64,000 bases of DNA from Hellea balneolensis DSM 19091 (GTDB taxonomy: Bacteria; Pseudomonadota; Alphaproteobacteria; Caulobacterales; Maricaulaceae): contig NZ_AUAC01000007.1 in assembly GCF_000428525.1 (NCBI RefSeq), forward strand, positions 1 to 64,000. Reading direction: 5' to 3'. The position numbers and the translations under genes are program-made. A model generated the notes under the pieces. It was not told the origin of the DNA, ran no database searches, and saw only the letters and a program-made list of their open reading frames with translations. Numbering within the stretch: position 1 is the first letter of the stretch; each line of letters begins with the position of its first letter. Below, one piece after another: positions 1 to 64,000 of this stretch.

Positions 1-46
1 CGAGGAATAATCCTCAAATTTAGACTAGCATACGTGGGAGTCAGTT

Positions 47-235
47 ATGCAAAATTTAGTTACTCGTTTTATTAAAGACGAATCCGGTGCAACAGCCATT
101 GAATATGGCCTGATTGCAGCTCTTATCTCAGTCGCTCTTATCGCTGGCGCACGCGCTATCGGTACTGGCCTTGACGATAAGTTCACTGCTGTTTCATCAG
201 CGATCTCAGGTGAGACTGTAAACACTGGTGAGTAA
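47..235 (+). CDS. flp: Flp-type major pilin
   Basis: This encodes a 62-residue Flp/Fap pilin precursor, the subunit of tight-adherence (Tad) pili. After a short polar leader, a Gly14/Ala15 junction is followed by ATAIEYG, so the mature form would carry the class-defining Glu at +5 and Tyr at +6. A single hydrophobic helix (about residues 20-41) follows and serves as both membrane segment and polymerisation spine. A ribosome site GGGAG lies at 36-40. The gene heads the cpa locus but ends at its own terminator, which fits a separate, strongly transcribed pilin mRNA. CpaA, encoded next, is the expected prepilin peptidase. Confidence 0.95.
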   Translation: MQNLVTRFIKDESGATAIEYGLIAALISVALIAGARAIGTGLDDKFTAVSSAISGETVNTGE

Positions 236-261
236 TTTGTTTTAGGCAAATTATAAGATTG

Positions 262-290
262 AGCCGCGTTTTTGGACGCGGCTTTTTTTT
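262..290 (+). terminator. Rho-independent terminator after flp
   Basis: An 8-bp perfect stem (262-269 with 276-283) and 6-base loop run directly into a run of T residues up to 290. It sits 27 bases after the pilin stop codon and would uncouple flp mRNA from the assembly genes. Confidence 0.88.
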
Positions 291-318
291 GCCTGAATTT
301 ATAAAGTGAAACCCAACA

Positions 319-326
319 TTAACCAT
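319..326 (+). promoter_or_regulatory. CtrA-like half site TTAACCAT upstream of cpaA
   Basis: TTAACCAT lies 42 bases before the cpaA start, downstream of the flp terminator. This octamer matches the half-site form known for the cell-cycle regulator CtrA in Caulobacter and relatives. Caulobacter pilus genes are CtrA targets. A second copy precedes cpaB. Binding is inferred. Confidence 0.4.
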
Positions 327-367
327 AGCTTGGTAAAACGCCTTAAATTTACCGGAGCTCACCCCTT

Positions 368-874
368 ATGTTGCTAACTTTTTTCATCGTTGTGGTCTTT
401 GCGGGCACCATGTTGACCGCTGCGGCAAAAGACGCAACATCCATGACAATACCAAACTGGATCAGCTTGGCTGTGATTGCTGGTTTCATCATTGTGACGC
501 CCTTCATATGGGCGGGTTGGGGCGTGCTGTCTCAACACCTTCTTGTGGGACTGACATTTTTTGCTGTAGGTTTTGCCATGTTTGCCTTTGGTTGGCTTGG
601 CGGCGGTGATGCAAAGCTGATGGCGGCGACAGCCCTTTGGTGGCAGTGGGATGATGCCGCGATATACGTTATATATACAACGTTTTTAGGCGGTATTTTG
701 GCGCTTTTACTAGTCTTTGGCCGTAAATACATACCTGAAAGACTTTTGACAGCACAGTGGGCTCATCACTTATTCCGGGACGAGAAAAAAATGCCTTACG
801 GCCTGGCTTTAGCCGGCGGTGCCCTTTTGACGCTTCCGAAAAGCGATATCTTCCTCAGATCCGTCGGATTTTAA
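368..874 (+). CDS. cpaA: Prepilin peptidase CpaA (A24 family)
   Basis: This is an integral membrane aspartic protease that cleaves the leader of Flp pilin and pseudopilins at the cytoplasmic face. It has 168 residues and about five or six hydrophobic segments. The two expected catalytic aspartates are visible: Asp22 in AAAKDATSM and Asp81 in the GGGD motif (residues 78-81, followed by AKLM). It lacks the N-terminal methyltransferase domain of PilD, as is usual for CpaA/TadV. It lies between the flp terminator and cpaB, with a TTAACCAT box on each side. Confidence 0.93.
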   Translation: MLLTFFIVVVFAGTMLTAAAKDATSMTIPNWISLAVIAGFIIVTPFIWAGWGVLSQHLLVGLTFFAVGFAMFAFGWLGGGDAKLMAATALWWQWDDAAIYVIYTTFLGGILALLLVFGRKYIPERLLTAQWAHHLFRDEKKMPYGLALAGGALLTLPKSDIFLRSVGF

Positions 875-922
875 GAATTATCATCAGGCGTTAACACTTT
901 TTTTGCATGCAGTACCTAAATA

Positions 923-930
923 TTAACCAT
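923..930 (+). promoter_or_regulatory. CtrA-like half site TTAACCAT upstream of cpaB
   Basis: The same TTAACCAT octamer as at 319 occurs in the 109-base gap before cpaB, about 54 bases upstream of its start. The extended context reads TTAA-N7-TTAT, close to the full CtrA form TTAA-N7-TTAA. It suggests that the cpaB-to-tadC run has its own promoter. Binding is inferred. Confidence 0.42.
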
Positions 931-983
931 GCTTTATCAAATCAGTCCCTAATATTGTGGGACATAAGGCCGAGTGAGGGATA

Positions 984-1827
984 ATGGATACCAAGAGACT
1001 TATACTTATTGCAGGCCTTGGATTGGCGGCTGTTGTGGTTTTTACCCAAGCTAAAAAGCTTGGCACTCCTCCGCCTGTTGCCCCTGTCAAAGCAGCGGCC
1101 CCAATTATACAAAAAGTTGAATATGTAAAAGTGCTTGTCGCCGCACAAAATCTTCCCCTTGGGTCTCGTTTGAGTGAAGCGGCCTTTGAATGGAAACAAT
1201 GGCCTGCAGAAGCCGTCAGCCCAGCATTTATATCTAACGATTTACGCCCCAATGCAGATGCTGAACTCCTGAACTCTATTGTGCGATCCCCTATTGTTGT
1301 CGGAGAACCAATCAATGAGGGTAAGCTCGTCAAATCGGGCGAGTCAGGTGTTATGGCAGCGCTTTTAAAGCCAGGAATGCGCGCTGTAACAACTAGAATT
1401 TCGGTGGACACAGCTGCAGGTGGATTTATTCAGCCTGGCGATCGCGTGGACCTCATATTGACACAAGCTGTTCAGCGTAATCTGAATAATACAAATCAGA
1501 CTGGAAATCAGCGCGTCTATATTTTCCGATACTATTTTTGAAAACGTACACGTTCTAGCGATTGACCAAACATTTTCGACTTCAGCAGAGAGTGGCGCTA
1601 CAAAAATTGGTTCTACTGCGACGTTCGAAATGTCTCAAGGTGATGCAGAGCTTTTACAGCAAGCTGTGGCAAAGGGTGACCTTACACTCACATTGCGCGG
1701 TATTAGAAATAGCCGTGCTGTGGCGCCGACTACGGCAACTTTTGACAAAGAAGAAACAGATACACAGTCGATGTTGACCGTTTATCGGGGCGGACAGCCT
1801 CAACAAGTTGCGATCAGAGGAAACTAA
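984..1827 (+). pseudogene. cpaB: CpaB/RcpC pilus assembly protein, broken by a frameshift
   Basis: This belongs to the CpaB/RcpC family, a periplasmic SAF-domain protein of the Tad secretin complex. The first reading frame (984-1541) gives an N-terminal membrane anchor, then VLVAAQNLPLGSRL (SAF start) and PGMRAVTTRISVD. It then ends abruptly at a TGA. The rest of the family profile (SDTIFENVHVLAIDQ and onward to 1827) continues in the next frame, and that frame already looks like family sequence from about 1522. One base too many in the T run at 1522-1525 would explain it; dropping one T restores RVYISDTIFENV. It may be a real lesion or a sequencing error. The gene sits between intact cpaA and cpaC in an otherwise complete locus, which favours error or a very recent mutation. 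Confidence 0.85.
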
Positions 1828-1828
1828 T

Positions 1829-3307
1829 ATGTCAAGCAAGACACTCATGACGCTGGCATTAGGAACGGCTGTAACATTTGGCCTCGCGGCGTCCACAATA
1901 TACACAGCAGACGCTGGAACACGTTCTTATTCGCATATCCAATCAGCCTCCGCTGGGAATGTGAATATACAGTCTCCGGGCCAAAGCTCTAAAAGTCGCT
2001 CGATTGTGTTGCCATATTCCAAGTCAACAGTCATTGAATTGCCCCAAGACATGATGGACGTGATCGTTTCAAATCCGGATATTGTTGAGTCTGTTATTCA
2101 CACATCTCACCGCGCGGTCCTTATTGGTAAGCAGCCTGGTCAGACGAATGCTTATTTTTACGGACATGACGGTCAAGAGCTTCTGAGCTTAGACATTCGC
2201 GTCGAACGCGACATTAATGGTCTTACATCATTGATATCGCAACATGTTTCAGATGCGCAAGTTGATGTGCAAGCTGTTAATAATAATATCCTCTTAACAG
2301 GATCCGTTCAGAATGCCTCCATGGCAAACCGAGTCGAAAAGCTCGCGATGATGTGGCTTGATGAAAATACCGCTGGCGGCGCAGAGGGTGAGATTGTCAA
2401 TCTGATGTCTGTAGAGGGTAAAGATCAGGTTTTACTGAAAGTGCGTATTGTTGAAATGCAGCGGTCAGTGACTAAACAGATGGGTATAAACCTAAATGCA
2501 ATTGGGCAATTAGGCGATTCAACAGTGTCTCTTATCAGTAACTCAGCTTTAAATACGGGGGCTGGGCTAGATGGCTCATTTAACTGGAACAATACAGGCG
2601 GCGGTAATCTAAGTTCTCTGGGAGCTGGATTGCAAGCTTTAGAGCGGGTTGGTCTTATACGCACGCTTGCAGAACCAACGCTCACAGCTATTTCAGGCGA
2701 AACAGCAAATTTCCTTTCTGGGGGAGAATTTCCCCTCCTTACGGGTGTTTTCGTGGATGAAAATGGCCGACTTCAGCGTGAATTTGAATTCAAACCTTAC
2801 GGTGTGGCGCTTGGCTTTACGCCAGTGGTTCTAAGCGAAGGGAGAATTTCACTTAATATTTCAACTGAGGTCTCAGAACCTACTACTGAGGGGGCTTTTG
2901 AAACGGGCGGCTTATCCTCTGATATCCTTGGTTTAAGAATTCGCCGCGCAAATACAGTTGTTGAGCTTCCTGCAGGAGGAAGTCTTGTGATTGCAGGCCT
3001 TATTCGTGAAGAAAGCCGCCAATCATCAGACGGTATCCCAGGCGCAAAAGATATACCCGGCTTTGGGGCGCTGTTTAGAAACAGAGATGATTTAAATACG
3101 CAAACCGAGCTTGTTGTGATGGTCACGCCTTATCTCGTGGATCCAACGCACCCTGATAAATTACAAACGCCACTTGATGGTTATGTGCCTGCGAGTGATT
3201 TGGATAATCTTTTGCTTGGTAAAATGAATAAAATCTACGCTGCCAACGGTAAGCCGAAAATCAGCGCTGACTCACTCAGTGGACCTTTTGGTCACGTGGT
3301 AGATTAA
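1829..3307 (+). CDS. cpaC: Outer-membrane secretin CpaC (RcpA)
   Basis: This forms the outer-membrane channel for the Tad pilus. I choose ATG 1829, preceded by a GAGG ribosome site at 1817-1820 and placed just after the cpaB stop, rather than the upstream TTG at 1808. A signal peptide covers about residues 1-30. An N-terminal pilus secretin domain includes VIELPQDMMDVIVSNPDIV, followed by a BON-like section near residues 105-170. The secretin beta domain fills roughly residues 200-455, with KVRIVEMQRSVTKQMGIN, the GETANFLSGGEFP segment and the closing ELVVMVTPYLVDP. At 492 residues it has the normal family length. Confidence 0.94.
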   Translation: MSSKTLMTLALGTAVTFGLAASTIYTADAGTRSYSHIQSASAGNVNIQSPGQSSKSRSIVLPYSKSTVIELPQDMMDVIVSNPDIVESVIHTSHRAVLIGKQPGQTNAYFYGHDGQELLSLDIRVERDINGLTSLISQHVSDAQVDVQAVNNNILLTGSVQNASMANRVEKLAMMWLDENTAGGAEGEIVNLMSVEGKDQVLLKVRIVEMQRSVTKQMGINLNAIGQLGDSTVSLISNSALNTGAGLDGSFNWNNTGGGNLSSLGAGLQALERVGLIRTLAEPTLTAISGETANFLSGGEFPLLTGVFVDENGRLQREFEFKPYGVALGFTPVVLSEGRISLNISTEVSEPTTEGAFETGGLSSDILGLRIRRANTVVELPAGGSLVIAGLIREESRQSSDGIPGAKDIPGFGALFRNRDDLNTQTELVVMVTPYLVDPTHPDKLQTPLDGYVPASDLDNLLLGKMNKIYAANGKPKISADSLSGPFGHVVD

Positions 3308-3317
3308 GGAGAGCCTG

Positions 3318-3992
3318 ATGATGAAATATAAGAGACATCTTGTCAGATCAGTCGGCTTAACGTTACTTGTGAGCGCGGTCAGCGCGTGTTCGACACCTTC
3401 AACTTCGACGCCTCCAAGTATCTTCAAAAATAAGGTACAGGTCGCAGAGTCTATAGAACGCCTAGAGCTGTATACACGGCCAAATGGTCTCGAGCTCTCC
3501 GCGCGCGATCAAGCTGCTGTAAGTCAATTTCTACAAGCTTATGGACATGGGGGTAACGGGCCGCTTTACATCAACGTTCCGAGTTCAGCACAGGCTGGAC
3601 TTGGTTCGCAGCAAGCACAAGCTCTCATACGCCAAAACTTATCAGCTATAGGTTTGGGAGGCGCAGCTGTTCAGACAGGACAATATCAAGCTGCTTATGG
3701 TAGCCCTGCGCCAGTTGTCGTATCTTACCGGACACTTAAAACGATTCCGCAAGACTGTCGCCATTTAGGCGATATGACTGATACATTTGCAAATCAGCCT
3801 TATGATAATTTTGGATGTTTCCACACGGCAAACTTGGCCGCAATGATTGGCGACCCTCGCCAACTATTAGAGCCTTATGCCATGACTATTCCTGACTCTC
3901 AGAGGCGTCAGACTGTATATGATAAATATATTAAGGGCGAAAACCCTGCTTCTGCACAACCTGACAGACAACAAGTTTCTGTAGAAGATTAA
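3318..3992 (+). CDS. cpaD: Pilus biogenesis lipoprotein CpaD
   Basis: This is a 224-residue CpaD-family lipoprotein associated with the secretin. The N-terminus carries a lipoprotein signal with lipobox VSAC (Cys about residue 24), followed by a Ser/Thr/Pro linker. The C-terminal part has the family features: PQDCRHLGDMT and NFGCFHTANLAAMIGDPRQLL. It starts 10 bases after cpaC, with AAGGAGAG just upstream, so the two are co-transcribed. A shorter start two bases in (second ATG) is possible. Confidence 0.9.
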   Translation: MMKYKRHLVRSVGLTLLVSAVSACSTPSTSTPPSIFKNKVQVAESIERLELYTRPNGLELSARDQAAVSQFLQAYGHGGNGPLYINVPSSAQAGLGSQQAQALIRQNLSAIGLGGAAVQTGQYQAAYGSPAPVVVSYRTLKTIPQDCRHLGDMTDTFANQPYDNFGCFHTANLAAMIGDPRQLLEPYAMTIPDSQRRQTVYDKYIKGENPASAQPDRQQVSVED

Positions 3993-4019
3993 GCCCTATC
4001 GAGTGACGGACCCAACCGG

Positions 4020-5627
4020 ATGAATGCCATGAAACAGACCCCAAAGCAGATGACGAGCCCGACACCCGGCGCTCCTGTACCGTTACCTAATCCAACGCGG
4101 GCTCCAATGCCGGCCAATCCGCCTATGCCGATGGCGTCGCCGCAGCCTATGCCAAACCAACACATGCCGCGTCAGACTATGTCGCCGCAGCCTATGCCGC
4201 AAATGCAGCCTGCGCCGCCGATGCCGCAACAACAGATGATGCCACAAGCGAACATGCACGGACAGCCTCATATGCATACGCAGCCACAAATGCATGCTCA
4301 GCCTATGGCTTCGGCGGTTGTGCAGCCTTTGGAGGAACTAAACCGCGAGGGTGGTGATAAAGCGTTACCCCAAATTTCTATTCATGCCTTTTGTGATCGC
4401 CAAGAAACGGCAGGGGTCATAAATGAGTCTTCGCGCGATTGGCGGATGAAGCGTACGAATATGAAAATCTATATGGGTGGTCTATCGTCTGCTATTGAAT
4501 TTTATCACAAGGAAAACACGCCTAGCTTGATTTTAGTCGAATCAGGTATGCGCGGGACTGAGCTTTTCTCACAATTAGAGGAATTGGCATCAGTCTGTGA
4601 TGCTGGGACAAAAGTCGTGATTATAGGCGCCGCAAATGATATTCGCCTCTATCGTCAGCTTATGGATAAAGGCGTTAGCGACTATATCGTACCGCCATTT
4701 CATCCTATTAGTCTTATTAGGTCTATGGGAGAGCTTTATGCGGATCCTGATAAGCCATTTATTGGACGTGTTGCGGCCTTTTTTGGTGCAAAAGGCGGCG
4801 TAGGCTCCTCCACACTGGCTCATAATATTGCTTGGAGCCTGTCTGAACGTATTCAGCAGGAAACAGCTTTAGTCGACCTTGATTGCTCATGGGGAACGAC
4901 AGGCTTGGACTTTGCCTATGATGCAAGCCAAGGCCTTGAAGAAGCTTTGGCGGAACCGGACCGCTTGGATGAGACATTATTGGATCGGATTATGATCCGC
5001 CACACACCTAAGCTATCTATTTTACCGACGGCAGGATCTTTGAATCAAAAAGCGGTCATGACGCCTGAAGCTTATGAAGCTGTTGTCAATGGCGTGCGGT
5101 CTATCAGCCCTCTTACAATATTAGACATGCCTCATTATTGGTGCGATTGGACGACGAATGTTCTCATTAATTGCGACGATGTTGTGATTACGGCCACGCC
5201 GGACCTTGCGAACTTACGCAATACGAAAAACCTCGTTGATTTTCTGAGGGCGCAACGTCCTAATGATGCGGAGCCTATCCTTATCCTGAACAAAACAGGC
5301 ATGACAAAAGGATCTGAGATTTCAGTGAAAGACTTTGCGTCTGCCGTAGGCCTTGAACCTGCGCTTGTTCTGGGGTTCGAACCTGAAATTTATTTTGAAG
5401 CGTCCAATGATGGTAAAATGCTTACAGAAGTCAAATCAGCTGCACAGCTTGTCAATGGTATCGACTACATTGCTCAAAGGTTGAAGACTGGCAATTTTAA
5501 CTCAGGCCCTTCTGGCGGAGTGGCAAAAGGAGGCTCTTTATTGGGCAAGCTCTCAAAATCAAAAGCTGACGGTGCCGGTAAAAAAGAAGGTAAGTCACTC
5601 TTTTCCTTTAAGAAAAAAGGAGCGTAA
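4020..5627 (+). CDS. cpaE: Pilus assembly/localisation ATPase CpaE (TadZ)
   Basis: CpaE/TadZ proteins are MinD/ParA-like ATPases that place the Tad machine in the cell, at the pole in Caulobacter. The order here is: a 95-residue low-complexity extension rich in Met, Pro, Gln and His; a response-receiver-like alpha/beta domain (about residues 115-245, with LILVESGMRG, VVIIGAAND and DYIVPPFHP) without an obvious phosphorylatable Asp; then the ATPase domain. The deviant Walker A GAKGGVGSST lies at residues 256-265 and the switch DLDCSWG follows. The tail is Lys/Gly rich. The gene starts 28 bases after cpaD and ends 6 bases before cpaF. Confidence 0.93.
   Translation: MNAMKQTPKQMTSPTPGAPVPLPNPTRAPMPANPPMPMASPQPMPNQHMPRQTMSPQPMPQMQPAPPMPQQQMMPQANMHGQPHMHTQPQMHAQPMASAVVQPLEELNREGGDKALPQISIHAFCDRQETAGVINESSRDWRMKRTNMKIYMGGLSSAIEFYHKENTPSLILVESGMRGTELFSQLEELASVCDAGTKVVIIGAANDIRLYRQLMDKGVSDYIVPPFHPISLIRSMGELYADPDKPFIGRVAAFFGAKGGVGSSTLAHNIAWSLSERIQQETALVDLDCSWGTTGLDFAYDASQGLEEALAEPDRLDETLLDRIMIRHTPKLSILPTAGSLNQKAVMTPEAYEAVVNGVRSISPLTILDMPHYWCDWTTNVLINCDDVVITATPDLANLRNTKNLVDFLRAQRPNDAEPILILNKTGMTKGSEISVKDFASAVGLEPALVLGFEPEIYFEASNDGKMLTEVKSAAQLVNGIDYIAQRLKTGNFNSGPSGGVAKGGSLLGKLSKSKADGAGKKEGKSLFSFKKKGA
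4083..4310 (+). repeat. Imperfect Met/Pro/Gln-coding repeats in 5' end of cpaE
   Basis: Short imperfect repeats of the codon pattern for PQPMP and PMPMA occur here, and later HGQPHMHTQPQMH-type units. They encode a disordered Met- and His-rich tail. Such tracts commonly vary in length by slippage. Confidence 0.6.
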
Positions 5628-5633
5628 ACGCTC

Positions 5634-7043
5634 ATGTTTGGTAAGCGCGCAGAGACTAGTAGTGCAGCCCTAAAGGCCCCGCCATCAGTTGAAAAAGAAA
5701 TTGTTAAAAAGGTCGAGCCCACGGCGGCTCCCGTGCCTCAAAGTGGCAATGCTAATCGTGGAGCGCCTTCTGAGGAATATTATGAGACAAAGGCGACGAT
5801 CTTTAACGCGCTTTTTGAGACAATTGATGTTACTGCGCTCGCAGGTATGCAGCCCGATAAAGCGCGCGAAGAAATTCGTACAATTGTCGATGAAATTATC
5901 GCTATTCGGAATGTACGTCTTTCCGTTGCAGAGCAAAATCAATTAATCACTGAAATTTGCGATGATATTCTTGGCTATGGTCCATTGGAGCCTCTTCTCG
6001 CTCGCGATGACATTGCCGATATTATGGTCAACGGCGCCAAGCATGTCTTTATTGAAACAGGTGGTAAGATGCAGAAAACGAATATTCGTTTTCGAGACAA
6101 TACACAGCTGATGAATATTTGTCAGCGCATCGTGTCTCAAGTAGGCCGCCGTGTCGATGAAGCCAGTCCTATTTGTGACGCGCGTCTGCTAGATGGCTCA
6201 CGGGTCAACGTTATTGGGCCGCCGCTTGCGATTGATGGCCCCGCGCTTACTATTCGTAAGTTTAAAAAGGACTCACTGAGGTTAGGTGATTTGGTAAATT
6301 TCAAATCTATCTCTCCCGCTGGTGCACGTGTTCTCGAAATTATTGGTGCTTGCCAATGTAACATTATCATTTCTGGCGGTACGGGTTCGGGTAAGACCAC
6401 TCTTCTGAATTGTTTGACCAGCTTTATTCATCCCGATGAGCGCATAATCACCTGCGAAGACTCGGCTGAATTGCAGCTCCAGCAGCCACATGTTGTACGC
6501 CTCGAAACACGTCCGCCAAACCTTGAAGGCAAGGGTAAGGTCACCATGACGGATTTGGTGAAAAACTGTCTGCGGATGCGTCCTGAACGGATTATCGTGG
6601 GTGAGGTACGTGGACCCGAAGCCTTTGACTTGTTGCAAGCTATGAATACGGGCCATGATGGTTCGATGGGAACACTCCATGCTAACTCGCCTCGCGAAGC
6701 ACTCTCACGTATTGAATCCATGATCACAATGGGCGGCTTCTCATTGCCCGCCAAAACAATTCGCGAAATGATAACGGGTTCTGTCGATATTATTGTGCAA
6801 GCGGCCCGTCTTCGCGATGGCTCCCGCCGGATTACACATATTACCGAAGTTATCGGTATGGAAGGTGAAGTCATCGTAACGCAAGATTTGCTAACCTATG
6901 AAATGGACGGTGAAGATGCTCAGGGCAATATTATTGGCGAGCACAAGTCTACGGGTATTGCGCGTCCAGTATTCTGGGATCGTGCGCGTTACTTCAACCT
7001 CGAAAAAGAGCTAGCCGAAGCCTTGGAAGCTGCTGGTAGTTAA
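5634..7043 (+). CDS. cpaF: Pilus secretion ATPase CpaF (TadA)
   Basis: This is the type II/IV secretion (GspE/VirB11-like) hexameric ATPase that drives Tad pilus assembly from the cytoplasmic face. It has 469 residues, the usual length. The N-terminal domain contains [25 protein letters not shown]. Walker A is GGTGSGKTT at residues 248-256 with Lys254. It is followed by the Asp box (CEDSAELQL), the Walker B region ([19 protein letters not shown]) and the His box ([11 protein letters not shown]). It begins six bases after cpaE and is followed after three bases by tadB. Confidence 0.96.
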
Positions 7044-7046
7044 ACT

Positions 7047-8030
7047 ATGGAGCCAAACACTCTCATAGCACTCGCCGCCGCCGCCGGTATATTCTGCCTT
7101 GGGTTTTTGTTGTTGGATAATGGGTCTTCGAAAGGCGATGCTCGTATCAAGCAGCTTTCAGGCCAGCAATCTGGCAAAGCGGGATTTTTATCAAAACTCA
7201 AATCTGAAGATGGCGGTAATCGCCGAAAACAGATTGAAGAAACGCTTGGAAAAATTGAAGAGCGTCAAAAGACAAAAAAGAAAAAAGCCAAAGCTCTTCC
7301 GGCGCGCCTAATCCAGGCGGACTGGTCAATGAAGCCTCAAACATTTATGGTCATGTCACTTATTATTGCGGTGATAGCGGGCGCTGTTCCTTTTGTGCTC
7401 GGGATGAAGCCGCTTTTTTGTTTGGGGTTGGCTGTGGGCCTAGGCTTCGGGATGCCGCGTTTTTTCTTGAATAGCGCCATTAACCGCCGTCAGAAAAAAT
7501 TCACTTCTCATTTCGCGGATGCGATGGATATTATTGTTCGCGGCGTCAGAACTGGTTTGCCATTAGGCGACTGCCTGAAAATTATTGCCCATGAAAGCCC
7601 TGACCCTTTGGGGGCGGAATTCCGCCGCGTCGTTGAGGGCGAGTCCGTTGGTGTGCCTTTGGAAGTTTGTCTAGAGCAAATGTACGAGCGCATGCCGATT
7701 TCTGAGGTGAACTTCTTTTCAACAGTTTTGAATATTCAAAAGACGACAGGTGGTAACTTGGGCGAAAGTCTCGCCAACCTTGCCTCTGTTCTGCGTGGCC
7801 GTAAATTACTCCGTGAGAAAATTAAAGCGCTCTCAGCGGAAGCTAAAATGTCAGCCATTATTATTGGTGCTCTGCCAATATTCGTTGGGGGTCTCGTGAC
7901 AGTTATTGCGCCCGATTATATGGAAGAGCTTTATACAACGCCGACAGGTCACAGAAACCTGATGATCGGGGCGGGCATGATGGTACTAGGCACAGTCATG
8001 ATGCGCAAAATGATTAACTTTAAGTTCTAG
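7047..8030 (+). CDS. tadB: Tad pilus platform protein TadB (GspF family)
   Basis: This is an inner-membrane platform protein of the Tad machine. It has 327 residues: an N-terminal membrane segment, a basic coiled-coil-like cytoplasmic stretch (KIEERQKTKKKKAKALP), two central membrane helices, then a GspF domain containing FADAMDIIVRGVRTGLPLGDCL and TTGGNLGESLANLASVLRGRKLLREKI, and C-terminal membrane helices. It starts four bases after cpaF and should work with the next gene, TadC, as a pair. Confidence 0.92.
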   Translation: MEPNTLIALAAAAGIFCLGFLLLDNGSSKGDARIKQLSGQQSGKAGFLSKLKSEDGGNRRKQIEETLGKIEERQKTKKKKAKALPARLIQADWSMKPQTFMVMSLIIAVIAGAVPFVLGMKPLFCLGLAVGLGFGMPRFFLNSAINRRQKKFTSHFADAMDIIVRGVRTGLPLGDCLKIIAHESPDPLGAEFRRVVEGESVGVPLEVCLEQMYERMPISEVNFFSTVLNIQKTTGGNLGESLANLASVLRGRKLLREKIKALSAEAKMSAIIIGALPIFVGGLVTVIAPDYMEELYTTPTGHRNLMIGAGMMVLGTVMMRKMINFKF

Positions 8031-8040
8031 GGAGGCCGCT

Positions 8041-9003
8041 ATGGGTGCTGAATCAGTCGCAATGTTCCAAAACGCAGCTTACCTTGTAGTCGCTTGTCTT
8101 GTTGTTGCAACGCTTTACACAATCTTTGCTCCAATGCTTGAAGGCGATAAGCTCAAGAAACGTATGGACTCCGTGGCGAGCGCACGTGAAGGATTGCGCA
8201 ATAGCCGCATGGAGCAATTAAATAAAAAAGCGGGCCTCCGTACGGAGAGTAAAGGCTATATCAAGGATATGGTTGATAAGCTGAGCCTTGAAAGGCTTTT
8301 GGAAGCGTCCGACCTTAAAGACAAGCTCGCCCAAGCGGGCATGCGAGGACAAAAACCCGTATATACTTTTTATATTTTCAGACTCGCCTTACCTATTGCG
8401 GGATTACTCATAGGCCTGATTTTATTTGTGGGCCTCAATATATCTGGCTGGCAAATGTTGCAGCGAATAGCCATGACAGTGGCTTTGACCTTATTTGGAT
8501 ATTATCTTCCTGCGATTTTTGTAAAAAATGCTGCGGGTAAACGGTTGGCGTCGATTGTACCCGTTTTTCCCGACGCGCTCGACTTATTATTGATTTGTGT
8601 GGAATCTGGTATGTCTGTCGAACTTGCTTTCAACAAAGTTGCGGAAGAAATGGCTGAGAACTCAGTAGAGCTCGCAGAAGAATTTTCCCTAACAACGGCT
8701 GAATTGTCTTTCTTGAGTAGTCGCCGGATGGCTTATGAAAACTTCGCGCGGCGAAATAACCATGTAGGTATGCGCTCAGTTGCAACGGCGCTCATTCAAG
8801 CCGAACGTTATGGTACGCCGCTCGGAGATACTTTGCGGACAATGGCGAATGAAAACCGTCAAATGCGGGTTATGGCAGCGGAGAAAAAGGCAGCCTCTCT
8901 TCCTGCTAAGTTGACGGTTCCGATGATTTTATTCTTCTTGCCGGTTCTCTTTATTGTAATTCTAACGCCAGCTTCGATGCGCCTCATGGGTGCCCTCAGT
9001 TAG
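8041..9003 (+). CDS. tadC: Tad pilus platform protein TadC (GspF family)
   Basis: This is the second GspF-type platform protein, 320 residues. It has an N-terminal helix, a cytoplasmic linker, a membrane pair near residues 115-165, a GspF domain (VFPDALDLLLICVESGMSVELAFNKVAEEM, read in parts) with RYGTPLGDTLRTMANENRQMRV, and a last membrane helix ending LTPASMRLMG. A GGAGG ribosome site precedes its start, 10 bases after tadB. It closes the pilus operon and is followed by a strong terminator. Minor pilin genes (TadE/F/G) are not in this window. Confidence 0.92.
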   Translation: MGAESVAMFQNAAYLVVACLVVATLYTIFAPMLEGDKLKKRMDSVASAREGLRNSRMEQLNKKAGLRTESKGYIKDMVDKLSLERLLEASDLKDKLAQAGMRGQKPVYTFYIFRLALPIAGLLIGLILFVGLNISGWQMLQRIAMTVALTLFGYYLPAIFVKNAAGKRLASIVPVFPDALDLLLICVESGMSVELAFNKVAEEMAENSVELAEEFSLTTAELSFLSSRRMAYENFARRNNHVGMRSVATALIQAERYGTPLGDTLRTMANENRQMRVMAAEKKAASLPAKLTVPMILFFLPVLFIVILTPASMRLMGALS

Positions 9004-9032
9004 AATTAGCCATCTGATGAAGTTATAATCAT

Positions 9033-9067
9033 AAAAAAAGCCTCTGTTTCAACGCAGAGGCTTTTTT
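9033..9067. terminator. Two-way terminator between tadC and the TadD-like gene
   Basis: The stem GCCTCTG/CAGAGGC (9040-9046 with 9055-9061) is flanked by an A run on the left and a T run on the right. It can therefore end transcripts from both strands. It separates two convergent genes. Confidence 0.9.
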
Positions 9068-9087
9068 ATATGTATAAGAGAGACGTT

Positions 9088-10392
9088 TTATCTGCGGCGT
9101 CTGTTAGGCGCGCGTCCTTGATCTTGTATCTGTCCGTAATATTGCTGTTGTGTCGGAAGATAATTTTGAGGCGGTTGAGCTTGATAGGCTTGCGGCGCGG
9201 TTGGCGCGGCGCCTGCAAGTTGTGGCCCGCTGGCTTTTGGGCCTAGCCCGCGCGATATTTGCTCCAGAACGGAACGTTGCTCTAATGTGGGTTGGGATGT
9301 GTCTTGAAGCGGCATGACGACTTTGCCGCGTTTGGATTGTTGCGCGGCGAGGCGGGCGGCATCAGATGCTGTCATGGGAGAGCTGTTTCTCGCAGGGTTT
9401 TGCCCGCCAACGGAGGCTGTCGCATTTAACGAGCGGCTAGGATATTGGCCCGCGCCATATGTTTGTTTGCGAGTCCCTCGCTCGGAACTTGGTATACCTG
9501 AAAGCTGTTGCTGACTTGGCGTTGACCGGCGCGGTTGGTAGCTTTGCGCTGCGGGGTAACCTTGAGGCGCTGCATTTGCCTGTTTTTCATAAGCTCCGAT
9601 GCCGGATTTATAGGCGCCTGATTGCTGCGCATGTGAGGTTTGGGGCGCGGGGCGTAAACTCGGAGTCGCCTTCCGCCCTGCATAACGTTTAGCTTCATCG
9701 TCTTTGCCTTGAAGCTGTAAAATAAGCGCCAGATTTTGCCGAACAGATTGACTGGCGCCCGGAATAGCCACAGCGCGGCGTAACCACCCTTCTGCGGTAA
9801 CAGGGTCACCGGAGAGCGCAAAGCTAAGCCCGACATTGGCCATAACATTTGGATCATACGGAGTAATTTGCAGGGCTTTTGCATAGTGTTTTCTGGCAAG
9901 GTCATAATCTTCTTGCTGGTCAAGCGCAGCGCCTTTGAGGGACCAGAGTCGGGCGTATCCTGGGGCAGTTCTTAAAGCATCATCTAAGGGTTTCATTGCT
10001 TCTTGTGCGCGCTCAGCCGCTATAAGGCCCGCAGCAAATTCCGCTGTCAGATAAGGGTCGCGCGGATAAAGGGCCCGAGTTGTTTGCGCTATTTCGATTG
10101 CGCGCTGCGGATTGCCAAGTTTTCTAACAGCTGCAGACAGCTTAATTGCGCTCTCAAGATCTCCCGGATTAAGTTCATATTCGCGAGACCAGAAGGCGGC
10201 TTGGGCAAAGAGTTCCTGCGTTTCTATATTATCACGCATTTCGCGGGAGGCTGGCTGAAAGTTAGAACCTTGCAGTGTTTCCGTCATTTCCTGCTCGGCA
10301 TCCGTATAGCCCGGCGCAATCGCGCAACCTGCTAAAGTGAAAGCAGATACTGCCATAAGTAAGCTAGAACATAAAGTAGATCTCAAAAACAT
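9088..10392 (-). CDS. TPR lipoprotein, TadD-like
   Basis: This is a 434-residue outer-membrane-type lipoprotein: signal with lipobox LAGC, then tetratricopeptide repeats over about residues 60-215 (visible units include PQRAIEIAQTTRALYPRDPYL, LWSLKGAALDQQEDYDLARKHYAKAL and PNVMANVGLSFALSGDPVTAEGWLRRAV, each read in part). The rest is a Gln/Pro/Ser-rich, probably disordered tail. Ribosome site GGAG lies five bases before the ATG. Position next to the pilus locus and the TPR/lipoprotein layout match TadD, the Tad-system pilotin-like protein. The opposite strand and long tail are less usual, so the assignment is good but not certain. Confidence 0.75.
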   Translation of the reverse strand: MFLRSTLCSSLLMAVSAFTLAGCAIAPGYTDAEQEMTETLQGSNFQPASREMRDNIETQELFAQAAFWSREYELNPGDLESAIKLSAAVRKLGNPQRAIEIAQTTRALYPRDPYLTAEFAAGLIAAERAQEAMKPLDDALRTAPGYARLWSLKGAALDQQEDYDLARKHYAKALQITPYDPNVMANVGLSFALSGDPVTAEGWLRRAVAIPGASQSVRQNLALILQLQGKDDEAKRYAGRKATPSLRPAPQTSHAQQSGAYKSGIGAYEKQANAAPQGYPAAQSYQPRRSTPSQQQLSGIPSSERGTRKQTYGAGQYPSRSLNATASVGGQNPARNSSPMTASDAARLAAQQSKRGKVVMPLQDTSQPTLEQRSVLEQISRGLGPKASGPQLAGAAPTAPQAYQAQPPQNYLPTQQQYYGQIQDQGRAPNRRRR

Positions 10393-10460
10393 AGAGTCTC
10401 CATAGGAAAACCACGGTTGCGCCGTGATAAGATTTCGTTAACAAACGTAAACACAGACAG

Positions 10461-10475
10461 TTAACGAGACGTTAG
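10461..10475. promoter_or_regulatory. CtrA-like site TTAA-N7-TTAG in a divergent promoter region
   Basis: Between the TadD-like gene and pepA, TTAA (10461-10464) and TTAG (10472-10475) are seven bases apart, one mismatch from the full CtrA consensus. Two GTTAAC palindromes (10438-10443 and 10460-10465) occur in the same gap. Weak evidence, noted because the pilus genes nearby carry TTAACCAT boxes. Confidence 0.25.
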
Positions 10476-10498
10476 CAAATTCAAGATGCGGAGCCCCA

Positions 10499-11911
10499 AT
10501 GTCAGCTATTTTTGCGACCCAAGATGATGTCACAGCAAGTGCTGTCGTCAAAGATATCCACGTCGTAAGGCCCGAATCTTGGCCTGAGTTGAAGTTGGGC
10601 TTCTCTGCCGCGCAGCAAGCTTTTGCCGAAGCACGGCAATTTACTGGCGAGTCTGGCCAGAAATTGCAGTTACCTAACTCTAAGGGTGAAATTGAATGTG
10701 TCCTTTATGGAGCCGGGTCTGTCGAAACAGATGTCCTAGGGCCAATGCGCGCCGGAGGATTATCAAGCGGCTTACCTGCAGGATATTACAAATATGCTAG
10801 CCTTCCTCGGGATTGGAATATCAATTTAGCGGATGTCGCTTGGGGAGTCGGGGCTTATAAGTTTGAAACTTACCTGCCTTCAAAGACGGAATTTCCAACG
10901 CTTGTTATTCATGACACGGACAGGCTGATTGAGACTCGCGCCTTGTCTGAGGCCACGCATCTATGCCGTGACCTCATAAACACACCTGCAGGCGATATGG
11001 GCCCCGTGGCCCTCCATCAAGAGGCGGCGGATTTGGCCTCAGAATATGGTGCCGATCTGACAGTGACGATGGGAGAGGACCTTTTAAAAGAAAATCTGCC
11101 GATGATTCATGCTGTCGGTCGGGCTGCCCATGAAGCGCCTCGCTTGGTCGAGTTTGAGTGGGGTGATAAAGATTACCCGCGCCTCGCCCTCATCGGTAAG
11201 GGGATTACCTTTGATACAGGCGGCCTCAATATAAAAAGTGCCTCGGGAGCACGCATTATGAAAAAAGACATGGGCGGGGCTGCTCATGCTTTGGCTTTGG
11301 CGAAAATGATTATGGCGAATAATTTGCCAATCCGTTTACACTGCTTGGTCTCTATAGCTGAGAACGCCATTTCAGCTGGAGCTTACCGTCCGGGCGATAT
11401 TTTGACATCGCGCGAAGGCCTCACGGTTGAAATCGATAATACAGACGCGGAAGGCCGTTTGGTTTTGGGAGATGCTCTTACCAAAGCAGCTGAATCAGAG
11501 CCAGTTTTAATGATGGACTTTGCGACCTTGACAGGGGCAGCGCGTGTGGCTTTAGGGCCAACATTGCCGCCTTTCTTTAGTAACCGTGAGGCCCCAGTTA
11601 CAGATGTGCTTGCACACTCCAAACAACAATATGATCCCATTTGGCATATGCCGCTCTGGCAGCCTTATAATTCCATGCTCAGCTCACCCATAGCTGATAT
11701 GAAAAATTCAGGCGGAGGTTTTGCGGGCGCGGTCACAGCGGCGCTATTTTTGGAGCGCTTTGTTAAAGGTCGTCCTTGGATGCATTTTGACGTTTATGGT
11801 TGGTGCCCCACGTCCTATCCTGGACATCCCAAAGGCGGTGATATGTTTGCGTTACGGGGGCTGTATCATTGGCTGAAAGCCGGCGGTCTAAATGGCGACT
11901 TCTCGTCTTAA
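10499..11911 (+). CDS. M17 leucyl aminopeptidase family protein
   Basis: This is a cytosolic two-metal aminopeptidase of the PepA/M17 family that trims N-terminal residues from peptides. The variable N-terminal domain ends near residue 150. The catalytic domain has the metal/active-site motif KGITFDTGGLNIK, the conserved KKDMGGAAHALALA, and the family signature NTDAEGRLVLGDAL with the metal-binding Asp/Glu pair. At 470 residues the length is typical. The gene stands alone on this strand, and its 3' end overlaps the convergent next gene by 24 bases. Confidence 0.93.
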   Translation: MSAIFATQDDVTASAVVKDIHVVRPESWPELKLGFSAAQQAFAEARQFTGESGQKLQLPNSKGEIECVLYGAGSVETDVLGPMRAGGLSSGLPAGYYKYASLPRDWNINLADVAWGVGAYKFETYLPSKTEFPTLVIHDTDRLIETRALSEATHLCRDLINTPAGDMGPVALHQEAADLASEYGADLTVTMGEDLLKENLPMIHAVGRAAHEAPRLVEFEWGDKDYPRLALIGKGITFDTGGLNIKSASGARIMKKDMGGAAHALALAKMIMANNLPIRLHCLVSIAENAISAGAYRPGDILTSREGLTVEIDNTDAEGRLVLGDALTKAAESEPVLMMDFATLTGAARVALGPTLPPFFSNREAPVTDVLAHSKQQYDPIWHMPLWQPYNSMLSSPIADMKNSGGGFAGAVTAALFLERFVKGRPWMHFDVYGWCPTSYPGHPKGGDMFALRGLYHWLKAGGLNGDFSS

Positions 11912-12982
11912 GGCTGTCGCGGCCCAGCGGTTTATATGGCCTGAAATAGCCGCATGGGTCGCTATCGCAATGAGTGTTGTTATCGCGATACAGCATCCAA
12001 TAAGCGGCCATCCGTGAAGCTCCGGATACATTAAGATAAGAAGTTGCGATGTTGGCCAATTGGCCAAATAAAGCCCGAGGACGATATTGGGCCAATTATT
12101 CATCCAGGCTGTAACCCGCATTGGTGTCTGGATGATAACAATTGCAAGATAGGTCCATAACAGAGTGCCGGTAATTTCAATCCCTGGTGTCCAAGGCAAT
12201 ACGAAATATTGAACTAGCGCCAAGCTTAAAAGCATCATAAGCACCGCGCTCTTTCCTGTGGCTGTACTTGGAAGTTTATCCTGCCATCCATAAAGTGCAG
12301 CCCCTGCAAGGAAAGCATAGGTTAGGCGAAGACCTGCAAAGGCCGGGAAAACTGCTTCGAAGCCGTTCTTGGCGGCGAAATAGCCCGCCACACCATAAAA
12401 AACAGTCCCGAGAACCGCTAAAATCAAAAGTATATGCTTGGACTTTAGAATACCAAGGCGCCATCCGAGAGCCATAGATATATGCGCAAGAGCGCCCCAG
12501 CGGAATGTCCAAATGGCTCCCTGTATGAGGCACATATATTTGGCATCATCCAACAAACCCGGAAGCCTCGCGCCAGGGTCTATGCATAAAACTGTCAGAA
12601 AGAAATAACGTGTCAGCTTAACGACTTCTTCTGCAAGAGGGGCGTCAGTGCGGCAAAAAATAGGATATATGACGGTAACAGTCGCCAAGGTAAAAGCGGC
12701 CAGTAAAGGCCCGTTACGTAAGATACGAGACATCAAATAACGTATAGATGACCCGTGCCGGGTTAGACTGCGTACAGCTAAATAACCTGAAAGACAGAAT
12801 AGGATTTGAAGGCCAAACCAACTGGGGTCATAGCCCAAATGCCTCAAGACTTCATATTGGTCATCCAGAGGAGACATGGTTGAAGCGTAGCCAATCGCGA
12901 TCAAAAGAACGATGATCGTTCTTACGGCGTTTAAACGTGTTAGAGGCATTTGTGCCCATTTTTGTGTATCTGCTTGCTGCAT
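11888..12982 (-). CDS. Acyltransferase-3-like membrane protein
   Basis: This is a 364-residue polytopic membrane protein with about ten hydrophobic helices. The start resembles the acyltransferase 3 (OafA/NolL) family: RLNAVRTIIVLLIAIGYA, then WFGLQILFCLSGYLAVRSL and RYLMSRILRN. The typical catalytic His-Arg pair (R-x10-H) is not clear, since the usual H-x-W/F residues after the first helix are replaced. The substrate cannot be told. Such proteins usually O-acylate surface glycans or lipids, but a catalytically altered relative is possible. Confidence 0.65.
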   Translation of the reverse strand: MQQADTQKWAQMPLTRLNAVRTIIVLLIAIGYASTMSPLDDQYEVLRHLGYDPSWFGLQILFCLSGYLAVRSLTRHGSSIRYLMSRILRNGPLLAAFTLATVTVIYPIFCRTDAPLAEEVVKLTRYFFLTVLCIDPGARLPGLLDDAKYMCLIQGAIWTFRWGALAHISMALGWRLGILKSKHILLILAVLGTVFYGVAGYFAAKNGFEAVFPAFAGLRLTYAFLAGAALYGWQDKLPSTATGKSAVLMMLLSLALVQYFVLPWTPGIEITGTLLWTYLAIVIIQTPMRVTAWMNNWPNIVLGLYLANWPTSQLLILMYPELHGWPLIGCCIAITTLIAIATHAAISGHINRWAATALRREVAI

Positions 12983-13165
12983 GCCAGCCTTTAAAGCCCT
13001 GAATTTCTAAATAAGCCTAACCCAAAAACATTAAAAATTTGCTTGTGTTTGAATCACTTAGGACGATGCAAGAAACACACCGCGAATTGCCGCTTGACCC
13101 AAGAATCCTGGTTATGCGAGTCAAGTGACATCAGTGATTTGTTTTGAGGGAAAATAACAGGTTTT

Positions 13166-13546
13166 ATGTCTGCGTCAGCCAACACAGCCCGTATGAAGCG
13201 TAGTGACGCGCTCTCATTGTGGCATCGCGTGACACTGGAAACTGTCATTGCCCAGGGCCCAGACTTATCAACACGGCAGCTCGCAATACTCATGTCGGTT
13301 TACTTGGAAAGCACAAGCCATACGGTTAAATCGCTTTCGGAAAAGTTAAATGTGACTAAGGCCGTTATTTCGAGAGCTTTGGATACGTTAAGTAAATATG
13401 GGTTTGTCGCTCGTGCGCCTGACCCGTCTGACAAACGGTCAATTATCGTGACACGCACGTCGGCAGGTATTCTATTTCTTCAGCGTTTCGCAGATATTAT
13501 CCAATCTGAAATTCACTTAGGTGACGTGTCGCGCGTCGCGGCATAG
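13166..13546 (+). CDS. MarR-family transcriptional regulator
   Basis: This is a 126-residue winged-helix DNA-binding protein. The helix-turn-helix is visible in HTVKSLSEKLNVTKAVISRALDTLSKYGFV and the wing in RAPDPSDKRSIIVTRT, matching the MarR fold. Ligand and targets are unknown. Its stop codon overlaps the GTG start of the next gene (ATAGTG), so it is probably co-transcribed with the NlpC/P60 hydrolase. Confidence 0.82.
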   Translation: MSASANTARMKRSDALSLWHRVTLETVIAQGPDLSTRQLAILMSVYLESTSHTVKSLSEKLNVTKAVISRALDTLSKYGFVARAPDPSDKRSIIVTRTSAGILFLQRFADIIQSEIHLGDVSRVAA

Positions 13547-14376
13547 TGCAGCGTTCGGATCCTCGTTTATATATTCCGCGCCAAAAAGGCCCGCATCTGT
13601 CCACGCGAACGGTAACGGTGCCAATCGCTCCGCTTCACAGCAAAGCCTCTAAGCACTCTGGTCAAGATACGCAGCTGCTCTATGGGCATCACTTTGACGT
13701 TTATGAGGTCAAGAAAGGTTGGGTATGGGGGCAGGCTAAATCCCCCTTAAAAGGTTCAAAAGAAAAGGGTTATGTAGGTTTTGTGCCATCGCGTTTTTTA
13801 GAGGAGGCCAAGGTTAGAGCCACCCATATTGTGACAGCTCTGAAAGCTCCAATGTTTACAGCGCCGGATATAAAAAGTCATATTGTGCAATCCTTGCCTC
13901 TGGGCGCGCATGTGAAGGCACAGGAAGAGCAGGCTGACTTTCTTCAAATTGGGGCGGGGGGATATATTCACCAAAATCACGTGAGAGCGATAACTAAGCC
14001 CTACTCAATTTCAGATTATGTCGAAGTGGCTGAGGCGCATTTGGGATTACCTTATGTGTGGGGTGGTATCAGTACGGATGGTCTTGACTGCTCAGGTTTA
14101 GTTTTATCCGCCCTTCGTGCGACGGGGCGTGACGCCTTACGGGATACAGATATGATGGAAGCAACGCTCGGACATCATTTGCATATTAGTCAGCGCGGCT
14201 TAAAGCGTGGTGATTTGATTTTTTGGAAAGGCCATGTTGGTATTATGCAAACGTCGGGGCGCCTACTTCATGCTAATGCTTATCATATGTGCGTTTCCAC
14301 AGAGCCTCTACGTGAGGCAGCTCGTAGAATAATGGAACGTGGAGGAGGGCCGATGACCGCCATTAAGCGGTTATAG
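13546..14376 (+). CDS. NlpC/P60 (C40) cysteine peptidase with SH3-like domains
   Basis: This is a probable peptidoglycan-peptide hydrolase of 276 residues. Two SH3b-like segments (about 25-90 and 95-150, e.g. LHSKASKHSGQDTQLLYGHHFDVYE in part) precede the catalytic domain. The nucleophile is Cys182 in DGLDCSGLV and the general-base His230 is in GDLIFWKGHVGIM. A third polar residue lies in HANAYH. The GTG start overlaps the marR stop. I see no signal peptide, which resembles alphaproteobacterial C40 proteins related to dipeptidyl-peptidase VI that act on recycled muropeptides. Confidence 0.85.
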   Translation: MQRSDPRLYIPRQKGPHLSTRTVTVPIAPLHSKASKHSGQDTQLLYGHHFDVYEVKKGWVWGQAKSPLKGSKEKGYVGFVPSRFLEEAKVRATHIVTALKAPMFTAPDIKSHIVQSLPLGAHVKAQEEQADFLQIGAGGYIHQNHVRAITKPYSISDYVEVAEAHLGLPYVWGGISTDGLDCSGLVLSALRATGRDALRDTDMMEATLGHHLHISQRGLKRGDLIFWKGHVGIMQTSGRLLHANAYHMCVSTEPLREAARRIMERGGGPMTAIKRL

Positions 14377-14378
14377 CC

Positions 14379-14996
14379 CTATTGTTCTGTTGTCGTTTCG
14401 GTGGGGTCTCCGGCGGGTTCTTCAATGACGACTTCTTCAGCCTCGACAATAACTTCTGCAACTGCTGCGGTGGGCTGATCCATAGGCGCGTCAGCGGCCA
14501 GACGAAGCAATTCAATAACAGCAGCACGATCGGCTTCTTTCTTTAGGCCTACAAAATTCATATTAGTACCGGAAAGGTATTTAGTTGGTTTCGCAAGGAA
14601 ACCATCAAGTTCTTCATAACCCCAGACAAGTCCTGATCCAGCCATGGCGCCAGAATATTTAAAGCCTGCATGTTGGCCCGCTGTCGCGCCGACAACATTC
14701 CACAGATTTGGTCCTGTTCCATTAGCGCCGCCATTGTCAGCATTGTGGCATGAGGTGCACTTTTTAAAAACTTTCGCCCCGCGCTCAGCATCCATAGCGG
14801 CTACCCATTCAGGCTGGGGGAAAGGGAGAGGCTCCGCATCTCCAGAGTCTTCGACGATCATGGGCCCAACAGTATAGGCCGGAGTTTCGGGCATGTCAGA
14901 ATGCATGAAAAAATGCGGCGCTTCCCGCAATAGCATGACGCCTAAAGCTGTGGCTAAAACAGCGCCCGCAATTTTGTTAAAACCAAGTTCGTCCAT
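14379..14996 (-). CDS. Membrane-anchored class I cytochrome c
   Basis: This is a c-type cytochrome of 205 residues, held in the membrane by an uncleaved N-terminal helix (about residues 8-24). Haem binds at C80-T-S-C83-H84, with the distal Met in GTNMNF. TGPNLWNVVG and GFKYSGAMAGSGLVW are shared with mitochondrial-type cytochromes and with CycM, a carrier between the bc1 complex and oxidase. I choose ATG 14996, which has AAGGAC upstream; a longer in-frame start at 15110 would put 38 basic residues before the anchor and overlap the divergent pheA leader. The tail is unusually acidic and Glu/Thr/Val rich. Confidence 0.9.
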   Translation of the reverse strand: MDELGFNKIAGAVLATALGVMLLREAPHFFMHSDMPETPAYTVGPMIVEDSGDAEPLPFPQPEWVAAMDAERGAKVFKKCTSCHNADNGGANGTGPNLWNVVGATAGQHAGFKYSGAMAGSGLVWGYEELDGFLAKPTKYLSGTNMNFVGLKKEADRAAVIELLRLAADAPMDQPTAAVAEVIVEAEEVVIEEPAGDPTETTTEQ

Positions 14997-15151
14997 GACG
15001 TCGTCCTTTAGTCGTTCCAAGCCTGATTCCAGCCTGTCGTTTGTTCTCGGTCTTTTATAAACTTCTGCCGTAAAAGCAAACTGAAAACCTCTTGCGGCGA
15101 ACCGTCGCAAAGGCTTTAAGGCTTATTGGAAAAACAAGGAAGACCAAAGCT

Positions 15152-16009
15152 ATGACAGAGGCCATTGTCTATCAGGGAGAACCCGGCGCATATTCTCATC
15201 TGGCGTGTCGGGACGGCTTTCCATATATGACACCCAAGCCTTGCGCGAGCTTTGCAGCGGCTTTTCGGGACGTCAGTTCAGGCGCGGCTAAGCTTGCCAT
15301 GATACCTGTGGAAAATACTGTCGCGGGGCGTGTGTCAGATATCTATCATTTACTGCCTGAAGGCGGGCTTCATATCATTGGTGAACAATATTTAGCTGTG
15401 CATCATCAATTACTCGCAGTGCCAGGCGCTAAACTGACAGATATCAAGACCGCGCGGTCACATCCGATGGCCTTGGGTCAAGTGCGTAAACGCCTTTCTG
15501 CGATGGATATTCGTCCCGTCAATGATGTGGATACGGCGGGGGCAGCCCGAGCGGTTGCCGAGCTTGGGGATATATCTGTGGCTGCGATTGCCTCGACATT
15601 AGCGGGCCAAACGTATGGATTGGATATTTTAGCGGCTGATATCGAAGATGCCTCCCACAATACGACGCGGTTTTTGATTTTGGCGGATGCGCCGTTGGAG
15701 ATTTCAAAAGCGGAGGGGCCTGTCGTCACAAGTTTCGTCTTTAAGGTGCGGTCTGTGCCATCAGCTCTGTATAAGGCCTTGGGCGGCTTTGCGACAAATG
15801 GCATAAATATGACTAAACTTGAGAGCTATATGGTCGGGGGCTCTTTCCAAGCCGCGCAGTTTTATGCCGATGTTGAAGGACATCCCGAGGATGATGGAAT
15901 GAAGCATGCGCTTGAAGAGCTGTCTTTCTTTACGGAATCCGTGAGCATGCTCGGCACTTATCCCGGCCATGCCTCACGCTACAAAACTCAAAATACACAA
16001 AAGTGTTAG
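15152..16009 (+). CDS. pheA: Prephenate dehydratase
   Basis: This catalyses decarboxylation and dehydration of prephenate to phenylpyruvate in phenylalanine synthesis. It is a monofunctional form, 285 residues, with no chorismate mutase domain. Visible landmarks are the N-terminal YQGEPGAYSHLA, the central ARSHPMALGQ, the signature NTTRFLIL near residue 170, and an ACT regulatory domain with ALYKALGGFATNGINMTKLESYM (read in part), which usually mediates Phe feedback. I take ATG 15152 with AAGGAAG upstream; the in-frame ATG at 15092 would add 20 basic residues not seen in the family. Confidence 0.93.
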   Translation: MTEAIVYQGEPGAYSHLACRDGFPYMTPKPCASFAAAFRDVSSGAAKLAMIPVENTVAGRVSDIYHLLPEGGLHIIGEQYLAVHHQLLAVPGAKLTDIKTARSHPMALGQVRKRLSAMDIRPVNDVDTAGAARAVAELGDISVAAIASTLAGQTYGLDILAADIEDASHNTTRFLILADAPLEISKAEGPVVTSFVFKVRSVPSALYKALGGFATNGINMTKLESYMVGGSFQAAQFYADVEGHPEDDGMKHALEELSFFTESVSMLGTYPGHASRYKTQNTQKC

Positions 16010-16055
16010 AAGGACGTGTTTTGTTTATCGGGGTGTTTCTGAGTAATTACCCAAT

Positions 16056-16502
16056 ATGAAAATTGTTATTACAATAATTGCGCTATTGTTTACCGCATTC
16101 TCTGCCGCTCCCGTTGTTGCCAAAGACTCAGTATATACGTCATGGCAGAATAATTTGGCCGTCGGTGGGTATGACACAGTGAGCTTTTTCTCGGGCAAAC
16201 CGCAACTCGGGAAGAAGAGTTTTACTTTTGACTATGCGGGCGCAAAATGGCGTTTCGCAACACGCGGAAATTATGATTTATTCAAAACCAACCCCGAAGC
16301 TTTTATGCCGCAATATGGCGGTTATTGTGCTTGGGCTGTCGCGAAGAACAAACTTGCTAAAGGCACACCAGACTATTGGCATGTCGAAGATGGAAAGCTG
16401 TATTTGAACTTCAATGCCCGCATCAAAAGACGTTGGGAAAAAGATATTCCCGGGTTTATAGATGCGGCGGAAGAAAACTGGCCTGAAATATTACAGGACT
16501 AA
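16056..16502 (+). CDS. Secreted YHS-domain protein
   Basis: This encodes 148 residues with a signal peptide (about 1-22, ending VVAKD). The remainder matches the YHS family as found in proteobacterial exported proteins: NLAVGGYDTVSFFSGKP, FDYAGAKWRFATRGNYDLFKTNPEAF (read in part) and QYGGYCAWAVAKN. YHS domains are thought to bind metal, but the function of the single-domain secreted form is unknown. It is followed after 24 bases by a small membrane protein and may share its transcript. Confidence 0.82.
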   Translation: MKIVITIIALLFTAFSAAPVVAKDSVYTSWQNNLAVGGYDTVSFFSGKPQLGKKSFTFDYAGAKWRFATRGNYDLFKTNPEAFMPQYGGYCAWAVAKNKLAKGTPDYWHVEDGKLYLNFNARIKRRWEKDIPGFIDAAEENWPEILQD

Positions 16503-16526
16503 AAAGAAATAATAAGGGGATACAAC

Positions 16527-17009
16527 ATGGATAAATTCAAAAAAATATTACCGATTATACTGGCCCTCATATGTAGTGCTGTTTTTCTGGACAGCTTACG
16601 TTTCAAATTTACAAATCACCCGAACACGCAAGAAATATTTGGGCGGCTAAATGAATGGGCCGCCAGTCACGGCGCGGACGGTCTTTTTGCGCAAACAGGC
16701 CTTTTCTCGCAATATTCAATAGGCGCCGCGGAACTGTTGGCCTCAGCAGCTTTACTCTTAGGGTGTCTTCCGCGCTTTCACAGGCTTCAAGGATTTGGGG
16801 CGTTACTGGGGCTAGGCGTTATGACAGGCGCAATTAGTTTTCACCTTTTCACGCCGCTTGGTATCGACCCTAATAACGATGGCGGAGGCTTGTTCTTTAT
16901 GGCCTGCATTGTCTGGCTCTCTTGCCTGACCTTAGTCATCATACGTCGCAAGCATTTAGCTTATGGCTTAGGCCGCATTGGAGAGGCTTTATTTGGGAAA
17001 CGAGCTTAG
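16527..17009 (+). CDS. DoxX-like small membrane protein
   Basis: This is a 160-residue protein with four hydrophobic segments (about residues 7-23, 66-83, 90-107 and 120-139). The pattern of a first helix followed by LRFKFTNHP, then the GAAELLASAALLLG helix, resembles the DoxX/DoxD-like family of membrane proteins, but the match is by layout only. It has an AAGGGG ribosome site 10 bases before the start and lies downstream of the YHS gene. Its end overlaps the convergent nudC by four bases. Confidence 0.6.
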   Translation: MDKFKKILPIILALICSAVFLDSLRFKFTNHPNTQEIFGRLNEWAASHGADGLFAQTGLFSQYSIGAAELLASAALLLGCLPRFHRLQGFGALLGLGVMTGAISFHLFTPLGIDPNNDGGGLFFMACIVWLSCLTLVIIRRKHLAYGLGRIGEALFGKRA

Positions 17010-17896
17010 GTCTCTAACCAATGCCTTAAAAGGTGATGCGCGATCGTAAATCTTGGAAGCCTTAAAAAGGCTTCGCCCGTTTTATTATAAACGGCCTGAA
17101 CCTCGTCTCTCGTGAACCACTTCGCGTCTTCCAATTCGTCTTTATTAATCGTGAGTTCTTTGCTTTCGGCTTCGCAGGCAACGCCCATCATAAGCTGACT
17201 TGGCCAGGGCCATGGCTGGCTAAAGATATAGCGCGGGTTTTTGATCCTAATGCCGACTTCTTCAAACGTCTCGCGTGCGACAGCTTCTTCCATGGATTCT
17301 CCGGGCGAAATGAACCCCGCTAAAGCGGACATGGCGCCTTCGGGCCACCCGGCTCCACGCCCCAATAAGACTTTGTCGCCTGATAAAATCAACATGATAA
17401 CAACAGGATTTACCCGCGGAAAATGTTCTGTCTCGCAAGAGGGACATTTGCGTTTTATGCCCCCAGCTTCAGGCTGGCTAACCTGCCCGCATTTTGCGCA
17501 AAAGCGGTGGTTGAAATGCCAATCAAGCAGCGACTTTGCGCGCCCCGCCAAGGCCATCTCCTCGGGGGATAGGAAGCGTGTTGCGCTCCGTAGGTCTTTA
17601 AAATTATCTTGATGTGTTACATCTTCGGGATTTTGTAATGATGCCGCAAAAAGAGGGGTCTCGCCTTCAAGACCTAAAAAGATAGGGCCCGGATCTATCA
17701 GGTTTCGTCCTATAAGTTCGGAAGGATGAATGCGGTGTAATCCGCCTGACTCTCTGAGTGCTGGAGCCCCTTTGTGGAAGATAACACATCGGGCTTGTGG
17801 CTTTGCGACAAAAGCCTGAAGCTCTGCAGGTGAGCGCTGTGTCTCAACGTGATCAATTGTGCCGCCGGCAAAAGGCATTGTAAAATTATCTGTCAT
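17006..17896 (-). CDS. nudC: NAD(+) diphosphatase / mRNA de-NADing hydrolase NudC
   Basis: NudC hydrolyses NAD(H) to NMN(H) and AMP and can remove NAD caps from RNA. This 296-residue protein has the family order: a variable N-terminal domain, a four-cysteine zinc ribbon (CAKCGQ and CPSCETEHFPRVNPVVIML), then the Nudix box GFISPGESMEEAVARETFEEVGI with the REx2EE core, and the NudC-specific SQPWPWPSQLMMG tail motif. All key residues are present. It is transcribed away from the upstream P450 gene by a 33-base gap on the same strand. Confidence 0.95.
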   Translation of the reverse strand: MTDNFTMPFAGGTIDHVETQRSPAELQAFVAKPQARCVIFHKGAPALRESGGLHRIHPSELIGRNLIDPGPIFLGLEGETPLFAASLQNPEDVTHQDNFKDLRSATRFLSPEEMALAGRAKSLLDWHFNHRFCAKCGQVSQPEAGGIKRKCPSCETEHFPRVNPVVIMLILSGDKVLLGRGAGWPEGAMSALAGFISPGESMEEAVARETFEEVGIRIKNPRYIFSQPWPWPSQLMMGVACEAESKELTINKDELEDAKWFTRDEVQAVYNKTGEAFLRLPRFTIAHHLLRHWLET

Positions 17897-17929
17897 AAAC
17901 CGCTCTGTAACGGGTTCAGATAGCTTTGC

Positions 17930-19366
17930 CTAGTGGGGCTTTTCCCGCTGTTTCACGCGCATGGGCATGTCATTTTCGGGCTGTATAGTAATCCGAAGCT
18001 TAGGCCAGGGCACATCTTCACCTGCATATGCAAAACGGTATCTACGCGTAAGCAATGCGATAAGAATAGCCGCTTCTTGCAAAGCGAATCTTTGGCCGAT
18101 ACAGACTCGTTCTCCCACACCAAAAGGAAGATATTGAAAGCGCCCTATTTTATCGCGGGCTGCGCCCAAAAAACGTTCGGGGATAAAAGCACCGGGATTT
18201 TCCCAAAGAGTTTCATGACGATGTAACTGCCAAGTATTTAAAAATAACACGCTTTTGGCGGGGATTGTAATATCGTCTTTAGTATCTTCATGAATGGCTT
18301 CGCGCACAATGAAAGGGGCGGGTGGGAAAAGCCGCATAGTTTCCTCAAAACAGGCGAGAGTAAAAGGAAGGTGCTCTCCCCACTGCTCAGGCGGGATGTT
18401 GTCTATATCAAGCGCATCAACCTCGGCTTCTAATCGACCGAGAGATGTTGGATCATTTGAGAGCAAATAAAATAGCCATGATAAGGCCCGCGCGGTCGTT
18501 TCATGTCCTGCGCCAATAAAGGCGAGAAGGTGATCAATAACGTCCTCATCCTTGAACGGGGCGGTATTACTATCGCCGACTAATAATAGTCTGGATAGGA
18601 AGTCATCGGGGAGGTCTTGCCCTGCGTCTTTTCTCTGTTTTCTGTCCTCCGCCAACTCACTAATCATGTCGCGAAGATGCTTAACGGCCTTCAGTCCCCG
18701 TAAACGCGTCAAACGCGGCACCCATTCGGGCGCTTTTAATAAATCGAGAGGGTCAGGCCGTCCTACATATGTCAGTGCTGTCGCGACATCTTTCAAGACG
18801 CTTTTTTGTTCACGCTGTATCTCTCCAGAAAAAAGCGTGTCTGATAAAACCAAATATGTGAGGGCGGCCATAGGGTTCGAAATTTCTATTATTTCACCCG
18901 TCTCAAGGACATTAGGCATTTCCCTTTCAGTTGTTTCCTTCATAACGGCTGCAAATTTCTTGACATTACGCGGTGTAAACATGGGTGACATTGCGCGCCG
19001 CGCATGGGTCCATTTTTTACCTTCAGCTGAAATGAGCCCATCGCCTATAACTGCGCGCAAAACACGTTGGCGAATATCACTGAATTTATAATTGCTGCGA
19101 TTATCCACAAAACAGTGTTTGATAAGTTTGGGATCATTAATTACTGAATAAGCTGTTCCAAAAAGATTATATTGCGTGACGGGATTCTGATACTGCTCTG
19201 CGTTAAAACTCTCAAGCGGGTTTCGGGCAATCGTGCGTATGGCAGATATGGCGTGATACCAGCGATACTCATCAGTCGTTTTCGTATCTGGAACTGGAAC
19301 GGAAGGGCTAAAAACACCATTTTTAAAAATGGGTGCTGGGCGGCGTTTATCTTCGTGATGGGTCAT
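17930..19366 (-). CDS. Cytochrome P450
   Basis: This is a soluble haem-thiolate monooxygenase of 478 residues. The I-helix oxygen-binding motif is GAGHETTA, the K-helix ExxR is EETMR, and the haem loop is FGVGERVCIGQRF with the proximal Cys. The length and the GxGxRxCIG form resemble bacterial relatives of fatty-acid or sterol hydroxylases (CYP102/CYP4-like) rather than camphor-type enzymes. No ferredoxin or reductase gene is adjacent, so electron partners must be elsewhere. The substrate is unknown. Confidence 0.92.
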   Translation of the reverse strand: MTHHEDKRRPAPIFKNGVFSPSVPVPDTKTTDEYRWYHAISAIRTIARNPLESFNAEQYQNPVTQYNLFGTAYSVINDPKLIKHCFVDNRSNYKFSDIRQRVLRAVIGDGLISAEGKKWTHARRAMSPMFTPRNVKKFAAVMKETTEREMPNVLETGEIIEISNPMAALTYLVLSDTLFSGEIQREQKSVLKDVATALTYVGRPDPLDLLKAPEWVPRLTRLRGLKAVKHLRDMISELAEDRKQRKDAGQDLPDDFLSRLLLVGDSNTAPFKDEDVIDHLLAFIGAGHETTARALSWLFYLLSNDPTSLGRLEAEVDALDIDNIPPEQWGEHLPFTLACFEETMRLFPPAPFIVREAIHEDTKDDITIPAKSVLFLNTWQLHRHETLWENPGAFIPERFLGAARDKIGRFQYLPFGVGERVCIGQRFALQEAAILIALLTRRYRFAYAGEDVPWPKLRITIQPENDMPMRVKQREKPH

Positions 19367-19514
19367 AAAGTCCCTCCGTTCATGTCACAATACCGTGCCT
19401 TTAACATGCGTCAATTAAGCAATTTCGACGTAGAGCTATGCGGAAGTGTAAGCTTACAGCGCTCGGTACTTTGGTGTCTTGCTTCTATCTGCAGTCTTTT
19501 TAATCGTTGAAGTA

Positions 19515-19544
19515 CTTGCCTTAGCGGCAGTCTTTCCCTATCTA
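19515..19544 (+). promoter_or_regulatory. Probable promoter of the SRP RNA gene
   Basis: CTTGCC (19515-19520) and TATCTA (19539-19544) are separated by 18 bases and sit seven bases before the predicted 5' end of the SRP RNA. The -35 element is a partial match to TTGACA; the placement is right for a stable RNA promoter. Confidence 0.45.
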
Positions 19545-19551
19545 GCCGCTC

Positions 19552-19645
19552 GGAAGGCTGGCTTGGACGGCACTCTTGTTAACCCGGTCAGGTCGGGAAC
19601 GAAGCAGCCGCATGCGAGTCCTTGTCGGGTCAGGTTCAGTCTTCC
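19552..19645 (+). ncRNA. ffs: Signal recognition particle 4.5S RNA
   Basis: The small bacterial SRP RNA binds Ffh (domain IV) and targets membrane proteins to SecYEG. The universal apical part is visible: CCGGTCAGGTCGGGAACGAAGCAGCCG holds the tetraloop GGAA region and the asymmetric AGCAGC side of the loop (given in pieces because of length). Ends pair: GGAAGGCTG at 19552 with CAGTCTTCC ending at 19645. At 94 bases this is the short alphaproteobacterial form without an Alu domain. Confidence 0.92.
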
Positions 19646-19660
19646 ACTCACGACGCGCCC

Positions 19661-19685
19661 GAAATCAATCTAGTTGATTGATTTC
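19661..19685. repeat. Perfect 10-bp inverted repeat downstream of ffs
   Basis: GAAATCAATC (19661-19670) and GATTGATTTC (19676-19685) are perfectly complementary around the loop TAGTT. There is no T run after it. It could be an SRP-RNA 3' processing or termination hairpin or an operator for the following mobA-like gene. Confidence 0.55.
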
Positions 19686-19752
19686 AGCGAAGTGCCATAA
19701 CCGTTGCTCGATTTTGGGTGGTGCCATATCTTATTTTCATCATAATGCAGTC

Positions 19753-20322
19753 ATGGACACATCACCAAAAATAACCGCTATCTTAGCGGGTGGTAACGCG
19801 CGACGTTTTGGTGGCCAAGATAAAGGTGAAATCATAATCGGTGATAATCGCTTGATAGATATTATACACGCGCGATTAAGTGTTCAATCTACGGACATCA
19901 TTATCTCAGGCACCAGTGACTATGGTTTAGGTGTGAGTTTTATTGCTGATAGTGACGATGCGCCTGCAGGGCCAGTGGGCGGGCTCTACTCTATATGGCA
20001 GGTGTTAAAACCAAAAAAAATTGAAGGCTTTTTCACGGTTGCCGTTGATGGTCCTAATTTGCCCAGTAACCTTATTGAATCATTATATTCAAATACGAAC
20101 TCAACAATTGCCGTTGATGGCGCGGGTCGTCATCCAACCTATGGCTGGTGGCGCATCGAAGATCTGTCAGTAGCTTGGGTGAAACTCCAAGGTGAACCTT
20201 CGATATCTCTGAATAGATTAGCAGATGTTGCAAAAGCCAAAGAGGTTTCTTGGGACAGGAGTGAGAGCTTTATAAATATTAACCACGCGGAAGACTTAGA
20301 AAGATATGTAAAGGACACTTGA
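19753..20322 (+). CDS. mobA: Molybdenum cofactor guanylyltransferase-like protein (MobA family)
   Basis: MobA transfers GMP to molybdopterin to make the guanine dinucleotide cofactor. I set the start at ATG 19753 (MDTSPKITAIL); an upstream in-frame ATG would add 25 non-conserved residues. The 189-residue product has the nucleotidyltransferase signature LAGGNARRFGGQDKGE, a typical PAGPVGGLYS and the metal-binding VAVDGPNLP (family: DxP). No other molybdenum genes are nearby, so a related NTP-transferase role cannot be excluded. Confidence 0.8.
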   Translation: MDTSPKITAILAGGNARRFGGQDKGEIIIGDNRLIDIIHARLSVQSTDIIISGTSDYGLGVSFIADSDDAPAGPVGGLYSIWQVLKPKKIEGFFTVAVDGPNLPSNLIESLYSNTNSTIAVDGAGRHPTYGWWRIEDLSVAWVKLQGEPSISLNRLADVAKAKEVSWDRSESFININHAEDLERYVKDT

Positions 20323-20347
20323 CATGTAAAGCTTCCTTGTCTATGTA
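20319..20347 (+). promoter_or_regulatory. Promoter of the membrane-protein/XRE operon
   Basis: A perfect -35 TTGACA (20319-20324) is followed by exactly 17 bases and TATGTA (20342-20347). The -35 overlaps the mobA stop codon. The palindromic operator at 20345-20360 overlaps the -10 end, a standard layout for repression. Confidence 0.7.
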
Positions 20348-20360
20348 AAGTTAACTTTAC
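20345..20360. promoter_or_regulatory. Perfect palindrome GTAAAGTTAACTTTAC, probable XRE operator
   Basis: This 16-base perfect palindrome overlaps the promoter of a two-gene operon whose second gene is an XRE-type repressor. The half site TGTAAAG also occurs as direct copies at 20307-20313 and 20325-20331, giving 18- and 19-base spacings, about two helical turns. Autorepression is the natural reading. Confidence 0.65.
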
Positions 20361-20378
20361 TATTTATAGGAGACGATG

Positions 20379-20774
20379 ATGAAGCCAAAACAAGCTAATA
20401 AACGATATTTTTCTGCGATGTTGGGATCATCCCTTGGATATCTTGGGAGTGTTTTTGGGGTAAGTTTTTTACACGACAAATTGGTCGATGGGTCTATTCC
20501 TGGCATTCTTTTATCTCTTATCCCGGGAATATTTATATGCCTCATGCTACTCTCAGTCTGGAGATATTTAAAAGATGTCGATGAAGTTGTCCGGCATGAA
20601 CTTATCCAAGCCATGATGGCAGGATTATTTGCTTTGCTGGCGCTAAGCGGAGGTTGGGGCCTTGTTGAATTATTCAACGATAGCCTCCCACGCTTACCTG
20701 TATTCTTTGCATTTCCAGTCTTTTTCCTAACTTACGGCTTGGTCACTGCCATCAGATATAAGCGGTGTGTGTAA
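20379..20774 (+). CDS. Small four-helix membrane protein, XRE-linked
   Basis: This encodes about 131 residues. AGGAG at 20368-20372 is six bases before the second ATG (20379), which I prefer over ATG 20376. Hydrophobic segments lie near residues 14-30, 40-56, 76-95 and 103-121, with a charged linker RYLKDVDEVVRHELIQ before the third. The ELIQAMMAGL-type motif and pairing with a tiny XRE regulator are common for a family of membrane proteins of unknown role in many bacteria. The regulator starts one base after this stop codon, so the two are coupled. Confidence 0.75.
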   Translation: MKPKQANKRYFSAMLGSSLGYLGSVFGVSFLHDKLVDGSIPGILLSLIPGIFICLMLLSVWRYLKDVDEVVRHELIQAMMAGLFALLALSGGWGLVELFNDSLPRLPVFFAFPVFFLTYGLVTAIRYKRCV

Positions 20775-20775
20775 G

Positions 20776-20976
20776 ATGGAAAACAACCTTAAAACCTTAC
20801 GCGGCGAAAAAGGGTGGTCTCAAGCGGCACTCGGAGACCAACTAGATATTTCGCGTCAATCCGTGAATGCAATTGAAACGGGCCGTTATGATCCCTCTTT
20901 ACCGCTAGCTTTTAAGATTGCTAGATTATTTGATATGAAAATAGAGGATATTTTCGATGATAGCGGTGCGGATTAA
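20776..20976 (+). CDS. Minimal XRE-family (YozG-like) repressor
   Basis: This is a 66-residue protein made of almost nothing but a helix-turn-helix: LKTLRGEKGWSQAALGDQLDISRQSVNAIETGRYDPSLPLAFKIA (read in parts) and the closing FDMKIEDIF. I choose ATG 20776, directly after the TAA of the membrane-protein gene, over an in-frame GTG at 20767. It probably represses its own operon through the palindrome at 20345-20360. The last four bases overlap the convergent next gene. Confidence 0.88.
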   Translation: MENNLKTLRGEKGWSQAALGDQLDISRQSVNAIETGRYDPSLPLAFKIARLFDMKIEDIFDDSGAD

Positions 20977-22016
20977 CTAGTATGTTGCAGAGCTTTTTGC
21001 AGCATATCAAGATTGGTAAGCTTCATCGCTAAGAGTTGACGGCGGAGATTTTCTCCATAAGGAGACGACGATAACTGCGGTACTCTGGTAATATCAGTAT
21101 CATATCGCTCTGTTGCGAAATCTTTCACGAAGCGGCCGGCCGTTTGCCCCAAAAGGTTCTCAGGGTTTTGGCGTAAGTCGGCTGAAAGCTGTGCAATTGC
21201 CGTAACGTCATTTTGGGCGCTAAACCTTGCAAAATTATTATAGCGAAAATTCTCATCGACATAGCTGTCGCTTCGGGCAATCAGCTCGTTCATAAGAGCA
21301 TGTAGCAAAGCATTTGGTGTGAGTGCTTTTAGAAGTAAGATAATGGGCTCTGCCGTAAATTCCTCATGCGTTTCTGTTGGCATATCTAACTGTAAAGTGA
21401 CGGCTGACAGACCGTTACGAAGAGATTGAATATCGACCATTGAAAATGTACCGCAGTCAAATTTTATCAGCCTTAAGCAATCTTCATAGGATAGCTCTGT
21501 AGATATAGGCCGTCTGAATATGTCAGCATTACGCGCCATAAGCGGTAAATCGTGATGATTATTAAATGGCGTTGTTGTCTTACCGTTCAATGTCAGGGTA
21601 AAGAGCTCGCGTATCTCATGCTCGCGCGCTTTCTTTATTGCAAGGAAAGCTGTCTGTATAATTTCCGATGTAGGCAGATTAGGTTCTATGCGCCATTTAC
21701 GACCAAAAACAATTTTTGGTCCGGCCTGTTTTGAGGTCGGACGGTAATTATCAAAGCCGATAATACCGATTTGCAGAATAAGTCCTCCGGCATCCTTACT
21801 TACAAAAATGGGATAACGGTCAGAAAATTCTATATGAGCTATAACCGCCTCAACTGAGGCAAGAGTATGAGAGTATTGGAGGTAATGTTGAGGTATGCAG
21901 CTGCGTCCGTTCCTTAAAGTCAGGGTCGGCGCATTCTCAATGGCACGCTCGCCTTGGTTTAAGTCTTCAAACATTATGCCCATATCGTTACTCGCGGGTT
22001 GAGAGCCAAAGCTCAT
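20973..22016 (-). CDS. Unknown protein, 347 residues
   Basis: I do not recognise this protein. It has no signal peptide or membrane helix. Composition is that of an ordinary soluble protein. Two stretches look like structured alpha/beta segments (SVEAVIAHIEFSDRYPIFVS and AGGLILQIGIIGFDNY), and the C-terminal third is helical (ALLHALMNELIARSD, VTAIAQLSADLRQNPENLLG, LRRQLLAMKLTNLDML). It ends convergently over the XRE gene and stands 62 bases from the Lrp-type gene on the same strand. Codon use and unbroken length support a real gene. Confidence 0.7.
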   Translation of the reverse strand: MSFGSQPASNDMGIMFEDLNQGERAIENAPTLTLRNGRSCIPQHYLQYSHTLASVEAVIAHIEFSDRYPIFVSKDAGGLILQIGIIGFDNYRPTSKQAGPKIVFGRKWRIEPNLPTSEIIQTAFLAIKKAREHEIRELFTLTLNGKTTTPFNNHHDLPLMARNADIFRRPISTELSYEDCLRLIKFDCGTFSMVDIQSLRNGLSAVTLQLDMPTETHEEFTAEPIILLLKALTPNALLHALMNELIARSDSYVDENFRYNNFARFSAQNDVTAIAQLSADLRQNPENLLGQTAGRFVKDFATERYDTDITRVPQLSSSPYGENLRRQLLAMKLTNLDMLQKALQHTS

Positions 22017-22078
22017 GACCTACATATTACGGTTGGCAGAGAACAAAGTTCATCGGGGCGTTTAAATAATGTCTTGGC

Positions 22079-22573
22079 CTAAATGCGGGGTACTGCGTTA
22101 CTTATAAGGTTTAAGGGAATCGCATAGCTTTCTTTGGCTTGCCGCAAGACAATGCGAGACTGAACGTCAGAAATCAGATCAATCGAGAGCAAGACTTCCC
22201 GCAGAAAGTCTTCATAGGAATGCATATCTTTGGTCACAACGCGCAACATAAAGTCAACGGCTCCCGTAACTGAGGCGCATTGTACAACTTCCGGCATCCG
22301 GGAAATGGCTTTTTCAAACTTTTCCATATTTGTTCGGTTGGGTAGGGCCAATTTTACAGCAACAAAGACTTCAAAGTCCAAGCCTAGCTTTGTACGATCT
22401 AAAATTGTCACGCGCTGTTTGATAATGCCAATTTCTTCCATGCGTTTGATACGCCGCCAGCATGGTGAAGATGACAACCCGACTTTGTCAGCGATATCAG
22501 CAACAGAAAGCGCAGCATTGCTCTGAATGAGGTGTAAAATTTTGGCATCAATACCATCAATTTGCTCAGGCAC
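22079..22573 (-). CDS. Lrp/AsnC-family regulator, probable BkdR
   Basis: This is a 164-residue feast/famine regulator. The N-terminal helix-turn-helix reads IDGIDAKILHLIQSNAALSVADIADKVGLSSSPCWRRIKRMEE (in parts), followed by a RAM ligand-binding domain with VQCASVTGAVDFMLRVVTKD. It is divergent from the branched-chain 2-oxoacid dehydrogenase operon across 110 AT-rich bases, the arrangement of BkdR and bkd in Pseudomonas, where branched-chain amino acids activate the regulator. Control of the bkd operon is inferred from this position. Confidence 0.9.
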   Translation of the reverse strand: MPEQIDGIDAKILHLIQSNAALSVADIADKVGLSSSPCWRRIKRMEEIGIIKQRVTILDRTKLGLDFEVFVAVKLALPNRTNMEKFEKAISRMPEVVQCASVTGAVDFMLRVVTKDMHSYEDFLREVLLSIDLISDVQSRIVLRQAKESYAIPLNLISNAVPRI

Positions 22574-22683
22574 GTTTCGCCTCCCAATAACTTTTTATGG
22601 GTGAATTATTGTGCATTTAAGCGAATTTCAATAGATATTATTATGTAATTCGACATATATACGAAAAAGAATATCATTTTATC

Positions 22684-23943
22684 GTGAAAATGGACGCCCT
22701 TATGACAAAAAAGTCTAACCAATCCCGTCTTTATGTCCCTGAACCGCCTTTTCGTCCGGGTGATACGCCTGATTATTCGCATATTGCCGTACCTGCAAAT
22801 CACTCTCCGCCCCGCCCAGATCCGCTTTGCGAAGATCATGAGACTGTGGAACATGCGACAAGCCTGATCCGTGTCATGCGGTTTAATGGCGAAGCTGTTG
22901 GTGACTGGGCCCCTAAATTGACAGCAGATCAGAAGCGCAAAGGTTTGCGCGACATGATGCTAACCCGCGCCATGGATGACCGCATGTTTAATATGCAGCG
23001 CCAAGGCAAAATGAGCTTTTACATGAAATCACGCGGTGAGGAGGCTGTTTCTGTCGCTCACGCTATGGCGCTACGTAAAGATGATATGACCTTTCCGACC
23101 TATCGGCAGCAAGGCATTCTGATAAATCGCGGTGCGCCTATCAAAGAGATGATGTGCCAATGTCTTTCTAATGCAGGAGATCGTTTACAGGGTAAATCCA
23201 TCCCGGTGCTTTATTCCTTTCGTGATTATGGCTTTTTTTCCGTCTCCGGAAATTTAGGCACACAAATGATCCAAGCCGTGGGATGGGGGATGGCTGAGGC
23301 TTATAAAGACAGTGACGGTATTGCCAGTGCCTTTACAGGCGAGGGGGCGACAGCGGAAGGCGACTTCCATTACGCGCTCAACTTTGCCTCAACTTATAGA
23401 GCTCCCGTTATATTAAATGTCGTCAATAACCAATGGGCCATTTCTTCCTTTCAGGGTATTGCCGCCGGAGAAGGGGAAACCTTCGCCGCGCGTGGGTGTG
23501 GCTTTGGTCTTGCGACTTTGCGAGTTGATGGAAATGATTTCCTTGCGGTTTACGCGGCGACTCAATGGGCGGCCGAACGAGCCCGCAAAGGCGGCGGCGC
23601 CACACTGATCGAACATTTTACGTACCGTAAAGAGGGACACTCAACGTCTGACGATCCAACGAAATACCGGCCGGAGAATGAGCCCGAGGTCTGGCCCTTT
23701 GGCGATCCAGTTGACCGGCTGAAAACACATCTAATCCATATAGGGGAGTGGGACGAAGACCGACATGCCGCGCAAGCAGAAGAGTGCAAAGTTGAGATTC
23801 GCAATATTTACAAAGAAGCTGAAAAAATGGGCTCTCTGTCTAGTGCGACGAATGTCAATGACTTCACGATGTTTGAACAAGTTTATGAAGAGTTGCCGGG
23901 GCACCTACAAGCGCAAGTCGAAGCCTTTAAGGAAGAGCTATAA
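22684..23943 (+). CDS. bkdAA: Branched-chain 2-oxoacid dehydrogenase E1 alpha subunit
   Basis: This is the thiamine-diphosphate subunit that decarboxylates the 2-oxoacids of Val, Leu and Ile. At 419 residues with a long N-terminal extension it resembles BkdA1 rather than the pyruvate dehydrogenase alpha subunit. The TPP fold motif GEGATAEGDFHYALNFAS is near residue 220, ending NVVNNQWAISS. The mobile phosphorylation-loop region TYRKEGHSTSDDPTKYR is conserved. Starts at GTG 22684, ATG 22690 or ATG 22702 are all possible. The E1 beta gene begins two bases after its stop. Confidence 0.93.
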   Translation: MKMDALMTKKSNQSRLYVPEPPFRPGDTPDYSHIAVPANHSPPRPDPLCEDHETVEHATSLIRVMRFNGEAVGDWAPKLTADQKRKGLRDMMLTRAMDDRMFNMQRQGKMSFYMKSRGEEAVSVAHAMALRKDDMTFPTYRQQGILINRGAPIKEMMCQCLSNAGDRLQGKSIPVLYSFRDYGFFSVSGNLGTQMIQAVGWGMAEAYKDSDGIASAFTGEGATAEGDFHYALNFASTYRAPVILNVVNNQWAISSFQGIAAGEGETFAARGCGFGLATLRVDGNDFLAVYAATQWAAERARKGGGATLIEHFTYRKEGHSTSDDPTKYRPENEPEVWPFGDPVDRLKTHLIHIGEWDEDRHAAQAEECKVEIRNIYKEAEKMGSLSSATNVNDFTMFEQVYEELPGHLQAQVEAFKEEL

Positions 23944-23945
23944 TC

Positions 23946-24974
23946 ATGGGGCAAGCAACTAAACGCATGAATATGATCGAAGCGATCCGAGATGCGCTGG
24001 ATGTCAAAATGACGGAAGATTCTGACGTTCTCGTTTTTGGCGAAGATGTGGGCTATTTTGGCGGTGTATTTCGCGCCACGGCGGGCTTGCAGGAAAAGCA
24101 TGGCCTTCACCGCTGTTTTGATACGCCAATTTCTGAAGGCGGCATTGTTGGGATTGCTATAGGCATGGCGTCCAATGGATTGCGGCCTGTCGCAGAAATT
24201 CAATTCGCCGATTATATCTATCCGGGCTATGACCAAATTGCCTCAGAGGCTGCGCGTTTGCGTTACAGGTCTAACGGCGAATTTTCGGCGCCGCTGACAA
24301 TCCGTACCCCTGTCGGCGGGGGAATTTATGGCGGGACAACCCACAGCCAAAGCCCAGAAGCATTGTTTACGCATATTGCGGGACTAAAGACTGTCATTCC
24401 GTCCAACCCTTACGATGCTAAAGGCATGCTTATCACCGCGATTGAGGATAATGACCCGGTCTTATTTTTGGAACCCAAGCGGCTTTATAATGGCCCGTTT
24501 TATGGGGACCCGCATATTCCGTCAGTTAGTTGGGCCAAACATGAGCTTGGAGATGTGCCTGAAGGCCATTACACTGTGCCATTCGGTTCAGTCCGCCGAA
24601 TAACAGAAGGGCCTGATCTCACCATTTTGGCCTATGGAACGATGGTCTGGGTGGCCGAGGCGGCGGCAAAAGAGGCAGGTGTTCAGGCGGATATTCTCGA
24701 TCTGCGCGCGCTTCTCCCTCTTGATATTGAAGCCATTGCAGAGTCAGTCAAAAAGACAGGGCGTTGTCTTATTCTGCATGAAGCCACGCGCACATCCGGC
24801 TTTGGTGCAGAATTATCAGCCCAAGTCGCAGAGGCGTGTTTTTTCTCACTCGAGGCTCCTATCGTGCGGGTGACGGGCTGGGATACGCCTTATCCGCATG
24901 CGCAGGAATGGGCCTATTTCCCGGGGCCAAAGCGCGTTATGAACGGCATTCGTAAAGTAATGGGTCAGGCGTAA
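23946..24974 (+). CDS. bkdAB: Branched-chain 2-oxoacid dehydrogenase E1 beta subunit
   Basis: This pairs with E1 alpha to form the alpha2beta2 decarboxylase. The 342 residues show the transketolase-like beta-subunit landmarks: VFGEDVGYFGGVFRAT, DTPISEGGIVGIAIGMAS, EIQFADYIYPGYDQI and a C-terminal domain with ILHEATRTSGFGAELSAQ. Start and stop are tightly packed: the TAA-TC-ATG join follows E1 alpha, and its own TAATG junction overlaps the E2 start by one base, so the three are translated from one mRNA. Confidence 0.95.
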   Translation: MGQATKRMNMIEAIRDALDVKMTEDSDVLVFGEDVGYFGGVFRATAGLQEKHGLHRCFDTPISEGGIVGIAIGMASNGLRPVAEIQFADYIYPGYDQIASEAARLRYRSNGEFSAPLTIRTPVGGGIYGGTTHSQSPEALFTHIAGLKTVIPSNPYDAKGMLITAIEDNDPVLFLEPKRLYNGPFYGDPHIPSVSWAKHELGDVPEGHYTVPFGSVRRITEGPDLTILAYGTMVWVAEAAAKEAGVQADILDLRALLPLDIEAIAESVKKTGRCLILHEATRTSGFGAELSAQVAEACFFSLEAPIVRVTGWDTPYPHAQEWAYFPGPKRVMNGIRKVMGQA

Positions 24975-26506
24975 TGGGCGATTACAGATTTAAACTCCCC
25001 GATATCGGTGAGGGCGTCGTTGAGGCCGAAATTACAGCGTGGCATGTCGCCGTTGGCGATACTGTCGAAGAAGATGCGCCAATAGCAGACGCTATGACGG
25101 ATAAAGCCACGATTGAACTCACGGCACCTGTGTCGGGCGTCATAAAAATGGTGGCTTGCGAAGAAGGCGATATGCTCGCCGTCGGCGCCGATCTGGTTGT
25201 TTTCGAAACCGATGGCGGAGAGGATGATGATAAGGGCGATAAGACCGAAGCCCCAAATACTGTTGAGGCAAGCTCAAACGGCTCTTCAACATATGCCTTT
25301 AAACTGCCCGATATTGGTGAGGGTGTAGTTGAGGCTGAAATTACGGCGTGGCACGTCGCTGTTGGGGATGATGTTGAGGAGGATGACCCCATAGCCGATG
25401 CGATGACGGATAAAGCCACAATTGAGCTAACCTCTCCTGTTTCAGGCACCGTTAGAACCGTAGCCTGTGAGGAAGGGGAAATCTTGGCCGTAGGCGCGGA
25501 CCTAGTCGTGTTTGACGTAGAAGGCGGCGGCAATGTCGATGCTGAAACCGGCTCGGACTCCAGTGATATTACGCCGCTAGCGACAGCCATTATCCCAGCA
25601 AAACCTCAAAACACATCCACCCCGCCGGCGAGTTTTAAAAAAGCAGCGGCGCCAAAATCCAATGGCGGCAAAGTCCTCGCGGCTCCTGCCGTGCGTAAAG
25701 CAGCCCAGGAAAAAGGCCTAGATTTAGCCCTTGCCAAAGCGAGCGGTAAAGATGGTGAAGTCACCCATGCTGATTTGGCCTTGCTAGAAAAAAGCTTTGC
25801 GCAGGAAGAGGGTGAAACCCGTATCAAAGTCATTGGGCTGCGCCGTGTTATTGCGCAGCGCATGCAAGAGGCTAAACGTCATATTCCGCATTTCACCTAT
25901 GTTGAAGAGATTGATGTAACGGAACTTGAAGCCTTGCGTAAGCGTGCCAATGAAAAGAAGAGCGAGGAGAAACCAAAGCTCACCGTTCTGCCCTTCATCA
26001 TTCGCGCCTTGGCAAAAACGCTCGAAGACTGGCCTCAATTTAATGCCCGCTATATGGATGAGCAGGGCTATGTTTCTCAATTTTCTGACTTGAATTTAGG
26101 AATAGCCGCTCAGACAGAGGCCGGGCTTATTGTTCCCGTTTTGAAAAAAGCGCAAACACTGTCGATATGGCAAATGGCCGAAGAGATCGCGCGTCTCGCC
26201 GAAGGCGCAAGAATGAATAAACTCACGACGGATGATCTGACCGGCGCCACGACAACATTGACCTCTTTGGGGCCTCTAGGTGGTATTGTAACAACGCCCG
26301 TTATCAATCGTCCCGAAGTCGCGATTTTTGGCCCCAATAAAATCCGTAAAAAACTGGTCTTGGAGGGCGGGGAGGTTAGGCAGCGCTTGGTCATGAATTT
26401 TTCAGTCTCTTGCGATCACCGGGTGATAGACGGATATGATGCCGCAAAAATGATGCAAGATATGAAACAAACGCTTGAAGATCCATTATTTATGTTTTTG
26501 AGCTAA
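24974..26506 (+). CDS. bkdB: Branched-chain 2-oxoacid dehydrogenase E2 with two lipoyl domains
   Basis: This is the dihydrolipoamide acyltransferase core of the complex, 510 residues. Two lipoyl domains (about residues 3-80 and 107-185) carry the lipoylated Lys44 and about Lys147, each within MTDKATIEL. A peripheral-subunit-binding domain follows (LAAPAVRKAAQEKGLDLAL, about 236-270), then the catalytic domain with the HxxxDG motif at His482/Asp486 (CDHRVIDG). BkdB proteins normally have one lipoyl domain; here the two are about five-sixths identical. No E3 (dihydrolipoamide dehydrogenase) gene follows, so E3 is presumably shared from elsewhere. Confidence 0.94.
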   Translation: MGDYRFKLPDIGEGVVEAEITAWHVAVGDTVEEDAPIADAMTDKATIELTAPVSGVIKMVACEEGDMLAVGADLVVFETDGGEDDDKGDKTEAPNTVEASSNGSSTYAFKLPDIGEGVVEAEITAWHVAVGDDVEEDDPIADAMTDKATIELTSPVSGTVRTVACEEGEILAVGADLVVFDVEGGGNVDAETGSDSSDITPLATAIIPAKPQNTSTPPASFKKAAAPKSNGGKVLAAPAVRKAAQEKGLDLALAKASGKDGEVTHADLALLEKSFAQEEGETRIKVIGLRRVIAQRMQEAKRHIPHFTYVEEIDVTELEALRKRANEKKSEEKPKLTVLPFIIRALAKTLEDWPQFNARYMDEQGYVSQFSDLNLGIAAQTEAGLIVPVLKKAQTLSIWQMAEEIARLAEGARMNKLTTDDLTGATTTLTSLGPLGGIVTTPVINRPEVAIFGPNKIRKKLVLEGGEVRQRLVMNFSVSCDHRVIDGYDAAKMMQDMKQTLEDPLFMFLS

Positions 26507-26657
26507 GGGATGCGTGCAGCTTAAATCGCCGCGCGTCTTGGGGCTTGTTGCCGTAATTTAACGTATTTCCCAAGATGTTCCTATATTATACCTTGCACTC
26601 AGCATGGTTTGTAGGCATTTGGATTTCGCAATGGTTTTATTATAGTTTCATCTCAAA

Positions 26658-28970
26658 ATGCTTACTGCGCTCATTCAACAAGCCAAAAATGCCACGAAAT
26701 ACTCACTTGAGGGTTTTCAGTACCTTTTTAAAAGCGAATTCGCGGCCAGAATTGAAGTCTATTGTTTCATTTGGTTTTTTCCGGCTTTGGTGTTCTTGAA
26801 GTTATCACCAATTTATCTTCTGAGTTCACTACTCCTTTTCCTAATGCTACTAGCGACTGAAGCATTGAATACGGCTGTTGAAGTAATTGTTGATAAAGTT
26901 TCTCCTGAGATCTCTGCTATGGGAAAACAAGCTAAAGATTTGGGGTCTTTCGCTGTAATGTGCGCTTTAATAATGAATTTTGCGCATTTGGCTTTTGTTT
27001 TGACTAAAGTAAATTGGACGGCGGTTGATGTGAATTTAGCCATTATTTTTTCTCTTATCGCTCTTCTTATAGGTGTTTATCTGGCGGTATGGCCACATTC
27101 CAGAAAACGGATATTATTTTTGGTCACACCTGTTCTGCTCCTCTATTTTTTGGCTTTAGGCATATATTTGGCTTCAAACGCTTTTACAGGAGCTGGGTTT
27201 GATAATAAGGTTATATACCATTTAAAGACAGGCTTGAGCGGAGCGGGTTTTGCCGAATATACAGGCCTTATCCTATGGATGACCTTATATTCTGTTATCG
27301 GACTTGCTTTAGTTTATTTAGTGCATGATTTAATTGGCAAAAAAAAGAGAGGCATTTCCCAAAAGCTGTCCGGTTATATGACTCGTCAAGTCAAATTTGA
27401 AGCCACGCGAGGTGAAACGGATAGTACGCATAGGGTTCCCGACCAAAAAATAAAACACTGGCTAAGCCTTGGAGCATTACTGCTTGCTGTCATTTTAAAC
27501 CCCCTTACCGCGAATCTCGCCACGCTATTGAATAGGCCTTCGCCTAAGCTCGTAACAATGTCAGATTATGAACTTTACGTTCAGCGTGATGTCGCCAGTC
27601 TTGCAAGCGAAGTTAAAATAAAGAAAAATTTTTTATTTGTTTATTTGGAAGGATTGGAAAGGACCTATTTCGACCCTGAATTATTTCCGGGTCTTACACC
27701 TAATTTAGCCGCTCTTGAGGCTAACCACATCAGCTTTTCTGATATACGCCAAGTTTACAACACGGAGTGGACAATAGCAGGTATGGTTGCGACGCAATGT
27801 GGCGTACCCATGTATACGCCGTCTCAAGGCAATACGATGAATGCCTATGACCAATTTATGCCCAATGCGGTTTGTTTAGGCGACATTTTGGACCGTAATG
27901 ATTATCAACTTGAATTCTTAGGTGGCGGCGATTTGGACTTTGCTGGAAAAGGGAAATTTCTCAAATCCCATGGCTTTGATAAGGCGATTGGACGGGATGA
28001 TCACGAGAAAGGAAATTTTTCTGAAGCGGAGTATAATGGTTGGGGGCTTTACGATGATACCCTACTCGGAGTGGCTTATGATAAATTTGTCTCCCTATCA
28101 CAAAATGACGACCCGTTCGGGCTATTTGTTTTGACGCTGGATACACACCAACCTAAGGGACATGTCTCTCCATCTTGTGAAGGACGAGTCTATCAAGATG
28201 GATCAAATCCTTTGTTAAATTCTGTTTTTTGCACTGATCAGCTCTTTAGTGATTTCGTCAAGAAAATTCAGGCCACGCCTTATGTTGACGAGACTTTAAT
28301 TGTAATTGTATCTGACCATATCGCTATGAACGGGACAACATCAGACCTTCTTGCAAAAGGGCAACGACGAAACTTGTTTATGATTATTGACCCGTCTGCG
28401 ACAAAGCCTCTAAGAGTTGAGCGGCTTGCCTCTCCTCTCGATGTTGCGCCTACAGTCTTATCATATTTAGGTGTAGAAAGTAGCTCGATCGGTTTTGGCC
28501 GAAATTTATTTGCAGATAAGAAAACGCTTATTGAAGAGAAACCAGAGCATTTTAACTTCTTTTTATGGCAGGTTGGAAAGAAGATAAAATCGGAACTATG
28601 GAATTTCCCAGAGCTCTCTCAAGGGTTGGTATTGGACATAAAAACAGAGCGCTTGAATATAGGCCGGCGATGGATTTCTGTTCCAGCGATACTGGTGCTT
28701 AATAAAGATAATGAAATTTCTACATTAGAGTTTTATTCAGTCGATGCGGGGGAACGAAAAGGTTATCTGGTCAATAAACTCCCAAAAGAGATGCCCTATC
28801 TTTGGGTAGATAATTGCGCTGAGATGGAAGCGAAGCAACCAAATAATGCTGTATTAGTTTATACTGAAGGAGAGTGGTGCGCGGGCCTTGGTGAAAATAA
28901 TAATCTGTTAAATGAAATTTCTAAGGTGAAACATCGGGGAAAAGTATTTCCTGAGATTTTTAAACCTTAG
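26658..28970 (+). CDS. Fusion: diacylglycerol kinase (DgkA) + OpgB-like phosphoglycerol transferase
   Basis: One unbroken 770-residue frame joins two enzymes. Residues 1-118 are a complete DgkA: SEFAARIE (Glu27, Glu33), EALNTAVEVIVD (Glu68, Asn71, Glu75, Asp79) and AKDLGS (Lys93, Asp94) align with E. coli DgkA at a constant offset of one residue. Four further membrane helices (about 125-145, 150-172, 199-222, 268-290) lead to a periplasmic sulfatase-fold domain. Its Glu331 (LEGLE), nucleophile Thr372 (TIAGMVATQCGVP), WGLYDDT and Asp553-His554 (SDHIAMN) match OpgB/LtaS enzymes. OpgB moves phosphoglycerol from phosphatidylglycerol to periplasmic glucans and leaves diacylglycerol; DgkA rephosphorylates that lipid. 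The OpgB far C-terminal domain seems absent. The DNA looks more AT-rich than bkd next door, and no clear ribosome site precedes the ATG. Confidence 0.9.
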   Translation: MLTALIQQAKNATKYSLEGFQYLFKSEFAARIEVYCFIWFFPALVFLKLSPIYLLSSLLLFLMLLATEALNTAVEVIVDKVSPEISAMGKQAKDLGSFAVMCALIMNFAHLAFVLTKVNWTAVDVNLAIIFSLIALLIGVYLAVWPHSRKRILFLVTPVLLLYFLALGIYLASNAFTGAGFDNKVIYHLKTGLSGAGFAEYTGLILWMTLYSVIGLALVYLVHDLIGKKKRGISQKLSGYMTRQVKFEATRGETDSTHRVPDQKIKHWLSLGALLLAVILNPLTANLATLLNRPSPKLVTMSDYELYVQRDVASLASEVKIKKNFLFVYLEGLERTYFDPELFPGLTPNLAALEANHISFSDIRQVYNTEWTIAGMVATQCGVPMYTPSQGNTMNAYDQFMPNAVCLGDILDRNDYQLEFLGGGDLDFAGKGKFLKSHGFDKAIGRDDHEKGNFSEAEYNGWGLYDDTLLGVAYDKFVSLSQNDDPFGLFVLTLDTHQPKGHVSPSCEGRVYQDGSNPLLNSVFCTDQLFSDFVKKIQATPYVDETLIVIVSDHIAMNGTTSDLLAKGQRRNLFMIIDPSATKPLRVERLASPLDVAPTVLSYLGVESSSIGFGRNLFADKKTLIEEKPEHFNFFLWQVGKKIKSELWNFPELSQGLVLDIKTERLNIGRRWISVPAILVLNKDNEISTLEFYSVDAGERKGYLVNKLPKEMPYLWVDNCAEMEAKQPNNAVLVYTEGEWCAGLGENNNLLNEISKVKHRGKVFPEIFKP

Positions 28971-29093
28971 CCTGATGCGTCTTAAGTCTTATATTCTGCT
29001 GATATGTTAGCTTTTGGGAAAATGACGGCCATAGAGAGCTTTCCACTTGTCAGACGTAATATTTTCCCTTAAACGGCGCATCTTTAGAGGCGT

Positions 29094-29170
29094 GGTGAGG
29101 TAGCTCAGCTGGTTAGAGCGCAGGACTCATAATCCTGAGGTCGTGAGTTCAAGTCTCACTCTCACTACCA
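29094..29170 (+). tRNA. tRNA with anticodon CAT, probably elongator tRNA-Met
   Basis: All four arms fold. The acceptor GGTGAGG pairs with TCTCACT with G-T pairs at both ends, and the D arm reads AGCTCAGCTGGTTAGAGC. The anticodon stem CAGGA/TCCTG closes the loop CTCATAA with CAT at 29128-29130. The T arm is GTGAG-TTCAAGT-CTCAC, and CCA is encoded. The body resembles elongator tRNA-Met of alphaproteobacteria; an Ile tRNA with lysidine-modified CAT is the alternative, and the initiator is excluded by the paired first base and the anticodon stem. Confidence 0.92.
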
Positions 29171-29219
29171 TTTTCCTAATTTGTGATCACTTGCTCGACA
29201 GCACGCGTTTTCGTAGCAT

Positions 29220-30476
29220 TTAGCGTTTTTTCTTTGTCTCTATTTTGGCTTTCTCTGCCTTTTCCAATGCCTTTTTCTCATCATAGTCTTTGATGAGCTT
29301 CGAACCATATTCGATGCTGGAGGGTTTCAGGATTGTACTTGCGGCATTTATCTGAGTGCCTTGAATAGTTGATCTTAGGCCCAAGCTTTCATTTTTTGGC
29401 GATAGGACAGGTTCTTCCAATGGAGGAAGAGATAAAGTTTCGGTATCCACAATCGTAATTTTAGGCTCTGGTTCTGGTTTGGGCGATAGTCTCAAAAGGG
29501 TACCATTATGACTATTTGCTAAAAACAACCCTCGCTGATCCATGACCATTGCCCCGGGTTTGCCCCAAGCACTTCGCTGCGAGCGGTTCATGAAACCGTC
29601 AAGCAAGACACGCGGCTGGCCGCTAATTTGCCCAAATTCGGTTGGAATGGCGATGAGGTGCATAGCATTAGGTCCGACTTGGCTCGCGATGATATGTTCT
29701 CTTAGTTGCGCAGGCCAATTAACCGGAAATTTATGACGCCCTGGGAGAAGTATATCCGCAACAGATTGCCCTGATGCGAAGCGGGTTGGGTCAGAGCCAA
29801 GCGCCCCCAAAGTCTCTCCATGTCCCGCCCAAATATTGGTGCTGCCATTGACGGCCACGCTGTTTAGGGGGCCTTTAGAGCTTTCAGTTATAAGCGAGGC
29901 TCGTCCTGTGGGAATGTCAATTTTTAAGACACGACTTGTTTGTGTATGTGTTGTGAGTCCAAGGATGAGTGATGGACTATTATGCATCGCTCTAAGAACA
30001 TATGGCTGTCCCGAAGAATCTGATTCTCTTAGGCTTGCAATTTTTTTGGGGGGCTGACCGGGCATTATCGACCACACAGCATGTTGGTCCGCTACGTAAA
30101 GCGTGTCGCCAATTGCGGCTAACCCCGTGGGCTGTAGAAATGTGTGGGGAAGGGGGCGACGCAGGTCGATTTTTCCATCTAGTCCGCGGTCTGAGAGGGC
30201 CCAAATACGCCCTGTTTTTTTATCAGCAGAATAAATCGTCCCGTCTTCACTCAGTGCAAGGGCGGAAATTTCGCCCAAGCCTGTGGCGCTGAGCGTTATA
30301 TCTAATTCAGGCAGCGTTTGCAGAGACCCAATACCTGTGCCGCGCTGAAGTTGAACGGGCATAGCGGGTGTGATGCGCTCTGACTCTTCTTCTGCCGTTG
30401 GCACAATATCCCAGGGCGCGGCAAAGCTATCAGTCGTTAGCAGAGCCATTATCGCTGTGATTAAAACGAATCGCAT
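29220..30476 (-). CDS. Secreted beta-propeller-like protein of unknown function
   Basis: This encodes 418 residues from ATG 30476, which opens a clear signal peptide (FVLITAIMALLTTDSFAA); a longer frame to 30593 would bury it behind 39 residues. The body has repeating blades of the NHL/SMP-30 or sorbosone-dehydrogenase kind: ISALALSEDGTIYSADKKTGRIWAL, PTGLAAIGDTLYVADQHAVWSI and KPGAMVMDQRGLFLANSHNGTLLRLS (read in parts). No catalytic set is evident. The C-terminus ends in a Lys/Glu-rich helix (KALEKAEKAKIETKKKR). Confidence 0.7.
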   Translation of the reverse strand: MRFVLITAIMALLTTDSFAAPWDIVPTAEEESERITPAMPVQLQRGTGIGSLQTLPELDITLSATGLGEISALALSEDGTIYSADKKTGRIWALSDRGLDGKIDLRRPLPHTFLQPTGLAAIGDTLYVADQHAVWSIMPGQPPKKIASLRESDSSGQPYVLRAMHNSPSLILGLTTHTQTSRVLKIDIPTGRASLITESSKGPLNSVAVNGSTNIWAGHGETLGALGSDPTRFASGQSVADILLPGRHKFPVNWPAQLREHIIASQVGPNAMHLIAIPTEFGQISGQPRVLLDGFMNRSQRSAWGKPGAMVMDQRGLFLANSHNGTLLRLSPKPEPEPKITIVDTETLSLPPLEEPVLSPKNESLGLRSTIQGTQINAASTILKPSSIEYGSKLIKDYDEKKALEKAEKAKIETKKKR

Positions 30477-30694
30477 AAGCTCAACATGGCCTGAAAGCGT
30501 TAAGGAAGCGACACTTGCCTGCATTTGACCTGTATTTGCTCTGAATAAAATATCATAATCCAGACTGTCATCATTCGTTAATAGTCTTGTCACGGAGCTG
30601 TTATTCAGGTTAGCTATGATTCGATTGATATAAGGAGATTTGTCTTCAGTTTAAACGCGCAACACATTCAAAATTTCACGGTTGAGGTTGTCCT

Positions 30695-31291
30695 ATGAGT
30701 TATCTGGATCAATCAATGAATGCATCTATCAGAGACGCTATTCCTGTTGCGCAAGGCAATTATCCTTGCCTCATTCTAAACGCAGATTATCAACCGCTGT
30801 CTTATTTCCCGCTCTCCCTTTGGTCATGGCAGGATGCTGTTAAAGCGGTCTTTTTGGACCGCGTTAATGTTGTTGATCATTATGAGCAAACAGTCCGCTC
30901 GGCGAGCTTTGAAATGGAAATACCGTCCGTCGTAGCACTTAAGGATTATGTTGCGCAAAATCGTTCTCCGGCTTTTACCCGGTTTAATTTGTTTCTGCGG
31001 GATGGGTTTGAATGCGTCTATTGCCAGAGCCCTGATGAATTGACATTTGATCATCTTATCCCGCGCCGTCTGGGCGGAAAGACGACTTGGCAAAATATCG
31101 TGGCAGCCTGTTCGAAATGTAACCTTCGAAAAGGGGGACGCTTGCCAAAAGACGCCGGTATGATACCGCAAATAAAGCCTTTCCGGCCGACCATGCATCA
31201 GCTCCAAGCTCAAGGCCGCCGCTTTCCGCCCAATCATTTACATGAGAGTTGGCTTGACTATTTATACTGGGACGTCGAATTAGAACCATGA
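30695..31291 (+). CDS. HNH endonuclease family protein
   Basis: This is a 198-residue protein with an HNH nuclease core: CVYCQ, then FDHLIPRRLGGKTTWQNIVAACSKCN (read in part), giving two CxxC zinc pairs, the general-base His in DHL, and the Asn/His positions of the fold. The N-terminal 95 residues (LILNADYQPLSYFPLSLWSWQDAVKAV) are typical of the widespread alphaproteobacterial HNH family that sits in housekeeping DNA and is not tied to mobile elements. Its stop overlaps the next ATG (ATGA), beginning a run of four tightly joined genes. Confidence 0.88.
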   Translation: MSYLDQSMNASIRDAIPVAQGNYPCLILNADYQPLSYFPLSLWSWQDAVKAVFLDRVNVVDHYEQTVRSASFEMEIPSVVALKDYVAQNRSPAFTRFNLFLRDGFECVYCQSPDELTFDHLIPRRLGGKTTWQNIVAACSKCNLRKGGRLPKDAGMIPQIKPFRPTMHQLQAQGRRFPPNHLHESWLDYLYWDVELEP

Positions 31292-31461
31292 GATTACATC
31301 CATATGCTATAATTATCGGTCTGGCCCTCGGGTTTTTTGTGTTGTTGACATTACGGCACCCTCCCTTTGCGCTCATGACAGCCATATTGGGCGTGCTTGG
31401 CTTTGATATGAGCTTCAAAGCCCGTGCCAAGAAGCTCGAACAAAAAGATGATGACGAATGA
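31288..31461 (+). CDS. Small membrane protein, 57 residues
   Basis: This is a short gene easily missed by length cut-offs. ATG 31288 overlaps the HNH stop (ATGA) and its TGA overlaps the cyclophilin start (ATGA again), so the frame is exactly bracketed by translational coupling. The product has two hydrophobic stretches (YAIIIGLALGFFVLLTL and FALMTAILGVLGFDM) and a charged tail (KARAKKLEQKDDDE). I do not recognise the family. The double overlap is strong support that it is translated. Confidence 0.8.
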   Translation: MRLHPYAIIIGLALGFFVLLTLRHPPFALMTAILGVLGFDMSFKARAKKLEQKDDDE

Positions 31462-32057
31462 GAGCTCTTTTTCTTAGCGCTGTGTGTTTGGCCGTGAGCG
31501 CTTGTGGTCCCAAAATTGATACATCTCCTAATGTGATTTTAGAGACAGAGATGGGCCTTATTGAAATTGAAACCTATCCTCAAAAAGCCCCAGCCTCTGC
31601 AGGGGATTTCCTCAATTACGTGGACCGCGGATATTATAATGGCGAAGGCTTTTATCGCGTGGTTAGAGCAGATAATGATCCGCGTAATATGGGTATGTCG
31701 CTAATACAGGGTGGCCGCCTTGATACTGAACCCAAAGGAGACCCTATAGTACATGAGCCCACATCTCTGACAGGGCTGCGTAATGATAGCGGCACGGTAT
31801 CCATCGCGCGTGATGCGCCGGGTACAGGCAGTGCTGCCTATTTCTTCATCAATATTGGCGATAATAATTTTCTCGATGAGGGCGGTGAGCGTAATCCGGA
31901 CGGTGCGGGTTATGCGACCTTTGGTAAGGTCGTAAAGGGCATGGATGTTATTAAAGCCATTCAAGCTGGGAAAGCTGATGCGCCGACTGAAGAAGAGGTT
32001 GTTAGAGGGCAATATCTAACACGACCGGTTATCATCAAAAAAGCTTACCGTAAGTGA
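31458..32057 (+). CDS. Cyclophilin-type peptidylprolyl isomerase, probable lipoprotein
   Basis: This catalyses cis-trans isomerisation of Xaa-Pro bonds. The 199 residues open with a lipoprotein signal (lipobox VSAC, Cys about 16), so it should act in the periplasm. Cyclophilin landmarks include LETEMGLIEIETYPQKAP, GFYRVVRADND, GTVSIARDAPGTGSAAYFFINIGDN (in part) and YATFGKVVKGMDVIKAIQ. The canonical active-site FHR is present in altered form as FYRVV and the W121-type residue is missing, as in many bacterial secreted cyclophilins. Stop and next start overlap (GTGA). Confidence 0.88.
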   Translation: MRALFLSAVCLAVSACGPKIDTSPNVILETEMGLIEIETYPQKAPASAGDFLNYVDRGYYNGEGFYRVVRADNDPRNMGMSLIQGGRLDTEPKGDPIVHEPTSLTGLRNDSGTVSIARDAPGTGSAAYFFINIGDNNFLDEGGERNPDGAGYATFGKVVKGMDVIKAIQAGKADAPTEEEVVRGQYLTRPVIIKKAYRK

Positions 32058-32554
32058 TAAGACGAACGCTTTTAACGGGCTTGGCGGCTTTATTACTCCT
32101 AGGCTGCGGTTCTCAAACGAAGACTGTTGATGCGACCTATTATTTGGTGCGTCACGCGGAAAAAACGGCTGAAAAATTAGACCCTGGCTTGACACAAGCG
32201 GGACAAAAGCGGGCGAGTGATTTAGCTGACAGGTTAAGCAAAATCCCTTTAACTGCGGTATATTCAAGTGACTATATTAGAACGCGCGACACGGCCGCGC
32301 CTATAGCGATTCTAAAAAACTTGGAGGTCATATTATACGACCCGCGCGACTTAGACAGTTTTGCCAAAGGTATTGTAAAGCAAAACGGCCATATTCTTAT
32401 CGTGGGGCATTCTAATACGACGCCGCAATTATCCGCTCTGCTTGGCGGCCCTGAGGGCACAGCTATCGTAGAGGCGACGGAATATGACCGCCTTTATATT
32501 CTGGAAAGACGCGGTGAGAATGTGACGGGGCGAATCGAGACTTATGGGGAGTAA
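32054..32554 (+). CDS. SixA-like histidine phosphatase, probable lipoprotein
   Basis: This is a histidine-acid phosphatase of the phosphoglycerate-mutase superfamily, 166 residues. The GTG start overlaps the cyclophilin stop. A lipobox LLLLGC ends the signal sequence. The catalytic motif is YLVRHAEKT with the phospho-accepting His, followed by LTQAGQKRASDLADRL, an Arg in SSDYIRTRDTA and the second His in VGHSNTTP. Substrates of such exported, SixA-sized enzymes are generally unknown. Confidence 0.85.
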   Translation: MIRRTLLTGLAALLLLGCGSQTKTVDATYYLVRHAEKTAEKLDPGLTQAGQKRASDLADRLSKIPLTAVYSSDYIRTRDTAAPIAILKNLEVILYDPRDLDSFAKGIVKQNGHILIVGHSNTTPQLSALLGGPEGTAIVEATEYDRLYILERRGENVTGRIETYGE

Positions 32555-32559
32555 AGATA

Positions 32560-33393
32560 ATGGTTGATCAAACACCCAATCCACAAGAGCTTTATGAATG
32601 GCAAAAGCCAAAGCCCGCTTTCCAATTTGGGCGGGTTATGAACCGCTCATTTAGCGGCCTGTTCAGAAATATAAAACCGATAATGATCGTTATTCTGATA
32701 AGTTTAGTCGTAAGCTCGCTTGTCAGCGCGCCGATGTATTTTCTTGACTCAACAGACCCCACCGCTTTGATGCAAAGCCCATCTTATTGGATCATAACAG
32801 CTATGTCTTCTGTGTTTGGGTTTCTGTTCTTTATGTTTATCTGCGTATTTACAGATCATTTTGCCTTTGCGCATTTTACAAACAGGCCTGTTAAGTTTCG
32901 TTATGTAGCGCTAAGGTCTTTGAAGCTGACAATACCTATTCTTTTTATTGTCGTACTTTATTTTATCGCCAGCTATATCGGGATGATTTTCTTAATTGTT
33001 CCCGGCGTAATTATCTCTGTAGGCTGGGCCATTATTGGCCCGTCTTACCTGCATGAGGAAACGTCTCTCTTTGGAAGTTTTGGACGCTCTTGGGAGCTCA
33101 CGCGGGGTTATAAATGGTGGGTATGGCTCGCGACCATTGTGATGGGGATTATCATGATGATCGTCTTCAGCCTCGCAGCCGTCCTGCTTTCAGTAACGGC
33201 TTATTCCGGCGTGACTGAGACGGATATTTCATCCGCCTTTACGGTTACAGCTTTTCTTATGGGATTGTTAATGAGCTTGAGCATGTATTTAGCCCTCGCG
33301 CTCTATGCCTCATTTACCACCGCACTCTATACAGAATTGCGGGAGCTGAAAGAAGGCCCTCTAGCCGAGGAAATGAGCGCCGTTTTTGATTAG
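32560..33393 (+). CDS. Polytopic membrane protein, six helices
   Basis: This is a 277-residue protein with about six membrane helices (near residues 42-60, 75-98, 118-142, 142-160, 186-210 and 225-250). GMIFLIVPGVIISVGWAIIGPSYLHEE, and then GSFGRSWELTRGYKWWVW, recall the YciC/DUF975-like or glycerophosphodiesterase-membrane-domain families, in which a proline-glycine break and a SWxLTRG turn recur. No enzyme function is apparent. It starts six bases after the phosphatase stop and closes this operon-like run. Confidence 0.65.
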   Translation: MVDQTPNPQELYEWQKPKPAFQFGRVMNRSFSGLFRNIKPIMIVILISLVVSSLVSAPMYFLDSTDPTALMQSPSYWIITAMSSVFGFLFFMFICVFTDHFAFAHFTNRPVKFRYVALRSLKLTIPILFIVVLYFIASYIGMIFLIVPGVIISVGWAIIGPSYLHEETSLFGSFGRSWELTRGYKWWVWLATIVMGIIMMIVFSLAAVLLSVTAYSGVTETDISSAFTVTAFLMGLLMSLSMYLALALYASFTTALYTELRELKEGPLAEEMSAVFD

Positions 33394-33809
33394 GCCGCTG
33401 CCGCCTCGGCTTTTATCCGTCCGATCATGGCTTTAAGGCCATTAGAGCGTTGTGGAGATAAATGCTCCTGAAGATCAAGTTCTTTCAATATCTCCGTGGC
33501 ATCGAGTTCGTGAATTTTTGAGGCTTTGCGATTTGAAAATATTTGCAGGGCAACTGCGACAAGGCCTTTGACGATATGAGCATCGCTATCTCCTCGGAAG
33601 GTTAAAACGGGATCATCGCCGCCTGTTTTGTCGCTTACAAGCCAGACTTGGCTGACACAACCTTTGACTTTAGTGGCTTCGTTCTTCTCGGCCTCGCTGA
33701 GAGGCGGCAAGGCTTTACCAAGGTCAATCACATGCATGTAACGCTCTTCCCAATCGGAAAGAAAAGCAAAGTCATCAATCATGTCCTGGATATCTTGCGG
33801 GTAGCTCAT
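33390..33809 (-). CDS. SufE-family sulfur acceptor protein
   Basis: This is a 139-residue SufE-like protein that accepts sulfane sulfur from a cysteine desulfurase. The persulfide-carrying Cys51 lies in VKGCVSQVW, the family signature. Early LSDWEERYMHVIDLGKALP and the middle GDSDAHIVKGLVAVALQIFSNR (in part) also match. There are no suf or desulfurase genes beside it, as is common for the stand-alone alphaproteobacterial SufE. Its 3' end overlaps the convergent membrane protein by four bases. Confidence 0.93.
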   Translation of the reverse strand: MSYPQDIQDMIDDFAFLSDWEERYMHVIDLGKALPPLSEAEKNEATKVKGCVSQVWLVSDKTGGDDPVLTFRGDSDAHIVKGLVAVALQIFSNRKASKIHELDATEILKELDLQEHLSPQRSNGLKAMIGRIKAEAAAA

Positions 33810-33820
33810 AGGAGCTAATT

Positions 33821-33839
33821 AGGGAGCGTGAGGCTCCCT
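33821..33839 (-). terminator. Hairpin between the GMC oxidoreductase and sufE
   Basis: AGGGAGC (33821-33827) and GCTCCCT (33833-33839) form a 7-bp stem with a five-base loop, directly after the GMC oxidoreductase stop and before sufE on the same strand. It lacks a strong T run, so termination is only likely. Confidence 0.4.
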
Positions 33840-33847
33840 TGCAAGTG

Positions 33848-35467
33848 TCATTCAGCCGCGACTTTTATCTCGGCCGCCGCATCTTCTTTTATCATGTCAG
33901 ACGCTTTTTCAGCAATCATAATGGTCGGGGCGTTTGTGTTGCCAGAGACGACATTGGGCATGATAGAGGCATCTACAACGCGCAGACCCTCTATGCCGTG
34001 AACTTTAAGGCGGTCATCGACAACTGCCATATCATCATGGCCCATCTTACAGGTGCCAACGGGGTGATATTGCGTATCAGCGCGCGCCCGAATATCGGCT
34101 TTCAGCGCTTCGGTATCTGTCGTCCCCGCGACGTATTTTGGCTTACCTTTTATGGCGTCAAAAGCAGGAGCTTCCATGATTTGCGTCATCATCTTTGCGC
34201 CGCGCACCAATGTGTCCATATCGCGCTCATCTTTAAGAAAAGCCGGGTCAATGGCTGGCGGGGCTTCGGGGTCTGCGGATTTCAGCCATAATCCACCGCG
34301 GCTTTTGGGGCGCAACACACAGACGTGACAGCTATAACCATGCCCCCAGTGAAGTTTCCGCCCATGATCATCGACCATAGCGCGGACAAGAACGAGGGAA
34401 ACGTCAGGGGAAGGCTCAGAGCGATCCGTATAAAGGAAGCCGCCGCTCTCTGCTAAATTGGAAGAGAACATACCTTTGCGCGTTTTACGGTAACGAAAAA
34501 TCTCGCGCAGTGTCGGGAATGTGCCTTTGACGGAGAAACCAAAATTATCAAGCAAGTCGGATTGGTAGGAAATCACATAATCAATATGGTCTTGTAGATT
34601 TTCACCCACGCCTGGTAAATTGTGTACTTGCTCAATATTATGGGGCTCCAACTTATCTCTTGGACCAATACCAGAGAGCAAGAGCAATTGGGGCGACCCA
34701 AAAGCTCCGCCCGATAAAATCACTTCGCGGCGTGCTGTAATTGTGCGCGGCTTACCTTTGACCTTCACCTTAACGCCTGTCGCGCGGCTATTTTCAACAA
34801 TAACTTTTTGAGTGAAAGCGTGGGTGATAACCGTCAGGTTCGGACGATCCATATGATCATCCAAAAAAGCACGGGCGGTATTCCAGCGCTCACCATCCTT
34901 GTGAGTGACCTCATACATGCCGAGGCCCTCTTGCTGCTCGCCATTAAAATCATCAGTGAAAGGCATTTGATTTTGACGACCAGCTTCGAAAAAAGCTTCA
35001 TTCACCGCGCCGGGACTGCGTAAAGGCGCGACATTCAGCGGGCCGCCCTGCCCATGATAGTCATCCGCTCCGGCCTCACGGTGCTCACTTTTTTTGAAAT
35101 AAGGCAATACATCTTTATAAGACCATCCTTTATTCCCGAGATTAGCCCATTCATCATAATCGGCTTTGTGGCCACGAATATAAATCATTGCATTGATACT
35201 GGAAGACCCGCCCAAGACCTTACCGCGGGGTTGATAGCCCTTGCGTCCGTTCAGGCCCTCTTGTGGCTCCGTTTCAAACCGCCAATTGCGTTTACCCAGC
35301 ACCATATTCCAGATGGCGATACCGGGCGTAAAAACGCTCCAATGCTTATGGCTGCCGCCGGCTTCCAGTAAGCAAACTGAAACATCAGGGTCTTCTGTCA
35401 AGCGGCTCGCAAGGACGCATCCTGCGGAACCCGCGCCAACAATGATATAATCAAACTTATCAGTCAT
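33848..35467 (-). CDS. GMC-family FAD-dependent alcohol/choline dehydrogenase
   Basis: This is a flavin oxidoreductase of 539 residues of the BetA/AlkJ type. The N-terminal FAD fold is [18 protein letters not shown], and the GMC signature is [19 protein letters not shown]. The substrate-side [18 protein letters not shown] and the C-terminal [10 protein letters not shown] (catalytic His) with [21 protein letters not shown] (in part) follow. It starts one base inside the stop of the aldehyde dehydrogenase (TAATG), so the two form a two-step alcohol-to-acid route. Substrate is not settled by sequence: choline, long-chain or aromatic alcohols are all possible. Confidence 0.9.
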
Positions 35468-36912
35468 TATAAAATCTTCTTCATCAGGCCGAGCATCTTG
35501 CGGGTCTTATCCGTGTAGGGCGGGAATAGATTTTTACCTTGGCTAAAGCGGCTTTGCGTAAAGACGCCTTTCATATGAGAAAAGGTCTCAAAACCATGTT
35601 CACCATGATAAGCGCCCATACCGGATGGACCGACGCCGCCAAAGGGAATGTCTTCTTGAACAACGTGCCAGGCCGTTTCATTGATAGAGACCCCGCCTGA
35701 GATCGTTTCGGTCAAGACTTTTTCACGTTTGGATTTATCCTCTCCGAACCAATAAAGGGCTAATGGCCGCTCGTGACTTTGCACATATTGCATGGAGTCT
35801 TCGAGTGTCTCTGACGCGACGACGGGCAGAAGCGGACCAAAAATTTCTTCCTGCATAATTTTCATATCGGGCGTCGTCTCTGTCACAACGGTCAACGGGA
35901 CGCGGCGTTCTTTGGCGAGTTGCTGTTTATCATCATCGCCGGCAACCCGTATACGAGCTCCTTTGTTTTCAGCGTCTTCCAGAAGGTCTTGCAGCCGAGC
36001 ATAATGGCTATCCGCAATGATAGATGTGTAGTCTTTATTGCCTGCAAAAGTCGGATAAAAGCTTTCCGCTTTTTCAATAATGGCATCAGAAAAGCTGTTG
36101 ATTTTTTCCGCCGGCATCAAAACATAATCCGGCGCAACACAGGTCTGCCCGGCATTGAGAAGCTTCCCATTTGCGATGCGCGCAACGGCGGTGTCCATAT
36201 TTGCGCTTTCATCAATAATCGTCGGAGATTTGCCGCCCAGTTCAAGCGTGCAGGGGACAAGATTTTTGGCAGCAGCTGCCGCCACAATTTTTCCAACCGA
36301 GGTCGAGCCTGTAAAAATCATATGATCAAATGGCAATGCAGAAAAGGCCGAGGCGACTTTTACGCCCCCTGTGGCGACATAGACTTCGTCTTCGGTAAAG
36401 ATTGTGCCCAAGACACGCTTTAACAGGTCTGACAAGCGAGGTGTATATTCGCTAGGTTTTATCATGGCGCGATTGCCTGCACCCAAAGCCCCGATCAGAG
36501 GCATAACAGCGAGTTGTAGAGGGTAATTCCAAGGGCTAATAATGCCAATGACGCCTAGCGGTTGCGGGATAATACGGTTGCTAGCGGGTTTATATTGCAG
36601 GGCCGTTGGTGCGCGGCGGGCCCGCATCCAATGTTTCGTGTGTTTAAGGGCGTGGCTGATACCGCCCTTGATAACGAGCAGCTCTGCAATAGTCGTTTCT
36701 TCATAAGCGCGATTGCCAAAATCTTCGGAAATAGCTTTTTGAAACTCTTCAGCATGTTCTTCGATGGCTTTTCCAAGTTTCTGTAAATTAGCTTTACGCT
36801 CACTCCAAGGCGGATTGGTATGTGCGTTGAAGGCCGCGCGTTGTTTGGCTAAAACGGAGTCTAAATCCGTACCTGTTCCCGCCTCTTTTTCTTTCAAATC
36901 AATTCTGACCAT
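35467..36912 (-). CDS. Aldehyde dehydrogenase, coniferyl-aldehyde-type
   Basis: This is an NAD(P)-dependent aldehyde dehydrogenase of 481 residues. The catalytic Cys is in [11 protein letters not shown] and the active-site Glu region is [34 protein letters not shown] (in part) and the GSTSVG cofactor loop are present. The lack of a long N-terminal extension, the [21 protein letters not shown] start, and the long C-terminal tail ([22 protein letters not shown]) are shared by coniferyl aldehyde dehydrogenases (CalB) and the broader ALDH3-like group. It probably oxidises the aldehyde made by the co-transcribed GMC enzyme. Confidence 0.88.
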
Positions 36913-36956
36913 GTCCTCACCCTTATAGTTTATTCTTGTTGTATGTATTTATAGCA

Positions 36957-36983
36957 TAAAAAAGGCGCGAATAAAATCGCGCC
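36957..36983 (-). terminator. Terminator of the TonB receptor gene
   Basis: GGCGCGA (36964-36970) and TCGCGCC (36977-36983) form a 7-bp GC stem. On the minus strand it is followed by a T run (the A run at 36958-36963). It sits just after the receptor stop and before the aldehyde dehydrogenase start. Confidence 0.82.
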
Positions 36984-37004
36984 TCTTAAAGTATTTAATT
37001 TAGC

Positions 37005-39554
37005 CTAGAATGTCTTCCGAGCTGTTACGCCGTAAAATCTTGGGTCCTGTACGAAAGCAGAACGTGAACCGCTACGCAGTGTGGTGTTAAAAGTAACACC
37101 GCGTGTGATTTCGTTTGTTAGGTTTGTCGCCCAAGCCTCTAGTCCCCAACCATGAGCTTCATTACCGATACCGGCGCGAAGATTGATCTTGGTGTTAGCT
37201 TCCTGAACATCAAACGGAACTGCAACGCCTGTAGTTGGGCTGAATGCTTGTGTGGATGTACGGCGGTCACTTTCATAACGCACTGACCCATTTAAGAAGA
37301 ATGTGTAGTCACCACCAAGGCTTCCATCATAAGTGGCTCCAATGATACCGACGGTCTTGGGTGCATTTGTCAGAGTATTTCCGCAAAGCGACGTTACGTT
37401 GGCAGCAGTTTGGTTTCCTGCGCAGTCATCTGGATACTCTGCATTAAGGAGTGTCAGGCCACCATTTAGAGTGATGTTATCAGTCGGTCTCAATACGGAC
37501 TCGATTTCAACACCCTTTGTTTGCGCTTTAGGAACGTTAAAGGTTTCAAAGCGTGCGCCTGTGAACTCTAGAACTTGGAAATTGTCAAATTTCTCAAGGA
37601 AGGCGGCAACATTTAATGTCATCATGCCGTCCAGTAATTTCGATTTCATACCAATTTCGTAAGCATCAACTTCTTCCGAGGCAAAGCGTGGGTCAGCTCC
37701 GCCAATTGCTGCTGTTGAGTCCAGATTGAATCCGCCTGATTTATAACCATGCGTGAAGCTGGCATATGTCGAGATGTCATCATTGACTTCGTATCCGAGC
37801 TTACCTGTGTAGATAAGCTCATCATCTTTAAAGGTGTCGTCAAATGTTCGCGGTAAAGGTAGAGGCGTCGCAAATGCAAGCGGGTGATCCGCAGGCGCGA
37901 GGAATGGGAAGCAACCCAGAACCGTCAGGTTACCTGTCAAAGAGGCTGGTAAAGTCCCGTACCCACCCGTGGCACCGTTAAATGCTGCCAATTGCGCAGT
38001 ACATGACGCATAATTTGCTTGAGGTTGAGAAAAACTACCATCTTTCGATTCATCAGAATAGCGTAGTCCGATTGTTACGTCCAATTTATCCGTAATATCA
38101 AAGATATTATGGGTAAAGATTGACCAACTCGTACTGTCTTGTGTGTACAAGTTCTGTGTTCTGGCCTCTGCAGGGTTTTGACCGCCTGATATGAATGGCA
38201 GGGTGCCACCAAGTCCAAGGATAGGTGCACTTGGGAAAGTTCCGCCTGTACCTGCAAGCAATAGGGCGTCTGAGAAGGCGCTATAATCCGTTCCTAGGCC
38301 AAAATTGACGGCCTGTTTTATGTCCTCTTCGGCATAGAAACCGCCGACTAACCAGCTAAGTCTGTCATCCATGGCGTTGCCTTGAAAACGAAGCTCATGG
38401 GTCATTGTATTAATTTCAGTGCTTCCTGGAGGTAGCCCACTATTAGCAGGACCTACATTAAATAGGTCCAGTCCTGAGAAGGCAGAGTCGTAAACTTCAG
38501 TCGCATCATATTCACGATAAGAACCAATATAGATGGCATCAACATCATCATTGATAGCATATTCAACTTCAGCGGTAAGACCCGTTTGCTTGCTTGAGGG
38601 ATTTGGAACTTGGCCAGACGTCGCGATGCGGTCATCGACAGCGGCTTGTGCGCCGTCAAAATCGGTTGCGCTGGTTGCAACATTTGGTGCCGCCATCCCG
38701 CCGCGAGCGCCAAGGCCCACAAGCCCAAATATACCGCCAGCTTCTACTGGAGATCTCAAGACCTCAAGCGCCGAGCAGCAGACTGAGTCGCTATTGGAAT
38801 GATCAATAATGACGCGGCCCTTCCAGTTTTCTTCACCTTGGAAGCCGATTTGTCCGCGAAGGTAATATTGATCTACGGAATTTGACTCGCCGAGTTTATT
38901 TCCCCCTGCATCAATAACATCGACATAACCATCTCGTTTACGAATGGCGCCCGTCAGGCGGGCTGCGACTTGGCCTTCGGCCAATGGAATATTGACAGCG
39001 CCTTGCAGGCTCTTGTGATCGTAATTACCATAAGTGGCGTTGATGAAGCCGCCGGCTTCATCAAGATCAGGCCTAACATTTGTGATATTCAAAGCACCGG
39101 CAGATGTATTTCGGCCAAAAAGCGTGCCTTGAGGGCCGCGAAGGACTTCGACGCGTTCGACATCAACAAATTCACCAAGCGCGACACCTGGACGTGATTG
39201 ATATGCGCCGTCAACAAAAATACCGACGGCAGACTCGAAACCAATATTGTTAGAGGTTGTACCCACACCACGAATTCTAAGAACGACCGAGCCTGATGCA
39301 ATTTGTGCATTTGATGAGGCAAAGCTTGGCGCAACATTGGACAGGTTTTGGATATTAAGTACACCTTGCTTCTCGAGATCTTCAGGCAGAATAGCTGTCA
39401 CCGCAATAGGGATATCCTGAATACTTTCGGCCCGGCGTGTCGCCGTTACGATAACTTCATCATCAACTGTATTGGATTGAGCAATTGCAATCTCTGGCAC
39501 AGTCATGGCTGAACTGGCCAATAAACAAGCGGATATTAACTTAAAGGTTTTCAT
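37005..39554 (-). CDS. TonB-dependent outer-membrane receptor
   Basis: This is an outer-membrane gated channel of about 849 residues. I prefer ATG 39554, six bases after GGGGAG, to the ATG just upstream. After the signal peptide (ends IAIAQS) comes a TonB-box-like DEVIVTATRR, then the plug domain (DIPIAVTAILPEDLEKQGV, LRIRGVGTTSNNIGFES, RVEVLRGPQGTLFGRNTSAGA) and a long beta-barrel, ending in an aromatic Phe (TARKTF). The ligand is unknown; the nearby oxidoreductase pair does not settle it. The plug motifs match the large Caulobacter/sphingomonad receptor class for sugars or aromatics. Confidence 0.95.
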   Translation of the reverse strand: MKTFKLISACLLASSAMTVPEIAIAQSNTVDDEVIVTATRRAESIQDIPIAVTAILPEDLEKQGVLNIQNLSNVAPSFASSNAQIASGSVVLRIRGVGTTSNNIGFESAVGIFVDGAYQSRPGVALGEFVDVERVEVLRGPQGTLFGRNTSAGALNITNVRPDLDEAGGFINATYGNYDHKSLQGAVNIPLAEGQVAARLTGAIRKRDGYVDVIDAGGNKLGESNSVDQYYLRGQIGFQGEENWKGRVIIDHSNSDSVCCSALEVLRSPVEAGGIFGLVGLGARGGMAAPNVATSATDFDGAQAAVDDRIATSGQVPNPSSKQTGLTAEVEYAINDDVDAIYIGSYREYDATEVYDSAFSGLDLFNVGPANSGLPPGSTEINTMTHELRFQGNAMDDRLSWLVGGFYAEEDIKQAVNFGLGTDYSAFSDALLLAGTGGTFPSAPILGLGGTLPFISGGQNPAEARTQNLYTQDSTSWSIFTHNIFDITDKLDVTIGLRYSDESKDGSFSQPQANYASCTAQLAAFNGATGGYGTLPASLTGNLTVLGCFPFLAPADHPLAFATPLPLPRTFDDTFKDDELIYTGKLGYEVNDDISTYASFTHGYKSGGFNLDSTAAIGGADPRFASEEVDAYEIGMKSKLLDGMMTLNVAAFLEKFDNFQVLEFTGARFETFNVPKAQTKGVEIESVLRPTDNITLNGGLTLLNAEYPDDCAGNQTAANVTSLCGNTLTNAPKTVGIIGATYDGSLGGDYTFFLNGSVRYESDRRTSTQAFSPTTGVAVPFDVQEANTKINLRAGIGNEAHGWGLEAWATNLTNEITRGVTFNTTLRSGSRSAFVQDPRFYGVTARKTF

Positions 39555-39705
39555 GAACATCTCCCCGATGCGTTATTATGTGTAAGACGGCGCTCTTGCG
39601 CTCTGCCCTTACAGAGAAATAATCACATTATGATGGCTTTGCCAAATAGATAATAGGCAATTTGTTGCATATGTTTGGGAGCGCGGCTTTTTCGCCACAG
39701 TTAGG

Positions 39706-40827
39706 TTAAGAGCGAGCGCTGCTTTTTACGGCTTGAAGCATCGCTTTTGCACGGCCAGACACGCTATCTTCACAGGCCGCTATTTGCGTATAGCGCCGAC
39801 GGAGCTTTCCGGGGGCATCGCCGAGGGCTTTTTGGCCAAAGCTTTCTGCTTTGCCATAAAGATTGGATAGCGCTGCAGCAGGGCCTTGCGCGGCGATAAA
39901 GCCTGAACCTGTTTTGACGGGGTCTGTGGCGTAGTGGCGCTTATAGCCGTCCGTGCCAACGCCAAGGTCAATGCGCTTATAGCCAAGGCTTTCAGATGCA
40001 TCGATAAGCCCTTCGAGAAGTTGAATACCGGGCGCATAGCTGTGAAGCTCTCCGTCATAGGCGACAATCCAGCTATGGAAGGTAGCTCCGTCGGATAAGC
40101 CTAAATCAATTGCAGCTAAGCGTTCTCCGAAATAGAGCGCCTGCATATCGCACCGAAGAGTCTCATCAGGACGTTTCCAAAGCCGCTCTAAAAGCTCCAT
40201 CGTCCAATCAGCGGAGAGGACATCATATTTTCCTGTTTCCGCAAATTTTTGCTTTTTCCAGCTTATGAGTTGTTTGAATACGGCTTGATCTTGGGACTTC
40301 CATACAAAACGCGGCTCGCCTATATCTTCACTTGCTTTACGGGTGCGGCGGCGATTGCTTTTCAAGTGACGTCGATAACTTCCGTCTCTCTCACGTCTCC
40401 ACGCTTCAGCCCCGTCATTGAGGCTGAGCAAGACACCGTCTTCCTCGTTTTGAATTTGCGGGTCCATTTGAGAATTTACAACGGCGCTGAAATGAAAGGC
40501 TCCTATGCCCGACGCTTTTAAGACCTCAACCGGATCAATTACAGTGTCTTCTCTGCAAATAAAGCCGTGATAATCCGTCATAGGCGCGCCAACAGGCCGC
40601 GCAAAACGCTCGCCTTGATAGGGCAAGAAACCCACAGGCAAATCGTTTTCATACAAACATGCAATGAAAACGTCATCGCGTAGTTCGGCAATTAAAGCAG
40701 TATAATCTATATGAAAATAAGGGCTGTAGATCTGGGGGTTACCCGCACGAAACGCCGCCCAAGCCGTGCGATCTGTCTCGCTGAGCTCAGAAGCCCGCTT
40801 GATGAGAATGTTAAAGCTTTGTCCCAC
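39706..40827 (-). CDS. FemAB/CelD-like GNAT-fold acyltransferase
   Basis: This 373-residue protein matches the Acetyltransf_6 (BioF2/CelD/BcsL-like) group: NPQIYSPYFHIDYTALIAEL at the start, a middle basic segment SYRRHLKSNRRRTRKASE, then AAIDLGLSDGATFHSWIVAYDGE and YAPGIQLLEGLIDASESLGYKRIDLGVG (in part), typical of this double-GNAT fold. These enzymes often act in capsule or exopolysaccharide formation. It is alone between the TonB receptor and the divergent CDF gene. Confidence 0.78.
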   Translation of the reverse strand: MGQSFNILIKRASELSETDRTAWAAFRAGNPQIYSPYFHIDYTALIAELRDDVFIACLYENDLPVGFLPYQGERFARPVGAPMTDYHGFICREDTVIDPVEVLKASGIGAFHFSAVVNSQMDPQIQNEEDGVLLSLNDGAEAWRRERDGSYRRHLKSNRRRTRKASEDIGEPRFVWKSQDQAVFKQLISWKKQKFAETGKYDVLSADWTMELLERLWKRPDETLRCDMQALYFGERLAAIDLGLSDGATFHSWIVAYDGELHSYAPGIQLLEGLIDASESLGYKRIDLGVGTDGYKRHYATDPVKTGSGFIAAQGPAAALSNLYGKAESFGQKALGDAPGKLRRRYTQIAACEDSVSGRAKAMLQAVKSSARS

Positions 40828-40935
40828 GTCTAAACGACCCTTTGTTCACAAGTGATCGATGGACTAGCAAAAAAGAGTTAGAAACCGCTTAAGATTGCGC
40901 TTTGCGCGGTCATAAATGGGTCCTATTGTCGTCAC

Positions 40936-41856
40936 ATGGGAGCTCACCACCATCACGGTCATTCACACGGACACAGCCATCACGGTCATTCCCATATGGG
41001 CGGGAATAACCGTATGCGCGTGGGTGTTGCGGCGCTTCTAACCGGGTTTTTCATGATAGCCGAAATTATTGGCGGTCTCGTTTCAGGCTCTTTGGCTCTA
41101 CTGGCGGATGCGGGTCATATGATGACAGATTTTGCAGCTCTGGCGATGGCCTGGGGGGCTTTTACTCTCGCGAAACGTCCGGCTAATTGGAAGCATACTT
41201 TTGGCTATGACCGCTTTACGATTCTGGTCGCATTTGTAAACGGATTGACGCTTAGCCTGATTGCGGTTTGGATATTATGGGAGGCGGCGGCCCGTCTGCA
41301 AGCGCCCGGAGATGTTCTGGCGGGGCCCATGCTTTGGATCGCTATAGGTGGTTTAATTGTGAATCTGATTGTGTTCAAAATCCTGATGGGGGCAGATCAA
41401 GAAAATTTGAACATTCGAGGCGCGGTCTTACACGTCTTGGGCGACTTGCTCGGCTCCGTCGCTGCCATCATAGCCGCGCTTGTTATTTTGCGCACAGGCT
41501 GGACACCTATTGACCCCATTCTTTCGGTCCTCGTTGCCGTCCTCATTTTACGCAGCGCATGGTTTTTAATCAAAGACAGTTCGCATATCCTATTAGAAGG
41601 CGCCCCGCCCCATATTGACCGCCGAGCAATTCGTGAGGATTTACCGGTACAGATTGAGGGACTAATCTCTGTCGAGCATATTCACGCATGGTCCATCACG
41701 CCCGAACGACCCATGTTGACCTTGGAAGCCTTTGCGACAGATGAGGCCAATTTGGAGGTTGTAAGCCTAGCCATAAAAGAACGTCTTCAAACTCAGTTTC
41801 ATATTGATCACGCGACGGTGGATGTGATGCGTCAATCCTCGCAAAAAACGTCCTGA
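40936..41856 (+). CDS. Cation diffusion facilitator, Zn/Cd-type
   Basis: This is an inner-membrane metal/proton antiporter of the CDF family, 306 residues with six membrane helices. The N-terminus is a His-rich tail (AHHHHGHSHGHSHHGHSH) that probably buffers metal. The transport site is built from the helix-2 pair in LLADAGHMMTDF (HxxxD) and the helix-5 HVLGDLLGSVAAI (HxxxD), the pattern of zinc/cadmium exporters such as CzcD and ZitB. The C-terminal cytoplasmic domain follows (HIHAWSITPERPML). No regulator is adjacent. Confidence 0.93.
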   Translation: MGAHHHHGHSHGHSHHGHSHMGGNNRMRVGVAALLTGFFMIAEIIGGLVSGSLALLADAGHMMTDFAALAMAWGAFTLAKRPANWKHTFGYDRFTILVAFVNGLTLSLIAVWILWEAAARLQAPGDVLAGPMLWIAIGGLIVNLIVFKILMGADQENLNIRGAVLHVLGDLLGSVAAIIAALVILRTGWTPIDPILSVLVAVLILRSAWFLIKDSSHILLEGAPPHIDRRAIREDLPVQIEGLISVEHIHAWSITPERPMLTLEAFATDEANLEVVSLAIKERLQTQFHIDHATVDVMRQSSQKTS

Positions 41857-41949
41857 TCACACAGTTTTATCGGGGTCTCTGAGAGATGAATTCTTGTTGC
41901 TGAATTTACGCTTAGTGTTCGAACATAACACAATTTGTCAGGACATGTC

Positions 41950-43239
41950 ATGGATCTTATCAGCCCCAATCTTAAACTCCCTTATCTGGCGCCCGCTCAG
42001 GCCCAGAAACACGTCACGCATAATGAGGCGCTCAGGCAGCTGGATGCCATCGTTCAGCTATCCGTTCTAAGCGAGGTCAATGAGCCGCCCCAAAACTCGC
42101 AAAATGGAGATTGCTATATTGTGGGGGCTAATCCCGCGGGCGATTTTGCTGATAAGGCAAATAATATCGCCGCTTTTCAAGATGGCGCTTGGGCCTTTCT
42201 AAGCCCTAATATTGGTTGGCGAAGTTACGTCCAGGATGTCTCGGAGTTCAGGGTCTTTGGCGGCGGGACGTGGGACAACCTTTCCGGAAACGCCGCATCC
42301 GATAATTCTGTGTCCCTTTTCGGTATCAATACCACGGCAGATGAAACCAACCGCCTTGCCGTGAAATCTTCTGCAACGCTTTTGGATGATGAAGAGCACG
42401 GCCATCAGCTGAAAATCAATAAATCCAATGATAGCGATATGGCGAGTCTGTTGTTTCAAAGCGGGTATATAGGGCGAGCGGAAATAGGCCTGACGGGAGA
42501 CACTGACCTTCATCTTAAAACAAGTTCTGACGGTCAAACGTTTCGGGATGTTTTAATAGCCGATACCGAAACCGGAGCGCTGAAAACACCCTATGGTTTG
42601 AACCCCGCTATAATGACGCCGCCGACATTGGCTTGCGGCGGTCCGCATAGTTTTTACGGATTACCATCAGCAAGTTCGATTGTGGTCGGGCGCAGTAATT
42701 TATCTTTGGTGTCCGGCCGCATGATTTTTACGGCAGTCTATTTGGACCGTGAGTCTGTTTTAGAGGGCGGGTTTGTCACGCAACATAGTGCAAGCGGTGA
42801 TATGGGCGCCATTATGCGCTGCGGCCTCTATCACTTGGGAGCAGCTAATGGCAATGCTTGGGATATCGGAGCACTCATCCATGATTTTGGTACAGCGCCC
42901 GCCGATGATGAAGGTCACAAGGTATTTGATCTCTCAGTGCCTGTGACTTTGTCCCAAGGGTGGTATGCCTTTGCCGTAGGCGTGAATGGGTCAGGCGCAG
43001 CTGTGCGTTATGTGCAAAGCCGCCAACCGGGGCTGGGCTATGTTCAACCTTATGGGAACGGTACAGGATCTGATGTTCGTTTTGGCGGTCCAACATCTTA
43101 TATGCTTGACTCCGAGGCGTTTGGGGAAATTGAAAACGGCCTCAGTACAATTTGGCCATCTAATCCGATAAGTATTGTCGCTGCGGTCAATAGTTACGCC
43201 TATAATATTTTCATTCCGAAATGGGCTGTTTGGCCGTGA
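41950..43239 (+). CDS. DUF2793 protein, possible phage- or GTA-derived tail-side protein
   Basis: ATG 41950 with AGGA upstream is chosen over a TTG at 41935, giving 429 residues. The N-terminal LKLPYLAPAQAQKHVTHNEALRQLDAIVQLSV (in parts) is the signature of DUF2793, common in alphaproteobacteria near gene-transfer-agent or prophage tail genes. The middle holds a short collagen-free fibre-like stretch (TGYIGRAEIGLTGDTDLHLKTSSDG-like) and the C-terminus a jelly-roll-like Gly-rich domain. No other phage or GTA genes are here, so it is a lone copy, perhaps a relocated adhesin or a part of a dispersed GTA set. Confidence 0.75.
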   Translation: MDLISPNLKLPYLAPAQAQKHVTHNEALRQLDAIVQLSVLSEVNEPPQNSQNGDCYIVGANPAGDFADKANNIAAFQDGAWAFLSPNIGWRSYVQDVSEFRVFGGGTWDNLSGNAASDNSVSLFGINTTADETNRLAVKSSATLLDDEEHGHQLKINKSNDSDMASLLFQSGYIGRAEIGLTGDTDLHLKTSSDGQTFRDVLIADTETGALKTPYGLNPAIMTPPTLACGGPHSFYGLPSASSIVVGRSNLSLVSGRMIFTAVYLDRESVLEGGFVTQHSASGDMGAIMRCGLYHLGAANGNAWDIGALIHDFGTAPADDEGHKVFDLSVPVTLSQGWYAFAVGVNGSGAAVRYVQSRQPGLGYVQPYGNGTGSDVRFGGPTSYMLDSEAFGEIENGLSTIWPSNPISIVAAVNSYAYNIFIPKWAVWP

Positions 43240-43244
43240 TATGC

Positions 43245-43769
43245 CTAATGGAGCAACCCCATACGCTCACGATAACGTCGAATAAATTCCTTTTGCTCGC
43301 TATTGATAACCCCTTCTGAACGGGCGGTCGCATCCATCATTAAAACCAGACCTTCAGCGTCTTCTTTGTTGATTTGGTTTTTTAGAATATCGACCATTGG
43401 GAAGAGTGCGCTTTCCGGAAGTGTGATGTCATAAGTAAGGCTATGCATTTGGCGATATACGCCATCTGCATCATCCAGATTAAGATCCATATTTTTTATT
43501 AATTGTGAAATTATCTCTTGCTCCATATCCTCGGTAACGCGCTTTTTATCGCTCATTCGCGCAGTCGATATCATCATAACAGTCGCCGCTTCGATAGGTG
43601 TTTCAACAAGATCGAAACCTGATTGATTATATTTTTTTGAAAAGCGGCGGCGGCGAGGAAGGTTTGCAACAGTATTGGCCGCGTCTGCAATGTCACCTAC
43701 GCCGCGTGATGCTCTACTGATCCAAAAAATCAATGACGCAATGGCAATCAGAATTCCAATAATATGCAT
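43245..43769 (-). CDS. Membrane-anchored protein with a TerB-like domain
   Basis: I set the start at the internal ATG 43769, where a hydrophobic helix begins (IIGILIAIASLIFWI); a longer frame starts at 43790. The 174-residue product has a helical cytoplasmic domain with EAATVMMISTARMSDKKRVTEDMEQEIISQLIK and a closing GLVLMMDATARSEGVINSEQKEFIRRYRERM (in part), the two-unit acidic layout of TerB-like proteins. Function unknown. Its 3' end meets the convergent DUF2793 gene with six bases between stops. Confidence 0.65.
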   Translation of the reverse strand: MHIIGILIAIASLIFWISRASRGVGDIADAANTVANLPRRRRFSKKYNQSGFDLVETPIEAATVMMISTARMSDKKRVTEDMEQEIISQLIKNMDLNLDDADGVYRQMHSLTYDITLPESALFPMVDILKNQINKEDAEGLVLMMDATARSEGVINSEQKEFIRRYRERMGLLH

Positions 43770-43820
43770 AAAACTCTCCCTAAGCCTCACCTAACGAAAA
43801 GCAAGTTATATCACAACTGC

Positions 43821-44525
43821 TTATCGGCAGGCATTGCTTGGGCCCATATCCACATGGAAGTGATCGTGATGTGCGGCGTTATAATCTGGACTTAAAGTGA
43901 CACGGAATATTTTGCAGGCTTTGTTGCGGGCATCTCGCAAAAATTTACGGCGTTTTTTATCTTTACCTTGCCAATCCGTTTTAACGGATATGAGGCGTCC
44001 GTCTTTGAGTTCAAATCCAGTGATATCCCACGCATTTGCGAAGGCATGTTCGCTCCATTGTCCCGAGCTGTTGCCATTTTGGCGGCGGCAGCTGTAAGTC
44101 CCAACGTGATGAATTTTCTTGAGCTCTGACCCGAGATGCTTTTGTGCCAGAGCATTAACTTCGCGAAGCCACATATAGGCGCCGACAGCCAAGGGGCATT
44201 GCATGTTAGCCTCTCCCGGCTTTAGTGTGCCATTATCAGACCCGTAAACAACACGCGCCGTTTCCCAACCGCAAACGGAGGGTGTTATTTTAGGGTCGGC
44301 GGGAATAGAGTTAAACGCCGCTGCATCACGGGCCATATCCATACATATGTCTGAAGAAGACAGGCTCATTCTCAAGAATTGGCTTTTTGTCGAAAATCCC
44401 AAAGGCGCTTCTGGGTTGAGCTGTTTCCAGGGTAGGTGTTGCGGAGGTATATTACGGTCAAGCGCAACGACGCTTAGCGATATAAGCGCAATGAATAATG
44501 TTAAAAAAAGCGTGGGTTTCCACAT
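43821..44525 (-). CDS. Extensin-like C-terminal domain protein
   Basis: This is a 234-residue exported protein with an N-terminal hydrophobic helix (about residues 4-21). The conserved extensin_C family core appears: CGWETARVVYGSDN, PLAVGAYMWLREV, HHVGTYSCRRQ, WSEHAFANAWDITGF, ending HHDHFHVDMGPSNACR. These proteins have the metal and His layout of D-Ala-D-Ala carboxypeptidase-like (VanY/LAS) folds and may cut peptidoglycan cross-links; activity is inferred. It is followed, in transcript order, by the TerB-like gene after 30 bases. Confidence 0.85.
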   Translation of the reverse strand: MWKPTLFLTLFIALISLSVVALDRNIPPQHLPWKQLNPEAPLGFSTKSQFLRMSLSSSDICMDMARDAAAFNSIPADPKITPSVCGWETARVVYGSDNGTLKPGEANMQCPLAVGAYMWLREVNALAQKHLGSELKKIHHVGTYSCRRQNGNSSGQWSEHAFANAWDITGFELKDGRLISVKTDWQGKDKKRRKFLRDARNKACKIFRVTLSPDYNAAHHDHFHVDMGPSNACR

Positions 44526-44543
44526 AGCGTCAGACTATCCGAA

Positions 44544-45338
44544 TTAGCGGACAATACAAATGACTTGGGCTATGCGGCGCTCACGGCGGAGGCGATCTGC
44601 TTGTAGGCCATAGCTTTGTAAGGACAAGGCCTGTGCCTCAGCCTGGGTTGTCTTGATTAAGCCTTGCAGGTTCTCAGGTGCAACCGTGTAGATACGCCCT
44701 CGGCGCGGGCTTTCGGCTGAAACAACGCCGATCACCTCGCCGTCTTTATCCATGACGGGCGCGCCTGATAACCCGCCTAATGACCCGAATAAGCCCCTCG
44801 TGCGCCCGATTTCCGACCATGCTAAAATAGCTTCATTAGATCTGTAACGGCCTCTCACAATCATACGATTTCGCGCTAATAAGGACCCGACGACTTCGCC
44901 TGGGCGGCCTTGAGGAAAACCAAAAAAGAAACCTTGTTCCCCGATTTGCCGGTCACTAAAGAGGTCGCTGGCGAGCGGCTTTCTCTCCCATAAGCCGGTT
45001 AATATAGCGGTATCGGAGTCGGCTGAAACAAAGCTCTCGACCCGCATAACTTGACGGCCACTGATTTTAATTCCCACTTGATCACAACTATCGACAACAT
45101 GCCGTGCTGTCATCCATTTGCCAGACTCATCAATTGCAAAAGCTGTCCCTATGCCAGAGCTCTCTTGCTCAACATTTACAACTATTCTCTCATCCCGAGG
45201 TGTCTCATTGGGAAGCATGGGACCAAGTTCCGGCGGTGGATGCGGGGCATCTATTTTTTGAGAGGCTCTGTTAGCATTGGCATAAATGGCAATAATAATG
45301 ACCAAATAGATCAACCAATCAGGTATTTTTCGCCACAT
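44544..45338 (-). CDS. Trypsin-like (S1) serine protease, membrane-anchored
   Basis: This is a 264-residue chymotrypsin-fold protease held by an N-terminal helix (about 8-22), so the catalytic domain should face the periplasm. The triad reads His80 (TARHVVDSC), Asp109 (SDSDTAIL) and the Ser of GGLSGAPVMDKDGEVIGV. A disulfide with Cys85 is possible. It lacks a PDZ domain, unlike DegP. It lies five bases after the DUF350 gene and 18 bases before the extensin-like gene, so the three form a run of envelope genes. Confidence 0.87.
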   Translation of the reverse strand: MWRKIPDWLIYLVIIIAIYANANRASQKIDAPHPPPELGPMLPNETPRDERIVVNVEQESSGIGTAFAIDESGKWMTARHVVDSCDQVGIKISGRQVMRVESFVSADSDTAILTGLWERKPLASDLFSDRQIGEQGFFFGFPQGRPGEVVGSLLARNRMIVRGRYRSNEAILAWSEIGRTRGLFGSLGGLSGAPVMDKDGEVIGVVSAESPRRGRIYTVAPENLQGLIKTTQAEAQALSLQSYGLQADRLRRERRIAQVICIVR

Positions 45339-45343
45339 AGGAA

Positions 45344-45757
45344 TTAGCCAGCAATAGCAAAGGCAAGAATAATAGATCCGGCAAGTTTAAACGCTGCCAA
45401 GACTGTGGCGGCGGGAACTTCATTATTCTCAATGCGTTCCGGCATGCCTTTGAAAATCCCGTCTGTAAGGCGGAATAAAAAGAGCTGTAAGAACAGGCTT
45501 AACGTACCCCATATCGCGACATCGATCAGGCCCAATTTATTGATAAGACAAGCTGAGAGCGGGAGGGCCAGGCTGATTACCAGGGCGCTAAAGGTAATGG
45601 CAGCCGCCATATTTCCGTTTTGAACAAGCTCTAATTCTTTATGCGGGGTAAGCTTCACATATATAAAAAGTCCTGCCAGATAAATAACCGTGACAACCAG
45701 CAAATAAAAAATGAGCCACGGGAATCCATTGGCGAGACTGTCGAGTGTGGGTGACAT
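45344..45757 (-). CDS. DUF350 family membrane protein
   Basis: This is a 137-residue inner-membrane protein with four helices arranged as two similar pairs. Each pair ends in an acidic loop, as in DUF350 (SLALPL, GNMAAAITFSALVISLAL, then NNEVPAATVLAAFKLAGSIILAFAI). The family function is unknown. It heads the minus-strand run into the serine protease and extensin-like genes. Confidence 0.8.
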   Translation of the reverse strand: MSPTLDSLANGFPWLIFYLLVVTVIYLAGLFIYVKLTPHKELELVQNGNMAAAITFSALVISLALPLSACLINKLGLIDVAIWGTLSLFLQLFLFRLTDGIFKGMPERIENNEVPAATVLAAFKLAGSIILAFAIAG

Positions 45758-45814
45758 AAATTTTCCCAGTCTGTGATTTGAATTTAGATGTGCGAGCCTT
45801 TGAAAAAATTCAAG

Positions 45815-46987
45815 CTATTTATTCACAGCGGAGGATTTTTCTAACTTTCGCCGTTCACTGGCCCGCATTTTTTCAGATTCTGATTTAAGCTGTCCGCAGG
45901 CGGCCAAAATGTCCCGCCCGCGTGGCGTACGAATAGGCGAGGCATATCCTGCGCGGTTGACGATATCCGCAAATGTTTCAATCGTCTCCCAGTCTGAGCA
46001 CTCATATTCACTCCCGGGCCAAGGATTGAAGGGGATGAGGTTCACTTTTGCCGGGATACCTATTAGCAATTTTATAAGCTGTTTTGCGTGCCAAGGTTGA
46101 TCATTTACGTCTTTGAGCATGACATATTCAAATGTGATGCGGCGTGAATTGGACACGCCCGGATAATCGCGGCAAGCTTGCATAAGCTCTTTAAGCGGAT
46201 ATTTGCGGTTAATCGGCATGATTTGCTCGCGCAGTTCATCATTGGCGGCGTGAAGTGAAATGGCGAGCATAGCAGAGGTTCGCGCCCCCATCGGGCCGAT
46301 TTCAGGCACTACGCCGGATGTGGAGACCGTAATTCTGCGGCGACCAATGCCAAGTCCCTCAGGATCACAGATGATATCGAGGCTGTCCCCAACTTGTTCT
46401 GTATTATAAAGCGGCTCACCCATGCCCATGAAAACAATATTGGTCAGCTTTCGGTTTTCCTGAGTCGTAGGCCATTCGCCCAGGTCATCCCGCGCGGCGA
46501 TGACTTGCAAAACGATCTCCTGCGCCGTTAGATTTCTCACTAGTTTTTGTGTGCCCGTATGGCAAAACTTACAAGTAAGGGTGCAGCCAACTTGAGACGA
46601 GACACACAGAGCCCCTGTTTTTGAAACATCCGGAATAAAGACACTCTCAACCTCAATGCCAGGCGCCATACGGATGAGGTATTTACGAGTGCCGTCTACG
46701 CTTATCTGCCGTTCAATAATTTCAGGGCGGGCGAGAGAAAACGCCGCTTCTAGCTCCGCGCGAAGACCTTTTGCGATATTGGTCATTTGCAACCAATCGG
46801 TCACGCCGTAATTATAAATCCAGTGGAATATTTGCTTTGTGCGCATACGCACTTTTTTAGGTTCAATTCCAAAGTCAGTTAGGTGCTTGGCGATCTCTTT
46901 GCGGCCAAGGCCAACCAAACGGATACGGTTATCGGCTTGATGCAGCGTAACCCCCGTAGGGGCATTTGATATTAAAGTCGTGCTCAT
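45815..46987 (-). CDS. rlmN: Dual-specificity RNA methyltransferase RlmN
   Basis: This radical-SAM enzyme methylates C2 of A2503 in 23S rRNA and of A37 in some tRNAs. At 390 residues it has the cluster motif C135xxxC139xxC142 (CTLTCKFCH), GMGEPLYN, the [23 protein letters not shown] stretch (in part), and the C-terminal catalytic Cys in [11 protein letters not shown]. It is monocistronic, just downstream of the thiolase-like gene in transcript order, with 50 bases between. Confidence 0.96.
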
Positions 46988-47036
46988 ATGGCGCGGCCCA
47001 TATCATGCAAAGGCTCAGGCGTCACCGTTTTTTACA

Positions 47037-48536
47037 TTAAAGGCGCTGCCAGCTTGAAGGGCCTTTATCTGTTTTAACAAGCCGCCCTTTATCACCGATA
47101 GGATAGCGTGATTTATCCATGAGCCAAGCCATAGCTTCGCTTTCACTCCCCTCGATTTTTGCCAAGCTGCGTTCGCCGCTTTCGAGCCTTGCCATAATAG
47201 CGGCATGTGAGGGGGATCCATCTCGGTTCGACAGGATCGCAAAGCTCTCTACTTGCGCGGGGCCTTTCGCGTCGGTTACGATATCAGGCACAGCGCCGCG
47301 GGCTTTATCCGCTATCTCTTGGGCGTCATCATTTTCCAGCAAGATATCTAAATCCCCGGGCGTTTTAGAAAGTCTTAATCCATAATGCTTGGTGACATAT
47401 TCGCCTTGTCCATAAAGCAGACCTGCGGGCTCACCCAAACGGATTTTCCGTACCATGGCGCAGCTTGCGTGGGTCATATAATTATTCAGCGGCGCACCAA
47501 AGAAACTCATACCGCCAGTCACGGTTGAGGCTGTTTCAACTTCGCGTCCTAAAATACGGCGCGCCATTTTGGGCACGACCGGAAAACAGGAATAAAGCTC
47601 CGCAGCTTCAGTAGCCGAACTGCTGGATTTCAGGGCATTCAGAACAGCGTCTTGCGCTGGGCTTTCGTAATAATTTGCGCGTGCCAGGAAATCACGCGGT
47701 TCATTTGCCGCCGCGCCTTGTGTTATGAAAACGCAATGGTCTTCAGCCACACCCATATCCAAAGCTGTTTGAAGAGAGGTTATTATGATCGCCGCGCTTT
47801 GATTGACATTCATACTGGCCACCATGGATTTCGTGTAAGGCCACGCAACAATTCGGTTCTTGGGCGTCGCCTTGAGAATTTCCTCGCCGGGCATATTTAC
47901 AGGGCCCCAGCTGTTGGGGTTCTGCCCCGCTATAAAAGATGATAGCTCCAGTATTTTAGCGGTCTCTGCATCAGCCTCTTGCGGAGTCTGGCCCCAATGC
48001 GCGGCTGTAGCAGCTTCGAAAAGGGGGTAGATGTTAAGCGGCAGATAAAGCCCGAGCTGCAACGAGAGAGGATGAATTGCGCCGGGCGTATCGGCAAAAT
48101 TAGGCCCATCGCTTGCAAAAGGTGACCAAGAGGGCATTTGTCCCGCCCTTTGAGCGCTCACTAGGCTATATTGCGCCTCGCCGCCTACAACTGCAGCGAC
48201 TTTGGAGCGGCCTTCCGCAATATTTATAGCGGCCTCATGGATATATTTTAGCGGTGTTTGTCCGCCTGAGGGGCCTAAAACTGCGCGTTTGGGCGATATA
48301 TTTAAGGCTTTACCCAGCTCGCCCGCGAGGTCCGAATAACGCCAGCTCATTGGCATAACGACGTCAAGCGAATCGATTTTTGCCAGAGCCTGACCGCCGC
48401 AATCTTTATTGGCCGTTTCTAACGCCCGGGCCATCATCTCCGAGGGCTCTAAGCTTTTCGCAATATTGTCTGGTCGTTCACTATATTCGCCTATGCCAAT
48501 AATGACGGGTTGGCGTTCGGTTGAGGTCTTGGACAT
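47037..48536 (-). CDS. Thiolase-like acetyl-CoA acetyltransferase family protein
   Basis: This is a 499-residue protein of the thiolase superfamily: RQPVIIGIGEYSERPD, SLDVVMPMSWRYSDLAGELGKAL, VLGPSGGQTPLKYIHEAA and KVAAVVGGEAQYSLVSAQ match the alphaproteobacterial acetyl-CoA acetyltransferase group. The usual thiolase nucleophile Cys is not clear in the N-terminal domain, where GPSGGQTP replaces the GxCSSG-type segment; the SCP2-like thiolases also vary there. I use ATG 48536, right after the upstream stop (TAATATG), not the longer frame to 48578. Its partner gene encodes a pterin dehydratase, an odd pairing. Confidence 0.8.
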   Translation of the reverse strand: MSKTSTERQPVIIGIGEYSERPDNIAKSLEPSEMMARALETANKDCGGQALAKIDSLDVVMPMSWRYSDLAGELGKALNISPKRAVLGPSGGQTPLKYIHEAAINIAEGRSKVAAVVGGEAQYSLVSAQRAGQMPSWSPFASDGPNFADTPGAIHPLSLQLGLYLPLNIYPLFEAATAAHWGQTPQEADAETAKILELSSFIAGQNPNSWGPVNMPGEEILKATPKNRIVAWPYTKSMVASMNVNQSAAIIITSLQTALDMGVAEDHCVFITQGAAANEPRDFLARANYYESPAQDAVLNALKSSSSATEAAELYSCFPVVPKMARRILGREVETASTVTGGMSFFGAPLNNYMTHASCAMVRKIRLGEPAGLLYGQGEYVTKHYGLRLSKTPGDLDILLENDDAQEIADKARGAVPDIVTDAKGPAQVESFAILSNRDGSPSHAAIMARLESGERSLAKIEGSESEAMAWLMDKSRYPIGDKGRLVKTDKGPSSWQRL

Positions 48537-48537
48537 A

Positions 48538-48810
48538 TTAGGCTGCGGCCTGTTCCATGGCTTTTGCAAGGGTGACATCCTTGTCGGTCACGCCCCCAGC
48601 ATCATGAGTTGTGAGCGTTACATCAACCCGGTTATAGACGTTAAACCATTCGGGATGATGGTCCATTTTGTCGGCGATAATCGCAATGCGAGTCATAAAT
48701 CCAAAAGCTTCGGCGAAATCCGTAAATTTGAATACCTTTGTAATAAAGTCATCTCCGCCAGTCCAACCGGGTAAATCTTCTGCAACATCTTTTGGATTTA
48801 AAACGTCCAT
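48538..48810 (-). CDS. phhB: Pterin-4a-carbinolamine dehydratase
   Basis: This 90-residue protein recycles the tetrahydropterin cofactor after phenylalanine hydroxylase by dehydrating the 4a-carbinolamine. The family core is present: [47 protein letters not shown] (in parts), including the HHPEW active-site turn. No phhA is here. Its stop touches the thiolase-like start, so the pair is likely co-translated. Confidence 0.92.
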
Positions 48811-49112
48811 TTTGTTCTCCTGATGATTTTAACGATGTATTAATCGTGATATTTGCGCAACACTAAGCAGAAATATTGACCTCTGGAAGCCCAAAATTAT
48901 GTATCTGCCCCAAAGTTGACACATTCTATCATGTAGTTTGACTTTGCTTACGGCAGGGGGTTGTAAGTGTGTTTATTTGGGGAGGAAAGTTGATCTTTTG
49001 TAGAGATGAGATGACGCTCGGCAGTTACACGCAATATATGACGACGGAAATAATCATATTTTAGCCGTAGGATCGTCATAGGCTGTTCATTTTTTTTCCG
49101 TAAGTAAAAGAG
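48811..49112. other. 302-base intergenic region with no gene seen
   Basis: The divergent gap between phhB and the VanZ-like gene is AT-rich and carries no open frame of note, no tRNA-like fold and no strong hairpin that I could find. A TTGACA is present at 48918-48923 but no well-spaced -10 follows it. Confidence 0.5.
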
Positions 49113-49496
49113 ATGTCAGCAGAACGCCTATTTTCTTTATCTGTGTTAAAGCAGCCACTTCGCGTGAGCATGGGGATTTACAGCCTGTGTCTTACTTGGG
49201 TCTCTTTACGTCCCTCAGGAACGGGCGGAGCAATACCACATTTGGATAAAGTACTGCACCTGATTGTTTATGCGGTTTTGGCAGGAGGCATAGCCATAGC
49301 GTGGCCAAAGCTCTCTAGACTCTCTGTTTTTTGGGTCTGTGTTATTTTTGGGGCGGCTCTGGAAGTGGCACAAGGCCTTATAGGAACGGGACGTACAGCG
49401 TCGCTCTGGGACGGTTTGGCGAATACTCTTGGTGCGGGCCTAGGGGTATATGCAGCGGTCATTATTGGGCGGCTTTTCGTCAATAAAGCGAAATAG
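49113..49496 (+). CDS. VanZ-like membrane protein
   Basis: This is a 127-residue protein with four membrane helices. The VanZ-type pattern is visible: LRPSGTGGAIPHLDKVLHLIVYAVLAG, then FGAALEVAQGLIGTGRTASLWDGLANTLGAGLGVY (in parts), including the conserved DK-HLxxY and E-Q-GR-x-D-xNxxG residues. VanZ is linked to glycopeptide (teicoplanin) resistance in enterococci, but such small family members in proteobacteria have unknown roles. It stands alone on this strand. Confidence 0.82.
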   Translation: MSAERLFSLSVLKQPLRVSMGIYSLCLTWVSLRPSGTGGAIPHLDKVLHLIVYAVLAGGIAIAWPKLSRLSVFWVCVIFGAALEVAQGLIGTGRTASLWDGLANTLGAGLGVYAAVIIGRLFVNKAK

Positions 49497-49643
49497 GTTT
49501 CGGTCACTCACCGATAGAAAGATAAATTTTCCTAACTAACTGCTTTCTTGTGGCGACAAGCCCGACTTAGCATATTATTTGCAAGTAGGACTCGTAATGA
49601 CCGCCGCAACTGGCAAGACTGAGGACAATAAAGGGTGAAAACC

Positions 49644-50879
49644 ATGACAAAACTTAAATCTATCAAAACAGCTGCTATCTTATTAGCCAGTACGACTTTA
49701 GCACCTTCGGCTTTTGCGGGCGGGCAAGCTCATTCTGGCTACACACCTGATTTATTACCGCCAAGCTCAAATGCTGGTGAGTGTTACGCCCGCGTCGAAG
49801 TGCCGGCGCAATATTCGGCCGGGTCTGAACAGATTATGGTGGAAGAAGGCTATTCTACAGTTGAAGTGGCTCAGCCAACCCTTGCGCAACGTCAGGAAAA
49901 CGTAATGGTGAAAGAAGCCAGCGTCCGCTACCGAGTCACGCAGCCGAGTTACCGCTCTGTGACAGAGCAAATGTTAGTGCGGCCTGCTTATGACAAACTA
50001 ACCGTTTCAGCGCCGCAATTCTCAACCGTGATTGAGACGATACAAACATCAGCTCCACGCCTTGTTTGGAAACGCGGAAACCCGGGCAAATTGGCAGCTC
50101 AAGGCTACACAATCCATTCCACAGCTGATGGCGGACGCTTTGGTCAAGGTTATAGCAATACCGAGCAATATTTAGCGGGCGGCGGCGATAAATGCGGCCC
50201 TACGTGTGAAATTTGGTGCCTTGTTGAGGAACCAGGTGAGCAGGTTCAGTTTAACCGCAAGGTTATGACGTCTCCGGGCCAGGTTCGCCGCCAAAGCGTT
50301 CCAGCAAAATATAAAACTATCCATAAGCAAGTCGTCTCGAACCCTGGCGGCGTCGAAGAAATCCCTGTTCCGGCGGAATACCGCGCGGTCATGGTTGAAG
50401 ATGTTGTGGACCCGGGCGGCGAACGTGTTGTCAATGTACCGCCAAAATTCGCGGAAGTCGCAACAAAAACTTTAGTCACGCCTTCACGTTATGAATGGCG
50501 GCGTGTTCTTTGTGCGCCAGGTACAGGCTCTATCAAGTCTAGCGCGGATTACGCTGCGCCTTCATCATCATACGGTACAGGTGGAACTCATTACTCTAGT
50601 GGCTCTACGGGTGGTTACACATCGGGCACACATAGTTCTAGTACGTCATATTCATCAGGCCATTCGCCCGTTCATACGTCAAATCATACATCTGGGCAGA
50701 CTCATCATTACGGCACGCATACGGCGCCTGGCGGAACTGTTGCGGGGTCACGTGTTGTGACAGGATCCGGTTACTATGGCGGTTATGAAGATAAAAACGC
50801 AACACATCATAGCTCTGGTAGTCATAGCGACTATGAATATAGACAAAAGGCTAAGCGTAAGCGTAAGACCTGGCATTAA
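49644..50879 (+). CDS. Secreted repeat protein with VPAEY-type modules and a Ser/Gly/His-rich tail
   Basis: ATG 49644, eight bases after AAGGG, is chosen over a GTG at 49635; product 411 residues. A signal peptide ends at AFAGG. Residues about 45-290 hold repeated units where VPAEY or VPAKY, a short Val-rich beta stretch, and then VxxPG or VxPS recur (for example VPAKYKTIHKQVVSNPGG, VPAEYRAVMVEDVVDPGG, VPPKFAEVATKTLVTPSR). The tail is a low-complexity Ser/Gly/His/Thr/Tyr run. Similar EYKTV repeats occur in OmpA-family envelope proteins of other proteobacteria, but I see no OmpA domain. A surface or cell-wall-adjacent role is a guess. Confidence 0.7.
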   Translation: MTKLKSIKTAAILLASTTLAPSAFAGGQAHSGYTPDLLPPSSNAGECYARVEVPAQYSAGSEQIMVEEGYSTVEVAQPTLAQRQENVMVKEASVRYRVTQPSYRSVTEQMLVRPAYDKLTVSAPQFSTVIETIQTSAPRLVWKRGNPGKLAAQGYTIHSTADGGRFGQGYSNTEQYLAGGGDKCGPTCEIWCLVEEPGEQVQFNRKVMTSPGQVRRQSVPAKYKTIHKQVVSNPGGVEEIPVPAEYRAVMVEDVVDPGGERVVNVPPKFAEVATKTLVTPSRYEWRRVLCAPGTGSIKSSADYAAPSSSYGTGGTHYSSGSTGGYTSGTHSSSTSYSSGHSPVHTSNHTSGQTHHYGTHTAPGGTVAGSRVVTGSGYYGGYEDKNATHHSSGSHSDYEYRQKAKRKRKTWH

Positions 50880-50900
50880 ATTTATCAAAGCCATCTGATT

Positions 50901-50929
50901 AAGCCCGCTCATCTTAAGCGGGCTTTTTT
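50901..50929 (+). terminator. Rho-independent terminator after the repeat protein
   Basis: AAGCCCGCT (50901-50909) and AGCGGGCTT (50917-50925) form a 9-bp stem followed by a T run to 50929. It lies in the gap to the convergent acetyltransferase gene. Confidence 0.9.
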
Positions 50930-51443
50930 ATAGGGATTTATGAAATATAAAATCGGTATCTTGGACGTCTCCGACCGTCAGCTGATACTCTGATATTTTC
51001 TTATAGTTATGTCGCATATAGAACCGTTGTGCGGCGTTATTTTCTGACCATACGCCCAGTACAAGATCTGTGATTCCGCGGCTTTCCGCCCAATCCTCCC
51101 ATTCAGTCAAAAGCCTCACGCCTAGTCCTTGGCTTTGGGCCGAGCGGTGTGTGTAAATTTTTGAGAGTTCATGGGCGTTGGTTAAGGGGTGCGGCACGGG
51201 TAATGTCGTGGGTTTGGCATAAAGATAGGATAAAAGCTCATTATGCCGTTCAGCCACCATAAGCAATTTCGCGGGGTCAGCTATGGCCGCATGATAGACG
51301 CGTTCATTATGAGATTGCGCAATAAAAGCCTTACAGTTTTCGGGGGTATGGTAATTCCCGAAGCTATCAATGAAGGTCTCTGCGGCTAAATCAATTAAGG
51401 CCGGGATATCTCCCGGCCTTACGTTTCGAATTATCAATGTCAT
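50928..51443 (-). CDS. GNAT-family N-acetyltransferase
   Basis: This is a 171-residue acetyl-CoA-dependent N-acetyltransferase. The beta4/alpha3 acetyl-CoA loop is present as SKIYTHRSAQSQGLGVRLLTEWEDWAES (in parts), and the C-terminal LGVWSENNAAQRFYMRHNYKKISEYQL is typical. The substrate is unknown. Stop lies just at the edge of the preceding terminator; the gene starts seven bases from the AGCS symporter stop on the same strand and may share its transcript. Confidence 0.88.
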   Translation of the reverse strand: MTLIIRNVRPGDIPALIDLAAETFIDSFGNYHTPENCKAFIAQSHNERVYHAAIADPAKLLMVAERHNELLSYLYAKPTTLPVPHPLTNAHELSKIYTHRSAQSQGLGVRLLTEWEDWAESRGITDLVLGVWSENNAAQRFYMRHNYKKISEYQLTVGDVQDTDFIFHKSL

Positions 51444-51449
51444 GTGAGG

Positions 51450-52943
51450 CTACATATCGTCTTGATCGACTAGCCCATCACTCGCGATTTTATCTTTATC
51501 AAAATATTCTTTCGCGAGTTTGAACACGACAGGTGAGAGCAGGATTAGCGCGATTAAGTTCGGCGCGGCCATGAGGCCTGTCAAACTATCGGCGATTAAC
51601 CAGAAGGTATTCACCACAAGGTTGTCGTCTCCTGTTTCAAAAGAAAGTGCATAAGTTGAAGCGAAAACAGCTAAAATACAGAAGCAGCGGAATATAGGAA
51701 TAGACTTCTCTTTGAAAATAAATGCCGCGCAACGCTCGCCATAATATGACCACCCAATGATGGTGGTGAATGCAAATATTACAAGACAAAATGTTACGAT
51801 ATGTTCGCCTAAACCGACTAATGTAGCATCAAATGCTGCGGCCGTAAGCGGTACTCCAGTTTCACAGCCCTGAGGGGTTGAGCCGCTATCAAGCATGTCA
51901 AGAATTGCGGGGCTAGCCAGACAATCTGCTGACATAACGCCCGACGTCAAAATCACCAGAGCAGTGATTGTACAGATAATGAGCGTGTCAATGATTGTGC
52001 CAAGCATAGCAATAATGCCTTGATTGACTGGGTCGTTATTCTGCGCAGCCGCATGGGCAATGGGGGCGGAGCCTTGCCCAGCTTCGTTTGAGAAGAGCCC
52101 GCGCGCGATACCTTTTTTCATGGCTAGCATCATTAAGCCAATTGCAACTCCAGTTCCCGCGCCTTGCAACCCAATGGCACCTTTGAAAATAAGACCAAAG
52201 GCGGAAGGAACTTGGCTTATATTTGCACCAATTACGATTAAAGCTGTTGTTATATAAAGTACGGCCATGAACGGTACGAGCTTAGACGCGATTGCGCCAA
52301 TTCGTTTAATGCCTCCAAATATTACACCGGCGACTAATAATGATAGTACGAAGGCTATAACTTTTGCATCAAATGGCTGAACCCCGAAAATAGTCCAATC
52401 CCCATAAGCGCTTTGAAGAGCATCACCAATTGAGTTGGCTTGAACGGCATTACCTGTCGAAAGAGACCCGATAATTCCAAATGTAGCGAAAGCGGCGGCC
52501 AGCCACATAAATTTCGGGCCGAGTCCGTTTTTAATGTAATACATCGGGCCGCCGACACGGTTTCCATTGGCGTCAATTTCGCGGTAACGCACGGCCAAGA
52601 CACCCTCGCCAAATTTTGTGGCTGTACCGAGAATTGCCGTAACCCACATCCAAAAGACAGCGCCGGGACCGCCAATAGCGATGGCAGCTGCAACACCTGC
52701 AATGTTACCTGTTCCAACTGTTGAAGAGAGCGCGGTCATAAGCGCTGCGAAAGGAGAGACGTCACCTTCTTCTGCATTAGTGCGTTTTTTGAAAAGCTGG
52801 CGGAAGCCATATCCGATTTTTGTAAGGGAGATAAAGCGTAATCCTACGGTGAGGAAAAAACCGACACCAAGTAACAACGCCATCATGGGGGGACCCCAGA
52901 CGAAATTGTTCAAGCTTTCCATAAGCGCTGCAAAGGTTTCCAT
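51450..52943 (-). CDS. Sodium:alanine symporter family (AGCS) transporter
   Basis: This is a 497-residue membrane transporter of the AGCS family, which couples Na+ or H+ to uptake of Ala or Gly. The signature lies in PFAALMTALSSTVGTGNIAGVAAAIAIGGPGAVFWMW (in parts). GLFSNEAGQGSAPIAHAAAQ and GWSYYGERCAAFIF also match. About ten to eleven membrane helices are seen. An alternative start at residue 8 is possible. The downstream GNAT gene may be in the same operon. Confidence 0.94.
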   Translation of the reverse strand: METFAALMESLNNFVWGPPMMALLLGVGFFLTVGLRFISLTKIGYGFRQLFKKRTNAEEGDVSPFAALMTALSSTVGTGNIAGVAAAIAIGGPGAVFWMWVTAILGTATKFGEGVLAVRYREIDANGNRVGGPMYYIKNGLGPKFMWLAAAFATFGIIGSLSTGNAVQANSIGDALQSAYGDWTIFGVQPFDAKVIAFVLSLLVAGVIFGGIKRIGAIASKLVPFMAVLYITTALIVIGANISQVPSAFGLIFKGAIGLQGAGTGVAIGLMMLAMKKGIARGLFSNEAGQGSAPIAHAAAQNNDPVNQGIIAMLGTIIDTLIICTITALVILTSGVMSADCLASPAILDMLDSGSTPQGCETGVPLTAAAFDATLVGLGEHIVTFCLVIFAFTTIIGWSYYGERCAAFIFKEKSIPIFRCFCILAVFASTYALSFETGDDNLVVNTFWLIADSLTGLMAAPNLIALILLSPVVFKLAKEYFDKDKIASDGLVDQDDM

Positions 52944-53132
52944 GTGTGTTCCCGATCTGTCTTGTGTAATTTTCTCTCAACCATAGGGGAGGGCTTTGCT
53001 TGCGCCAAGGCTAAATATGCCTGTAGCGGGGATTGAAAAGCCGTGCACAACATGTCGCCAAAAGCGCTTGACGTGCGGGCGGTGGCCCCCTATATGCCGC
53101 CTTCGAAATTCAATATCTGTAAGGCCAAGACG

Positions 53133-53258
53133 ATGAAAGTCCGTAGCTCTTTGAAATCTCTTAAGAACCGTCATCGCGATTGCCAAATTGTGCGCCGCAA
53201 AGGACGTCTTTATGTGATTAACAAAACTGACCCGCGTTTTAAGGCGCGCCAAGGTTAA
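53133..53258 (+). CDS. rpmJ: Ribosomal protein bL36
   Basis: This encodes a 41-residue L36 of the large subunit. The start ATG 53133 gives [20 protein letters not shown], then [21 protein letters not shown] longer frame to 53043 is spurious. There is only one Cys, so this is the zinc-independent form with an extended tail that is normal in alphaproteobacteria. A hairpin follows it at 53268-53287. Confidence 0.95.
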
Positions 53259-53267
53259 TTCTTATAC

Positions 53268-53287
53268 AGCCGCGAGCTTTCGCGGCT
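53268..53287 (+). terminator. Hairpin downstream of rpmJ
   Basis: AGCCGCGA (53268-53275) and TCGCGGCT (53280-53287) form a perfect 8-bp stem with a four-base loop, nine bases after the rpmJ stop. No T run follows, so it may be a weak or processing-type terminator. Confidence 0.5.
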
Positions 53288-53298
53288 CTACAGTGATA

Positions 53299-53328
53299 AT
53301 GCCTCTTGCCCCATCGGGTTGGAGGCAT
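53299..53328 (+). promoter_or_regulatory. Hairpin that hides the ribosome site of the TPR gene
   Basis: ATGCCTC (53299-53305) pairs with GAGGCAT (53322-53328), with a further CCC/GGG inner stem. The right arm contains most of the GGAGG (53321-53325) that serves ATG 53333. Such a fold would limit translation of the TPR protein. It may also end rpmJ transcripts. Confidence 0.45.
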
Positions 53329-53332
53329 CATT

Positions 53333-54043
53333 ATGTTTGGGATTATGAAACTTACCTCTTTCAGTTTTGCTCTTATGATAGCTTTTTCGAGCCAAGCCTT
53401 TGCACAAGAGAGCTCGCCTCCTATTCAAATCGAGCCCTCTGAACCGATTGAAGCGCCGGATATCGCGCCTGAAGTGACTCCCGAAACCATTATTGACTCT
53501 GACGATGAGCTGAAGTCAGTTGAAAAACCTGATTATTCTGATCTCACGGAAGAGGCTGAACGCACGGCCCGGCTTGATGAGCTTTTTATCCGCCTCCAAG
53601 CTAAGACCAACGAAGAGGATGCAAACCTCGTCGCAGAAGAAATTTGGGCAATCTGGCTTGATAGTGGTTCTGATACGGTAAACTTTATTTTACGGCGCGG
53701 TACGGCTGCGCAGAAACGTAACGATAACAAGCTTGCACGGCGTATGTATGATCACGTGACAAGTCTGAATCCTAAATATGCTGAAGGTTGGGCGAGGTCG
53801 TCGCGTCTGGCGCTTGAAGAAAAAGATTTAGGCCGTGCTTTGACAGAGGCCGCTCAAGCCTTAATTTATGAACCGCGGCATTTTTATGCGCTCTGGACGA
53901 TGGGCAATGTCTTTGAACAGCTAGGACGCCAGGATGAAGCGCTGGAGGCTTATCGCGAGGCGAATAAATTATATCCAGAGCTCAAAGCCGTTAAAGACAG
54001 GGTAGAGGCCCTGCAAAATAATATTGATGGCGACGTGCTTTAA
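53333..54043 (+). CDS. Periplasmic TPR protein
   Basis: This is a 236-residue exported protein: signal peptide ending QAFAQ, an acidic Pro/Glu/Ser linker, then tetratricopeptide units (RLDELFIRLQAKTNEEDANLVAEEIWAIWLD, KLARRMYDHVTSLNPKYAEGWARSS, GRALTEAAQALIYEPRHFYAL and DEALEAYREANKLYPELKAV, each in part). ATG 53333 has GGAGG seven bases upstream. Similar small TPR proteins are found near alphaproteobacterial L36 genes, but no partner can be named. Its stop overlaps the convergent peptidase gene by four bases. Confidence 0.82.
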   Translation: MFGIMKLTSFSFALMIAFSSQAFAQESSPPIQIEPSEPIEAPDIAPEVTPETIIDSDDELKSVEKPDYSDLTEEAERTARLDELFIRLQAKTNEEDANLVAEEIWAIWLDSGSDTVNFILRRGTAAQKRNDNKLARRMYDHVTSLNPKYAEGWARSSRLALEEKDLGRALTEAAQALIYEPRHFYALWTMGNVFEQLGRQDEALEAYREANKLYPELKAVKDRVEALQNNIDGDVL

Positions 54044-54984
54044 AGCCTGGTGGATTGGGCGAGGCTCTCAAGGTTTTCATCCAAGACGTGAGCCGTATTG
54101 ACGATCAATTTCAAAGAGTTTTCATAGAACGGGATTGGTATTGTTGAGAACTCATCTGTGGGTCTGTGGTAATGCGGATGATCTTCGACGCCGAAATACA
54201 GAAAAGGTATTCCTGCACTGTGAAAGATGCCGTGATCAGATTGAAGAGTCCAATCATTGGGCCCGTCTTCGGGTCTGTCATGGCCGAATGAAACTTTAAT
54301 ATCCACGCCTTTTGCGGCTTTGCTCACTAAGGGTTTTAGCGCGGGGGTATGATAGCTACCACTGGCGTAAATCTCGCCCGTTTTGTTTTGGCTCACCATA
54401 TCTAGATTTAAATTAAAAACAGCTCTGCTGCCGAAATCCGCAGCCTGGACATAATGACGAGCCCCTTGTAGACCCATCTCTTCTGCGTCTAGCCAAATAA
54501 ACAGCACATCATGATTTGAGGTCACACTGACAAAACTTTGCGCGATAGCAAATAGGGCGGCTGAACCGGAAGCGTTGTCGTCTGCCCCATTGTAAATTTC
54601 TCCATCGCGCTCGCCCAAATGGTCATAATGCGCTGTAATCACAAAAAGCGGCCCCTCGTCATTATCGTCAGTATCGATTAGCCCATGCAGGTTTACGGCG
54701 TCATAAACAGGACTATCCGGCGGGATAACGCCGTCCCTATTTGGGCGAGGCTGAGTTTTGAATTTGGTCTCATAAGTCATGTCAAAGACATCAAGCTTGG
54801 CAATTTCGCTTTTGAGGAAGGCTTGAGCCTTTGCATTTCCCTCCGATCCCGTGCGGCGGCCTTTCATGTCATCCGCAGATAAGGTTTTCATGATGCGAAT
54901 GGTATTGTCCGCGTCAAAACTCTGAGACGGCGCTTGTGAGCAAGCCGCCAACATTAACGGCAAAAGCAGGGTTGTATTTTTCAT
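54040..54984 (-). CDS. M28 family metallopeptidase, lipoprotein
   Basis: ATG 54984 begins a lipoprotein signal (lipobox LAAC), so I use it instead of the longer frame to 55020, giving 314 residues. The M28 zinc-ligand pattern is visible: VITAHYDHLG (His/Asp), NGADDNASGSAALFAIAQS (bridging Asp), IWLDAEEMGLQGARHY (catalytic Glu-Glu) and YFGVEDHPHYHRPTDEFS (final His). It should be an outer-membrane or periplasmic aminopeptidase. It starts ten bases after the M19 dipeptidase gene, probably in the same operon. Confidence 0.91.
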   Translation of the reverse strand: MKNTTLLLPLMLAACSQAPSQSFDADNTIRIMKTLSADDMKGRRTGSEGNAKAQAFLKSEIAKLDVFDMTYETKFKTQPRPNRDGVIPPDSPVYDAVNLHGLIDTDDNDEGPLFVITAHYDHLGERDGEIYNGADDNASGSAALFAIAQSFVSVTSNHDVLFIWLDAEEMGLQGARHYVQAADFGSRAVFNLNLDMVSQNKTGEIYASGSYHTPALKPLVSKAAKGVDIKVSFGHDRPEDGPNDWTLQSDHGIFHSAGIPFLYFGVEDHPHYHRPTDEFSTIPIPFYENSLKLIVNTAHVLDENLESLAQSTRL

Positions 54985-54994
54985 AAGGCTGTTC

Positions 54995-56161
54995 TTATTT
55001 TTCCGGCAGATTTTCTGCAAAATAGCGTTTTACATTTTCACCCATTACTTTGCGAATTTGCGGCTCTTTCATGCCTTGGGCGATAAGCTCATGGGTGATG
55101 GCGGCGAGTTCAGACGTGTCGAGCGCCGTTTTTACCGTCCCATCATAATCAGAGCCAAGCGCGACAGCATCCTCACCTAAAAGATCAACGGCGTGGATGA
55201 TTTCGGTGGCAATGCCTTTAGGCGAAATATCGCAAATGGCGCCGCTAAAATAACCAATACCCAAAATACCGCCTCGCGCCGCGATTTGAAGGAGTATATC
55301 ATCAGGTAAGTTTCTGTTGGCTGTTTTTGGACAGCCGCTAATTGTGCCGCCATGCGAAATAAACAGAGGCGCGTCTACAAGGGTTAAAACATCACGCACA
55401 GTTTGGCGGGAACTATGGGCCACATCAATCATGATGTTTCGGCGCTCCATTTCCAAGACAGCCTCGCGCCCGAACCGAGTGAGACCCGCTTGAGATCGGC
55501 CATGCATAGAGCCGCCTAATTCATTGTCAAAAAAATGCTGTAACCCCATGGCGCGGTAACCCTCATCGTAAAGCTTTGCAATATTTTCAATCTTGCCTTC
55601 GAGCGGGTGCGATCCTTCGGTCAGAAGTAGAGCGATAAGTGTGCCGCCCGGTTGATTAAGGTCAGACTTTTTACGGGCGATAACAAGGTTATTTTGCGCG
55701 CGGCTTTCTATCTTGTGAAGGCGTTGGGCTTGGAACGCGGCGCGTTCATAGATGGAGCCCCATGTGCGTAGCGGCCAAAGCTGTAACTTTGCCAGAGTTG
55801 TAATGTCATCAGGAGCATCGGCATCATTACCGTCAAAGTTCAGCCCGCGCGGGGATTTCGTGACCGCGCTGAAAACCTGAATGTCGACGCCGCCTTCGCG
55901 AAGTCGCGGCAAATCCACATGGCCTCTGTCCCATCTTTTTTCGGGATTACGCCGCCATAAAAGGCTGTCGCTATGTAAGTCAGCTACGAGAAGGGTTGCG
56001 TGAAGCGCTTTAGCCCGTTCAGAGACCGGATAAGGGTCATGAACCGCAACGGGATTCATTCTTGCGTCTGTTTGCGGAACGGCGATTCCAAAAATATAAA
56101 TTACCACTGTAATCAGCAACAATAATATAAGGCCGGATATCCATTTAAATGCTTTTCTCAT
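54995..56161 (-). CDS. Membrane dipeptidase (M19, renal-dipeptidase family)
   Basis: This is a 388-residue M19 enzyme with an N-terminal membrane anchor (about residues 7-26). The zinc-site signature is LLVADLHSDSLLW (HxD), then RGHVDLPRLREGGVDIQVFSAV, a bridging Glu in LLTEGSHPLEGKIENIAKLYDEGYRAMGLQHF (in part), and the later His ligands in DVAHSSRQTV and ISHGGTISGCP. LGSDYDGTVKTAL completes the family pattern. It splits dipeptides, possibly with D-residues. Together with the adjacent M28 peptidase it forms a peptide-degrading pair at the cell envelope. Confidence 0.92.
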   Translation of the reverse strand: MRKAFKWISGLILLLLITVVIYIFGIAVPQTDARMNPVAVHDPYPVSERAKALHATLLVADLHSDSLLWRRNPEKRWDRGHVDLPRLREGGVDIQVFSAVTKSPRGLNFDGNDADAPDDITTLAKLQLWPLRTWGSIYERAAFQAQRLHKIESRAQNNLVIARKKSDLNQPGGTLIALLLTEGSHPLEGKIENIAKLYDEGYRAMGLQHFFDNELGGSMHGRSQAGLTRFGREAVLEMERRNIMIDVAHSSRQTVRDVLTLVDAPLFISHGGTISGCPKTANRNLPDDILLQIAARGGILGIGYFSGAICDISPKGIATEIIHAVDLLGEDAVALGSDYDGTVKTALDTSELAAITHELIAQGMKEPQIRKVMGENVKRYFAENLPEK

Positions 56162-56212
56162 AGCTTCACTGTTGCGAGGCGATAGGCCTAGGTCAAGTCA
56201 GAAACAGACAGC

Positions 56213-56905
56213 TCAGCTATTTTGCCCAAGCCATCCGGTTAAGTCATTTGTGATGTAATCCACCCAGTCAGCTTTCGTCGTCTGGCCTGCAGGGCGCGTA
56301 ATTTCAGGCTCATCACCCCAATCTTCATCCGAGGTGACCAATACCGTTGCCATGCCCATATGTTTCGGGACTTCAAGATTGCGCACACTGTCTTCGAAAA
56401 AGATGGCGGTCTTAGGGTCTATGTCAAAGACATCGCAAAATTTTATGTAGGGGCTACGTTTGGGCTTCGGAACATAGTCTACATCCTCAATGCCAAAACT
56501 CCCGTCAAAGAGATCAAACAGGTTTAAGTGACCTGCCACATTTTTAGCATGGCCTTTGGAGCCGTTTGTAAAGATGAATTTCCGTCCTGGAAGGGCTTGA
56601 ATATACTCCCGCAGCTTCGGATCAGGTTTCAGCATTTGTAAGTCAACATCATGGACATAATCCAGAAATTCGGCTGGATCCATACCGTGAACAGCCATCA
56701 TGCCCGAAAGTGATGTGCCATACTCAGCGAGAAACTCTTTCTGGACGAGGCGAGCTTTATTGGGTTGAAGTGCCAGATAACGGCTGATGAAGGCTGTAAT
56801 TTTTCTATCGATTTGAGAGAAGAATTCTGCATCCGCACGGTAAAGCGTATTATCGAGATCAAATATCCAGTTATATATGTGTGACAAGTCAGAATTGCGG
56901 GTCAT
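56213..56905 (-). CDS. HAD-family pyrimidine 5'-nucleotidase
   Basis: ATG 56905 is adjacent to the upstream stop (TGATATG), so I use it; a longer frame to 56941 overlaps. The 230-residue product is a HAD hydrolase with the Asp nucleophile in FDLDNTLYRADAEFF, motif II Thr/Ser in FTNGSKGHA, motif III Lys in PKPKRSPY and motif IV FFEDSVRNL. This subgroup, near argB in many alphaproteobacteria, resembles SDT1/UmpH-type pyrimidine nucleotidases. Here a DUF1036 gene lies between it and argB. Confidence 0.88.
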   Translation of the reverse strand: MTRNSDLSHIYNWIFDLDNTLYRADAEFFSQIDRKITAFISRYLALQPNKARLVQKEFLAEYGTSLSGMMAVHGMDPAEFLDYVHDVDLQMLKPDPKLREYIQALPGRKFIFTNGSKGHAKNVAGHLNLFDLFDGSFGIEDVDYVPKPKRSPYIKFCDVFDIDPKTAIFFEDSVRNLEVPKHMGMATVLVTSDEDWGDEPEITRPAGQTTKADWVDYITNDLTGWLGQNS

Positions 56906-56906
56906 A

Positions 56907-57968
56907 TCATTGACGCAATCCCACGGCATTTGGCACAGCAAAATCCTGATCCGTCAGCGTGACGCGAATACCGTCCGTATCAGTTGGGAGGGGCCGGAAG
57001 TTTGCAACTGCGTAACCTGCCTCAGTGCAATAATCGCGTCCTAAAGCTGAAAACTTAGCTTCGGCGACACAAAATTGCGCCGGTGTTGTCGCGACAGATC
57101 TCAGGCGTTTATCTGGGCCGGCCTCGCGCCCGTCTACAGTTGTGATAATATTTTCGGCCAAGGCATAGTAATGTGCATCCGTGCCCTGAAGCGTTTTCGT
57201 GAGAGGCCGCAAGCACTCGCCTCGCGCAATGCTCCACCAGCCGCGAGATTTCCAATCACCGTCATCCCGCGTAGCGACAGCTGTCCATATTTTCCCGGAG
57301 CTGTTATTGCAGACCTCAAGTCCGATTTCATCTTGCCGGGCTTTAGCCGTTTTTGCCATTGTATCAATCAAGGCATTATTTTCAATATTTTTATCGAGTT
57401 TGTTGTCTTTTTTAAAATCGGCAATCGTTCTCATTGTCCGTCGTCCTGGGACACCATCAATACGGGTTATTTTATAGCCACTATCTTTGAGTAAGCGCTG
57501 CATTCCCGCTGTTGCGGCATTTTTCCCAAAATTATCGGGTTCGATAAATGTAGTTTGTGGATCGGAAGGATCAACGGCCAGATAGTTTTGGGTTTTTAGG
57601 TTCTGTAGTTGGCAGCTTTGGCTTGCATCAGCGGTAAAGCTTTTTTCGGAAATACATAGCGGCACATTCCCAGCCCATTCGCGTATTCCGCCTTGGTGGA
57701 CAGAGTCGCTTTCGGCAAAAATATATCGCGGAGAATTCAATGGAACCGATTGCGCAATGCATTCACCGGGGCGTGATTTTTCCCAGCCTTTGGGGCTGAT
57801 TTTTCCGCCGCGCATATAAGCTGTGGCTAAGCGGAGGATATAGCTGGTTTCATTACAGATTTCCCATTCGGATACTGCAGCCGCGGAGCTTGAACGAAGC
57901 TGAGTGTCTTGTGCCAATGCGCTAAACGGAAACGCCCAAGCGGCGGCTATAAGCAAGACGGCTCTCAT
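56907..57968 (-). CDS. Exported DUF1036 / peptidoglycan-binding protein
   Basis: This is a 353-residue secreted protein with signal peptide (ends SALAQ). It has two DUF1036-type segments, one at about residues 33-115 ([35 protein letters not shown]) and one at about 215-330 ([35 protein letters not shown]), flanking a peptidoglycan-binding helix bundle (about 150-200: [28 protein letters not shown] in part). All Cys pairs typical of DUF1036 are present. It overlaps argB by four bases (ATGA) and runs into the HAD gene, so it is inside the argB operon. Function unknown; a wall-linked role is likely. Confidence 0.82.
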
Positions 57969-58828
57969 CCGATAAGAGTTCCTGCGCCTTGGTCAGTGAA
58001 AAGCTCAACGAGTAAGCCGTGTGCACGGCGGCCATCCAATATAACAACGGCGCCAACCCCTGCTTCAACGGCCTCAATAGCTGTTGTGAGTTTAGGTATC
58101 ATGCCGCCTTGAGCTGTGCCGTCATGGATAAGTCCTTTTGCGTCATCTGCGGACAGGTTTGTCAGAAGGTTCTTATCTTTATCCATCACACCTTCAATAT
58201 CGGTCAAAAGCATAAGTCTTGAAGCTTTCAGCGCACCCGCTAATACTCCTGCCGCCGTGTCTGCATTGACGTTAAATGAGGCGCCATCGGCACCTCCGCT
58301 TATAGGTGAGACAACTGGAATGAAACCAGGATCCGCCGCCGCCAAGACATCAAGAACGGATGTGTCGGTGGATTGAGGAACTCCAGTGAAGCCAAGTTTT
58401 TTATCTTTTGCCTTGGCGGTGATCAAATTAGCGTCCCGTCCTGAAAGCCCGACGGCTCGCCCCCCCGCCTCATTGATGGCTTGGACGATGGATTTGTTAA
58501 TAGCGCCAGAGAGAACCATTTCGGCAACGCCCACCGTTTCTATGTCCGACACACGCAGCCCATCGACAAATTCTGATTTGATGTTGAGTTTCTGAAGCAT
58601 AGAGCCAATTTGCGGTCCGCCGCCATGCACAATGACAGGGCGCACGCCAAATTGCTTTAGCAGGACAACATCTCTGGCAAATTGAGTTGTAAGCTGAGGA
58701 TCGCCCATCGCGTGGCCCCCGAACTTTATGACAATTGTTTGCCCCGCATAACGCTGAATGAAGGGCAAGGCTTCGGAGAGTGTTTGCGCACTTGTCCAAC
58801 CTGTTTCATTTTTACGCCGTTTGAGCAT
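57965..58828 (-). CDS. argB: Acetylglutamate kinase
   Basis: This enzyme phosphorylates N-acetyl-L-glutamate, the second step of arginine synthesis. The 287 residues show the amino-acid kinase fold: [46 protein letters not shown] (in part), SGRDANLI, and [17 protein letters not shown]. The length and N-terminal extension suggest the arginine-inhibited hexameric form. Co-transcribed with the DUF1036 gene. Confidence 0.95.
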
Positions 58829-58889
58829 TGTGTGTCCGTATTGTGTTTCGCGTCTTATAAGAAATAAACTGCCAAAGATAAGTTAAATT

Positions 58890-58908
58890 ATCATAGTAAA
58901 CCTATGAT
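58890..58908. repeat. Inverted repeat ATCATAG/CTATGAT upstream of argB
   Basis: ATCATAG (58890-58896) and CTATGAT (58902-58908) are perfect partners around TAAAC, in the 104-base gap between engB and argB. It could be a weak hairpin or an operator for argB. Confidence 0.4.
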
Positions 58909-58932
58909 TATTTCTCGGAGTTTATCCTAAAC

Positions 58933-59568
58933 CTAGGGCAAAGCCAGTGTCGCAATTTCGGCGCGTAAGTCATCCAAGCCATGCTTCTTCTCAGAGGATG
59001 TGCAGATAATCTTTGGGAAGGCGGCGGGGCGTTTCGCAATGGCCTTGAGAGTCTTAGTCAGCACTTTATCAAGTTCGCCTTTTTTCAGCTTATCAACTTT
59101 GGTCATGATAATTTGATATGTCACAGCTGTTTCGTCGAGCATACCCATCAGCTCAAGATCGCTGTCTTTGATGCCGTGGCGGCTATCAATGAGGAGGAAG
59201 ACCCTCCGCAATGAGGCACGTCCAAAGAGAAATTCCCGTGTTAGCTTTGTCCAGCGGGCAATATCAGATTTCGAGGCTTTGGCGTAGCCATAACCTGGCA
59301 AATCCACGACAAATAAGCGCTCATCCACGTTAAAATAGTTCAGCTCTCTCGTGCGGCCCGGCGTATTGGAGGCGCGCGCTAAACCTTTGCGGTTTGTGAG
59401 TGCGTTAATCAGGCTCGATTTGCCCACATTGGATCGCCCTGCGAAACAAATCTCAGGTAAGCGGGCAGGAGGGAGCGTGTCCAAACTCACCGCGCTCAGC
59501 ATAAATGTCACTTCGCGCGCAAATAAAAGCCGTCCGGCCTCTATCTCTTTTTTGGAAAAATCGTCCAT
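58933..59568 (-). CDS. engB: Ribosome biogenesis GTPase EngB (YsxC/YihA)
   Basis: This is a small GTPase needed for large-subunit maturation, 211 residues. The G1 motif is GRSNVGKSS, G2/G3 occur as ASNTPGRTRELNYF and DLPGYGYA, and G4 is TKVDKLK. All G-boxes are intact. It is three bases from yidC, and the run rpmH-rnpA-yidC-engB is a conserved bacterial gene order. Confidence 0.95.
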   Translation of the reverse strand: MDDFSKKEIEAGRLLFAREVTFMLSAVSLDTLPPARLPEICFAGRSNVGKSSLINALTNRKGLARASNTPGRTRELNYFNVDERLFVVDLPGYGYAKASKSDIARWTKLTREFLFGRASLRRVFLLIDSRHGIKDSDLELMGMLDETAVTYQIIMTKVDKLKKGELDKVLTKTLKAIAKRPAAFPKIICTSSEKKHGLDDLRAEIATLALP

Positions 59569-59570
59569 GC

Positions 59571-61328
59571 TTATTCGGAGGCAGGCTCTTCCTTGCCTGT
59601 AATTTTGCGCCAGAATTTATCGACGGGCGTGTCCACTTTGAACTTACGCGTGATGTAATATTGCTGTCCAAAGGAAAGGATATTGTTCCAGACCCAGTAA
59701 AGCAGAAGGCCTGTCGCAAATGGCGCTAGAATAAACATAAAGACCCAAGGCATAAATTTGAATATTTTAGCTTGCATCGGATCTCCGGCAGGCGGTGTTA
59801 GCGTGTACATCAAGCTCATAGTGATGCCGTAGAGGATGGCCAACGGACCGATCGCCAAAAATCCTAATATAGGGATCGGGACACCATCCCACGGCAGGAG
59901 GCCGAATCCGTTTAAAATAGAGAGAGGGTCTTTTGCGGAAAGGTCGCGGATCCAGCCAAAAAACGGCTCATGGCGCAGGTCAATATTGATAAACACCGCT
60001 TTATAAAGCGAGAAGAAAACAAAAATGGTTGGAATAATCGGAAGGCAACCCGCAGCAGGATTGACGCCTTCTTTTTTATAAAGCCCCATCATCTCTTGTT
60101 GCATTTTCATGCGGTCATCTTTGTAAAGGGCTTGCAGCTTTTTGACCTTGGGCTGCACTTTTTTCATCTTGGCCTGGCTCTCATATTGTTTGTTAAAGAG
60201 CGGGAACATCAGAACTTTGATGATGAAGGTCAGAGCCAATATTCCGAGACCAAAGTTGCCCAAGAGACTACCTAATTTTGAAAGAGCCCAGTTGATAGGC
60301 TTTACAAGGATTTTAAACTTGCCCCAACCAATCGCGCTGGTCATTTGCACAATTCCAAGACCTTCTTCATATTCTGTCAACACGCCCCAATCCTTTGCGC
60401 CGACATAAATATGGCCCACTGACTCTACTGTCACGCCAGGGGTTAGGGTCACAGGGGAGAGCGCATAACTTGTTTCATAGACGCTTTTTGTATCGACAGA
60501 GCGGTAATCATATGAGGCTGTAATGTTTTGACCTTGCGGGGCAATAGCGGCGGCGAGCCAATATTTATCTGTCAGGCCGACCCACCCAGCGGGTCCGGTT
60601 TCCGTCCAGCTTTCTTTTTTGGAGAGTTTTTTATATTTCCATTCGTGATATTTATTATCGACAACTGAAATGGGGCCTTCTTGTAGGATAAAGAAATTTG
60701 TCAGATCATCAGGCAGTTGGTGTTGGCGCGATACACCTTTGCGGGTGAGGGTGCGTTCGCCGCCAGCCGTGTTAGTCAATTTATCTGTTAGGGTGATGAG
60801 ATAGCGATCATCAACAGATACAGTGCGTTCAATTACAACGCCATTCACCTCAGTTTGCAGGACGACAGGGCTAGTTTCTGTAAGTGTAGTACCGGAGACT
60901 ATTGACCACGCTGTGTCAAAGCCGAAATTGTCATTCATGCCGACCCAGTTATCTGTAATGTAGGCTGCGAAATCTGCGCCTTGCGGTGTTAATAAGACAA
61001 CTTTGCCGTCTTCAGCATCCAAACTTTTATCGTAATTCTTCAGCAAGACATCATCGAAGCGTGTGCCAGTTGTCAAGAAAGACCCTTTTAAAGAGGCCGT
61101 CTCTATGTTGATGCGTGTTCCCTCACTGACCAAGACTTCACGCGGTTGTATAGGGGCAGGAGGATTGGCTTCAATCTCCGCGATAAGAGCATTTTCTTTT
61201 AGTGCATCAGCACGGGCTTTTTCTGCTAAAGGTTTTCCGAAAAAAAACCAATATCCCAGCAAAACAATGCCGGATAGCACCATGGCTACAATGAAGTTTT
61301 TCTGATCGTTGCTTTGGTGGTCTTGCAT
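59571..61328 (-). CDS. yidC: Membrane protein insertase YidC
   Basis: This inserts and folds inner-membrane proteins with or without SecYEG. The 585-residue protein has an N-terminal membrane anchor (about 12-29), a large periplasmic domain (about 60-345) characteristic of Gram-negative YidC, then the five-helix core with the hydrophilic-groove Arg region and cytoplasmic coiled coil (KKVQPKVKKLQALYKDDRMKMQQEMMGLYKKEGVNPAAGCLPI in parts). The basic tail ends in WRKITGKEEPASE. It starts three bases after rnpA. The yidD gene often found between them is absent. Confidence 0.95.
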   Translation of the reverse strand: MQDHQSNDQKNFIVAMVLSGIVLLGYWFFFGKPLAEKARADALKENALIAEIEANPPAPIQPREVLVSEGTRINIETASLKGSFLTTGTRFDDVLLKNYDKSLDAEDGKVVLLTPQGADFAAYITDNWVGMNDNFGFDTAWSIVSGTTLTETSPVVLQTEVNGVVIERTVSVDDRYLITLTDKLTNTAGGERTLTRKGVSRQHQLPDDLTNFFILQEGPISVVDNKYHEWKYKKLSKKESWTETGPAGWVGLTDKYWLAAAIAPQGQNITASYDYRSVDTKSVYETSYALSPVTLTPGVTVESVGHIYVGAKDWGVLTEYEEGLGIVQMTSAIGWGKFKILVKPINWALSKLGSLLGNFGLGILALTFIIKVLMFPLFNKQYESQAKMKKVQPKVKKLQALYKDDRMKMQQEMMGLYKKEGVNPAAGCLPIIPTIFVFFSLYKAVFINIDLRHEPFFGWIRDLSAKDPLSILNGFGLLPWDGVPIPILGFLAIGPLAILYGITMSLMYTLTPPAGDPMQAKIFKFMPWVFMFILAPFATGLLLYWVWNNILSFGQQYYITRKFKVDTPVDKFWRKITGKEEPASE

Positions 61329-61331
61329 GGC

Positions 61332-61709
61332 TCAGCCGTTCTGTTTCTTATTTTTACGTGTTTTAGTCATTTGCGCGAGGCTTGAAAGCGCTTTTTGTGC
61401 ATCTGCGACTAATGTTTCATATGGGGTGGAGACCGTCGAATTGCGAGCAATAAAAACGTAATCCGTTCCTTTTCGGCCTAATTCAGGGAGTGTTTCCAAA
61501 GCAATGCTTCGCATACGCCGTTTTGCGCGATTGCGAATAACGGCATTTCCGATTTTTTTGGTGGCCGTGAAGCCTACGCGAATATTCTGGCTTTCAGGAT
61601 TTTCACGAGCTTGGATAACAATGCCGCCTCTGGCCTGATAACGGCCTTCCCGAACAAACAAAAACTCGGACCGCTTTTTCAGCACTCCGAGTTTTCCAAG
61701 TTTATTCAT
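61332..61709 (-). CDS. rnpA: Ribonuclease P protein component
   Basis: This is the protein subunit of RNase P, which trims the 5' leader of tRNA precursors. The 125-residue basic protein carries the family signature GNAVIRNRAKRRMRSIAL (RNR region) near residues 52-70, with KKRSEFLFVREG at the start and DYVFIARNSTVS later. It follows rpmH by 25 bases, the classical pairing. Confidence 0.93.
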   Translation of the reverse strand: MNKLGKLGVLKKRSEFLFVREGRYQARGGIVIQARENPESQNIRVGFTATKKIGNAVIRNRAKRRMRSIALETLPELGRKGTDYVFIARNSTVSTPYETLVADAQKALSSLAQMTKTRKNKKQNG

Positions 61710-61734
61710 GACGCTCTACGCGCTAAGATGCTGT

Positions 61735-61869
61735 CTAGGCTGACAGAACCTTACGTCCTTTTGCACGGCGGCGAGCCAAGATGGCACGGCCATTCTTAGT
61801 GGCCATGCGTGAGCGGAAGCCGTGACGGCGTTTGCGAACCAATACAGAAGGTTGAAAAGTACGTTTCAT
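61735..61869 (-). CDS. rpmH: Ribosomal protein bL34
   Basis: This encodes a 44-residue L34, too short for many ORF screens. The translation [20 protein letters not shown] then [20 protein letters not shown] and VLSA is the family sequence throughout. A promoter lies at 61917-61945. It heads the minus-strand rpmH-rnpA-yidC-engB group. Confidence 0.97.
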
Positions 61870-61916
61870 TTTAGTCTCCAAAACCACTTTTTAGCGGCTG
61901 ATATCTCAAGACGCGG

Positions 61917-61945
61917 CTATTAAGGGCGAGTCTGTGGGAAGTCAA
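61917..61945 (-). promoter_or_regulatory. Promoter of the rpmH-rnpA-yidC group
   Basis: On the minus strand TTGACT (61940-61945), a 17-base spacer, then TAATAG (61917-61922) make a strong sigma-70-like promoter about 48 bases before the rpmH start. The rpmH promoter is usually strong, which fits. Confidence 0.65.
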
Positions 61946-61980
61946 GCGGTGCGTGGAAGGAATTTCACTCCCTTTTGAGC

Positions 61981-62715
61981 CTAAGCGGCGGCCTCCAAGT
62001 CAAAGAGCAGGAACTCAGCGTCGATGGCTTTTGTAAACGCCAAGCGTCCGCTTTGGCTAACAGCTAGCCCGTCACCACGGCGCAAGCTCTCGCCATTTAC
62101 AAAGATACTCCCTCTCGCGACTTGCACCCAGGCTTTGTTGCCTTCGGGCATATCGAAAGTAATGCTTTGCTTGCCGTCAAGTGTTGCGGCATAGATATCG
62201 GCATCGGCGCGAATATGCATTGAGCCTTCACGTCCATCTTTTGAGAGAAAGAGCTTCAGCTTTCCGTCTTTATCTTTGGGCGCAATATCCATGGTCTCAT
62301 ATCGGGGGGCTTCATTTTCAATATTTGGTAAAAGCCAGATCTGCAGAAACGCCATTTCCTCAGTTTCGGATGGATTATACTCCGAATGCCGCACGCCAGA
62401 CCCTGCGCTCATGTATTGAACCCCGCCTGCTTTCACGGTTGAGCCATTGCCGAGTGTGTCTTTATGAGAGAGCGCACCATCCAGCACATAGGAAAAAATT
62501 TCTGCATTTTGGTGAGGGTGCATCGGAAAGCCTTTTCCGCCCGCGACGCGGTCGTCATTAATGACTCGCAGGCTCTCAAACTGCAGATGCTCCGGGTCAA
62601 AGTAATTTCCAAAACTGAAACTATGCGCTGATTTTAACCAGCCATGATCTGCCAGGCCGCGCTCTTCTGCGGCGCGTAGACGAAAGCCTGATGCATATTT
62701 TATATTTTGGGCCAT
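61981..62715 (-). CDS. Pirin-family cupin protein
   Basis: ATG 62715 has AAGGAGG five bases upstream, so I choose it over the longer frame to 62733; 244 residues. Bicupin pirin landmarks are present: SFSFGNYFDPEHLQFESLRVINDD, then the metal-binding GFPMHPHQNAEIFSYVLDGALSHKD (in part) and a GSGVRHSEYNPSE turn. Some pirins are quercetin dioxygenases or interact with transcription or pyruvate dehydrogenase; the role here is unknown. Confidence 0.92.
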   Translation of the reverse strand: MAQNIKYASGFRLRAAEERGLADHGWLKSAHSFSFGNYFDPEHLQFESLRVINDDRVAGGKGFPMHPHQNAEIFSYVLDGALSHKDTLGNGSTVKAGGVQYMSAGSGVRHSEYNPSETEEMAFLQIWLLPNIENEAPRYETMDIAPKDKDGKLKLFLSKDGREGSMHIRADADIYAATLDGKQSITFDMPEGNKAWVQVARGSIFVNGESLRRGDGLAVSQSGRLAFTKAIDAEFLLFDLEAAA

Positions 62716-62794
62716 AAGGGCCTCCTTGAGCAACTACATTAGTTACGCAGGGATATGGGAATGATGTAATTTTTTAAAAGGGGAGTAGTAAACG

Positions 62795-62820
62795 GTGAGC
62801 AAGCTCAAGGCTTTGCTCAC
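62795..62820. repeat. Inverted repeat GTGAGCAA/TTGCTCAC upstream of the pirin gene
   Basis: An 8-bp perfect inverted repeat (62795-62802 with 62813-62820) and 10-base loop lie between the divergent pirin and DUF547 genes. It may be an operator for either gene or a hairpin without a T run. Confidence 0.45.
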
Positions 62821-62903
62821 AGCACAGCACAGATTTGTGAGGCATTGTGTGAAGCTTTTTCAGATGTCCTGCGTTAGGTAAGCTTCAACTAAAGGAATTA
62901 AAT

Positions 62904-63956
62904 ATGTTACGTTCAGTTTTATATCTTACAATTGGCTTTACAGTTCTGCCGTCAACGGTATTTGCTCAAGGTTCAGATTGCCCTATGCATAAGCAGATGG
63001 ACGCGCAGAAAGCAGCTCAAACAGCTCAAGTCACAGAAGCGGTCCTTCCCGTAAAGGTCGCCGCGGCCCCTCAAATTTCAACACCGCGTTCATTAACGGC
63101 TATCGCAGCGGCCCCCTCCCAGGCGATAGCGCTTGAGCGTGGTGTTGAAGCGCCTTACCTTGTAACAACTAATAAAGCGCCGAAGCCTTCTTCGGCCATA
63201 GTGAAAACAGCAGAAGCTCCGGCGCAGATGGCGGATAAAAATGAAGAGACAAAGACTATGACATCTTCACTGCACAGCCCATGGAATGATATTTTGCAAT
63301 CCTATGTCAGCGCCCCTGATGCTGCGGGTCTTACCCATTTCGATTATGCGCGTCTTAAGGCGACGGCATCAGATATGGCAAAACTGGACGCTTATATTGA
63401 GAGCCTAGAGGATACAAATCCGGGCAACCTTTCCGATAATGAAGCCATCGCGTTTTGGGCAAACTTGTATAACGCGGTTACAATACAGGTCGTTACGGAT
63501 AATTACCCGATTAAATCCATCCGCAAATTAGGGTCGTTTAATTCAGGCCCGTGGAAGAAAGATTTAGTCACAATCAACGGAACCGCTATGTCGCTTGACG
63601 ATATTGAGCATGGAACTTTGCGCGAAAAATATCCCTCGCCTTATATTCACTATATGGTCAATTGCGCGTCGGTCGGCTGCCCTAATCTACTGAATGAGGC
63701 TTGGGAAGCTGACACACTAATGGCTAAACGCAAAACAGCAGCGGCGGATTATATTAATTCGCCTCGAGGCGCCGTTATAAAAGGTGACAGATTAACGGTC
63801 TCTGCCATTTATGATTGGTTTGAAGAAGACTTTGGCGGTAGCAAAGAGGGCGTACTCAAACACCTAAGCAAATATGCAGCAGGTGATCTGGCGGCTGCGA
63901 TCAAAGGCGGCGCCACCATTAAAAAATATGACTATGATTGGTCGCTCAATAAATAA
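62904..63956 (+). CDS. Secreted DUF547 protein
   Basis: This is a 350-residue exported protein. Signal peptide ends VFAQG. A low-complexity Ala/Val/Pro/Thr linker (about 25-115) precedes the DUF547 domain, with the landmarks YARLKATASDMAKLDAYIESL, AIAFWANLYNAVTIQVVTDNYP (both in part), SLDDIEHGTLREKYP, HYMVNCASVGCPNLL and YDWFEEDFGG. Function of the family is unknown. It is followed after 17 bases by another start codon, so it may be operonic. Confidence 0.82.
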   Translation: MLRSVLYLTIGFTVLPSTVFAQGSDCPMHKQMDAQKAAQTAQVTEAVLPVKVAAAPQISTPRSLTAIAAAPSQAIALERGVEAPYLVTTNKAPKPSSAIVKTAEAPAQMADKNEETKTMTSSLHSPWNDILQSYVSAPDAAGLTHFDYARLKATASDMAKLDAYIESLEDTNPGNLSDNEAIAFWANLYNAVTIQVVTDNYPIKSIRKLGSFNSGPWKKDLVTINGTAMSLDDIEHGTLREKYPSPYIHYMVNCASVGCPNLLNEAWEADTLMAKRKTAAADYINSPRGAVIKGDRLTVSAIYDWFEEDFGGSKEGVLKHLSKYAAGDLAAAIKGGATIKKYDYDWSLNK

Positions 63957-63973
63957 AATAAAAAGAGAATATT

Positions 63974-64000
63974 ATGTCAGATGCACTTGATGTTGGGGCT
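63974..64000 (+). CDS. Start of an unidentified gene, cut by the window end
   Basis: ATG 63974 opens a frame MSDALDVGA that runs off the window, 17 bases after the DUF547 stop and seven bases after a weak GAGA ribosome site. Too little to identify the product. Confidence 0.4.

Follow-up and report, generated by a model that had tools for sequence, protein, structure and literature searches.

A one-gene DgkA-OpgB-like fusion in Hellea balneolensis, predicted to produce diacylglycerol and to phosphorylate it again

The window analyzed here is a stretch of 64,000 nucleotides from Hellea balneolensis DSM 19091 (contig NZ_AUAC01000007.1, positions 1 to 64,000 of the forward strand). Between a PDH E2 gene and a tRNA-Met gene lies a single gene that begins with ATG and encodes a diacylglycerol kinase (DgkA) domain, an OpgB-type membrane part and a predicted periplasmic catalytic part in one uninterrupted frame, with no stop and no frame break (Table 1). 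An earlier note on this DNA had claimed one continuous DgkA-OpgB-like frame, and this is borne out by a 770-residue protein with both domains and by a second genome that is alike. The gap-free alignment with the ortholog spans the junction. A possible internal start at the junction (GTG, residue 125) was rejected, being TTA in the ortholog, L008. The 40 bases ahead of the start (26621-26660) are mostly kept in L008, with TTATAGTTTCATCT common to both. No clear Shine-Dalgarno sequence was found in these 40 bases, and the fused gene is possibly transcribed with a short leader.

Table 1. Position, strand and supporting evidence for the fused gene, its parts and its flanking genes
Feature	Coordinates	Strand	Evidence
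Whole fused gene, 770 aa	26658..28970	+	Open frame; L008 ortholog (81% identical; 769 aa aligned, no gaps)
DgkA domain, aa 1-118 (PF01219 aa 14-114)	26658..27011	+	Profile match, residue alignment; pN 0.082 vs pS 0.790, window vs L008
OpgB-type membrane part, aa 119-300	27012..27557	+	Hydropathy, K/R counts; aligns with E. coli OpgB membrane part; 39% (51/130) to the remnant in genome G316
Catalytic part, predicted periplasmic, aa 301-770 (PF00884 aa 323-606)	27558..28970	+	Profiles, PDB relatives; 38% identity (162/423) to E. coli OpgB
Left flank, PDH E2 gene	24974..26506	+	Adjoins tRNA-Met in relatives without the fusion
Right flank, tRNA-Met(CAT)	29094..29170	+	tRNA found; compared with relatives

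The N-terminal part belongs to the Pfam family DAGK_prokar (PF01219), with an E-value of 1.2e-22 and 80.1 bits against a cut-off of 22.3. When aligned with DgkA of E. coli MG1655, 15 of the 23 positions inspected are identical, and E28, R32, E34, E69, N72, E76, D80, K94 and D95 are all retained, while R9 and A14 are replaced by Q7 and T13, respectively. The previous statement that all key DgkA residues are present therefore stands for the nine polar or charged active-site positions and was slightly overstated with regard to R9 and A14. Seven positions (E28, E69, N72, E76, D80, K94 and D95), which we take to be the active-site list in our selection of key positions, are kept in both species that carry the fusion. 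The best reading of this domain is a predicted diacylglycerol kinase with putative ATP-dependent activity.

The C-terminal part falls within the Sulfatase superfamily (PF00884; E 1.4e-26, 94 bits against a cut-off of 25). Its top two NCBIfam models are both for phosphoglycerol transferase I, at 371.5 and 347.2 bits, and both scores lie below the respective cut-offs of 574 and 572; the higher is that of the OpgB equivalog model NF003000 (residues 268-761). The LtaS model scores only 27 bits, and an EptA model is absent from the matches listed. By sequence, the PDB chains nearest to this part are VP1736 (3lxq) and, as further entries, enzymes of lipoteichoic acid formation (primase/synthase); for the N-terminal part it is E. 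coli DgkA. Glu331, the proposed nucleophile Thr372, Asp553 and His554, which had been picked out from the sequence alone, align with Glu170, Thr211, Asp394 and His395 of MG1655 OpgB, in agreement with that assignment. In a careful tree of 18 rows, drawn from the 35 of a first, quick tree, the catalytic half sits within a 16-row clade that includes E. coli OpgB (support 100/100), the inner order of which is left open. A specific grouping with E. coli OpgB, seen in the quick tree (SH-aLRT 87), was therefore not retained, and we make no claim on the source of the catalytic half.

The same architecture is present in an independent assembly, Hellea sp. isolate MAG-164 (L008; JAHDDT010000002.1), where 769 residues align without a gap and 80.6% are identical; the copy from genome G303 (L032) is identical in sequence to L008. 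Between the window and L008, pN is 0.079 for the catalytic part, much as for the DgkA domain, and pS is 0.79 in both, a value at or past the correctable limit, so that synonymous sites are near saturation. The C-terminal part (pN 0.129) and especially the membrane/linker part (pN 0.195, the least constrained) are looser. This near-saturation, together with the roughly equal constraint on both domains, argues against an assembly join. Among the nine neighboring genes compared, pS is 0.64-0.73 in eight and 0.78 in one, similar values which indicate that the fusion gene diverged together with its surroundings. The fusion is a real, rare and conserved protein under selection, built from known parts.

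To define how widely the two parts occur, protein searches were made of the family as a whole, as available (137 genomes). Twenty genomes matched parts of the fusion, 16 the DgkA part and six the catalytic part, in a sample in which many genomes are incomplete and by a search that would miss remote transferases. Only H. balneolensis and G303 matched both parts, and both carry the fused gene; 14 genomes matched the DgkA part alone and four the catalytic part alone. Co-dependence of the two parts is thus not general in the family, since none of the 137 genomes matches both apart from the fusion carriers. In a sample of the order, PF01219 was found in 23 of 299 genomes, in frames of at most 202 residues in all except H. 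balneolensis. In the class sample 76 of 385 genomes matched the protein, and no other had one match spanning both parts. PF01219 was matched by 211 of 398 genomes of the phylum sample; among the matches listed, five frames longer than 250 residues and two shorter ones were followed up, and in these seven stretches no match to the membrane part or the catalytic part turned up. Plasmids gave 67 matching records out of 72,556, none covering 80% of the query. A contig scan identified one relative among 13 candidate stretches; it reaches close kin only, because its queries were peptides of the fused protein itself.

Within the H. balneolensis genome (99.8% complete) the fusion is the sole DAGK_prokar match. 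Five PF00884 proteins are encoded, the other four of which contain C-x-P-[ST]-R, the sulfatase motif. A search for a separate dgkA or opgB therefore revealed neither a second DgkA nor a second PF00884 candidate for a head-group transferase. Elsewhere in the class, four genomes encode a GT4 glycosyltransferase that carries DgkA at its C-terminus (L082:4072-5484 on the minus strand, L083:3674-5122, L084:3054-4562 and L085:3068-4540). At three other loci (L076:607-2876, L077:922-3204 and L086:4058-6029, the last two on the minus strand) a PF00884 transferase gene, from a clade apart from OpgB, is followed directly by dgkA.

The surroundings of the gene offer some insight into its history. In three genomes of the same genus (G305, G308 and G262) the PDH E2 match and tRNA-Met are 70-80 bases apart, and it is this spot that the fusion gene fills in H. 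balneolensis; no tRNA was found within the stretch examined in G316 and G301. In G305, G349 and G173, dgkA occurs as a separate gene, flanked by an ABC transporter gene on one side and a PadR gene on the other. Both fusion carriers have a GNAT acetyltransferase gene at this site, which is empty in G262 and G308. No convincing match to an old dgkA remnant was detected beneath the acetyltransferase gene (best E 0.010). The GNAT gene itself (L145:3554-4042 on contig C6 of H. balneolensis, against L146 on C130 of G303) is identical at 524 of 532 bases with a gene pS of 0.038, and the flanking ABC, PadR and SDR genes have pS values of 0.56-0.64 between the two species; it looks like a recent transfer.

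GC3 of the three parts of the fusion is 0.356, 0.379 and 0.367, against 0.411-0.504 in seven neighboring genes, and such low values across all three would fit arrival as a unit, without amounting to proof. In a tree of 47 rows, from which duplicates and the four glycosyltransferase-fused frames had been excluded beforehand, the DgkA half groups with members of this family alone, in a clade of 15 rows (support 100/100). In G316 (L089:5570-6481, minus strand) a TAA stop closes dgkA, after which the frame continues for 182 residues that resemble the OpgB membrane part; the locus adjoins a run of glycosyltransferase-like genes. No catalytic domain was found in the 12 kb examined, nor elsewhere in that genome by protein search. 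This locus could represent either a decayed fusion or an ancestor-like, unfused pair whose end has been lost.

Hydropathy was used to model the topology. Three segments are read in DgkA and four in the OpgB-type membrane part (at about residues 127-145, 152-170, 204-222 and 273-291), with K/R-rich loops after segments four and six, the count of seven being one reading of overlapping hydropathy runs. Based on this, a DgkA domain ending outside would join an OpgB part starting outside without an extra helix, with the catalytic domain outside and the K/R-rich loops inside. DgkA is a trimer, and the fused protein may form trimers through this domain.

In E. coli, passages of PMC8027125 and PMC3818809 describe how phosphoglycerol transfer from phosphatidylglycerol frees diacylglycerol, which DgkA restores to phosphatidic acid, and how dgk mutants build up toxic diacylglycerol, an effect suppressed by opgB (mdoB) mutations. 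By analogy, the fusion would be a single bifunctional inner-membrane enzyme, with producer and scavenger of diacylglycerol in one polypeptide. Its OpgB-like domain, predicted to be periplasmic, would take phosphoglycerol from phosphatidylglycerol and attach it to a glycan of the periplasm or the cell surface, leaving diacylglycerol in the membrane, and the N-terminal DgkA, predicted at the cytosolic face, would phosphorylate the left-over lipid to phosphatidic acid. The two activities, the lipid that serves as donor, the membrane topology and the trimerization through DgkA are inferred from sequence. The idea that fusion hands the lipid over locally is weakened: text in PMC7559476 places the DgkA active site on the cytosolic side, and text in PMC3818809 the OpgB catalytic domain on the periplasmic side. 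Direct hand-over is unlikely because the predicted active sites face opposite sides of the membrane, and no lipid channel is proposed, because diacylglycerol must flip between leaflets. What covalent joining would bring is then not channeling but a producer and a scavenger that are expressed together, in one place and in a fixed ratio.

As to the acceptor, genes linked to osmoregulated glucans were searched for. MdoG/OpgG was sought in the H. balneolensis genome and not found, in a search whose control matched E. coli only (1/14). The E. coli OpgH query gave no match in 13 genomes, H. balneolensis among them, in a search that held no control of its own; the same query does match alphaproteobacterial OpgH on plasmids, for example in Sulfitobacter, Sphingomonas and Bradyrhizobium, and would thus be expected to pick up an ordinary OpgH. 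The GH94 domain was absent from both genomes searched (0/2), with a control that matched Thermotoga only (1/14) and hence gives no control for a cyclic-glucan synthase. A passage of PMC11389396 gives opgH as the only opg homolog of Caulobacter, so missing OpgG by itself means little and missing OpgH means more. With the osmoregulated glucan pathway undetected by these searches (OpgG 0/1, OpgH 0/13, GH94 0/2 genomes), such glucans are a doubtful acceptor, and the earlier suggestion of periplasmic glucans is weakened, although divergent glucan synthases may be encoded in the genome. Overall, what survives of the first interpretation is the one-protein DgkA-OpgB-like enzyme, with its residues kept and as sole copies, and what does not is the local hand-over and the glucan acceptor.

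Several other explanations have to be weighed. It is unlikely that the catalytic domain draws on a different donor or yields a different product (phosphoethanolamine or polyglycerol phosphate, for example), or that it acts on lipid A or some other glycan of the cell surface, with DgkA still recycling diacylglycerol. The negative OpgG, OpgH and GH94 searches and the sub-threshold OpgB score are consistent with this, as are the LtaS-type chains among the PDB matches; EptA- and LtaS-type transferases share the PF00884 fold. The best matches are nevertheless OpgB models, far above LtaS and with no EptA model listed, and the fusion shares its fully supported clade with E. coli OpgB. We consider it quite unlikely that the halves, joined in the gene, act apart, either cleaved in the cell or merely co-expressed as in an operon. 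Such a scheme would suit the weak constraint on the membrane/linker part, the unfused dgkA genes adjoining PF00884 transferase genes at three alphaproteobacterial loci, and the release of E. coli OpgB itself as a soluble periplasmic form, reported in a passage of PMC3818809; it sits poorly with a length kept gap-free across the junction and with the presence of TTA in place of the GTG codon in the ortholog.

A DgkA half without catalytic function, serving as an anchor or trimerization module, seems improbable. The changes at R9 and A14 and the trimeric nature of DgkA would be in keeping with it, but the seven active-site residues are kept in both species, pN is on a par with the low value of the catalytic domain, and the genome has no other DgkA. 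An assembly or frame artefact, which nothing in the data favors, was rejected as extremely improbable given two genomes alike at 81% identity, saturated synonymous sites and conserved flanks. A bifunctional inner-membrane enzyme that makes diacylglycerol and phosphorylates it again is thus the best explanation and, in our judgment, a probable one. A fuller version is tentative, and we regard it as possible rather than likely: a trans-membrane salvage enzyme, probably trimeric via DgkA, that would convert phosphatidylglycerol to diacylglycerol outside and this to phosphatidic acid inside, serve an envelope glycan other than osmoregulated glucans, and have replaced the stand-alone dgkA.

Should both domains work, one clonable protein would hold the whole loop from phosphatidylglycerol to phosphatidic acid, known as two genes from E. 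coli genetics, and with it one could ask directly whether coupling the formation of diacylglycerol to its removal protects the membrane. It would also hint that prosthecate marine bacteria seemingly lacking known glucan synthases have an envelope glycan that bears phosphoglycerol. Two structurally solved enzyme families are joined end to end, in a predicted topology that needs no extra helix, and the predicted lipid damage and its predicted repair would always be made together, in one membrane protein. The biochemical idea follows from what E. coli genetics has already established; what was not expected is the likely absence of the known acceptor pathway.

The fusion resembles several known systems. 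It has the full domain of E. coli DgkA and the same nine charged or polar active-site positions, but only 30 of 92 residues are identical, R9 and A14 are changed, and its C-terminus continues into the OpgB part. With E. coli OpgB/MdoB (phosphoglycerol transferase I) it shares a membrane part, a PF00884 catalytic domain and the same four catalytic positions, and it differs in the DgkA domain in front, a shorter C-terminal part, a sub-cut-off OpgB score and OpgG and OpgH partners that were not found. Our literature searches, of partial coverage, retrieved papers on operons and resistance genes and reviews, and no description of a DgkA-OpgB fusion; dgkA adjoining head-group transferase genes is already known, and the fused architecture is apparently undescribed. 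In Vibrio vulnificus, according to passages of PMC10433830, dgkA, eptA and mdoB form one operon, in which a diacylglycerol scavenger is likewise co-expressed with diacylglycerol-producing transferases, but as three separate proteins with a role in polymyxin resistance. The mcr-3-dgkA pair, as outlined in part of PMC7559476, also links a PF00884-type head-group transferase to dgkA, but for phosphoethanolamine transfer and as separate proteins. The GT4 glycosyltransferase-DgkA proteins likewise join DAGK_prokar to another envelope enzyme, but with a different partner and with DgkA at the opposite end of the protein.
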